Assembly (NCBI RefSeq): GCF_037975245.1
Contig: NC_092562.1
Span: 3,898,001-3,962,000, forward strand
From: Apostichopus japonicus
Lineage: Eukaryota > Echinodermata > Holothuroidea > Aspidochirotida > Stichopodidae
Length of the DNA stretch: 64,000 bases
Direction of reading: 5' to 3'
Below the pieces are notes generated by a model, which did no database searches, had not been told where the DNA came from, and saw only the letters and a program-made list of their open reading frames with translations. Each line of letters begins with the position of its first letter. Position 1 is the first letter of the stretch. This document shows positions 1 through 64,000 of the stretch, in pieces. The translations under genes and the position numbers were made by a program.

Positions 1-809
1 CTCCGCAAGTCAGAAAACCCCTTTTTCATTTCCAAATGAGAAAAAAATCTCATTTGGAGCACCAAATTGCATTTAAGGCCAGATAAAAATGCAAAATTCT
101 TTATAAAATGGAGTGGGAGTTGAAGTGTGCTATATTGCACGAAATTGCATCTGAGGCCACCTGGAAATGAAAAAAAAAATCCAAGGGGGAGGGGGACACC
201 CCGTCCCCTTAGACCCCTCCCCCAGGCCGGCCATCAGTCTTCAGCCCCCCCCCCCCCCACTCAAAAGTACCTTCCTACGCCACTGCATGAAATCGATAAC
301 TGAGAATGCACATGCCATGATCATTGTTGTTTTGCTGCCTTCCTATGTTGCTATCAGTCCATTGTGCATCCAGAGTTATATACACTATAATAGCAGTGTC
401 ATATGTTTACCTATACAAATCATCGGAATAATACGTGTACCAAAATAATCGAGGAAAGAAAGACAATGTTAATTATCACTACAGTAGAAATGACTTGGTT
501 ATTTCGTTTACTGCATGTGAGCTACAGACCGGGAAGAAACCCTCTTCTATCAAAGTTTAAATAGCCAGTTAGACGGCCACTTCAAGCGTGAAGCATTCCT
601 AAATGTATATTTTTCTACAAGTTGTAACAATTGAATACAATTGTAACAGTTGTAGCAATTCGCAATTGAGTACGGAATTGTCTATACAAATTTATCAAAT
701 AACCGTAAAATTCCTAACAGCCAAACCACAATAATACTGATGAGGAACCTTATTAAGCATACACTTGAGGTTATCAGTTCATGGCCTCTGTCTATGACTT
801 CATTTGCAG
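1..809. other. Non-coding start of window, probably an intron of the first phosphatase gene
   Basis: No exon is recognisable here. The next exon (810) needs one base from an upstream exon, and the homologous exon of the downstream paralogue lies 1.3 kb before its partner, so the missing exon is probably outside the window. Positions 60-240 hold a repeat-like stretch with two related copies of an AAATTGCAT..AGGCCA motif, followed by a G-rich then C-rich segment and a run of 14 C at 245-258. The short open frame at 167-448 crosses this low-complexity DNA and looks spurious. Confidence 0.6.
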
Positions 810-8663
<7,854 letters not shown>

Positions 8664-9629
8664 ATATTACAAGTAGTGGTATTACAATATTTGATATGAA
8701 GGACCGATTTTTTTTTTTGGTCAAAGAGTGTACTTAAAAGACTGAAAGTATAGTTCACCATGACTTGTATTTATCCTAGCTGGATTATAAAAGCAAGTAC
8801 CAATCATAGAAAGCACATCACTGATCCTTTGCTTTCTTTTACATGACAAGTCACACTATTAGTCGCACTTAATATTTCAACATATTACGAGCTTTTGCTG
8901 ATTTCATTCATATGAAAATTCATAATTTCGAGACATATTATAAAAATTAAAATGCTTAATTGAGCCATAAAGTTGAATCGCATCCATTTTGTTGATATGT
9001 TAATATTCCTAAACCATTATTGCCGTGTATAATTTTAACGGAATAAGATATGTAACCTAATTATTTTGCTATGTTGTCTCGTTAATCTTTTTACTGCACT
9101 AGAGTGTATCTAGCTAAAAATATGCCACATGTATTTATACCCAATAATATGCAAAAGTTTCCTGAGAGTGGAAGGGGGCCCTCCCTGCCCTTTACACTCC
9201 TCCCAGGTTCTTGCTGTCATATTTTTTAACCAAAGACATATGGCACCCCTAGCTTTGTGAAGTTAAATTGGTTTCATCATTGGCATGCACGGATCCAGAG
9301 GGTGTTGGGGTGTACCCATCCATCCCCTGTCAACCCACACGCAAACATAATGAAAAGCAATAACTAGCACAACCTAGCGTATAGAAATAATTTATAACCC
9401 AGATTTGCCTCAGAATACCTCATTTCACGTCGAAAACTCTATTTTCATTTCTTCTGGGTAAGACCTCAGCCCCAGTAACGATTTTAATTAATTTCATATA
9501 ACCTCCCTATGTCTTTACAATGCATGTGGATCCTTGCACCGAAGTTTCGAGAAAAATATCAGCATTTGTATCGAATAGCCACACAGTTAAATAATATTCT
9601 ACTTTCTGATTATTGATCCTTTTCTATTT

Positions 9630-10480
9630 GTTAAAATGAGGAGATTTCTAGGTTTCTCTATGCTGACGACATGAACCTGTTCTGTTCCTGACCTGATGCA
9701 TATCAATTACTGTAACTGTTGAAGTAGAGTTAGATAATAGTTTTTTGTTATTTAAAGCTAAACAACATTCACTCATGTCAAAAAGATCTATCCATGTTGT
9801 CTACTCACGGCGATATGTCCAATCCTCCAGGCTGCAAAGGAATTAATATCTACAGCAACAATATCAAATTTTCTCATGTTGATAAATTCTTAGATGTTGA
9901 GATCAAATTTAACTTAGGAGTACTTCATTAATTATGATTTGAGCAGTTTCTAAAAGTCTCTAATGGAATCGGTTTTCTCAAGGTAATAACCTGCCAAAAG
10001 GAATTTTCTATAATATTTTCTACCTTACTTGTCTCACTGTGACAACTACTCTCCGCGACCGCAGAATCTTCATGTTCTTCAAAAATTGGAATTGCATTAC
10101 ATCGCAGGAAGCTCCTCTATTTCTCATAGTAATCTTCTTTTCATTTCTCTCAACACCCTAAATATGTATGACATTAGCAATCATCAGACGTCGAGATTGA
10201 TGTTCTAATTGTGTGGTTGGGCTCAATCAACCTTGTTCATCGTTGTTCTGTACACAACACAAGATTTTTCAACTCTCTCAGCATTCCTGTAACTGGTTTA
10301 AATTCCACTCAGCATTATATCTCTTTAAAAGGTATTAAGATCTGACACCCTTTGAGTTCCCGTCTCAAGTCTGTACATACCATTGCTAACTTTATAATTT
10401 GTTACAAAGCTCTTTTGTTATCTAAGTATTCCATTACTTTCTTGTTGGTTTTTTTTATCATCCTAGTGTTATTTCTCTAG
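9630..10480 (+). mobile_element. Decayed non-LTR retrotransposon (CR1/L2/Jockey-like reverse transcriptase, 3' half)
   Basis: No intact frame remains, but conceptual translation in shifting + frames recovers the usual order of a LINE reverse transcriptase. The RT active-site block RFLYADDMNLF is at 9650-9682. It is followed by a helical stretch FLLFKAKQHSLMSKRSI, a KFLDVEIKF block (the usual FLGV-D position), a segment resembling SKSxGxLKxL, and near 10370-10430 a stretch like the C-terminal LP-SLK...FI-YKALLLS of CR1/L2 proteins. Frameshifts and stops throughout show that it is dead. The family assignment is from motif memory and is approximate. Confidence 0.7.
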
Positions 10481-12734
10481 TTCACTGTTGCCTGGTTTCG
10501 TAGAGAAGTTGGTAAATAGTGGGCGAGTGGGTTTGCCTTGTTTGTTAGTTCTCACTCCATCATTTTAATTTACATGATTTCCTTGCTTACCAGGGACTTC
10601 TATTCCACAAGTTTTCATGTTAAGCTTTTTAAAGCAGTCTCCTGAATCATTAACGTTTTATATTGTACGTTCTTCTCTTTATGGCACAAAACTTATCTCA
10701 TATTCTTAATTGTCAGTATCGATATTATAACTATTATGTTTAACTTTATTTCTTTGTAATTTTTTATTGTTCCGATTGATTGATTAAAATGGATATAAAT
10801 CAATTGATTAAATCAAATTAGTTAATTAAAATGAATTAATTGACGAGATGCATGTTGATAGCATTGTTTTGCGTTACAGTCAGGATGCTTGCAACTCATA
10901 TATTTTAAATGAAATTTTAAAATGCTTGAATTCATTGTACTATATTGCCTTTATTTCGGTGAACTGAACATTTACATTATAGTGTACCAAGAAAATCACC
11001 GGCATAAAACAAGTTACTTTTCTGTCATTCAATTTTAATCCCTGTATACGAGTTTAGAATGTTATGTTTAAGGAGAAGGTGCATAAAGCATCACAGATGA
11101 ATATTAATCATTTAGTAGTGTCTTACTCGAGTTATTAGAATGTTACTACACATAATTAAGTTGATGACAAATAACATATAATGCAACCCAAAAAACCCCA
11201 TAAATGGACGTTCTAAATGATCAAAACTGCATTTATTAAGAGAATATATCACTTTGAGCATTTTTAACATATTTCACAAGAAACAATTTCCGTTTTTGTG
11301 CAACTCTTCCTTTGGATGGCTAATATATTTTCAAAACAAATTCTGAAGTAAATAGACAGGCCACGGAGGAGAGGTACCATTGCAATTATTTCTCTCTTAA
11401 ATTCTACTTATAATGAATATAGATGACCTATTACAAGAACGGGCTATATTGAGAATAGCCTACGTATATTAATTAAGAGAAATCAACAACTAATGGACAC
11501 CAAGACAATAAGGGAGCACACACATCATATAAGGTGTAACAAATGTCCATGTTACAAACGACTACTGTTCTTGTCGATCGATAATAACAAATACTCATAA
11601 GAAATTCCTTTCGAAATAGGTGACAATTAGGACTTGTGCGTACTCTTTGTTTAGAGTCAGTATGGTTCATCTTATTAACGGTTAACTCAGCAATAATATT
11701 TATAACAGTTGTGTAGAAACAAGTTGAAATAACATATTGACCGATGTCAAATTCATTGTTTATTGTGTACAAGAATCATCCGGATTAATTAAAAGTTTTG
11801 AAAACATTAATACAGTTTCTACGATCTCTTGTCTCACTATAGCTAAAGGAAAGCTTTCCGTTTCCTAGGCAGAAGTAGCAGCAGTCTAATAATAGTCACA
11901 CAGAGGTGTCGATATGAAGAACCTTTTCAGCATGCTCTAGATCCTTGCATGTTCACACAATTTTCTTGTGGATAAAAGCAATTATAAAAGTATATATTTG
12001 TTCGCTCTAAGGAAATGTAGCGAGGGGCCCGGTCAGGGGGGGGGGGGGACGTCCTACTTGATGTTCGAAACGTATGAACATTCCACAACGGGATATCAAG
12101 GGACGCATCAATGCCTATGCCGTATATTAGTTTAGTATAGTGTTTATTTGGACTAAGGCCATACAGACAAATTAAGCTACTGAAAATATGTGTTTCTACA
12201 AAAGACAGTACTACATTAAGATTGTAATGTATTGAATATATGATTGTTTTCCTCCCCCCCCCCCAAAAAAAATAAATAAATAAAAAAAAACAAAAAAACC
12301 TTAAATCCACATATCTGTTATCAAGAATTTCACCTGGAAAGAGAAAGAGGATGTACTTGTATATGTATTCACCTTCTAATTTTCAAATACTTCCGGAATC
12401 CAAACAATGTGCGATAATAAACAATATGAAACGTGATATCGATGCATTCTATACACCCTGCTCAAAAACATTATAGGGCTTACGATAGGACGCTGTTGAA
12501 TACGTACATAACTACAATGTTTTAAGAAGGCTTGCACCAAAGTTCATCTTAGAACCTGCCTGGAAAGCATTCCCAGCTTGGGTAAGTTTGACTTTAAACT
12601 TGAACTACTGATATTATATTAATTGTTGATGGACATTTAACTCTGGATAAGAAAGCTAGTAATATTGCATCGGGTTGGAGATCGCACATGAATGCTTTGA
12701 TAACGAAAAGCGATAATTACAATAATTACCTTGA

Positions 12735-12795
12735 ATATTCTTCTTCTACTTCTAACCCTTCTTCTTCTAACCCTTCTTCTAACCCTTCTTAACCT
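12735..12795. repeat. CTTCTTCTAACC-type short tandem repeat
   Basis: Pyrimidine-rich repeats of TTCTTC and TTCTAACCC units. The TAACCC cores resemble telomeric DNA but are interspersed with TTC triplets, so this is a local microsatellite rather than a telomere. Confidence 0.8.
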
Positions 12796-13440
12796 TCCGT
12801 GGTGGGAAGGGGGAGGGGGAATGCAGTTAACACATTTCAAATTTTATCAGATAGTGCAAGTAGACCTTACGGGTGCAATACCTTTGGTTACTGCTGTAAT
12901 CTTCAAATAAACTTAAAACTCAATAAACGGTCTGTGACTAAGGATTATAATGCACTCACTGAAAATAGAACATCAAATAGGTGCATGATTAGTAGCAAGT
13001 GACATCGATATTGTGTTAGAGTGATCGTTAAAATAGATAACGTTCTGACAACATTCATCCTGTTTCTCTCTTTCAATAAAAATAGCTAAATGACAAAATT
13101 GACAAGATTCACGGGCTCATAGTTTTGTGGACGACGGGTTCTGAATAATAAATGCATTAAACCTCAAGCTGACTATAGTTTCATCATACCCAAAGAAGAT
13201 GGGGAAATTGGGTTCTGTTTAGGGAGTGCCACTGTATTTTAACAGAAAAATCTGACAATTTCAGGGGCCATGCCCAACTACCCCCACCCCTCCGTCAGCC
13301 ACAGACTACCATAATTATTGAAAACCTTTACATCATCAATACTCAAATATTCGTTATCATTATTAAAAGTTATCAACCTATTTTTACAACTGAATTACTA
13401 AATTAACGTTTCCTTTTCAGGTAAATCTTACCAAACTATT

Positions 13441-13528
13441 ATGATGGCTGCCGATATGGGTATTTATTATAAACTCCTCCCATCAGTGATGTGCTTTATC
13501 GTGGTGTGGCTTATTGGCAATGCGGAAG
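13441..13528 (+). other. Signal-peptide exon of the Tie-like receptor phosphatase
   Basis: Codes for about 29 residues: a short polar start ([11 protein letters not shown]), a hydrophobic core ([15 protein letters not shown]) and a small-residue end (NAEG), typical of a cleaved secretion signal. An acceptor (TCCTTTTCAG) ends at 13420, 20 bases before the ATG, so the 5' UTR is spliced and begins in an upstream exon not identified here. Confidence 0.8.
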
Positions 13529-16500
13529 GTACTGCTTTACATAAGAACTTTATAGGAAAAACCTGCCATAGAGCATTATCAAATTGACATATAATCCATT
13601 ATTTTAACTTGTAAAATCTTAATTTTCATTTTCTTGCAGGTAATGCTAAGAAACCGGGTTTTTCCAATAATTCTAAAATTACAATAATGCAACGGGTCGC
13701 TTAGAAAAAGGAATATTGACATTTGTATTGACACCCCACTAGCACTTTCTATCATTTGTTATTTTATTTTTAAACAAATCAAAGAGTAGGAAACGAAGTT
13801 TTTGTTGTTTTGTTTTTTCAGTTGTTTCAAATAATATTAAGAAATTTATTGTATCTTATGTTCGTCTTAGAGCCTATAAAAGTAACGTTACTAGCTGAGA
13901 GATACATGTACAGTGATAGCAGCAATAACTTAGGATACCAGTGCTACGTCAGTGATCCAAAACTAAATATTGAGACGGATGTCACCATGACGTCTACTAG
14001 ACATGTATGGACGAGAAACACTGAAAATCAGAATCCTGATCCTCCAGAAGCAGAATATTTTTATCATAAAGAGTGGCCAAGGTATAAAGTTTACTGGAAT
14101 AACTTTCAGATCACTGATGCATTCGGAGTATTTGATTGTACTGCTCAGGTCGCCGGGAAGAAAGACACGACAGTCTCACATATTCGTTTGAGATCAGATG
14201 GTAGGTGTAATAATCTTAAACGCGTGAAAGCGTTATTACTAGGGCGATAATGAAACTTTTTTTTTTGTTTAATAATGTTGAAGTGTAATTAGGAGCATAG
14301 CGAAAAAACATACTCATGAAGAAGAATTGCGGGAAACTTATCTTTGCGATGAAAATTGAAGAGGCTATAATGACAGTGTGAATTTCTCTTTTTCGATAGC
14401 TGATATCCTCCCAGTCAATGAGTTATTATCCCAGACATTTAATATCGGAGACACCGAGGTCAGCATCAATATGATGAGTCCGACTGGTGGGGATGTTTCT
14501 ACGTTTCGGTGGATGAAGGACAATGTATCGATATCATCAACAGACGGTTTATCTAACTACACCATCAGGAGACCTTTACAACTTGACGATGCAGGAGTGT
14601 TTGAATGTTACATTGATGGCGAGAGGAGCCAAGCCAAGCAAGCTTTGAATTTGCTTATTGTGCGAGGTGATTTTGTCTTAAACTATTACATAGCAATGTT
14701 AAATAATTTCAACCACAAAATTAGTCTTATTCTGCTTAGGTCTGCAGATGCATTACGCAAAAGATAAAACACAAGATTTAATTTTGCTATGTCTTTCAAA
14801 CAACTTGGAGCAGATTTTGTTCATTGAAATATCATATTCTGCTAATAAGTAGTTATTCTAAATCAGAAAATGGCTGTTTGTAGCTTCTTCGCAATTTATA
14901 GATCAATGGAAAATTACATAATTTCTGACTTTGTCAAGAAATGCATTAAGAAGTTATGCATTAACTAATAATGCATGAAAAAGAGGTAACGCATTAACAA
15001 AAAAGCAATGCATAAACAAAAAGCAATGAATGAACAAAAAGCAATGCATGAACAAAAAGCAATGCATGATTAAAGAGCAAAGAATGAACAAAAGTAATGC
15101 ATGAACGAGAAGCAACGAATTAACAAGAAGAAATGCAATAACAAGAAGTAATGCATTAACAACATCCAATGTATTAACGAGAAATAATGCATCAGGAAAT
15201 GCGTGAATCTGATCGGACATGGAATACCCTAATGTACACAAACTGTAACCACTCAATTAGTTTTTGGCTTTTGATCTACTTATTTATGTACACGAATAAG
15301 CCCTTTGTAAATTCCTTGTCTGCATAGTTGAAACCAAGTTCCATACAATTTTCTTTAAGGGTTTAGATATTTATAAATTTTGGTTATTAAATGCAAACAG
15401 CTATTTTAAAAGTATTATCAAGTAATGTACTGTTATGACGTAAATATCTGATCGAAGTATGCGATGTGTTTATTGCAGCCTGTCCAGCCACTCGTTGGGG
15501 TCCTCCTAACTGTACTGGTGTTTGCAACAGTTGCTACAATGGAGGAATCTGTGATGAAAACACCGGAAAATGTGTTTGTCCTCCGGGCTTCAAAGGGGGT
15601 GAATGTAAAGAAGGTACTAAATTCTCTTTCATTTTTGCGAAGTTTAATATGAAACTTAATCAGGCTATGCGCCTGTACCCAAAAATACACTCCATTTAAA
15701 TCATTAGTTCAAAAATCATGAATGAAGTTATGTAACATGAAATATTTCGATCCAAGCGAATCGCATGTGTATCCATGTCTGACTTCATCGTCGCACTCCG
15801 ATTACTGTTCTGTAGATTTGTTATCATAATTCTTCTTGATTGAGAACTGTAATTGTTATCTTGTTGTTTTGACGTCATACACGGTAACACATTGCTACCA
15901 AATGAAGGAAAATATCATCCCTATTTTGTAAATAAGATATGGCAGACGAAATGAGCGCATACATTCTGTGTGTAAAAAGTAAGAAGACAGTTTGATACAC
16001 TATAAATAACGTGTAGTCGTTTGAAAAAGCTATAGATAACCAACTAAATTCTTGCATGAGTACGTCCAATAAACTCAGTGACAGAATTAACTTCTGTAAG
16101 GTTGAATACCTGTGCTTCCTCATCTTAACCTCTGTTCATATGACGATAAAATAATCACAAAGGTCTTGGTAAGTTGACATTGAATATCATAATTCAGTTT
16201 GCAATGAGTAGGGGGGGGGGGGGGGGAATTACATTCAGAGAGGGTAAATTTCTCAAGCTTACAGTTACTACTTGAATCACGTCATCGGTTTCCTTTCAAT
16301 ATTTTGTCAGTATTACCTTTCATAACAGATTGATAAGTATTATAACCCTAACTTATATGTATTCGATTTTGCTACAGTTGCAATAATACCCTGCAAGTGA
16401 CAGTAAGGAGGCGTTTCAACGGCTTAAGTACAATATATGTTTGAAAAATGATTTATGTCGCATTAAAAGTCATTTTAATTCGATTTTTTCCTCGTTCTAG

Positions 16501-19500
16501 GTATGAGAGACTTACCTGTACAACCTTTTACACTTAGTCTAAACAAAAACAATTACAAGAATTCAAAGCAAGGGGGAGAAGGGCAAAATAAAAGAAGAAA
16601 TGAATTGTATGGAAAGTTGGTTGGGAAATTACATAGCAAACTTAAAGATACCGTTGCAGTGTTGCTACATACCAGTGGACGTCATGTTTATTTTAAATTA
16701 AATAGCAACGTAAAGTTGTTTACTTCACCAGTATGTATTTCTGTTACCGTATATCCTTGTCGCGTTCTAAATCCTCATAGAATGCGATTACAGCAGACGA
16801 AAGAAAAATGTTTATTCAACTGCATGATTAAGGCCTGAGTTTGATATTGAAGGGGCTACCGTTAAGTTAACGCTAGCCCTATATGTGAAATTATTTGTAA
16901 GGAATTTTGCGTGGCTTTTTGTATGTACTGATTATCAAGGAGATTTAATATTTTAACACCATTATCGATAACTTATACATTGTACTAAAACATTTCTCGA
17001 TGGTAGAAGTAAACTATAGCTGACACGAACAAACTGATTAATAGTACGTGGCTACTTTACTGAAGGACGAACGAACGAACATAGGCCTAACTACTAGCTC
17101 TTCATTCCAACAGCATGTGGCTTTAACAGTTTCGGGGATGACTGCGAATTCAAATGTTCAGCTACACATGAGCCTCAAAGGTGTGAAGGTAACTTATTCT
17201 GTCTCAGACATCCATTTGGCTGCAGATGTATAACTGGCTATAAAGGAATAGCGTGTAACGAAGGTATGAACCAATGACATCTTGTCGGCACTTTAAATAC
17301 GCTATGAAATCAACAAATTTAAACGTTTACTCTGCTTTCTCCACTTTCAAGCATATTTTGCAGAGTGAAGGAATGGCGTTGACGGATTATGATGACATAA
17401 TCTTTAAAAACACATTAGCAAACTGGGATTACCCTCACATAGTTATATTACACTACATCTCTGTTAATCTCTGTTAATCAGAGATAGATTTCTCTTATCT
17501 CTTTGGCAATCTCTATAGCTTCACACGATATTCTATCAGCACTACGGATCATATGAGGTTTGATTCATCTTTGGCATTAAAATGCAAACTGGTATCTTTT
17601 CACATGGTATATTATTACAGAAGCATGCACTTATTTTCTTTTTCGTTTGTTTTCCCTTTTCAAAGAGCTCTTTCATATTAGACTTAAAGCCACAGGTACT
17701 GCAAATACAACCTTTATTTATCTTGTTGGGACCTTTTTGTTTGTACAATAGAATGCGAGCCAGGAAAGTATGGAGCCAGCTGCTTACAAACCTGTAACTG
17801 TAACAGTAACCTTTGTAATAGGTTTACTGGAGAATGCACTGGTAAATGTTCTTTTAGACGAGCAGGAAGTAATTGTCAAGGTCAGTTGTTATTACAAAAG
17901 ATCCTTGGATGGACATGTATTTATTCTCTTATTCTCTACATACAGGGCAACTGACACACATCAGCTTATCTTTCTACAAGTGACTTCATGTGGCAATTGT
18001 GAAAATTAAGTCGTTAAAGTTAATGTGGAAATTAGGGAAATATTTCATTCAACTTTTTTGTTGACACAAAAAGCAAAGAATTGGTGATTTCAATCTTTCT
18101 GGTTTAATGATATTTTGTGGTAATTAGGTAAATAACGTTAACCGCTATTTTACATTACGGGGCATTGCTTCTCCTGATAAAAACCATCATCTGTGACTAA
18201 TTACTGCTGATTTGATTAATCGTGAAAAGATTTGCAAGTGATTCAAGTTTTTCACACAGCCAATTAAGAAATGATGTATGCAACGAAATCTTAAGGAAAC
18301 AGAATTATGTCTTTTGGAATTCACAGCTTTAATCAAATTTGCCAAATTTATTTTAACACATTTGCTTCTTTTCCTTTACTCTATAATAATATGTTTCTAT
18401 CGAAGAATGTGAAGGAATGTTCTATGGCTCAGATTGCTCTCAGAAGTGTCATTGTGTTAAAGAGAGGTGTAACCGAGAGTCTGGATTATGTCAGACGGGT
18501 GGATGTCTTCCTCAGTGGGTCGATCTATTTCCTCCATTTAGTTGTCAAACAGGTATTTGCCAGTCATTTATTTTGCGGGGTTGATTTTGAAGCTATCACT
18601 TTGTAATAAAAAGTAACAAATGCCAAACCACTCCCGCACTAACCCCCCCCCAACCTACAGCCCCTCCCCAACCCCTCGCACTCAACATCTCTCGCTCTCA
18701 CTCAAATTCATCAAGTCTTATTAAGGAATAATAATCGTGTCCATGCATGAACATTATTTATAATTCTACCCATTACTTAAATACCACTTACAGGTTCTGT
18801 GCATTTCTGAAAAATATAGTATGATAGATAAGTACCAATTCGTTTTTCAAGAAATTGAGATCTTTCTTTTATTACAACAAATAGGTTTGTCTGATAGCAC
18901 AATATACATAAAACAAAATCCCGGAATCCCAGGGAGGGTCACGTGCGTCGCTGTTGAAGGGCCTAGAGGAGATCTGGATAGCCTCGATCTGGTTGCAACA
19001 CGTGACCAACATGAGCTTATGGTGAACGGGATCGTCTCCGAAAGTTCAATTAATAAGGATTCAACAAACAGTCGGTCCAGGACCTTCATCATAACTAATG
19101 TCAGCGAAGGAGACAAGTTATACTGTCAGTTGAGAAAGAACGACCAAAATATGGCGATGTTCAAAGTTACTGTAGAAGTTTATGGTAAGGATTATTTGTA
19201 TTTCGTAACAAAGTTTCTCATCTAAGAATTACGTCACATTTTAAGTGCTCTTTTGTCGGTTTCTTAGATCTTCCGCTCCTGAAATCAAGTCCTGAAGTGG
19301 TATCGATATTTGGCCGTTCAGTAACGATCAGTTGGTCACCATGGGAAGGAGGAATTTATGATGGCGATGGACCAGTAGTGGGATACACTCTGTACTTTAG
19401 AGAGGATAAAGTAACTAAATGGTCAAAGTCTGGCTACGTCAGTGCATCTGAACCACGTGAATACATGTACACTAACTTGGAGCCAGAGACTAGCTACATG

Positions 19501-22500
19501 TTCAGTGTAGCAGCAGTTAGAGAAGGAGATGGAGGAGAGGGGCCCCGTGGACCATCTCTGAATGTCACTACACGTTGCAAAGGTGAGCGATTGAATATTC
19601 GATTTGCTATTTCAGTTAGGTAAGAAAAGATTCCTGTAAATGTTGATGTTAATTAACTTCCTCATTTTTCCAAACGTTCCTTACCGTCATCTCGTAAAAA
19701 CCCCTAATCCGAACAATAAACTATAAATATCACTTGAACCTTATCTTTTTTAGACAATTCCACACCCATCTCCCTCAAACATATACCAGTTACGGATACT
19801 TGGTTATTCCTGAATATTGTATATAGATCAATATCTCGCCACAAAAACTGTTCCCGAATTATTGTTTACTAAAACATCCAGTGACGATATTTTTCAATTT
19901 GTTGTTTATTCATTGCGTAATGCAGTGCCTCTAAGTCCAGTAAATCCATCAGCTACAATCGACGGCGAAAGTTTCACCGTGGTGATATCATGGAAGGTAT
20001 GTAACATGTAATATTCACGGTTTCCATATTTGACAAATACAGAAATGAAACAACTCTGACATGAACATATGCATTAAGCTGTTTTTACTCTACGCAATAT
20101 ACAAAAAGTTATGACTTAGTATTTTTGGCTGCTTCCTCGTGTTAAAAATGTTAAAACGACGTTATTTTCATTTACAATCATCATTTTCCTTTTTAACAAG
20201 TTACCACCTGTCACTTGCAGTTCTGGAGTGACACACCTTACTATCTACTATCGGTCTCGATCAACTGATGACGTTTTTAGCAGGATATCCATTAACGACA
20301 CATCTCTGACGTCATACAAATTCACTTCATTAGTACATGGTGTCGAACATGAGTTCTTTTTGAAATTAACAACCTCTGGAGGTGAGAGCCAAAAAAGTGA
20401 GAGAATTTCGGTGGGGATCGGTAAGTCATATTCCAAGAACTCTCTCTCATGAATTCACAAGTTATCAAAGTCATCAAATGTATCACGAACAATTTCAAGT
20501 TAAGCCATATCATCTCAGACTGGTAAATCTAGGTTGTGGAGAAGTTCTTTCTTACACAGGTTTCTATGTTTTCGTGGAACGAGATTGTATGTACTCACAC
20601 ATACCAAGACCTAAATCAAATTATTATAAAATTAAATGAACAAATAGAAATGTTTCATTCATTATCTATCAACAATATGATTCTCCTTGGTATTGATGTC
20701 AAGCTTAATCAATATGACCGTCTTTTGCATATTTTCTACGTCAATATGAAGATAACACCAAATCATGGCTGCCTATTGTTACGTCATCTCTTGGGGGCTG
20801 TCTTCTCTTAGTCTCCTTCATCTATTTGGGTGCAGTAATTCAAAGAAAAAGGTGAGCACTTCGCGAACAGCGTTACTTAACTTTAGTGACTTAACTATAG
20901 TACTTAACTATGGTAACTTAACTTGACTCGACTCGGCTCTACTCGACTTATCTTTAGTTAGTAGCAATGTTTCCTTCAAGAATCACCGTTATAGTACGAT
21001 TGATAAAAAAAATCGATTATTAACTGACATAATTTTACTACTACATGTTCTTTGATTCTGAAGTTTATCCCTAATAATTCGGCATAATATGAGTTCCATG
21101 TAACTTTTAGTTATCTCCACACTCCTCCACAGAAAAAAATGCTATAATTATCTTATTTAAATTCCATGCGTATAAATAGAGGATACATTGTATTATCATT
21201 TCCCTTCAAGATTTACATATTAGCAAATTGTGACTGTTACATTCAATCTTCATCTATACAATTACACATAAAAACTGAAATGTCAACCTGGTGTCCTTTC
21301 ATTTCTTGTCTCCTTACTGAACGTTCTGCCGTACTGTAGAAGACGGATCCGTGGAAATACTCCTAATATTGATTATGAAGGCACGAGCCCTCCCACTGAG
21401 AAAGGTAATTACAAAAGCAACGTTTCTTGAGTTCATACGTTTTGCCATTTATCAATGTCATGTCTCCTCACAGTTTGTTAAAATCATTTTTTTAAATTTG
21501 GTAAGTGGAGAAAAAAAAACCATGTTCAGTCCCTACTTTTCGATCTTCCCTTTTCATTCACTCTCTACATTTCTTACAATGACAAGATTCCTACTATAGT
21601 TGTTAACAAGAACCATCATTTGTGTATTGTTAAGATACAATAATCAGATTTTGAATTTCAAGCTTTCTGTGTATTTTACTATTCAACGCTTTGAAACAAT
21701 GGTTCAATGTGTAGTAGAGCCCACATCATTCTGTACCAATCTCACTCTCTATATTTCTAGGTGAATCTTCTCTTGAAACCTCCATTAGAGAAGAGAAAGT
21801 AGATCAGAAGATACCAGACACTGATCATGAGACTAATGACCAAGCTATTCCAGTGTATGATAACGTACAACAGCCAGCTCCTATACCTCTAACAGAATTA
21901 GCGAGATACATTACAAAATGTCAGAGCGGTGCAGTCGATACTTTCAATGAGCAGTTTATGGTACGATTTGATTATTGAAGTTTTCCTAATATAACAGTAG
22001 AAGGCATACCTGAAAGGATGTGTCTGAGTAGATTCAAAGATCCAGATATGTCAGTTCCCGAAACAAACCTACAGCGTTTTCTCGACAGTAATAGAAATAT
22101 GTGAGAGTTGCATATTTAAGTCAATTATCGAAATCATTTCAATTGGATCACATTGATCCCCTTAAATCTTAAAAAAAATTACCCTTATACAATTCAAAAG
22201 CTTTATCTTTCCTTAAAAGAGAGCATTTTTTGAAAATCCAACTAAACGCTTTGATTCGAAATATTTCCTTCCAGCTCCTGAGACAGGGAAAACAGTATCA
22301 GAGTGAAGTCGGTGAGAAAGTTGAAAACAAGGAAAAGAACAGATTCAAGAATATGTTACCATGTAAGTTACAGAGAACACTACTCCAAACCTTTCTTTCA
22401 GATACACGATGCACAAACGATGTGATAACAATCACATAATGAAATAACCACGAATGCCAATGTCATGTTAGCGCCATTGGCAATTTTCTTGTGAGTTCCC

Positions 22501-25500
22501 GTAAGGTAACAGATTTTTTATAGCTTGCTATTGGTTAAGCACGCATAGTGTCTATCCCGACTTATATTTAGCAGTACAATTGTAAAACAGTTTTATTTGA
22601 CTACCAGAGATCAACAATTCCATACTCGGTATGGCAAAAGAAACCGAAAATGAACTACTTGTATACTTCTGAAAGCAATCTATAAAAGTCTCAGTTATTC
22701 CGCTAGTTGATGGCAGTAATCTCTTCTTGCCATTAAGTAGTTTCTCTTTACATACTAAGCTTCACATGAACAGTGAAAATGTAACTTGATGACACGGTAA
22801 GTGGTCATTAGAAGAACACGATTGATGGCACATAGTGTGTTATTGTCTCTGACAGCCAATAAGATAACAATATCATTTTTCAACTATACATGATGCAATA
22901 CTATAGAATACTTCATAGTGTGAGTAAATCTAAACCTACCTGGCCTTTCCGATAATATTATAAGCTATGGCTTCATAAATTCATAGTTGGAATAATTCAA
23001 AAATACATTGACCCAGAATATTATCTAATGTAAGCTATTATAGAATTTGTTGACCCCAAATCCCGGTTACACCGGTATATTGACGGTTCGACACTCGATA
23101 TCACCATGGGTATAGTATCCTCAATGCACTTTTGTATGCTATTGTATGAAATATGCAATACCTCAACGTTAACATTTCCTCTTAGCTGTTTGTACAAAAT
23201 CTTATTCGATTTAAACTATACGTATATACTGCTACAGTAGTTGAGAACGAAATTTTCAGTGACTATTTATTTTCTATTGAATTTGAATCAGGACATTTGT
23301 GTTAGCAGACGGGCACTTAGTGAATGTAGCATTTTGTTTCCCCCAAATCTCGTTTGACTACTGCGTGTTATTGAACACAGAATTGTCTATACCTTTTAAT
23401 CTAGTAACCTTTGTACACTCCTTCATAACCTATTTATAACTTCATAACTATCTATGAGGAACTTCATTAAACATAAACAAGAGCAGCAAAAATAAATAAT
23501 TGACTGTATCGCATGACATGTATATATTTCTTCAATAATTATTTATTTACATTAATTCACTTTCGAAACGAAACTGAAATTTTATATAATGATTTATCCC
23601 AGGATAATTATATCCAAATAAAGTCTCTGGCTATGATTTCCTCTGCAGATGATCATTCCAGAGTAGTTTTGGAATCGTCCGGAGGTGATCCACATTCAGA
23701 CTACTATAATGCGAATTATATAACGGTATGAATACACAAATTATCGACTAGATATTTGTGAGAAATTTTTGAAAATTGATAATTTATAGTGACTTATAAT
23801 TAAAATAAGTAAAAACAACTGAAATTCTTTAGAACTTTTCTGGATGATCCTTTTATTTCTTGCGAGAGCAAGTGAAACATTCACAACATAGAATCTATCC
23901 TTTTTGTAAAGGTAAATCAACTATGTGTTAGCGTGTTGCATCACGATGTTTATAACTCGTTTTGCCTCTCTATCTCTTTCAGGGTCTATCTGGAAACAAA
24001 ACCTTCATAGCTTGCCAAGGTTAGTTTACGCATGGAAATATGTGAATTACTTCCCATTTTAAAACAGTGCTTAAAACTGACGTGAATCATTTTTACATAT
24101 AGTTCCTTCAGTTGCTATTGCATCCAGTTAAGCCGCATTAAGGATCCCGGAGCAAAACTAAAATAGGATATTGCATCAGCGATTATCCATTTCAAACATA
24201 GAATCCCTTTACTTATTAAATTTGAATTCGGTTAATCATGGAAGATTTGTCAATCTTTTCCAATAATCAGAGAGTACAAAACTAAACTATTATACTAATT
24301 ATACTAACTAATAACAAACAATATCAACCATGATCACAAGTTATCGATCATCACTTCCTTGTCACTGTTTTTTCTTCTTGTTTGTTCTTAATTTACAAAA
24401 AGGTCCAAATAAAGCTTCTCTAAACGACTTCTGGAGAATGATATGGCAAGAACACGTTCTAAATATTGTAATGTTAACAAACCTTGTTGAGCGAGGAAAA
24501 GTAAGTAATATTAACTGAAACAAGTGTAATCTACCGCCAGAAAATACCAATCTATTTCCCTCTTTTCAACTACCAAAAGTTCATCAGCATCAACCTAAAG
24601 TTTTCAAAAGCATATATTTTGGGGGCAATACTGATTGTTTTTTTTTAAACATGAGAGCGTTCAGAATCAATATCCTTCAAAACTTAAAGTAAACAAAGTT
24701 ATATATAAAACTCTTTCATACAGACCTTCCAACGTGTTGCATTTGTTTTTATTCCAAGGATCGCTGCTTGCAGTATTGGCCAAAAGTCGAAAAGAAAGGG
24801 CATTTTTTTGGTGAGATAAATGTTACCTGGCTGAAGTCCGAGAATGTAGCTGACTATACTACAAGATATATGACTGTTACATTGGTAGGCTACAACATTG
24901 TTTGGATACGGGTCCACATAATATGCAAATCGAATTACATATGCCATTGGTACTGACGTAAAAGCCAGTTCGTTTGGCGACATATGCTACCAAAAGTCGA
25001 GGCTAAGCCATGAACACCAAGATCAGTAAATTCAGCACCCTCCACATCCAGCGCGACGGTCTATTTGATTGTTTTTTTACTTCTTTCAAAATATCTTTGC
25101 CCTTATGGGTATGCCTACGATGGGATGCGGTGCTTCAGTAGTCCCCTGTCATTTATCGTTTTGTCATTGGTTAACCCAAAGTTACATAACATGTAATTTA
25201 TCCGACCCCATTATGATAACAAGAATTTGAAATGCTGAAGTCATGTCATCAATCACAGAGCGAATATAGTGTTTAACGATCATCATGACCTGAATATGTG
25301 GAACAAATTTCAATAGCTTGTATTTTTAATGTAAACCAAGTAAAAAGTGACTGACACATAGTTTGTATTGCTTAATGGAAAGATAATTTGTTTGTTTTCT
25401 TTGAAGGAGGAAGAAGTTCGAACTGTTCGGATCTTTCATTTCCTTACATGGCCTGATATGGACATACCCGAGCAGCCGACACCTCTGATATCTCTCACTA

Positions 25501-28500
25501 AACAAGTTAAGGCAGCACAAGAGAATGTTTCTGCCCCATTGGTTGTACACTGTAGGTAAGGTTAAACAACATTTCAAAGTAAAGAGGTAGACGCGTTTCC
25601 TTCAAGTTATAAATCCGTTTTTCGCTATACCGAGTAGGGAGGATGGATATCAATGTATACCATACGAGAAACCACGGTCTATTTCCTCTCCTCAAACATG
25701 GTGCTGATTACAATATAAGCATAACCAATAACAACATCAGTATTTAATATATGTATAGATTATTGCAATTATTTGGCCATTGACGAAATTTAACAATACA
25801 AACTAACAAGATATTTTGTGTCAATATGTATTTTCGCGCGGGTGTTATCAAACAGCAAAAAGATTTTATTTATTACTTTGCATTACATTATCAAACCTTT
25901 AATAATGTTGGGAGAATTTTGGGAGAGCATGCATTTTCAACTAGTCACCATTTCATTTAAACTGATACATTCAATGTTACATGTAACCACACACGAAGGA
26001 AGAATTCTCGTGGCATCACAATTTACGTATTGTCCCTCGTTTGATTGGCAATGTATTATTTTCAGTGATAGGTAGGTAGAGGACACCAATGATGATAAAT
26101 ACAATAAAATTTGCTATGAACATCTTGCACCTTTTTTTTTCATTCGTAGGGGCATACTTTTCTCTTGATTCTGAATCCTAATTCAATTTTCGTTTGGTTT
26201 TCCTTAATAGCGCAGGAGTAGGGAGAACAGGCACTTTTATTGGTTTGTACACCCTTGTAGACTTTCTTAGAAGATCTGAAACGATCGATGTATTTGGGTA
26301 CGTTCAGGAAATGCGTGAAAATAGAATTGATATGATCCAGAGACCGGTAAATATGAACAAATATGTCCTTCATCATTGATGTTTGAAAAAGACGGAACTT
26401 TATTAACCGTTGCAAAACATGTAGTTTTAGTTTTAGTGGCTGTTCCTAAGAAATCACTTTCATTGAAAAGTGGGAAGGAAGCTATATCGTAGTAAGACAC
26501 CTTTAAACTTCAGTTTAAGTGTTGTCACCAGGATTACATGGACACTGTGTTTAGCATCTGTACTGAAATGTATAATGAGAAGTCATTGCTGTCAAGAATT
26601 TTACATTGACACATAAGCGAACGTACTTTCTAAAAAAAAGTTCTATGATCTCAGTTTACAGAGTAAAAATGATCATGGTTTCACGGCCTTAAACGGTGTC
26701 CAATCAATGATGAATCGACAAAAGCGTGTATAAATATTATAATATACCATAACTTTGGCAGAATGTAGACCATTTCATCATACAGCTATGTTAATGTTTA
26801 GTCAAACTGTCAGCTGATAAGTACCGAAAACCATATACTTATTTTAGATGCAATTCATCGTAAACTTTACACGTGTTAATTGACCTCTTTTATGGCAGAC
26901 ACAATACGCGTTCTTGCATGAATGTCTGTTGGAGGAATACTTGACTGGTAAAACGTGGATTCCTAAAGAGAGTATGATCGCCTTGTCACTTGACCAAAAT
27001 AAGAAGAAAATAGTCAAACAGCTTAAGGTAAAGTATATTTGGGTTTCATATCATTTCTTCGTTCTGTCAAAAGTTAAATAAGATTGTACTTGAGTTATGT
27101 TATACTAACACTTGGATCTTGCATTTGCAGCAGTTAGATTTTAAGGTTGAAGTGACTTGAAGTTATAGTGAAGAAAAACCACAAAAAAATACGTGCAGAA
27201 GGTTTCATCCTGGTAAAGCAAATTGAGTTCAGTGCTCAGAAAATACAAAGTAGTTGTTACGTTAAACGCAGAAAGGGTAAATTCAGAAATCAAATTGTCA
27301 TTCATTATTGCAGAAGTGTAACTCCCACTAGCTCAAAAGAGTGACGATTGCTCTGGTGAAATCGGTAATGTTCTTTTCAAATCTGTTTCAGATCCATTCA
27401 AAACTCGATAATCGAGATAGGATTCACAAATCTAGTCCTCCGGCAGAACCTGACAGAGTTCGGTTTCCTGCTATCACCCCTGGTAACTATGTAGCCAATT
27501 TTTGACGACGTGGGTCAACATATATATGGTTTCACGTCAACTTATATTCATCTAGAAAGTAGTTTCACATTCTCAAAGGTTACCATATTTCATTCAATAA
27601 CATATACAGTCAACGAATTTGAGATTTGAATCATACTAGTCTTAGTTGTAAACAAGTTGGAAATTACATTAAATAGTTTATTGTGCTAACTTTCTATCAT
27701 CTACAGTTCTGAACAAAGGGCTTTGTAAAAAATAAATCCTTTCTGGAAAACGGCTAAAGCGATATTAAAGGTTGACTTATCACTGTTTGGACACATGGCT
27801 CTGGATCAGAATACAATTTTATGTACAATGTGAACCAACCTTGGTACAATATAACATATGCAGTTTCACAACTTAGCACAAGGTGCTACAATTACTGAAT
27901 TGCATCATATTCATTGTAACACATTATTTCTGTTCTATTCTCTCAAATGTAGTGTCAAAGAAACTCCTCTTCTTACAAAGTGTGGGGAAAATTAACACAG
28001 AAGGGTACATTAATGCGTTTACAGTTGATGTGAGTATTATGTGCCCGACTGAAGCAAAACGATACCAGTTTTCAAACATAAAGATAAGCGTTAACTTAAA
28101 AATACTATGTATATTTTGTAAAACCTTCGGAACATAAACTCAATACTAACCAACAGTGTAAGCCTTTAAATGTAATTGTGCATATAGAAGTTACACCATA
28201 GAGTTAGACCATAATTAAGTTGCAAATGTAGAAATTGGTTTGTCCAGTCAATATTTAACTTAACATGGAAATTTGCATCCCTCGAGTTACAAGTTTAAAC
28301 ACAACTGAAATTTTAACATGCAGTTGTACTAATTAGTCCTACAGTCGTCGTGAAGCATTTATTGTGACCCAGTCACCATTGCCGAACACAGTAGAAGACT
28401 TCTGGAGACTGATATTCGATTGGAAGTGCTCTCTTATTGTGATGCTGAACGAAATTGACCCGAATGATGAGGTAGTTAAATCTTAGTGGTCGCCATATGT

Positions 28501-30478
28501 TCAATTGTGCAACTTAATGTTAAGTGCAAACATTCTTAAACAGTGATTCATTCAGATTATACGTTGCGTAAAAGCAATTTTTTTGACACTCTGATTTCAT
28601 GTATAAAAGTCACACTTAAGGACATAGTTATATTGTCTGATCATTATTCTACCGTTAGGTTCTTCTACTCATCTCTTCATTTTTATTTCTTGTTTTGTTT
28701 CCTTTACTTTCCTTTATAAATATATATTGCTTTTGTAAAGGGAGATTGTTGTTAATTAAAGCATTGCTCCTTCAGGCCCCTCTTGATATTTGTGTACACA
28801 TAACATTGTCCCGCGGTTATCTTCGTGGAAGAAGACTCAAAATTTATAGTTAATGTTATAGGAACTGAATGATCGTGACTGTGCTAGAAGAAATTTCCAG
28901 TGATTGACTGCATTATGCAGAAATATAGAGAAACCAGGTGTCTAGGATCCTTGCAAACTGTACATTGCAAGAAACTACAGTTTTATTACAGCCCTCACTC
29001 CATGAGTGAAGTTTATGCGTCGCGAATAGTGATATTCTTGTGATTCATACGAAAAAAAAATTAAACGTCATTTGAATGTTCTATAAGATGAGGTATTTTA
29101 TTCTTTATGTATGAAATGATCCATAAATCGTACTCAATGTAACCTCTTGACAACTGAAGTTTACCTCAGTCTAACAAATTTCCTTTTCATAGACGTGTGT
29201 TCAGTACTGGCCAGATCGTAATACCGTGGACTATGGGTTTATGACGGTAGAGCTGTCAGACTCTAACGAACAAGATGGCTACTACTACACGCATTTCAAA
29301 GTTTCCCACATAGATTCACAGGTCAGTATACTGGAGGAATTGTATGACTCTGACCATCGGCCAATCTCAATTGCTACAAATTTGGTATCAAAGAATTCAT
29401 CCAAATATACAATGAACGCCCTTTAACCTGTTTAGACGTAGTATCCAATTCGTATACGGTACGATATGTATCATACTCCAATCAGTACTTTATTTAAATT
29501 TATATGAACCCATGTACCTATACTAATAAACTCCCTTTTCAATGTACTTTGAGTATTTTGTAACCCATCCTCCCCTGTCCTTCTTAAAAGAGGAACAATA
29601 AAATGATATCAAGCATTATTTTCAGTCACAATATATGGTGAAGAGATGCACACTCTTTTCTCTCATGCAAAGTATATCTATAGCCCAGATCAATATATCT
29701 GATATGAAGTGTTGTAGTGCTGATATAGGTGATATGATTAAAAACGTTGGTTGTTTCCATCAATATTTGGGTGATTGCTTAACCATACATCATTAATCAA
29801 TGAACGCCTCCTTGTCTCCAGGAAATGTAGAGCCAAACACAAAGTTCCTATCAATTTAAATTAAAGGAACTTATCAGTACTTGATGAAACAAAGAGGACG
29901 TAGCTATAATTCTAGTATGCTGAAAGATGTGCATGCATGATAACCTGATGTTATATTGGACAATTCTACCAGCATTCATATTTCTGTCATTTTTTTTTTT
30001 TTTTTTTTTGCTCTACCTGTAGAATCCGGTTAAAGTACACCATCTACAGGCTAAAGCTTGGGATAAGAAAGATCTGCCAGGATTATTGAATTTTATCGAT
30101 AAAGTTCAGAGTTTACAAGACAGGTACTGTTCAGATTCAAAAGCACTGGTTCACTGCATGTAAGTATAATGATATACAAAGAAATAACCATGTTTTATAT
30201 GCCGATACCATTCTTTTATTAAAAAGCTTCTAATTTAAAAGTATTAATTATTAAATAACAGAATCCCATGATACTATTTTGTTGTTCTTTTCTTTTCTTC
30301 TTTCACTTAGGAATAGTGTCGGTCGAAGTGGCGTCTTTCTGTGTGTTAAGTCGGAAATAGAGCGTGTGCAGACAGAACGACGTGTTGACATATTCAACAC
30401 TGTGAGGCAGCTCCGAGCCAGTAATCGTCATTTTGTTCAGTCAGGGGTAATTACTATTTGATATTTACTATTTGATAT

Positions 30479-30547
<69 letters not shown>

Positions 30548-31400
30548 GTGGTATCATTTAGTTGGTAACTTGATTAATTAACCCGTCACTTCTAATGCTT
30601 GTTTTGTCATGGTAAAATCGCATGATTTGAATTCATGGTACAGAAACCCAATCACCATTATTGACTACAGTAAAGATAACAGAGAATAAGATATTAATAA
30701 CACAGGTATAATGTTCCTATCAACACAAGCCAACATATGTGAAAAAGTCTATATACGACAACATCGAACAACATTTTCTGCATGTTTGTCGTTAATATTT
30801 ATTACTGTTATTTTCTGGCATGCGGATGACTACTGCACATGCTGAATCTAATACAGTTAAGCTCTTAACTTAGCGGGATGGCCATTGGAAAACATCATAC
30901 TTGATCATACCCTCATAGCCGGTTTTGAATATCATATTATCCAAATGTTTTGTACCAGCTACGAGTTTAATATGGATCAAGAATACGCTGTTTGCTACAT
31001 ATAGCTATTGTGTAATTTACCATACATTAATATACAAAGGTTGATTCGGGCCATCGTTTACCCGAAGTTCTATATCCAACCATAGTCTCTGTTCAGATTA
31101 AAATAAATCAAAAATGTATTTACTCTAGAGATTTCATACTGAGCTAAGTGTTGAACTGGGAGTTAAATGTTCCACCCGAACATAGTGTAGGCCAAATCGT
31201 GCTTTAAGAGCCCCTTCAGTCCCTTCCAAGCAGACATTTACAGCAACCATTATATGTCGATATGTTATTACTGGTTCTTCTTATTCATTTTTTCTTGTTA
31301 ACAGGAAGATTATATCCTATGTCATCAACTTCTGCAGCAATACTTATCCCCTTCTTCATTGACTGAGCCAGCTTTATATGCCAACATTACTCAACTATAA
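13441..31400 (+). CDS. Tie-like receptor tyrosine phosphatase: Ig-Ig-EGF(4)-Ig-FN3(2)-TM-PTP-PTP, 1385 aa
   Basis: Single-pass receptor phosphatase. Exons: 13441-13528, 13871-14200, 14400-14666, 15479-15613, 17114-17263, 17752-17880, 18406-18552, 18885-19184, 19268-19582, 19926-19996, 20201-20420, 20752-20851, 21340-21404, 21761-21960, 22275-22362, 23649-23725, 23983-24019, 24403-24500, 24759-24884, 25407-25555, 26211-26346, 26899-27027, 27392-27482, 27953-28029, 28337-28471, 29193-29321, 30023-30159, 30311-30446, 31305-31400 (4158 nt, no frame break). The first ATG of the exon beginning at 13421 opens a signal peptide (residues 1 to about 29); ATG ATG occurs in tandem. Ectodomain about 30-717, TM about 724-746, D1 about 840-1119, D2 about 1150-1354, tail to 1385. 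D1 keeps the KNRF..LPYDHSRV loop, WPD (Asp998) and [10 protein letters not shown] (Cys1030, Arg1036). D2 has Cys1308 but no WPD. Exon borders are hand-called, with uncertainty at 20201 and 25407. Confidence 0.9.
13871..19184 (+). other. Tie-like Ig/EGF ectodomain: Ig1, Ig2, EGF1-4, Ig3
   Basis: One exon per module, all bounded by phase-1 introns. Ig1 (13871-14200) has a Cys pair in YQCYV and VFDCTA. Ig2 (14400-14666) has [12 protein letters not shown] and ends LLIVR, like Tie2 Ig2 with its DAGVY and RLIVR; only one Ig cysteine remains. EGF1 (15479-15613) reads RWGPPNC and [12 protein letters not shown], close to Tie2 KWGPEC and CICPPGFMG. EGF2 (17114-17263) has [20 protein letters not shown], matching the unusual FCLPDPYGCSCATGWKG module of Tie2. 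EGF3 is 17752-17880. EGF4 (18406-18552, [11 protein letters not shown]) is extra relative to Tie2. Ig3 (18885-19184) has RVTCVAV and KLYCQL. Similarity was judged by eye from remembered Tie2. Confidence 0.85.
14945..15195. repeat. 18-bp-type minisatellite (AACAAAAAGCAATGCATG)
   Basis: About 13 imperfect copies of a unit close to AACAAAAAGCAATGCATG in the intron between the Ig2 and EGF1 exons. The reverse-strand reading frame over it gives a low-complexity Leu/Phe/His/Cys string and is not a gene. Confidence 0.9.
19268..20420 (+). other. Two FN3 domains of the Tie-like receptor phosphatase
   Basis: FN3-1 is one exon (19268-19582): [39 protein letters not shown] and GGEGPRG. The GDGP, LEPxTxY and GEGGEG-like blocks resemble the first Tie2 FN3. 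FN3-2 is split into 19926-19996 (ends VVISWK) and 20201-20420 ([21 protein letters not shown]). For the latter, the acceptor AACAAG before 20201 keeps the frame and gives SWKLPP, typical of an FN3 B-strand. The CAG at 20218-20220 would shift the frame to an early stop. Confidence 0.85.
20752..20851 (+). other. Transmembrane exon
   Basis: Codes for a short polar lead (DNTKSW), a hydrophobic segment of about 22 residues ([20 protein letters not shown]) and a basic stop-transfer end (QRKR, continued by RRIR in the next exon). This fixes the orientation: Ig/EGF/FN3 modules outside, PTP domains in the cytosol. Confidence 0.85.
23649..27027 (+). other. PTP domain D1, predicted active (main body)
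   Basis: Seven exons encode the D1 core. The pTyr loop is completed across 22362/23649 as LPYDHSRV. Next come [21 protein letters not shown], the WPD loop ([12 protein letters not shown]), the P-loop across 25555/26211 ([14 protein letters not shown]) and the Q-loop region [19 protein letters not shown]. All residues needed for the cysteinyl-phosphate mechanism are present. The segment between VTL at 24884 and EEEVR at 25407 is about 8-10 residues shorter than in typical RPTPs, so a small exon or a more 5' acceptor may have been missed. Confidence 0.88.
27392..30446 (+). other. PTP domain D2, probable pseudophosphatase
   Basis: Exons 27392-27482 to 30311-30446. Recognisable D2 blocks are [38 protein letters not shown] and [18 protein letters not shown]. 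The usual NRxxxxLPYDxxRV substrate loop is absent: [11 protein letters not shown] runs straight into the next block. The WPD loop is AWDKKDLP, lacking the general acid in its normal place. The P-loop is HCMNSVGRSG, keeping Cys and Arg but losing the Ala-Gly of HCSAGxGR. This fits the regulatory, inactive D2 common in RPTPs. Confidence 0.85.
30479..30544. repeat. (TA)n microsatellite
   Basis: About 65 bp of TA dinucleotide in the last intron of the Tie-like receptor phosphatase. Confidence 0.95.
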
Positions 31401-31592
31401 ATATCCACAAGTTGTGACATCATATCTGGAAATCAGTCTCTATCATGGAATGTACTAGAATTACTGTTCATTTTTTTCAAAGAGCCGTAGCAAGTTTTAG
31501 TTGTAAAGTTATTGCATTTATGATAAGTGACGTTTTATTATCATTTTCTTCATTCTTCTAACTGGATTATCAAACCAATTAAACGTAATATC

Positions 31593-31598
31593 AATAAA
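31593..31598 (+). promoter_or_regulatory. Probable polyadenylation signal AATAAA
   Basis: AATAAA lies 193 bases after the stop of the Tie-like receptor phosphatase and is followed by T-rich sequence. The aligned 3' UTR of the first paralogue lacks the hexamer. Confidence 0.55.
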
Positions 31599-33811
31599 CA
31601 TTGTTTATTGATTCTATTCTTGTCAAGAAACATTTCAACTTTAGTGAATTAGGCCTATTTGAGTTCCAATATGCCATTCAAATGATTTTACTTTTAGTTT
31701 TTTGTTTTTGTTTTTATTTCCTGAATTAGACAGTAAGAGACAGCTTGTAAGTTTTGTATTGTTTATGGAACGCTTTTATCTCATACCTAGTAAATAATAA
31801 CTTTAACTTGATCATCATCATTTATCATATAGGTAAATTCAGTAATACTTAACATGGAATACTACCAACTGCACCTGTTACTGTTACCTGTACTTGATTG
31901 TGAATCAATATTTACATTACTGTGCCAAGTTAAGCGTTACAATCTTCTTTGCTTCATATTCATATACAATCATATTATACGTAATTGGAACATTATATTT
32001 AAACAGTAAGGTGGTATAACTGAACATATCGGTACTTAATATTTCAAGGTAATTCTTTTTGGTATATTAAATTGTCCTTCGGACAAATATCTCAAAATGA
32101 AGAAAAAATGGACGTTCAATACTATTCGTATTAAAACTTATATTTAGAGAAGAAACCACTTTGCATATTCCTTTCACATCAACGGTGTTCTTTTGTGAGT
32201 AACTATTGCTTTCCGAGTTCTTAAATGTCACAGTTACTTTTGAGGTAAATATACAAAGACAGCCGGGGAGACGCATAGTCGAGTTATTCCTAACTCATTC
32301 TCCTTCAGTATTGTACCGAAGTAATTGAACGGCTTATTGAAGTACATAGTGCTTTATTTGGAATGTAGTTGTGCTATTTAGCATTGCTCGGGAACGATTG
32401 AGCTGTGTAAACCAAGTCGGGGAACACATCACATGAACGACTACACAATGCCAGTTACAACTATTGTCCATCAAGTAAAGTTACTGGATTAGTCAAAGTG
32501 ACTCGTGTTATATTTTACATCTGCTTTCTTTTAGTCTTTTATGCATATTGTATTTTGTAACATAATTAATAAAATTACATGTTTATTTCATTCTCTTCTC
32601 CGTGATGTAAAGTAATAGATCGTTAATATTGATCATAGTTAATTACGATGATGTTTGCATAAATCATTACATCAGTTACCTTTTTCAAAAGATATGGGAA
32701 TGTTGTGTATGCCCTTTGTATTGCGCCAACGTCGGTAAAGTCAGCAATATTGCTTGATGGATCGAAAGAGGAAGAATTCAAACAATTGACAAACGAATTG
32801 GAACAACATTTCTTGCTGTTTTTAACCATGACCAATTGATCCTTCAATTATTATCCTGCTAAAAAAACTGAAAATAGTTTCATATTGTTTGACAAAAGTG
32901 ATAGCTAGGGGAAACTCAGGAAGGTGCAAACGATTTAAAACGATATAAATACTCCCTATCTTTATAAAAACATGATCCATTGTGCGTTCTATTCTCATCC
33001 AGATAAAATAAACGAATTCATTCAAAGTGATACCTTGATTGCTTGTCGTTTCACAGTTAATATAAACAACTCTCTTTTATCACTTCCCTTTGGTGAAAGT
33101 CCCACTAGCTATAGTGTTCACGGAGAATTGACAATCTGGAAAATGTGTATGCTGTGCAATTTGTGTGCATTGAGTGATGTAACAAATCATTGCTTTGAAA
33201 CATACCAACAATCCATCAAGTTGTCTGGCGTTGAAATAAAAACACATGCCGATATATATTATGAAGGGAGGTAATAATAGTATTAAAGCGTGATATGCCA
33301 ATACCACAGTCATTATTTTACAACTGCATAATCTTAACGCGATATCATATTTCAATACTTTTTATCCCCGTGGGGTCGTTCACCTTTCTAAATGTACCAT
33401 ATCAAGTTCTTCAAGCTTAGATACAAGTCTTCTATACTCGACATTTTATAGAGAATTGTTCACACTCAGTAAACTAACAAGTAATTTACTTCCCGGTATA
33501 AAACTTTTGATAACACCGTAAAAGTGTAATCAGTTTAAAAGAAACAACTGATATCATAATATATTCGGAACTTTCGCCAACAAAGTTATACTGAATCTTA
33601 AGATCAACAGCACTTGCCCCATATACGCTAGAAAGTCAAATATAGTTCCTCGTGAACCAACTTCAAAAAAATGATTTTACTAACAACATAAAATATTTTC
33701 CTCACTGAGATATTTCTTTCGTATTTACCACTACTCAATATAACTGGAAATGATTCGGACCAGCAGGAAATTTCAATATTTTTAGCAGTTATGCTTGGAC
33801 ATCTCATAGTA

Positions 33812-34560
33812 ACTTCCATAGTTCCTGTTATGAAACGTCGCTGTATAAAAGACAGAGCAATTACAGGTAAGCCACACAACTCCACTCTTCCCCAATTCTC
33901 AGTCCCATAGATCCACTTTACCGGGACATCCCACCATAAAGTAACCTTACACAGCTCCTGCTATGAAACGTCGCTCAAAAGGAATTTTATCTAGAAAATC
34001 ACACATGAAGGTTTCATTGCCACTCTAATACCGCCCTTCCCAGCCCGACATAATCCGCTTACGTCACATAACCCAGAACGGGTTTACTTTTTATGGAAGA
34101 AGCTAAGACAAAAGCACGAGAACGAAATTCCAATCATGACGTCATTGTTACCAATTGACCGATTATCTGTCCAGATACTTTACACCTTAGTAGTGGGGTA
34201 TGGTTCCTTCTATAACACGTCAGTAAACAACGAACGTTAACGCAAAATCCTTACATGACGTCACCATTGCATATAATGATCACAATTGCAACCCAATAGT
34301 TCCAAAAGACCTGGACACACGTACATAGTAACCATTTTCTTTATAATAGTTACTCAGGATAGACGGGCATTAAATGTTAAACATGACGTCACCATTGGCA
34401 AGCTTACCCGTTCCTAGCCCATGTCTTCTTACTCCGGGACACCATAACATGATACCGAACATTGGTTCTTTTATGAGACGTCAATGTTAGCAGGAAATAT
34501 ATTAACAAGAATACGACACATGACGTCATCAATGCCAAAATGAACTGTTGATTGCGCCAT
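33812..34560. repeat. Degenerate tandem array of about 125-bp units, several carrying TGACGTCA
   Basis: About six diverged units share, in order, a TTCCTxxTATGAAACGTC block, an ACATGACGTCACCATTG block and C-rich connecting DNA. TGACGTCA occurs at 34137, 34256, 34384 and 34521, spaced 119, 128 and 137 bp apart. Earlier units (33820, 33955) keep the ATGAAACGTCGCT block but have lost or altered the second motif. Confidence 0.7.
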
Positions 34561-35181
34561 TGAATAATTTTGTTTTTCATCCCAAGGGGTTTATTTCGAC
34601 GAAACCATCGTACTATGTATGTTGTCGTTATTATTGTGTAACTGCAACCATCGATGAAACGTTCTTTGCTTAATGAATACATTAATCCTTCCGACTCTGT
34701 AATGATTAAAATACCGTTTCATTGCTCTCTATCTGTCATTGTCGTAAATAGGTAGAAAAACGCCTTTCCCAGATGGTTCAAAATTCTCCTTGTTGTGTCT
34801 GTGAACTTTTTCTTAGTGAAGTATATAATTATCCACATCCAAAAACGACTCTTTCCTATTGTTTGAAAAACCACCCTGGTGGCGTGTCCTTTGATTACTC
34901 AAGTTGTTTACGCATTTTAGTAAGTTAAGACACCTTGGTATGGTAAAGGTATACATTCCTCAGGTGAGCTACTTCAATCGATCGTTTTGCTGCAATTGAA
35001 TGGCCGCACCTCTTCATATGGAACAAAATTGAACGTTCCTCTTTAAATCACACTTGGAGCAGAAACTGTTCATTCGTAATATACACTCCTCTCTATAATC
35101 AGTTTTCTTGGGTGACGTTTCTTCAGAAGTAAAATCAAACTTATACTTACCTCACAGAAAAAAGGTCATTATTGACTAAAC

Positions 35182-38100
35182 ATGGAGCATTCTTGGGAAT
35201 GTAAGATCTCTTCGTCTGATTATGAGAAGTACAAAGCATTCTTCCCGGATCTGAATAACAAAAATGGTTCTTTTTTCCGTCCATGGATGGATACATTATT
35301 GACGATTGATGAAAATCCAAGCGAAAGTTTGAAACCTGTGCCAAGCGAAAGATCGAAAGAAAGAATGTAAGTATCACTACCATCGCATTGGTCATCTTGT
35401 ATTTCTGGCCATTATAACAATATCTTACTTTTTATTATTTAGTTTCTCCATTATTCGATCTCAAAAAGACGGTTATTTGTTAAAGTAGATCATTGTAATT
35501 TCAGTAAGTTTTAAATTAGTGAGCGATTTAACATTAATAATACTATTCTGCTTATAAATGCAATAACGTCTCTCGTAAATATCAGTCTAAACTTTGTGAT
35601 ATCATCTATAAGTCAGCCACACAAAATTCAATCAATACATTCCATAAGCATGTCAATGTGATAACTATGAACTTGTAAGAGTTTATCACAAACTAAACAT
35701 ATATCCTTATATATAAGGGTCACATAAAAAAATACTGTGATCTTTACTTTGTGGAATGTAAATTTTGACTGATCATCATACGTGCATTAAGAAACCAATC
35801 TGTTTACTAAACTTCCATATCCCCTCTCCTATATGTGTAGATTTCAACGTTTGTACAATCAGACCGACTGATGCCAGCGTCACACCCTTTTTCATCAGGC
35901 TAGTTCAAAACCACGCTTTCGAAGCATTAAGTTGGTTAGGACGGTACAAAAATGTATTCAGTGAGACTTACATGCGGTATTATTGATCGTTTATGGTGTA
36001 ATTTTGCCCGCATTTTTTTACTTAGCTGTGCTTAATCTATACCGAGTTCCTTGATTCATGTAACTACTGCTGATCACCAAATTGATTGAGTTTATGCACT
36101 ACGTATCAATGTAACCTGGCAAACTGCACAGAGCTAAATAGAGAGGACACTGCCACGTTTGAAAAGAATACTTAAGTGGAAGAAGCCTTCATAGTATATA
36201 CGTATTTATCGGCCGCAAACTAACTCAACATTATCAAGTATAATCTAATTTGCAACCTGAGAGCAACACATATTTGAAATTACAACAATCCCAAAAATTT
36301 TCAATATAACGAACGTCTAGAGTGTCTGGCGTATGTGACGTCACGGATTCAATTTTCTTCCATACCTCAAAAATTTACTCAATCAGTACAATACCATTAT
36401 TATGGCAAATGTCATGGTTACAGTGTGTGGTGAAGGAAGGCAGGTGACTGAAGATCCACCAAATAACACTCTATAGGTTTACCTGCGAATTTCCACAACT
36501 TAGCGCTCAGGCCTTTTCCATATATTAAAGGGATATTGCGGTTGCAGACATTGTGGCACCAATACGTAAAAGAACAATATTCCACACTATTCATTGAAAT
36601 ATATACCCACATCAATATATTGTTCCTAACTCTCATAGTTGCTTGAAGGTAGCATATTGTTACCAGATAAAACCATTCCTCACTCTAGAGAGTACGGTGA
36701 TTTGCGAGGTCGTCATTACAGGTGCTCAGAAACAGGCATTTGATTTAATCTAAAACGTGGTGTGTTTAATTTTATTGCCAGTAATTTCTGCATTCACAAT
36801 TCATTAATATAATATATGGAACATGTTTTGCAATGGTATTATTTTTCTCAGTGGATTAATGATTTTGTATCTTTTGAAGAATGACAAAGACATTTTCGTG
36901 ACAATAGCCTTAATGACATTGCTAGCTTGCTTCATCTTCCTAGTTTCCTTCATTAATTTTTACAAAAGTTTGAAGAATAAAATTCTCCACGATCCAAAAT
37001 GCTATTGAGATTAAGTAGTTCTGACCTAAAAATGCAGAAAATACTCAGCAATTATGTTTAAGAATAAACTTCAGCCTCGAAAATATCCTTTGTAAGTCAG
37101 CCATGACAGTTGCACATGAGTAAAGCAGCTAAGTTCGGCCCTCAAGTTTGTTACTTACCATCGTGCAAGTAGTACTCAAAGTATATTTGCTATTGATCAA
37201 AGTAAGACTCCCTCAAGTCACCCATCTACAATTCTTCCAGTCAGTATAAGTCACACGTGAAAGAGTATATTGGAGGAAATTTCAAATTTTGATGGTTCTG
37301 AAATCGCTAATTTAAATGAAATTATAATAAAGCAAATACGCTACATCGTTAGTGATAAGTACTATCGCGACATTTGTTAACATCAACTTAAAGGACTGCT
37401 TTAAACTGAATGTAAATTCAGTATTAAGTTAATCCGTCTTGACAAGTGGCATGAATTGGCTAAAGAAATAACTATTTTGTTAAGTAGCTTGAAAACCAGG
37501 TGTTCCAAATTTCTATCACACGTTTACCTTTTTTGATTCGAATACGTTTTATAGGGAAGCTTCAATCGAGTTGGACCCCACCGAATTAGAGAAGGGAAAC
37601 AGTTCAGATGCAACTGTCCACAGATTGGAAACTACATCTCCACAAGATACTGCCCGTAAGCGTCGCAAACCGTCACGACCACATCGCAGCGCAAAAGCAG
37701 ACGATCCTACTTTTCGTGGAGTTACCGTTGCGGTGAAAACGTACCTCTCTCGCATTCATAGGAGCAGACATTGGCAGTCACAGTTGCTCATCAAGTCTTA
37801 TTTTAAGTGAGTGTAGATGCAAAGTGAGTTGCCAAAAGTAATGAAAATGTTACGGCAATATATGAGGGCTCTTTTGCCACACACGCAGAAACAAAAATCC
37901 AGAGTGAGGCAAAGAGTTTGGAAAACAAACGTGGAAAATGAAAAATGCTCTTGTACAACATGCATATTACAGGAAAATTTAGAAGGCAGAAGGGGTTACA
38001 AGTCTGTTATACCGGCTAGGGGAAATTAGGAGCTAGCATCATTTGGAGGGAAAGATCTACCCCTCACCCACCCCTCTTCCCTCCCTTGGCGCCGCCAAAT

Positions 38101-40404
38101 CACATTCATGCATGGTCTTTTCGCTGTTTCAACGAATCTGTTTTATTCCAATTCGGTCCAGGCTATCAAGAATATCTGCATCCCCAATATTTTACTCCTG
38201 TCAGCTAATCATCATACTTGAACTGCTTTTTGTTTTCATCTTCAGGGTAAAAGGTTTTAGACTCTCTCGCGCTTGGAGGAATCGTAATAGCTGCACCTAT
38301 GAGGATAGTTCGACTGACTCAGATTACGTAGAGGGTACTTTCAAAAATAAAGTATGTACAGATCCTGAGGAACCTTCACCAAAACTGAAACTACCAAAAA
38401 GATCCTTTCTCGCATACCAAAGACCCATACATCTTGTCGGATACAGTGAGTTTCATTGTCATATATTATCTTGCATGAAGGGTGTCGATACTCCACAACC
38501 AGACCCTTTTTAGTAATAAACGAATAATCATAAAATAAACGAACAAACGTTTGATATTGATATGACATCACATATGGAATGTTGGGTTAAACCATGATAC
38601 ATATTTTGCTAATAGGTCAAATAATGGTCTCTGGGGTTCAGATTTAATCACGCATTTCACCCCCACAAAGAAAGCATTTTGTCTCAGTGAGACATTTCAA
38701 TGTCTATTTTAACCATCCCCACCCCCCCCCCCCCTCCCCCTTTGTCTGTAAACAATATTGACTACCAAAACCTCTGGGAGAATAATTTTCAAAACCTTAA
38801 ACAATACTGATGATCTTAAATCTCTTCTCATTACTTATTCAGGTGGCAAACAATGCGCATCGTGTAGTGCCAGAAGGACACCTCTATGGCGAGATGCAGA
38901 AGACGGCACGCCTCTTTGCAATGCCTGTGGAATCCGGTGAGGATTAAACACAGCTTTTTCTTTTAACATTTATTTGTGTATATTTGAATACAAAGAAATA
39001 AACTGTAATGTACTTAAATGGAAATTGCGGTGGCAGACAATTAAACAAATTCCATTCTGTTGGTTGGTTAGTTGAAATAATTGAGAACTATCTTAATCCA
39101 ACGTATTTTGAGGCGCTAAACATTTTCCTTACACCGGGAAATTGATCCCAGCGTGTGATGTGTGATGTCATGGGGAGGGAAGTATTTCAACAGTCTTTTA
39201 CTTAATAGGCTTGTAACAGGGTGGCCAGGATCCTATACCCCTGTAAAGTAGGAGAGAACGATAACGTATAGATTCGTCTTTAGGTGTTATACAGCAACAA
39301 ATTTATTATCCTAATTCATATCGGTCTCCATTTCGCATATAATCACAGTGGAAAGAAATAATAGAAAAACAATGGTAAAACTTCTTTAATAAACTACACT
39401 TTACTCTATATCTGTTGGTAAAATGAGCCCAAAACAATACAAACTAATAACACAACTGTTCAGACGGTCCCTGAATGAGGAATTCCTAAGTAAACAATAG
39501 TAAGGGGGTTCCCATAGTTAATGCCGACTGCTCATGCGCAGAACAATGTATAGCAACCGGCGCTCAACTGTACGTACGTCCACAAACTTCTGAATTGACC
39601 TTTATAGCGGTTGCAATAATTCTGGTTTAACACGTAATTTTGCATCCAGGTAAAACATATCACAAATTAACCTCGAAACACCCTAGCACTGGATTATCAT
39701 AAGAATAACTAATGAAAAGGCTGAATTAATAATGAAACATAACAACCAATACGTTTTAGTGGCTACAAGTGCAGGCGATTATCGCCTCCTGGACTATACT
39801 AACATGCACACCTATAACATTAGGTCTGCTAGTAATAGCGACGATTTACTTCTATCCTGATATTTACTACAGTTGAGTCATTGACTGTAATTTACCATTA
39901 GAAAGAATAGTAACATGTTTTACATTTAATGATTAGTTTATTGTTTGTTAAATGATCATAAATATTCATCAACCTACCTGTAAAGCATGAGAGAGCGATA
40001 ATGTATAGATTCGTCTTTAAGTGATATACAGCTACATATTTATTGTTGTCGCGCGCCCTCTATTAACAAATACTTAATAATTTTTATAGGGGAGTGATAA
40101 GTCAACCCTGTTACAGGCTCTTATAATCTTCTTGTTGATTTATCCTCAAAATTAATGGGAAAGGGGGTTGTCACTCAACTGTCTATAAAATTTGGTGGAA
40201 GTCATATTTTTGGTGGCGTCGATTCCAGGATCCATTGGGACTAATCATTTACCTTCTCTTTTTTACTATAGTTACAAGAAGTACAGAATTCGTTGCAGTG
40301 GATGTTGGTTAATTCCTCGTAAAGATGGAAAGTCATTTACAAATTGTATCCGATGTGGACAGGAATTCCGAGTAACCGTATTCCGTCGAACAAGCAAACA
40401 TTAA
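35182..40404 (+). CDS. ZGLP1: ZGLP1-like GATA-type zinc-finger protein, 287 aa, five exons
   Basis: Nuclear GATA-family transcription factor; mammalian ZGLP1 acts in germ cells and drives the oogenic programme. Exons: 35182-35366, 37555-37806, 38246-38445, 38843-38936, 40272-40404, all phases consistent, 864 nt. The N-terminal 180 residues are unordered-looking, with a basic run (ARKRRKPSRPHRSAK) suited to nuclear import. The finger is CASC-X17-CNAC with RTPLWRDAEDGTPLCNACGI, split by the last intron, then RYKKYRIRCSGCWLIPRK and a second Cys pair, CIRC. RTPLWRDAEDGTPLCNACGI followed by YKKY..RCS.CW.PRK is the signature of ZGLP1 rather than GATA1-6. Length is close to human ZGLP1 (about 270). 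The start is the first ATG in a good context (AAACATGG). Confidence 0.88.
39212..40115. mobile_element. 904-bp non-autonomous TIR element in the last ZGLP1 intron
   Basis: Ends are perfect 11-bp inverted repeats (TGTAACAGGGT at 39212-39222 and its complement at 40105-40115), flanked by the 4-bp direct repeat GGCT (39208-39211 and 40116-40119), a likely target-site duplication. Inside, two about 65-bp direct repeats (about 39239-39303 and 39979-40043, sharing GTATAGATTCGTCTTTA) lie near each end. No coding frame. The superfamily is not recognised. Confidence 0.75.
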
Positions 40405-40581
40405 CTTGGTGAATTTTTCAACAAAACTTCCCATTATCTTAGCGCATGTTCACTTTTAGGTTTGATGTTAGTATATTGAAAGATATGATACATATTATTT
40501 CGGTAACCTTTCTAATTTTCTCCATTTCTGAAGCTGAATTGAGAGAGGATAGAGCACTTTCTTTTGTAAAATAGAAAAGGT

Positions 40582-40587
40582 AATAAA
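40582..40587 (+). promoter_or_regulatory. Probable polyadenylation signal AATAAA for the ZGLP1-like gene
   Basis: AATAAA 178 bases after the stop; a second hexamer lies at 40620-40625. Confidence 0.5.
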
Positions 40588-43500
40588 TTTTACGATGCAT
40601 ACGCTCGAAATTTGTCGCAAATAAACACGAATCGACTCCTTAAGTTTGAGAGGTATACTTACAAATTTGACAATTCAATTTGGATGGTCTAAGTTTCCAT
40701 GATTTCCATTATTCCATGATTTCCATGACCAGTATGTCATTCTGGTTGGTATCTCTTTTTTTAATTTGGTTTTGTCCACATCTTTCAAACGTCCAAAAAT
40801 TTCTCATTACATAAATATGTTTTTGTCCTTTTGTTTCACAGAAATAGTTTAGAGGTATTCCTTATTCATTGATGCATACATGTTACGTTTTTACTACTTT
40901 CACGTGTATATATTATAACTTTTCGATGTTTCAAACTTTTCAGTGTGATATAGTCTAACCTTTGTGAATTTTTTCAATGTTTTATGTGGCCATGTAAAGT
41001 TGATACTGTTATAACGTTTTGCGTAATATCAAGTGTTTAACATGTGAAAATGTTAGCCTCGTGTAGAGTAGTGTGTAACATTTGAAAATTATATTGAAAA
41101 TTTCAGATTTCAATTTTTCATTGTTACTTATAACCTGTCTATGTAACTTTTGGTTGAATTCTGGGGTACAAAAAGTCTGAGCTAAGTTAAGCTAGTTCTT
41201 AGCAAAAGTATGCTACCCATCTTCAAAATGAAATTGCCTTGGAAACCTGAGCGACGGTAAGTGGGCCTGTGCATATTGCGTTTCTGGAAAATTCCTTCCA
41301 GAAGTTGGCGGCGTACGTTGGCGTGATTATAACATGGATAGGAAGTTGACGTAATCATATGGCGACCATAACGATACCATACCACATGCACTCACTCTTT
41401 TGTGCCATTTGAAGGAACCATTAGGTTCATCATATCGAGCAAACAAATAGCTCTACTAACTCACACAGACCTCTGTAGCATATAGAGTAGATGGCATGTA
41501 CTAGCAACCGGTATTGTAACGTATTGGTTGGACTATCATGACACTTGTGAATTCAATACCACATTTGAGGTAGAAAAGGTGAAAGTATTGTGCCAGCGTC
41601 CTGATTTTTGAACCATCGGTTCTTATTCCATACTCTTCAACATGCAAGCCTTTCCCACTTTTATTTTGTGGCAGGGAGTTGGGTGGGATGTACATTACTC
41701 TTTTATTGTGGTAGTTACCCTGAAGGCGGTTCCTTGTATTGCCTATGTATGAGGTGTGATAGTTATATATAAATAACCCGCGGTTGGTAGAATATGGATA
41801 ACCATGTTGCGAGAAGTTCTCAACAGACTGAATATCATAGAGATCTTGCCAAGGTTGCAAAGACAGACCCTCCCACCCCACCGCCCCCCCCCCCCCCCAA
41901 TAGAGCTCTCTAGTTGGAGTATGTCTTTGCTTGCACTGCTACGTATCATTGGTTAACCGACGCATATAGAAAGAGTACTATCGTTTAAGTGAATGTTAAT
42001 TAATGTAATTTTTCTAGTTGTACTCAAAATGCATTTAATGAAATCTTAATGTGAGTAGAATAGCAGCAGCCTTTACTGATGGTAAATCTGATATACAAGG
42101 AATGTACTGACCAAAAACTGTTATTTCTGGAAGAATTTTCATTTGTTTCATAAATGGAAGACAGAATAGAAGAATGAAATATTTCCATAGTGTGTATTAT
42201 CTTCATTTTCGTTTCTTTGTTTTAATGCCACCGCATGGAGAATGATTTATGCCATGTGTTACCACATTAAAACAGCTACCCAGTAATAACACGCTTTTAG
42301 GGAGGGGGACGAAAGGCCCAGGAACCATGAAGCCTCAGAATCCACTACGGATAAAGCATCCCTGCCTAACCCCTTCGGATCCCCCCTTCCCTTACCTAGT
42401 GCTCCCATCGCCATGATGGTTAACAATCAGATGCAATTTTTGAAGAAAATTGGATGAACAAATTAAACAGAAACAGCGCAAATTCGTCAGGGTGCAGCTA
42501 CGACTTCAGACCTGTTTCCTTCAACATCTCCGAAATGGTACAAAAGAATTAAATACGTATATCACCCAGATGCTTCAAATAAGCTCGTTCTTCATCTGTT
42601 TGAAATGAAATATCCTCTGGACTATCCTATTATAAAGACATTCGTGGTAACAGATCAATCACATCATCACAGAAATAAGTTGGATAAAAAACAATGGTAT
42701 CTTAAAACTATCCGTAGCAATCTAGATGACACCCGTGAGAAATTGTAAAACACAAAAGAACATCGCGCCGGGGTCTGTGCCCCAGTTTAAAAACCCAGGC
42801 GAGAAGTTGAAAGGTTTCCCTTGTCCATGCTTTCAAAATGTACATTTAATTCTGAATCTTTCTGAATGCACCTGGTATACATAACGGACCAGACCTAACG
42901 TAACTGTAAAATGTTAAGTTTAATGTTAGCTACTACTGTGATGGTAGTTTAAGGTAACACAAACCCCGTTGGGGAGGGGGGCGCTGTTTGATCTTATTAT
43001 TGCTCATAATGGTTTGATGCAAAAACTGCTTTTATGCCAAAACTTTTCTGATGGTACGAATGCTCTTGATGTTGCGACTATTTTTTTGATGCTGAGACAA
43101 CATGATTTATTAAAAATAAAAAAACGAGCTATCCAAAATAGAGCCTGGGCATCAGACTGAATTTGTATAATCATTACGTCATGTTACATCATGTGAGTAT
43201 CACAGGAGTCCCTTGGATGCGCATCTACGGTCAGGTCTCCTGCAGCAACGATAAATTCCATACTAGCGGAACAATTTTGGGAGGATCTTATACTCTGAAA
43301 GTTCTCACAGTCACTTATGATTGGCTATTTGTAGCAATTTATTCACTACTATGTTTAGGGCGTTCAATAATTACAGATGCCATTACCCTTTCAATAACAT
43401 CCCATAATGTTAGTCTACCTCGAGCAGGAACAGCATTTTGCAGATCACCGAGGACTTGAGGTCTGAGAGAGTTAGTCCAATCGGGTCATTTCACAATTAC

Positions 43501-45650
43501 TATTCTTAAGTGACGGTGGTCGATAATTCCCTGTGAGCATAAACATTATATCAGTTTCCTGTTTCTGTTACTCTTCGTTGAGAGAGAAAGGGGAATACAT
43601 CGGAAGATCATGCAATCTTTAGCATCCAGTTTCTTATGGAATCTCAACACTGTCATTTCTAGCCTTCGTAGCCATTAATTAATTAAATAATTAATTAAAC
43701 CTCTTGTGTTAGATCTGTGTTCTGTACTCCCTACCTGACCCTACCAGGAGACCACCCCATAATCTTACCATAACACTAAAAGATTTGAAAACAAATGAAA
43801 ATTAATGTCTTGGCCAATACAGCTTATATTTGGTTTCCAATCAATCCTTGAATACAAGGACATATAAATCAACCAGTCATTATAAAAATATCATTTACAC
43901 TATACATAGCTTACATTTGTTTTGTTACTTTATTATTGAATTTGCTATAGTGTTATCTTTGAAATAAATAACCATTTTAGTAGTTGCAATTCCTGATATT
44001 TACAGAGAAACTCACAGAGTGTGTCTTTACTGGTGAATTTCAGTATCATAGTTAGTAACGTCACTGCTTATAAGAAGAAATCTCTCAATGGTAACGTCCA
44101 GTGATAAGTGTCAATAGTATTAAGTGTAGGTTGCCATCTGATATAGCAGGTGGCACAACACAACAATTTTATTACTAAAAAATTACCACATTCAACCAAC
44201 GGACAAATACTGAAGATGAGCAAAGCAGAAAAGAACACAAATCCGGTTTACACTAATTAAAAAACAAATGGTTCTTTTTTGAGATAAAAGCTTCATGAAT
44301 ATTTGTGGGATTAAAATGATTGTTAAGTAACAATTATTTGTACCTAAAGCTTGAAGGTAGAGCCACACTCAAACACAACAATAGTCGAATCTTAACGCCA
44401 TCAGCAGTTCCTTCGTCCTACACAGGCTTTCGGCAAAGATTACATTAGAATTATTATGAGTGAAGGTGTGCAATGCAATTTTACCTTAACTAGATATTTT
44501 GAAAATTGCTGCATGGTTAACCATTTGGTGTTCGCAGATGCCTAGTCCAAAAGTAGGGTGGAAATGTGTAAGATGAAACATTATTTGATTAAAGTAGAGA
44601 GACATAAATAGTAAATGTGGTGAGAACAAGAACGAATGGTCAAAGAAAAATAAACTAATAAATAGATAGAAATGAGATGATGAAAATATCCATAAATTAA
44701 TTAAATAAGAAAGTTTATCAATAAAACAAAAAAACACATGATAAGATTAAAAAGGTTCACCCCCATGATTCATTTGTAAATCAATCAAGTTTCTTCTTGA
44801 TGTATTTGCAAATCACTCAAGTAGTTGAAAATAGTTAAAAGGAAAGAAAATGCATAATACTAAATAAGATACTGTCCCCATCTTTCTGGCATATCAAAGA
44901 CAGAGAGTAACTTATAGACAAACGTTTACAACTCTGAAACAGATTGCATAATAGGGAATTTGTGGTAAATTTCCATATTTTTTGTAAATTTTCCACTCTA
45001 TGTTAACTCAACCCATTCCAAATACGACTGTTAATTTACAGATACATATCACTTAAATCTTTGGCTTGTATCATCACCTTCATTCTCTCGATTATCACTA
45101 TCAAAATCATTCACCATCATCCATGACCCTTAATTCTGAAATAAAAGAATTGATAACATCTTCCCTCTCAACTATCAACCTCTTGAAAGCATTTACACAA
45201 AAAAAGAACAAAAAACCTCTTACATGGTGACAAAATAGGTTAAATGTTTTATTAATTATGCCAGTGGTTCTTTAGGGAATGTTTCCAAAATGCAAGGGAG
45301 CAGAATAATGCATCTGTTACATTAAATTTTGCTGAAAAAGATACAAGTTACATCTAGGTATCTCTCTACATTTGTACAACACAACAGACCGAGTATGCTC
45401 TACAATTACCCAAATACAAAGTTCACTCCCATACCCAAGTTAGAAAAACAAGAAATAAAAATTCACACAAAATAAAGGTTTATGGAGGTCTGTAAAACTG
45501 TTCTTAACCATATATCCATAACAGTACTCTGATCTGCAAAACTAAGAATATCCTAAAAAGCGTTGTGATCTCTTAAATGGAAGTGATGTGTAAAACTAGT
45601 CTTTTCATATCTTTACAGGGGGTACTTCTCTACAGAAGAGACAATACTTA

Positions 45651-45894
45651 AGCCCGGGTCACATCTGCGTGATTCAACACGCGATTCAACTCGCAACTAA
45701 AATCACGCGAATCAGAAAAGTTGCTTCTGAGAAGTTACGCCGATTAGGACATTGCTCTATTGCAAATCAACTCAAATCGACGGCACAACTTTTATTGCGC
45801 AACAAGTTGATACCCGTGTCTAACTACGCGATTCAACTTTCAATTGTGTTGCGAGTTGAATCACGTGTTGAATCGCGCAGATGTGACCCGGGCT
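45651..45894. mobile_element. Harbinger-like MITE, 244 bp, with 46-bp terminal inverted repeats
   Basis: The ends are inverted repeats of about 46 bp with two mismatches, beginning AGCCCGGGTCACATCTGCG, flanked by TTA on both sides (45648-45650 and 45895-45897). A 3-bp TTA/TAA target duplication is the hallmark of the PIF/Harbinger superfamily. The inside is non-coding. The termini contain repeated GATTCAAC motifs. The open frame from 45669 starts within this element. Confidence 0.85.
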
Positions 45895-47568
45895 TTAGAC
45901 TTGATGAAAACATTTTTATCTCCACTAAATCTGATAGATGTCCCTTTAAATGTAGGAATATTTATTTATTTGTAGGACTGAAAGCTTTTTGGAAGCAAAA
46001 TGGAAAACAAAACATTGGAATTGGAAGCAGCTGGAATCATATCGTTAAATGGATTTCACGAGAGATTATTCAACATTCATGGCTACAAAGATCACAAGCT
46101 CTTGCCAATTTCAGCCACTATAAAGAATACTAACATAACAAAAGTTTGACAGGTTATCTTTCAGCTTTCAACTGATCAATCCTACTAAAGCAAACCTAGT
46201 TACATTCGACACTTTTTAACAACCCTGTTATGTTAAGAATGGAAGACAATATTTTCTATACCAAAAGAAAAACCAAATTTTCATAGAAACCAAATAAACT
46301 CCCAAGTATAATAGAAACTATCAAAACGAATGCAGCAATCATATAGGCTGTTTCCTCCTCGGAGAGATTAAAAGAGTAAAGCTAAAATCAATCACTCATT
46401 AAAACTATTCTACTTTGGATGATAATACAACTTCCTTTATGATCTAATCTACTTGAATAAATCCTGCAAGTTTATCTGAGTCTATAATGTAGCCCACCTC
46501 AAATTACTTGTATCGATTGATGCTTTCGTAGCAATCTCAGGCTCATATTGAATACCAAATATTTCTAAGAAAATTATCTACTTAAGTCATTATTATTAAT
46601 GCATATCAAAGTATTTTAAAGGTGTAAACTGCAATAGTCTTATATTATATTCAATTAAAAATATGTCCTTTTTCACATTGTTTGTTTATACATTGCAGTT
46701 ATGAACAAAGTTTGCTGTTCTTGGCACAGATTTTCACACCAAAAATATCTGAAGTATTAAATGACATATTGTTAGTGTATGTCATTATCTGTTATATATT
46801 ATGTCTGGTACTTTCATTATCATATATACAACATTGTATTGAAGAAAGTAATAATCTGTCACTCTACACCTGTTTGTGATCCTCAAATGCCACCAACCCA
46901 CTCATCAACAAGTATATGCCTCGCCGACCAATCAACTTCACTCCCATAGTCCTCTGTTGTCAAGGTAACATACTGATGCCTCAAGCCTACTTTGATTAGA
47001 TTTCATCCCTGTTAAATAATTTCAAGATAAATTGTCTCCCAACTGTATCTGAAACTAACCCTTACATACTTCACGTAGTTCCATTTACATGTAACCATGA
47101 CAGTCTTTAAAATACTTTCTCCAAACTGAACAATCCCCGATGACATTTGAAACACTGCCTTACAAAGTATTTATGTATGAATGTCCAAGAAAGCCTCCAA
47201 TATAGAACACTTAAGCAGTCATCTGTTATAGATCATTACGTGCATAAAACTTTTGAGGTTTGAGCAGAGGTGGGCAATCCACGCTCATAGAATTAAACCT
47301 CCAAACATTTAGAAAGCCTTCAATAACTTTGTACCTTAAATGACCCACTTTCAATGAACTAGACACTGATTTAAGCCTGAGAGAAATGCCGCGTGCTGTT
47401 GATATGAAACCGACCAGTGAAAACATGTTCAACAACCACCCAGTGTATATAAATTAACACACGCTCATTTTGTTGCTGCTCGCAGAATTTACCGTTTTGC
47501 ATTTTAGTCTGCCATTTCGGTCTGGAAAGAATGCAACTGTTTGTTTCCTAGACACATTGAATGGTCAG

Positions 47569-47574
47569 TTTATT
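47569..47574 (-). promoter_or_regulatory. Candidate polyadenylation signal for RIC1
   Basis: AATAAA on the reverse strand, about 530 bases after the RIC1 stop. It is the only clear hexamer seen between 47575 and 48105, so the 3' UTR would include the 105-bp tandem repeat. Confidence 0.3.
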
Positions 47575-47746
47575 GCTGACTAGAGCATCGTTGGACATGA
47601 CTACCCAATGGATGCAGTAGTGGACACATTTCTATTGCAAGATCTTTACCTCATCAAGGGTTCTTCTAAAATGTCCTTGATTCCCAAAGAGGTTTGCCAC
47701 ATTTCCTTGCATCTCACATGTGAACCTTCCTCATAAGGGTGAATCC

Positions 47747-48060
47747 ACTTTCAGAATATGCAAGTGTTACAGAGAATATGAATGTGAACCAACCTCAGAG
47801 AGTGATACCGGTTCCGACCGACACTGTCGGTACTGTGACGAGTTCGTGAAACTTTCAGAATGTGCCAGTGTTACGACAAAGAATATGTACGTGAACCAAC
47901 CTCAGAGAGTGAAACCGGTTCGAGCCCACACTGTCGGTACTGTGACGAGTGCGTGAAACTTTCAGAATGTGCCAGTGTTACGACAAAGAATATGTACGTG
48001 AACCAACCTCAGAGAGTAAAACCGGTTTCAGCCGACGCTGCCGGTACTGTGACAAGTCTG
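47747..48060. repeat. About 105-bp tandem repeat, three copies, next to the RIC1 stop
   Basis: Copies start at 47747, 47851 and 47958 (ACTTTCAGAA). The last two are nearly identical. Each contains AACCAACCTCAGAGAGT, ACCGGTT and CTGTCGGTACTGTGAC. Overlapping + strand open frames here (YCDECVKLSECASV repeated) arise because the unit is open in several frames. Confidence 0.9.
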
Positions 48061-48105
48061 TGAAACCGGTCCCAGCAGGCACCTTCAATACTGCGACCAT
48101 CCGGT

Positions 48106-51100
48106 TCAGGAGATTCTGCATTGACTGTCTTCCACCTCCTCCGCTGCTTCGTCATCTTTGCCAAACACGTCGTCCTCTCCGTTGATCAGTTCACCGATCT
48201 GACTGCTGCTGTGCGATGCATAACGCTTCATCTCGTGGTGACCCACCGAGTGGTCCGAACTGGCGGACGAGCAGGGTCTCGGAGATGGCGGGGACGTGGT
48301 TGTCTCAACAACGTCAGTCAAGACTCTGGTCTGTGGTTTTGCGGCAAGCATCAGTGGTTTGTAGCCAGGACTGAAAAAAGAAATGGTTAAGACGAGCTAG
48401 TTGCTTATGGAAGAAATAATCAATTTGGGAACTTTGGCAAAAATCAGTATAGGCTAGACCTTAGATTTTTGTGTTTGTTTTTGGTTGTCTTAATAATCGT
48501 ATTCTACTTCTCCTCCAGTTTACTAGAGTACATTCTGATCTGATCAAACACAAATTCAGGTTTACTTTTTTCCAATCAAGGCACAATAACCCTGTAGTTT
48601 ACCTTCGACAGTTAAAGACGTAAAGTTACGTATATGATATAAGTTATAGGTTTATAGTGTGCACCCTTCTCCTTGTCAAAGACAAAAATGAATTGCTATG
48701 AAAATAATGCTACCCCTTGTTATTATTCACCATCAACCATTTGCTTTCAATTTTTGTCAAATCAACTCAACTTTTCATACAATGGTTGCTGTACAGTCAC
48801 ATGCAGCATCTCCAGCAAAGTTTGAACATTATCATGGACTCACCATTCCGAGTCGGCCCACAGCTCCAGGAATGAGAGACCCTCCCTCATTCGTCCCATG
48901 ACTTCCAGGGGTACCTTTGTGAAGCTGACGGTATTGACCACCCTGGATATAGAACCCAAGTCTCTGAGCACAATGGAGATGAGTAGAGCCCATTCCAAGC
49001 ATCCTGAATCTATCATTATCTGCAGCAAATGTCTAACAAAAAAAAGAGAAAGGACAAACTTACTTCAATCATATTGCATTCTATCCGTTTAGGTTAAAAT
49101 CAGTAAGGAAATAACGATCTATAAACAGTGCAGAGTTTATGTCTGATCATAACTACCAATAAATTCTTAACAGCTACAATGGAGTCACCATGTTGGCATG
49201 CTGTCAATCATATCCTCTGATATGAATATACCCTGATATGAATATACCATACATCAAGTTATAACTAATGTCCCTCCCCAATAATTTTTTCTATTAACCT
49301 CTTCCTCCCAAGTACTCACTATTGTCATCTTCCTCTGTTCCTCTCACATCCTTCCCAACTTCTCCAGGCTATCCTTCTATTTATATCTGAATCTATTTAT
49401 ATCTTCTCCACCATATCCTCCCCATCTTAACCTCCCATAATACTTTTTCATAAACCCCCTCATATCCTTCTCCTCACAACCTATGTTTTTTTTATCATCT
49501 CCATCATATCCTTTTTACAGATAGTAGTTTCGCAACTGTTTTTTCCACATCCATATCCACTCCAGCCTATCCTCTCCAGCTCATCCTTTCTCATCTTCAC
49601 ATCCCTCCCAGTCGTATCCTTCCTATATACTTTCTGTTATTCTCCACATCATATCCCCCACATGAATAAATGTTTTCATAAATCTCTCTATCATAAATCT
49701 CCTCCTGATCTACATCCTCCCATACAAGATTGGGATTCCACCCTCAAATCCTCCCCTATTGCAAAGTTTCTACACAACAAGCACGACAGGAAATATAAAC
49801 AAATATCAGAGGGAAATTAACCCAGCCTATTATTCACTGACCTCAATTCGCTTTCTGACTGAGGTGGACCCGTCTTGGAGACCTCTATATAAAACTGTTG
49901 GAGTTCTGCGACACCGATGCTATTATTCCAGAAACTGTCGTCTAAAAGAGTCTCCACGTCACCGTCAAAAGTCGAGCTGCTCTCAGAGGGTTCCATCGTT
50001 CCAAAACTGGGTGTGTCATCTGAGCCTTTGAGAAGTAGAAAGTTAGTTAGTAAACGTTCTTGGTTTCCAGGCCATCACTTTCTTACTCGTTCAACATAGC
50101 GTGTGCCAAAGAGCATGTAACTACCATAACTATCCTGTACACTTACTCCACACCCCATCCCTACTTCCGTCCTCCGTCCCCCCTCCCACCCTCCCTCCTC
50201 TTTGCAGTAGTTTTGGTGATATAACCTGCTGCCATAACTTGCTGTTTAATTAGTGGTTAGCTTGTCGTAAGTATCTGTCACATTTCAAGCACAAGTAGGA
50301 ATAATGTGTTTATAACACAAACCTACGCCTACAGGATAATCCTACATGATGCATAATGCCCCACTCTAAACTTGCATATATATGAAGCTGGGCTGAACTT
50401 TCTATTGAAGGAACTAGTAAGTAATTAAGAAAGTAATTAATTTTAAATGCTAATAGGTAATTAAAAGTATCCATTGGGCAGGGGAAATTACCACTTGAAA
50501 GCATTCCTAGCATTGTCAGAAGTTACATATTACTTTCAAATTACTTTTGAAAAAAATTACTTGCAAAGTGATCAGTAAACTGCTGTACTTGTTACATGTG
50601 AGTTTATTACTTACCTTTAGTGGATAACTGGTGAAGGGCCACCTCTTGTGATTTAGCATCTTCGCTGGAGAGGACTGAGAGAAGGCTCTGAGGGCGCTCT
50701 AGCCTCAAGTTGGATGGTCTCGACGGGTAGGTTTTACCGTCTACCGTCTCCGGGTTCATTTCCGGGTGATTTATCAGTGTCTCTCCATTCACATGCGTGT
50801 CAAAAGAGGTGTTGATGGATAAAACGCCAAAATCTAGCAGAGACGTCGAAACAGATGAAAACATTTGTCATCTTTTGGCTACTAAAGTTTTGTGGTTATG
50901 CAATGGTTAAGGACAGAACCTTATTTTATTTATGTTTTGAAACTTTAGAAATCAAAACTTATTTAGTCACTTGTAATACTTTATTGAAAAGTGGGTTATT
51001 CATTAAGCCAAAGCCTGGCTTCCTTTGAACCCCCCCACCTACAAATAGCCTCTCATGCAAAGGGGTTACCATGGTAACAAGAAACTTTCACACCATTGCT

Positions 51101-54100
51101 AAAATAATGAAACAACCAGCACTAGCAGCCCACCCCTCTCCCCCCACCTCTCCTCCAAATTATTGTAAATTTGCTGTTATATCAGTTAAAAAGTGAACCA
51201 AAAAGATAACAGCCAACTCACTCATATTCTTCAGTGATGTTTTCGCCAGTGGGACATCTCCGAGCTCAGGATACGGCCACGAAAAGTCTTCATGGAGTTT
51301 CTTGATTGCGGTCACAAAATCTTCAACTTTACCCACTCTGATACTGTACGAGCAAAACCAAAAAGTGCCAATTAATATCGTAATACGTCACAAAAACTCT
51401 GCCACTGCTTTTGGCATTCAACAACCTCTGTTCCTGCTCAATGATCCTCATACAACCATACCTTACTGTTTTCTCTTGTATCTTTTCTTTTGTTTGAGAG
51501 CAATTAAGACCGATGCCAAATTATAAAATTGATCGACTTCATAAGCACATAATAGTAAGGATATCATTTTACATGTAAATGAGTAACTGCAAACTCTAAA
51601 AATTGAAAACAAATTTCTAAATAAGTATTTTTTGGGCTAGAACGGGACCATATCTTAGCTACTGTTGCCAATCAGAAGACACGGTTCCTTGCTTACTGTT
51701 CAACATATTCATGAAATAAGTTGCAATTGACTAGTCCCACCTTAACATCACCACATTTAAAACAAAATGACAACATGATGTCCTTAGTTTACAATTTAGC
51801 CAAATTTTGTTTTATAAAAAAGAGTTCCAAACCAGTTGATATTTCCTGTATGATGTGTAAAAATTATTCAACAATTTTATTTTGAGTTCCTTGTGAGCTG
51901 TATATGATCCCTGAGCCTCTCCTCGTGCGTTATACAAAAGGAAATTGTTATACCCGGTTTTCAAGTACCTATACACATACATGCCAACACAAATGACAGA
52001 GCTTGGCTTCAAGAACCATCCAGCCTTTAAAGTTAAGCCCTTACAAGGAAACTCCTTTGCTCTCACCTCTCTTTCCTAAGCCACTCTGTCAGTTTGAAGT
52101 CAACATGAGCAGCAAACATGCCCAAGTCCCTGATTCTTTGGTTAGAGAAGAGTTTCCGTGCGTGTCTCTTCAAGATTATGTCCATGTAATACTCGTCCGC
52201 CGTTTGTTCATCTTCTTCGGGGATGGACATGGCCTGCTTCACGCTAGGCCTGAAACAAAAAAACAATCACTGAGTTGGTGACGGTATGTATCTGGATATG
52301 TAATTGGATGCCCAAAGACTAAAAGTTTCATCTACTTTACCTTTCAAATTGCATGTAAACAGATGTGTTTTTTTCGAATTCCTTTAAATGATAACAGGAA
52401 ACTTTCTAACATATTTGATCAAGTTTACTGAGAGGGTTTTCGTAACTGTCGAACATTTCATCCAGTCTATAAAAAAAGACGAATGCGAGAGGTGTTGACT
52501 ACTGACCTTTTGGGTTTAGGTCCATCGGGTTTGTCGACAGGTTTGTTAGGATTTGGATGAGGCGAGACGGGGTAGTAATAGTTGGGGTTGGGTACGGGCG
52601 GCGGAGTTCTCACTGGATCAACGTCCCCCGGCCCGATGGATCGCAGGAATCTCAAGATATCTCGACACAACTGCCACTCGCAATTCTCCAAGGCGGCATC
52701 CAACAGTAGAGTGGCATGCTGGTAAAATGAACAGAAGGAATGTCTTTGCAATCGGATGCGTCGGATTACATGGATGAAATTAGGGTATAAGACATAACTT
52801 AGATATTACAAATAAATACAAAAAAAGTGCATGTGTTAATAAATGTGTGACAGTTTACACACTTCTCACAGGTACCCAAATGGGATTATTAACTATTTTA
52901 CTTTCATTTACCTTTGAACCTTTGAACACACATACCAGTGCTATCGTGAAGAGGTGAAAAGGCAATGGCATTAGGAGCAACGAAACCAAAGCTCTAGGAA
53001 GTTATGAGGTTGGATGGCCGGCTGGCTTTGGGTTATTCATACAGGAGAAACCCACAATTTGCCAATCTGAAATGAACTTCCAAATTGTTAAAAATCCCAA
53101 AATGAGCTAAAACTGTAAATTGGATAGCTTCCTGGACTAGTTTAAGTTACTAGAGATTCAGCTTCTCCTGCATTCATACTGTGGCTGCTAAATAATAGCA
53201 CAAACTGAGCACCTTCCAGGCCCAATATTATTATAGCTTTTGACACTTTTTCTATTCTTGGGATGACGAGATTTCATAAACTTGAGTGATTTGATGAGAA
53301 TTAACTCACATGTCTGCTAACCCTGACCGTCTCCAAGTTTTGTATGATGATGAGATAAGAGGCCGCTGTGTGGAGAGAACCACTCGACAGACATTGCTGT
53401 ATGGAAGAAAGACGACAACAGAAATTAGGAAATAAATGACGAACGGAACAAAGATATGATGTACAGATCTACACAATGGAACAGTTCTTTGAGGTTATTT
53501 GTGTTCTTAAAAGAGCAAAGAATATATCATAGCTACTGCACTCTGCCAACTGAGTTATCCAGCCGTCACTTGGGTGGATATTCCTAATTCCCCGAAATCA
53601 TTGGGGGCGAGGGGTGGAGTGACAAAACCCACAGTATTATGCAAGGGGTGTAGTGACAAAACCCACAGTATTGTGCGAGAGGGGGAGCGACAAAACCCAC
53701 AGTAATGTGCAAGGGGTGGAGTATCAAACCCTCAGTATTGTGCAAGCAGTGGAGTGACAGAACCCACACTATTGTGCGAGGGGTGGAGTGACTTAACCCA
53801 CAGTATTGTGCATATACCATGTAATGAAATACAGTACACATGGAAGAGTGCTATTAAGAGCATTCAACCTACACTTTTATACGTTATCATATATTGTGCA
53901 TATGATTAGAAAGCTTTACCTCAAAGAGTTGTTGAGGACTGCCAACCGAGGCAAAGAGGTACCCCCAGAGAGCTATTTCAGTCTTTCTGGCACAATGGAC
54001 GACAGTTTCAAGATATTCTGGAAATTCTTGGATGAAAGCAATTACCCTGGGCAAGAGGGCATCTATGGGTATAAACAAAGAAAGAAAATAAAGCATATCC

Positions 54101-57100
54101 TAATCCATACAAGCATGCCTGTCTAACATCCTCTGTTTTCCCCTACAAATGGAATGCAATTTAAATGACAATATTAGTCCATTACTGTCACTATTCCCTT
54201 GAAGAAAAATCAATAATAAAGAACCAAAAATACAGAAATAAACAGCATGCAAACTGATAATGCAATCCTCTACATGCATTATTGACTCATCCATTTTGAC
54301 ATTTGCAGAATCAAATGGCCAAGCACAAATCAAAGCAATGTGTGTGAATTTTGTGAATTTTTTTTTGTAGAAATTGGCCAATTTTTCCACAAGTGAAGGA
54401 AAGCAAGGCAGAAAATGATAGAACTACTAGCACACAGTGTGGAGGGCACAACCTATTGGCATAATGTTATGATTTGTACATTAGGAAATACACAAGGTTA
54501 GTTTAATTATCTGGGATAGGCTCTGATGCTCACTGACTTGAATGGCCTAATGTTATGATTAGTATGTAAGGCTATATATAAATCATTGTACCTCTACACA
54601 AGGTTAGTTTATTACCTGGTATAGGTTCTGATGCTGTGGCCTCCTCCTCCAAAACCTCATGCAGCATCAGCTCCAAGACGTGAGGAAAATAAGGCAGAGA
54701 CGTACAACTACTGGCAATCTGGAGGGCATGAATACCCAAACTGGAAACAAGAGAGAGAATTTATAATACTTCTAAATCATTATACATGCCTCATATCTCT
54801 TGAAGATTATTTCATTTAAAGTAACGGACAAAACTTCTAAGAGCAAGAACATACCTAATAACTATCTAGTGATTTATGACGATGTCATAGATTTGTTTAA
54901 TTTTCCTCCCTAGTAACAGAGCAAGTGATCATGTGTCCCACTCTCCACTCAACCCCCCCTCCCCTCCCCCTCCCTCTCTTTATTCCCCACATTACATCTA
55001 TTCTCTTTCCTAACTTGCCAATGTCTTTCCCATTCTCAGTTTATCCCTTCTAATACAGAAAAATTCATTCTGATGGGTGTGTGGTCAAGCAATGCTCAAA
55101 CTACTCTAGTATCTCAATATGATATGGATTGTACACCAATTTGCCCTTGATCACACTGTTAAAAGATTTAGCCTTTAGCTGCGGTTCATTGTTGAAACGA
55201 CCAGTTATAACAGGTTCACATGTGATCATGTAAAAGTGGTGACGATTGTACCCTCTTTAAATAATCAAGCTCACAGCTAACACTACTTTCACATATTAAA
55301 AATATACCAAGCAAGAAACTGTAATTTTGGTAACTTACTTTCTTCTTAACAGCTGACGGAGAATGTGATGCAAATAAACTTGTGTCTGGAGATGAAAGAT
55401 GATACTGCAAATTATACTTTCAAATTCACACTAAATGCAGCAGATAAGTCAAATTTCAAGCTAACAACCTGTAGTAGAAGAAACTATGCCTGGCCTAATT
55501 TACATATTAGATACAAGGCTGGTATTGATATCACAACAGGATCCAATGCTAATTTGGACATGGCTGCATCACTTTGAGTTAGTAATTTGTGACAACAGAC
55601 GGAATTCTGTAAGGAACAAATAAGGGTTGTATGATTTAAGTAATGAAAGTTAGTAGTTGAAAAATATCGAAGCCAAATATCTATTTGAGAATCTTGAATG
55701 AACTTCATCAACGGTTGTTAAGTCACACCATAGTCTTGGAAAGCATGAACTTAGCAGATGAATTGAATAAAAACAAACTAAGAAGTGACTCAGCCTGGGT
55801 TGAAGAGGCTGAAAAACAACTTGAGGAATTCAGGATGGCCAAAAAACATGTTTGTAAATAACATTTTCATTTCCTCTGAGTAGATGTCTCATAAATGGCT
55901 TTTTTCATATCTACTTTAGGAAGAGATTGTCATCTCTACGCCAAGAAGATGCTCTCATCTCATCTCTTGTATCTTCACTTACTGTTCTTTCTAAAGTTGT
56001 AAACGGCAAGAATGTGCATGAATTACTACTGGACTCAAAGCCTGGAGTTAAGATGGCATCTAGGTGAATGGTGTCTGTGGCCGACCCCAAAACCACTGCA
56101 TCTTCAAACAAGACAGCTGGTGAAGAAAAAAAAAAGTTGACTCCTTGGTAAAAGGTATCTAATAGTCACCTTAAAAGAATTCAACTCATAAAGATTTGAG
56201 TGCACCTTTCTAACCAGAAGCGACCATTCTCAATAATATTTCTTTTATAATTTGGAGAGGAAAGAAAACAAATTGAAGTAGCTTAAAATGTCAATTAAAG
56301 GAATTGCTGTGTTGCCAAAGTCAACTTGTCTCTGAAATCTCTAAAATTGCAACTTTCCTGAGCTTCTAAAACTATTCCAATTTACCCTTGCCCCAATGCA
56401 GGGGACAGTTCCGTAGTCTTCTTCAAAACAGAACCAAAAAGTTATTATCCATCAAGAATACAGGCTGTTGTAACTTTGTACACCTCTAACTGTTTGTAAC
56501 CTTAGATGGTATCGTTGCTATCTATAGACAGTATTTCTGGTCCCATTGAAGGTGACCTTAATTGATAGGAGAGATATCTTCATGTAGATGTCTGTGTAAA
56601 GAAAACCCTACCTCCATATTTAGGTAATGTTGCTTAAATCCTGACATTTTCTTTGCTTCTTGTTTCTGCCACCACTTTCTTAACCTTTTGAATAAATCTT
56701 TTGACTACTTACCTAATGGATAGATTCTGATTTGGAATGGCAACATAATTCTCTTTGACAAAAAGCTGTGGTGTTGATTCTCTCCCTCTTGAGGAAACAG
56801 CGGTAACCAGACCTGAACAGCAGGAAGAAAACGATCGCAGAGTTGAAAGTGTACTTAAAGGAGAAGCGTTGACACAAATCCTGTACCCTTTACCTAATTT
56901 ACAGAGACACTGTTCATGCTCTTCAGATTTAACAAAGTACTCTGTCTTTTCTGGTGAGAAGTCAAGTCTTCCAATCATGGCCACAATGGTGAGATAGTTG
57001 AAGCTAAGGAACCCTTTTCCCAAAAAAGCCACACATACTATTTTGGAGTACTTATGATATAGATAATGGGCTAGGCAGTATATCAGTTTCAACCATATCA

Positions 57101-60100
57101 ATTTTCAGTGTAATTTTAACAGGTAATGCTGGGAATCGTTCGGGTACATGTACTGGTATGTAACACAACATGCATTGTCATGCCTCCCATTAGTAAATGT
57201 ACATCTGTGTGTTAATATCTAGAGTATGCACAGTTATTTCCTTCTTACCTTCATACCACTAGCACCACAACCCAACCAGAGGGCTTCCATGAGATGAGGT
57301 TTGTCTTTGCTAGACTTGGCCGTAGCCCACATACATTCGACAGCCGATGCCAGGACCACCGGAGCACAGAATGACATCTGTTGATAACATTCAAATGTTC
57401 AAAAAGATGTTATTATGGGATACATTTAGGAAATCTCATACATTGAATTTGCTGGCTAACAGTGTTCAAGTTTAATACCAGAAACACTTACAAAGATATA
57501 CATGCCTCAGCTGTCATCGTACTTATTGTAACTATCATTGAGACTTATTTATTTCTCTCGTATGTCATATGAACTCAAAGATATTTGTTGCTGGTATCAT
57601 TGAAAATACTTCATACTACACTGTATACAAGGCAAAAACCAATTACCTAGTGTCTCCTGAATGCAACTAGCCATTGATAGTTTAGTTTAGCTATACAGTC
57701 TTGAATCAACACTGAAGCCTTCTCGCACAATGTTTTAAAAACGATAAACCACTGCTCATGCACAAACAAGCACTTCACACCAGAGTGAACCACAGTACAC
57801 CTCACTGCAGGATTCAAACCAGCAATGGAACCAACAGTCAAACCTGCAATCCAACCTGCAAGTCCATAGCCTTTAACCACAACGCTCTCTCGCACAAATG
57901 TACAGCACTGAGTGTTATACCTCTGAGTGATTTTTCCTCCTATCTAGTTGATGATTCCCTGTGTTTGGTCTATCTCTCTGTAGCATTAGTATTCTCCCTG
58001 CAGTATTGATGACTAAACTCTCGACATCTTTTATTTGCTTCCCCTCTGATGGTTTGGCTGTATTTTCAAAAGCAAAAAGGTGGAGAGAATGAATCTGAAT
58101 GATCCTGTATAATAGACACCTCCTACGTGGAAAACACAAACAGCAAAATTCGTTCGTGTCTCGATGTGACGCAAGACTTAAAAGAGGAAATGCGGTTTCC
58201 ATAACAACTGTAGTTGCTCAAGTCTGTCTGAAGGTATCAAATAATAGAAAAGGAAAAACTATTTCGCCAAATTCGGAACCAAAAATCTGGTAATTGCATT
58301 GTATCCACATGACTCTTCTCATTTACTCATGTCCTGTCTCTCGTTTCTCTTTAATACACTTTAATACACTTTCATACACTTTAATACGCTTTAATACACT
58401 TTAATGTATAGTCTGATGGATGATGAACCAGCCCTTCAAAGTATATGGAAAGGCTGATTGTCACAAAAAAGGATACCTCTAATAACAACAGTTTTGTCTT
58501 CATTGATGGGACACGATATCTGAACAAATGCAACAAATAATAAAACAAACAAACCAACCAACCAAACAAAGGAAATGAACGTTTACCTGTTTCTGATCTG
58601 AGAGAGGTAAGCATCAATGAGACCATACAGCTTGCACTGGGAACAAAGTTGACCAGAGATAACCCCTGAATCCTCACTAAGCTAGCTACTGGAGCTGCAA
58701 AAACAATACCGACACATGCATACAAAATAAGGTATGGTATCATAACAGTAGCGATCATACAATATTATACAACACCTAATTATATTCCGGCCATTTGATT
58801 GGTCAATTGCTCGTCGATTGCATGCAAAATCCGCTCTATTGCACTCTATGAAATAGAACCATGTGTTATACTTTTTTGATAGCACTTTTTTCAATGGTAA
58901 GAGAGCAGAGAAACCTGTCTGTTCAAAACAATCTGTTGCATGAGTGCATTTTACATCCAATTATATCCAAATTTGAAGGTGTTGTATAAAACAAATAATA
59001 AATGGTTTCCATTCGTTGAAAGATGTAATTTGTTCCATTCAACTCGGCTGCGCCTCGTTGAATGGAACATTCCATCTTTCAACTCATGAAATATTTGCAC
59101 TATTGCACTAATAACCATTTATTATTTGTATAATGATCCCTTGAAAAGTTGTGCAAGCGAATCCCTTGTCGGAACAGAGGGGCACGGGGGGTAGCTGTGG
59201 TGTTTTTAAGGCAGTATCTTTGCAACACATGGATGTCTTACAATCTATCAAAAGAACTGTCCTAGGTGTGTGAAACTGTTGGAATGTACCACACAAATGC
59301 CTAACTTCATGTCAGCAAATCTTTCCGCTACACTTTGTTTCTTCTTCTTTGAATTATAAAGTTGCAGAAAACCTCAAATGGACTATACTTTGCTCTACCT
59401 GATCCATAAAGATACTTAAACTTCCAGAAGTAATACCTTAGACTTTAATACACCATTCCATTTTTGCTTTCAGATTTTTTTACCAATTTTTAAATGTACC
59501 CGACTCTGCTATCCACCAAAGTGTCTGCAAACAAATGACCCACGGAATATGGTTTCTGGACAATTTAGTGACTCTTACGATCAAAACTAAGGCCAACCTT
59601 CTTTTTAGTTCGCATCATCGTTTCTCACACAAGATAAGAGAATATTGTGTTCACTGACGTATAGAGCCAAATCTGACAATGACAAGACCAATTATCAGTT
59701 CTAAACTGCAGGTAGACCTTCTTGTCGACTTTATATTAAGGTACAGCAGAATTGAAGACAGCTAATTGAAACATCAAACATTATTCAATTTGTTTCGCCA
59801 ATCTGATGATAGAGCTAAAAGAGGAAGCATTGTGGTGAGTAATGATTGGGTGTGGTGAATGGATTTGAAAAGAGAAAAAACCAAGAAGTAAACATAAGGC
59901 CAGGAAATAGCAACACCTCATTTACTACATTACTAATTTTCACAATAAATCTGCCACTACTTCTCCACATCAATATAAATCATTTCTTGGAGGCTGGACA
60001 AGGGGTAAGAGGGGGGGGGGGGGGGTTTTCAAGTGACAAAAGGAAATAAATGTAGTTTTTGGGTGTATGATGAGTTTGAGGCAAACATTGACAAGTTCCC

Positions 60101-63100
60101 TGTTGCTGTAGACAAGTTTAAAATACACCAGACATTGTATCAGGTTTGAAACAAAAATTCCCCAAGAGATGTTAGAGATGTTACCATCACCTTGCTTGTT
60201 GACACATTCAAGGGAAAGAAAGATTTAATCCTGAAGAAGATCCTAGACTTTTCAACAAGGCAGTTAAAAGTTGAAAGAAAACTGATTACATAGAGTGTTT
60301 GTCAGACATGAAAGTTTCTCCAACCAGTACACAGAAGACCCATAGAGATATGTGCAGTGAGGGAATCCCCTATTTTCAAATAGTGTTATTAAAATGTAAA
60401 ATCATTCTTGAAAACTGAAAAATATTTGTACAGTGACATTTGGGGTTAGAATACACTTCCCACAAAAAGATTGTTTACATGAGGCAGTGCATTAACCAGA
60501 AGCAATCTTTGATGTTATTCGGGGAAAATGTTGTTTTTTCGAGGGTAAAGCAAGGAAAATGATAAAACCTGAGGCGATGAGTAAGCCAGCAGCGTCTGAT
60601 TCCAGGAAGACGGTTAAGGAAATGAGTTAGCATCACTTCCACAGCGTGGATACCGGCTTATGCCCTTAAAACCACACTGTGTATCATACCTGTATCAACA
60701 TGACCCTTGACCCCACTGCGGCTGTCGCCACTGCCGTTAGGGTAAGAGCTTGCATTGAAAACCCCAGTCAGGCATGCCAAACTGTCCAGGTACTCACTTG
60801 CGGCCGAGTCCCGCCTCTCCATCTTGAAAATGGATATGTGACAGTCTGAACAGAAGGTGATGAGGTAGTCCTTGAACACGTTGAGTAAAAGCACGGGGAA
60901 GGGTACTTTGAGAATGAAAGCAAAGGCGTTGTCTAGATTCGTCACCCTGGGGTACAACCTTATCTGTAAATGGGGGTAAACAAAAAAATTAACAAATAAA
61001 ATAGCTTGAAATATAAATGAAGATGAATATGCATTTAAGTACAACTTGTCAAGTCTCCATGCAAAAGTGCACCATTCATACTCTTGATTCACAACTTCCA
61101 AAAAGAAAAATGGCAAATTTTTGGAATAAAAGTTATAGAGGGCCAGACTTTTTTTTTTATTATAGCAACATCTTCTTCAGAGGCAGAAGAAAAACATGGC
61201 AATGTTTGAACTTCTTTTTTTTTGAGGGGGGGGGGGGGGTAAGATCTCACACAAGTAAACTTATGGTCTTTTATCAAGTTTTCATTTACAGGAAAAAACA
61301 TTGTGTGGGTTTTCATATTCTTTTTCATTTCATTTCATTACATTTCATGTCATTGTTTCATCTCATTTTTTTGTCATTTCATTTTTTGTCATTTTTTTCA
61401 TTTGCAGGAAAATTGTTTCTCCCTACGCTGCACTAACGACTAGTTGACACCTCTAAAGGAATAGTTATCAAATGCTAATATACCTTCCATTTACCCTGAC
61501 ATGCTCCTCTTCTTTGTCTTTATTTCTTTCATTCTTTCATTTTTTTTTGGTTTGTTTGATTGAGGTTAAAATAGGGTGTGTAATGCTCTCTACACATGGT
61601 CGTAAATGCTTGATGAATTCGTATCATGGTGTTGTTACAATTAACATTTATTTCTACATTAATTTCAAAACTCCCAACCTATCCTTATTCCCTTTTCAGT
61701 TTGGATGACACTAGCCATTCCGTCCTCTCCACGTGTGTCCTCGTATCTAAAGCATTTAAAAATAAATGGCAAACGACGGCTGTATCACTCACCTCTTCCC
61801 TGTGCTCGTAGTGGTTATAACAAGCGCAGACGATGAAATCCCTCCACCAGGCTAGTCCTCCCGTCACAGACATGTCCTTCTCTTGGGTGATGTTACCAAA
61901 GAGCTTCCATCTCTTCGTAAACAAGGCACAGTGAGCGAATCCATACTGACCTGCTACCGCTATACAGTGGCCTGACTTGTCCACGACAGAGAACTGATCA
62001 AACAAAAATATATTGAAAATTTAAATGAAAAATTTACCAACTTGGTAGGGGCTGCCATGTTTGTTATTCGATTCAACCTTACTCTTATGTTCAATCTGTT
62101 CTACCAGAGGTTACCGTGGTAACCGTGTTTGGAGATGTGTCATCAATAGTATGTTGGTCTGTTCGTCCATTGGTCTTCCCATTTGTAACTGTTGCCCGGC
62201 TTATTAAACTAACCCTCACAAATCTATGCTGAATTATTCTGAGCTAAAGAAGTGACTCGATGTTACTTTCTTTTCACTGTATGCAATTGACAGTCTCAAG
62301 TTAAACATAAGTCAAAAAATTAGTTTTACCCTTGAAAGTTGAAACAAATAAGTAAATAAATGAAAAATCAATCAATCAATTAATATGTCTACTGTAGCAG
62401 ATACTGGGACATAACCAGAATTATTCATCTTGGGAATGTAGAAAGAAAGAGAATTCTCAGCAACAAGAATTGCTTTTTGATCCCTGGTTACACTTCTAGG
62501 CATGAGAAGAAAAAAACACATAACAGTGATTCAAAATCACACTGTGCAAAGTTTTATGAAACCAAGGCAACGCTATGTGCCATTTTTTCTGTAACATTCT
62601 ATCGATATTTACCTTCAAGGGCCAATTATTGGTCAGATAACTGTGTGGTATTTGTATGATTGACCAATGTTTGCTTCCCATCAAGGTAGAATTATTATCT
62701 CCAAATGAACCTGTGAACACAATACAATATGTAATATGCAAATGCAATCAAATATGTAAATATCATGCAATATGTGATATGTAAATACAATGAAACTGAA
62801 ACAACACACTTCATTATGTAATATGTAAAAAAATGCTACAATTTACCTAATATGTAAATAAAAATATACAGCATGTAATATATACAATAACAGATGTAAT
62901 ACCACAATTTTATGACCTTTGATCTTACATTTTTGTTGATTTCATAAATGTCATATAACAACTGACAATCAAAGTCCAGACAAAAGTCTGTTATATTTCA
63001 ATCCAAAGCCGGGTAGGCCTTGGGAAGATTATGTCACGGGGCCCCATTCTTGACAGCTGTCCATTGTCTTTTATCATATTATGCAAATGAGAACACATTC

Positions 63101-63683
63101 TACATCCCATTCTGCCCAGCCCCCTAATTGCGGTCAAAGCACCAGGACCGTAACATCCCTGATTCGCACTCTATCATCAGGGAATTGTTGAGAGAGACCT
63201 GAGTTTTACTTACAGAGCGAGCTCGGGGTGACGTGGTGCCTGACTGGGCTTTTACCGTCTGCTTCATCCTGTGCGCTGCATTTGACGAGGGCGTCTCCCG
63301 AATTGAGGTACAACCTATCCCCTCCTTGGAGAAATAAATGTTCATGATTGGTCTGTAATGAAGAAGAAGGACATAAACAGAAATTTCCAAGTTATACATC
63401 AGAAGACGAAGATGATCCCTTGTTTATACATATTAATAAATATCCCAAATAAATATCAATAATATAAACAATACTTATATGCTTAATTCTACTCCTTACC
63501 ACAAACTGGGAGTGAGATCTTAATACTTACTAAGACTGGGTTTGTAGTGAGGGCGCTCTTCACAAAGGGCAGTTGCAACAGTTGCCCGGTCGTGTCTTGG
63601 TTAGTATCCTCACTCTGGTTATTCGTCAAACTTGCTTTGGGCTCAGTGGTGAGCCATAAATTGTACCCCTCGGGTCCCCATTC
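48106..63683 (-). CDS. RIC1: RIC1, Rab6 guanine-nucleotide exchange complex subunit (C-terminal 21 exons, 5' partial)
   Basis: With RGP1, RIC1 forms the Golgi GEF for Rab6A in retrograde transport. Exons from 5': 63683-63531, 63352-63214, 62710-62613, 61993-61793, 60963-60690, 58694-58587, 58057-57921, 57377-57249, 56812-56713, 56116-55983, 55385-55339, 54740-54616, 54062-53920, 53396-53310, 52718-52507, 52249-52067, 51343-51222, 50833-50615, 50025-49842, 49032-48844, 48370-48106; 3249 nt in phase, 1082 residues plus stop. Family blocks in order: [34 protein letters not shown] and [10 protein letters not shown] (end of the beta-propeller), [130 protein letters not shown], ending EDSQCRIS like the vertebrate DCSVS end. 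About 340 N-terminal residues lie beyond the window. Confidence 0.95.
49260..49745. repeat. Long pyrimidine-rich tract in a RIC1 intron
   Basis: Nearly 500 bp of C/T-rich + strand sequence built from diverged units such as CATATCCTCCCCATCTT and TCACATCCTTCCCA. It is purine-rich in the RIC1 transcript and lies between the exons at 49032 and 49842. Confidence 0.75.
53604..53815. repeat. 36-bp minisatellite, six copies, RIC1 intron
   Basis: Unit close to GGGGTGGAGTGACAAAACCC plus ACAGTATTGTGCAA, six imperfect copies. The reverse-strand frame across it (repeated HNTVG / LSLHP-type strings) is a by-product of the period. Confidence 0.9.
54395..54545 (-). pseudogene. Decayed duplicate of the RIC1 exon at 54616-54740
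   Basis: Just downstream of that exon (in transcript direction), its sequence is partly repeated. CTGGGATAGGCTCTGATGCT at 54512-54531 matches the exon's 3' end CTGGTATAGGTTCTGATGCT, with the shared flank CACAAGGTTAGTTTA. AAGGCAGAAAATGATAGAAC at 54405-54424 matches the exon's 5' part. The donor GT of the copy has become AT (CCCAGATAATT instead of CCAGGTAATA), and the middle of the exon is gone, so it cannot be used. Confidence 0.6.
58346..58406. repeat. 11-bp tandem repeat (CTTTAATACAC)
   Basis: Five to six copies of CTTTAATACAC with single-base variants, in a RIC1 intron. Confidence 0.9.
58766..58988. mobile_element. 223-bp TIR element (TATACAACACCT ends)
   Basis: Perfect 12-bp inverted ends, TATACAACACCT at 58766-58777 and AGGTGTTGTATA at 58977-58988, in the RIC1 intron between the exons at 58694 and 60690. 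No coding capacity. No convincing target duplication was found, and the right end abuts the fold-back at 58991. Confidence 0.55.
58991..59129. mobile_element. Fold-back element / imperfect 139-bp palindrome
   Basis: Outer arms ACAAATAATAAATGGTT and AACCATTTATTATTTGT are exact complements. Inner arms GTTGAAAGATG..TTCCATTCAAC and GTTGAATGGAA..CATCTTTCAAC also pair, around a loop TCGGCTGCGCCTC. The right arm carries an extra stretch of about 25 bases. The transcript could form a long hairpin. Probably a fold-back MITE. Confidence 0.75.
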
Positions 63684-64000
63684 CTGGCAAAAACAGAAAA
63701 AGACACAAATCGATCGTTTAAATTACATCTGACCTGATTTTAAAGGAGAAGTGAGGTTTGTAGAACCATTGAAATAACCCCATGTAAACTCAAACAATCA
63801 GTCATTCTATTAAAAAAAAAACTGACGTTCAAAACATTGTTCAATCTTCTACCTTCCACATTTACTGAACCTAAAATGCATTCAGCATTTCAGTTTTGAT
63901 AGAAAGTTTATCACTGCTAATTGCAAGATATAATTTGCATAAATCTATATTTTTTTTTCCATTTTATGCAGCAAATGCACAGTTGGCCAAGTATTTCACT

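Follow-up and report, generated by a model that had tools for sequence, protein, structure and literature searches.

Vertebrates keep the Tie2 sensor apart from the phosphatase that restrains it; the two are distinct proteins, and each is of medical interest. Tie2 (TEK) and its invertebrate Tie orthologue SpTie1/2 share an Ig-Ig-EGF-Ig-FN3 ectodomain with a hallmark in the second EGF domain (EGF2), a single transmembrane (TM) helix, and a kinase as their output; the Tie2 ectodomain has three EGF and three FN3 domains. Receptor-type protein tyrosine phosphatases (RPTPs) of the R4 (PTPRA/PTPRE) and R2A (LAR/PTPRS) subtypes carry tandem PTP domains, with an active-looking first domain (D1) and a degenerate second domain (D2). 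PTPRA has a short ectodomain and a C-terminal YAN motif, and LAR has Ig and FN3 domains without EGF domains or a Tie block. The immune paired receptors KIR, LILR, and SIRP form tandem arrays of similar ectodomains with different cytoplasmic tails, which are ITIM-bearing or adaptor-coupled. A passage of PMC10815196 describes VE-PTP (PTPRB) as the receptor phosphatase that acts on vertebrate Tie2, and the abstract of PMC5336234 assigns it one PTP domain and an ectodomain of the FN3 type.

We analyzed a window of 64,000 nt from Apostichopus japonicus (GCF_037975245.1, NC_092562.1:3,898,001-3,962,000, forward strand). Taking all parts of the claim jointly, we consider it highly probable that one gene at this locus encodes a type I receptor tyrosine phosphatase, in which a Tie-homologous ectodomain is joined to an RPTP of the PTPRA/LAR kind, and that it belongs to a large family; the receptor may work through a ligand-driven mechanism.

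Gene structure

The model rebuilt from open frames and splice sites ran from 13441 to 31400 (+) in 29 exons with consistent phases and encoded 1380 amino acids before a single terminal stop (Table 1). All introns were GT-AG. The encoded layout is a signal peptide, Ig-Ig-EGF4-Ig-FN3(2), one TM helix, and tandem PTP domains. This agrees with the initial annotation, which had described one unbroken 29-exon frame from signal peptide to tandem PTP, with a Tie-type ectodomain joined in frame to the phosphatase. Automatic exon chaining over-predicted (58 exons), and the model given here was instead curated manually. Acceptors of exons 12, 18, and 25 scored under the scan threshold of 2, and alternative acceptors exist for exons 8 and 15.

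Pfam identified PTP (PF00102, 1.1e-129) and fn3 (6.3e-16) domains, two of each, with EGF matches falling under curated cut-offs. The Pfam search of the 1380-aa protein listed no Ig family, so the Ig calls rest on the Tie2 alignment and a family profile. Features of receptor-type PTPs were present, namely a signal peptide and one TM helix, both assigned by inspection, and a cytoplasmic PTP whose D1 carries CX5R and WPD.

Table 1. Features of the phosphatase gene and its tandem neighbor (window positions)
Feature	Position	Strand	Basis or remark
Exon 1: start codon and predicted signal peptide	13441..13528	+	Hydrophobic N-terminus
Exon 2: Ig1	13871..14200	+	Inside Tie2 alignment (query 52-336 onto Tie2 43-318)
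Exon 3: Ig2	14400..14666	+	Family profile vs Tie Ig2 profile
Exon 4: EGF1	15479..15613	+	EGF block vs Tie2, 107.6 bits
Exon 5: EGF2 with FCLxxPxGCxCxTGxxG block	17114..17263	+	Block also present in Tie2 and in the local Tie kinases
Exon 6: EGF3	17752..17880	+	Model; EGF-block match to Tie2
Exon 7: EGF4	18406..18552	+	Model; 97.9% identity to copy C
Exon 8: Ig-like domain 3, with an uncertain acceptor	18852..19184	+	Ig by position and pattern
Exon 9: FN3-1	19268..19582	+	Pfam fn3
Exons 10-11: FN3-2	19926..20420 (19926-19996, 20201-20420)	+	Model; Pfam
Exon 12: TM helix	20752..20851	+	Model; homologous TM exon in copy C
Exons 13-14: juxtamembrane segment	21340..21960 (21340-21404, 21761-21960)	+	Model; 11-residue stretch also in copy C
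Exons 15-22: PTP D1 with Q-loop, predicted active	22275..27027	+	Model; Pfam; PTP comparisons
Exons 23-29: PTP D2 and C-terminus, D2 predicted inactive	27392..31400	+	Model; D2 comparison
Copy C (tandem paralogue), PTP exons 16-29	812..8660	+	Ectodomain, TM, and first PTP exons left of window, C2:3884577-3897871

A tandem paralogue, copy C, starts about 27 kb upstream, repeats the ectodomain-TM-PTP layout, and has counterparts to 28 of the 29 exons in the same order; no credible match was found there to the short exon 13. Compared with copy C, the PTP half is under purifying selection (dN/dS 0.24), with a relative excess of synonymous change in both D1 (p=4.4e-15) and D2 (p=1.2e-11). Tracts of low dS were found in Ig1, EGF4, and FN3-1 and suggest exchange between the copies. 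We dropped positive selection on the ectodomain as an explanation, as dN/dS above 1 was not significant in Ig1 (p=0.225) or FN3-1 (p=0.375), and the pooled low-dS tracts gave p=0.194.

Ectodomain

The best PDB match of the ectodomain was Tie2 (1.1e-51). The EGF block alone scored 107.6 bits against Tie2, compared with 32.6 for the next protein and 29.5 for SCARF1, the multi-EGF comparator in PDB; an ectodomain of the MEGF/SCARF type was rejected on these scores, and the best match did not go to a non-Tie family, an outcome that the initial annotation had named as refuting its reading. The Ig2 family profile matched the Tie Ig2 profile with a probability of 93.4 (E 2.4e-7) and human Tie2 Ig2 alone with 29.3 (E 5.8e-4), whereas two control Ig domains reached 3.9 and 0.3. 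The corresponding Ig1 profile comparison with Tie was not significant. As a single sequence, Ig1 plus Ig2 matched contactin-5 (7.5e-7) better than Tie2 (E=0.031), and titin, Dscam, and others outscored Tie2 in the Ig3-FN3-1 region. Not every block quoted in the initial annotation is thus diagnostic: the profile of Ig2 and the EGF segment are, these two regions are not.

Module order, the EGF2 hallmark, and the single TM helix are as in Tie2 and SpTie1/2. The proposed match to Tie2 stood for the order; the domain counts differ, with four EGF and two FN3 domains here rather than three of each. A Tie-type Ig2-EGF1-EGF2-EGF3 head was present and a cytoplasmic Tie-type kinase was absent; the tail is a tandem PTP, unlike the kinase output of Tie2 and SpTie1/2, and the Tie kinases are separate genes. 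Ig2 here keeps a cysteine (DAGVFEC) that is missing both in human Tie2 and in the Tie kinases of this genome (DAGVYSA, DAGIYYA).

Phosphatase half

In sequence, the PTP half resembles PTPRA and LAR, not VE-PTP. It scored 411 bits with PTPRA, 399 and 393 with LAR, 392 with PTPRS, and 384 with PTPRE, but 205.5 with the best PTPRB chain. Among single-domain entries, D2 alone scored 148 with PTPRA and 131 with PTPRE; LAR D1, however, scored slightly higher (237.1) than PTPRA D1 (230.6). VE-PTP is likewise a receptor phosphatase, but the single PTP domain and FN3-only ectodomain of its R3 subtype contrast with the two PTP domains and Tie-type ectodomain found here.

Tandem PTP domains with an active-looking D1 and a degenerate D2 are shared with the R4 and R2A subtypes. 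Catalytic residues were present in D1, which has KNRF in the pTyr loop; most active PTPs have KNRY. In D2 the signature reads HCMNSVGRSG, WDK stands in place of WPD, and KNRY is lost. D1 is predicted to be active and D2 to be dead. Conserved tyrosines occur in YDNV in the juxtamembrane segment and in YAN at the C-terminus, the latter as in PTPRA. The long ectodomain differs from that of PTPRA, and its EGF domains and Tie block set it apart from LAR.

Gene family

The locus is not an isolated oddity but a member of a large family within this genome. We found 50 Tie-type Ig2 loci, 34 of them on one chromosome, where two Tie kinase genes also lie; these kinases group with human Tie2 (98.4/100) in a tree of three groups (human Tie2, local Tie kinases, and the rest) without an outgroup. 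A same-strand PTP match lay within 60 kb downstream of 36/50 Ig2 loci (antisense, 2/50), and 14/50 had no linked PTP. The control is weak, as the tandem arrays also gave same-strand matches upstream (27/50). The family is probably a product of exon shuffling and tandem duplication.

Tails varied across the family. Array copies A and B have a TM helix and a tyrosine-rich stretch, 91.5% identical to each other, with no FN3 or PTP match downstream on the coding strand; we infer that this tail is spliced to the head. One C16 gene examined had a single D2-like PTP without WPD. In our reading, shuffling has placed a Tie-type sensor on several outputs, much as in paired receptors.

Alternative explanations

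Two adjacent genes, or an assembly or model chimera, could place a Tie-like receptor beside an unrelated RPTP. The gene model comes from genomic DNA, and a tandem array favors model chimeras, but copy C has the same junction exons (FN3-2, TM, juxtamembrane, and D1) in order, exon 13 excepted, and we rejected two separate genes on this exon order. The TM exon is also 1.4 kb from D1, and another gene at C2:26.65 Mb spans Ig1 through D1 inside 30 kb. Because the tandem neighbor repeats the layout, the PTP half is constrained, and most Ig2 loci have a linked PTP, we give a chimera only a very slim chance. Somewhat less improbable, though still quite unlikely, is a generic Ig-EGF-FN3 receptor phosphatase whose Tie likeness reflects convergence of common modules. 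Taken alone, the Ig1-Ig2 and FN3 parts are not Tie-specific; the 75-bit lead of the EGF block over the next PDB protein, the controlled Ig2 profile match, the Tie module order, and the EGF1-EGF2 blocks common to the genome's own Tie kinases all argue against convergence.

A rival reading is a paired-receptor-like system. The sensor family, on active PTP, pseudo-PTP, and tyrosine-motif tails and alongside separate Tie kinases, might be mutually tuned within one cell type, possibly coelomocytes, like the immune paired receptors of vertebrates. Alternative tails on one ectodomain within an array are suggested by copies A and B versus copies C and D: A and B share the head (Ig2 88%, EGF1 91-93% identity) but have a different putative tail. 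The C16 member and the suggested exchange in the low-dS tracts are consistent with this reading, as is the expression of sea urchin Tie in coelomocytes given in the title of reference [81] in PMC12113024. However, the joining of head and tail in copies A and B is itself putative, and dN/dS in Ig1 and FN3-1 gave no significant signal. We hold this reading tentatively and would sooner expect it to fail than to stand. The likeness to KIR, LILR, and SIRP lies in tandem arrays of similar ectodomains with different tails; in contrast to their tails, one tail here is the phosphatase itself. An equally tentative proposal is that, in a deuterostome, the ectodomain of the angiopoietin receptor has become the basis of a multigene recognition system. 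It would comprise dozens of loci whose outputs (kinase, phosphatase, pseudophosphatase, and tyrosine motif) are organized and exchanged as in immune paired receptors.

Proposed mechanism and significance

For the Tie-type receptor phosphatase, the Ig2-EGF head may bind either an angiopoietin-like ligand with a fibrinogen domain or a partner on a cell surface. Receptor clustering or displacement would then change where a presumably active D1 acts, and the YDNV and YAN tyrosines might recruit SH2 adaptors. The outcome could be opposition to Tie kinases or activation of Src-type kinases. The same ligand class could have an opposite output, as the initial annotation proposed, but the sign of the signal is not fixed, because phosphatases of the RPTP-alpha type are also able to activate kinases of the Src family.

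Since the phosphatase carries the sensor directly, shares its chromosome with Tie kinases, and has many paralogues, it can be asked whether cells interpret a single class of ligand through phosphorylation, through dephosphorylation, or through docking. If the paired-receptor system holds, the role of Tie-type sensing in receptor diversification, and perhaps in immunity, is older than its role in blood vessels. The genome also provides a natural series in which one ectodomain is combined with different tails. One C6 gene has a Sushi domain in its tail; we do not claim a CUB domain after it, as Pfam lists none. Roughly 80 kb away from the second of the Tie kinases, a further locus has matches to EGF1-4, FN3, and PTP and a weak match to Ig2.

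Gene structure and phosphatase half

Copy D is a single conserved gene in which a Tie (angiopoietin-receptor)-type head is followed by a receptor phosphatase tail. We translated the window, C2:3898001-3962000, and used its open frames and splice sites to reconstruct the gene. The model has 29 exons encoding 1380 amino acids, with all introns GT-AG, consistent phases and a single terminal stop, which bears out the unbroken frame described in the initial annotation. At exons 12, 18 and 25 the acceptors did not reach the threshold of the splice-site scan; all three exons are matched by counterparts in copy C, its tandem neighbor. Each of ectodomain exons 2–9 is of phase 1-1, the pattern expected for shuffled extracellular modules. 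Pfam recognized two fn3 domains and two Y_phosphatase domains, in agreement with the tandem tyrosine phosphatase (PTP) tail first proposed, while EGF matches fell below curated cut-offs and no Ig family was listed. Downstream of copy D lies a minus-strand RIC1-like gene, one exon of which matches Pfam RIC1 (2.2e-6, 27.8 bits versus a cut-off of 27).

The cytoplasmic half of copy D scored 411 bits with PTPRA, 399 and 393 with LAR, 392, 388 and 386 with PTPRS, and 384 with PTPRE, compared with 205.5 for the best PTPRB chain. The second PTP domain (D2) alone, among single-domain entries, gave 148 for PTPRA, 131 and 130 for PTPRE, and 126 for PTPRD. The first domain (D1) keeps CX5R, WPD and the Q-loop and has KNRF in place of KNRY; D2 keeps CX5R (HCMNSVGRSG) and has WDK in place of WPD. 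PTPRA carries a C-terminal YAN motif, which the C-termini of copies D and C resemble.

Identity of the ectodomain

When residues 30–728 of copy D were compared with PDB sequences, Tie2 was the top match (1.1e-51 and 3.3e-46). These alignments span Ig1 to EGF3 (query 52–336 versus Tie2 43–318), and the first also takes in an FN3 stretch. The remaining matches were to FN3 or single modules, with titin reaching 3.4e-27 by summing several FN3 stretches. The four EGF domains alone gave 107.6 bits with Tie2, 32.6 for the next match and 29.5 for the multi-EGF protein SCARF1, so the non-Tie family scored far lower. Seven family Ig2 domains, combined in a profile, matched a Tie Ig2 profile, built from two local Tie kinases and human Tie2, with probability 93.4 (E 2.4e-7), compared with 29.3 (E 5.8e-4) for human Tie2 alone and 3.9 and 0.3 for two control Ig domains.

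The other blocks first called Tie-diagnostic did not hold up. As one sequence, Ig1 and Ig2 reached only E 0.031 with Tie2, ranked under contactin-5 and DSCAM; the Ig1 profile comparison with Tie had no significance (1.7 and 3.5); and titin, Dscam and others outranked Tie2 for the Ig3-FN3-1 region. Because these comparisons are weak, it is the EGF block, together with Ig2 and module order, that establishes Tie identity. A Tie ectodomain on a phosphatase is not described in the available portions of five open-licence articles (PMC11788884, PMC10815196, PMC12113024, PMC8870065, PMC5336234); within its available portion, PMC12113024 presents SpTie1/2 as a receptor tyrosine kinase.

Locations of copy D, its relatives and other features

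Feature	Location	Strand	Content
Copies A and B	C2:3843559 and 3858912 (region C2:3843559-3864951)		Ig-Ig-EGF-Ig head as in copy D
Copy C	C2:3884577-3906660		Exon 1 through D2; spans left window edge
PTP half of copy C	window 812-8660		Most exons 78-92% identical to copy D; ectodomain left of window
Copy D	window 13441-31400	+	Tie-type head, tandem PTP
RIC1-like exon	window 52470-52805	-	
Two Tie receptor kinase genes	C2:2456703-2486000 and 2539001-2564462		Opposite orientation
C2:2.64 Mb locus	C2:2643706-2660568	-	Ig2 (weak, E 0.016), EGF1 to EGF4, FN3, PTP matches
C2:4.68 Mb locus	C2:4683545-4686288		Tie-type Ig2-EGF head
C16 gene	C16:20103796-20128146	-	Tie-type head, one PTP domain; 1 of 13 C16 Ig2 loci
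C6 gene	C6:16374994-16384588		Tie-type Ig-Ig-EGF-Ig head, then Sushi domain (Pfam 7.8e-10)

Tandem copies and genome-wide family

Ig2 detects four tandem copies, of which copy D is the last. Copy C has counterparts, in the same order, for 28 of the 29 exons of copy D. Between them, dN/dS was 0.24 over the 584 codons of the PTP half and 0.53 over the 687 codons of the ectodomain, and Fisher tests of synonymous versus non-synonymous change gave p=4.4e-15 for D1 and p=1.2e-11 for D2. Within the ectodomain, dS was low in Ig1 (0.041), EGF4 (0.037) and FN3-1 (0.034) versus Ig3 (0.44) and FN3-2 (0.80), a mosaic that suggests exchange between copies. An excess of dN over dS in Ig1 and FN3-1 had no significance.

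Across the genome (671.58 Mb, 35 contigs), the Ig2 query gave 55 matches, with 63 of 63 candidates scored; removing five with E > 0.01 left at least 50 loci, distributed over C2 (34), C16 (13), C19 (2) and C6 (1). Ig2 and PTP counts are lower bounds, since the PTP searches scored the best 150 of 548 and the best 147 of 369 candidates and the Ig2 search missed the C2:2.64 Mb locus. A same-strand PTP match lies downstream, within 60 kb and before the next Ig2, in at least 36 of the 50 loci, and in at least 20 of the 28 with E ≤ 1e-12. Antisense matches numbered at least two downstream and at least four upstream. Same-strand upstream matches occurred at 27 loci or more, a count inevitable in tandem arrays, which makes direction by itself a weak control for PTP linkage. 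We traced the head to a PTP at four loci. Copies D and C were followed along their full length and a C2 gene at 26.65 Mb from Ig1 to the end of D1; the fourth is the C16 gene (20.13–20.10 Mb). In the genome lists, C2 28–31 Mb holds more PTP exon clusters, with no Tie-type Ig2 match at E ≤ 0.01.

Fourteen of the 50 loci had no linked PTP among the matches listed, including copies A and B, the C6 gene and the C2:4.68 Mb locus. In copy A a transmembrane segment, LPVYGAVAVLLVVVFITGCVIIK, follows the head and is 90% identical in copy B. Both copies also have a tyrosine-rich stretch, sharing 91.5% identity, with CYEIP and YEAYTYSNV in both and YYNYTP in A. We infer that this stretch is spliced to the head. 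FN3 and PTP queries from copy D found nothing after copy A and two weak antisense matches after copy B. For the C6 gene, a 40-kb stretch contained no PTP match and the sequence past its head lacked both HRD and DFG kinase motifs, and no kinase or PTP was recognized in the 20 kb past the C2:4.68 Mb head. The PTP of the C16 gene, the one C16 member examined, is D2-like (Pfam 5.9e-45 on joined pieces), with CX5R present and WPD absent, and its juxtamembrane segment has YENV and YQN motifs.

Signaling

An angiopoietin-like (fibrinogen-domain) protein or cell-surface partner would be the ligand of copy D, receptors would cluster, D1 would act as a phosphatase, and YDNV and YAN would recruit SH2 partners. 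The original idea that a Tie-type sensor on a phosphatase gives the same ligand class an opposite output is one of two signs; copy D may instead activate Src-family kinases, as alpha-type PTPs may do.

Tie kinases on the same chromosome

A human Tie2 kinase query identified two multi-exon C2 genes, at ~2.48 and ~2.54 Mb, whose matching segments are 43–74% identical. Other genomic kinases match longer but less identically, e.g. C2:22.34 Mb (39%, 3.2e-50). The assignment is therefore based on exon identity together with the ectodomain: upstream of each lie Tie-type Ig2, EGF1, EGF2, EGF3 and FN3 exons. In an Ig2-EGF1-EGF2 tree (11 sequences), which has no outgroup and so does not date the split of head types, the local Tie kinases grouped with human Tie2 (98.4/100), apart from eight other heads. 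Unlike the other heads, human Tie2 and the local Tie kinases lack an Ig2 cysteine, a hint that the two head types diverged earlier than the Tie genes of human and of this genome. About 80 kb separate the C2:2.64 Mb locus from the second Tie kinase; sensor, kinase and phosphatase are therefore neighbors on one chromosome, an arrangement that suits local exon shuffling. More kinase exon clusters appear in the genome lists on C17–C19 and C21.
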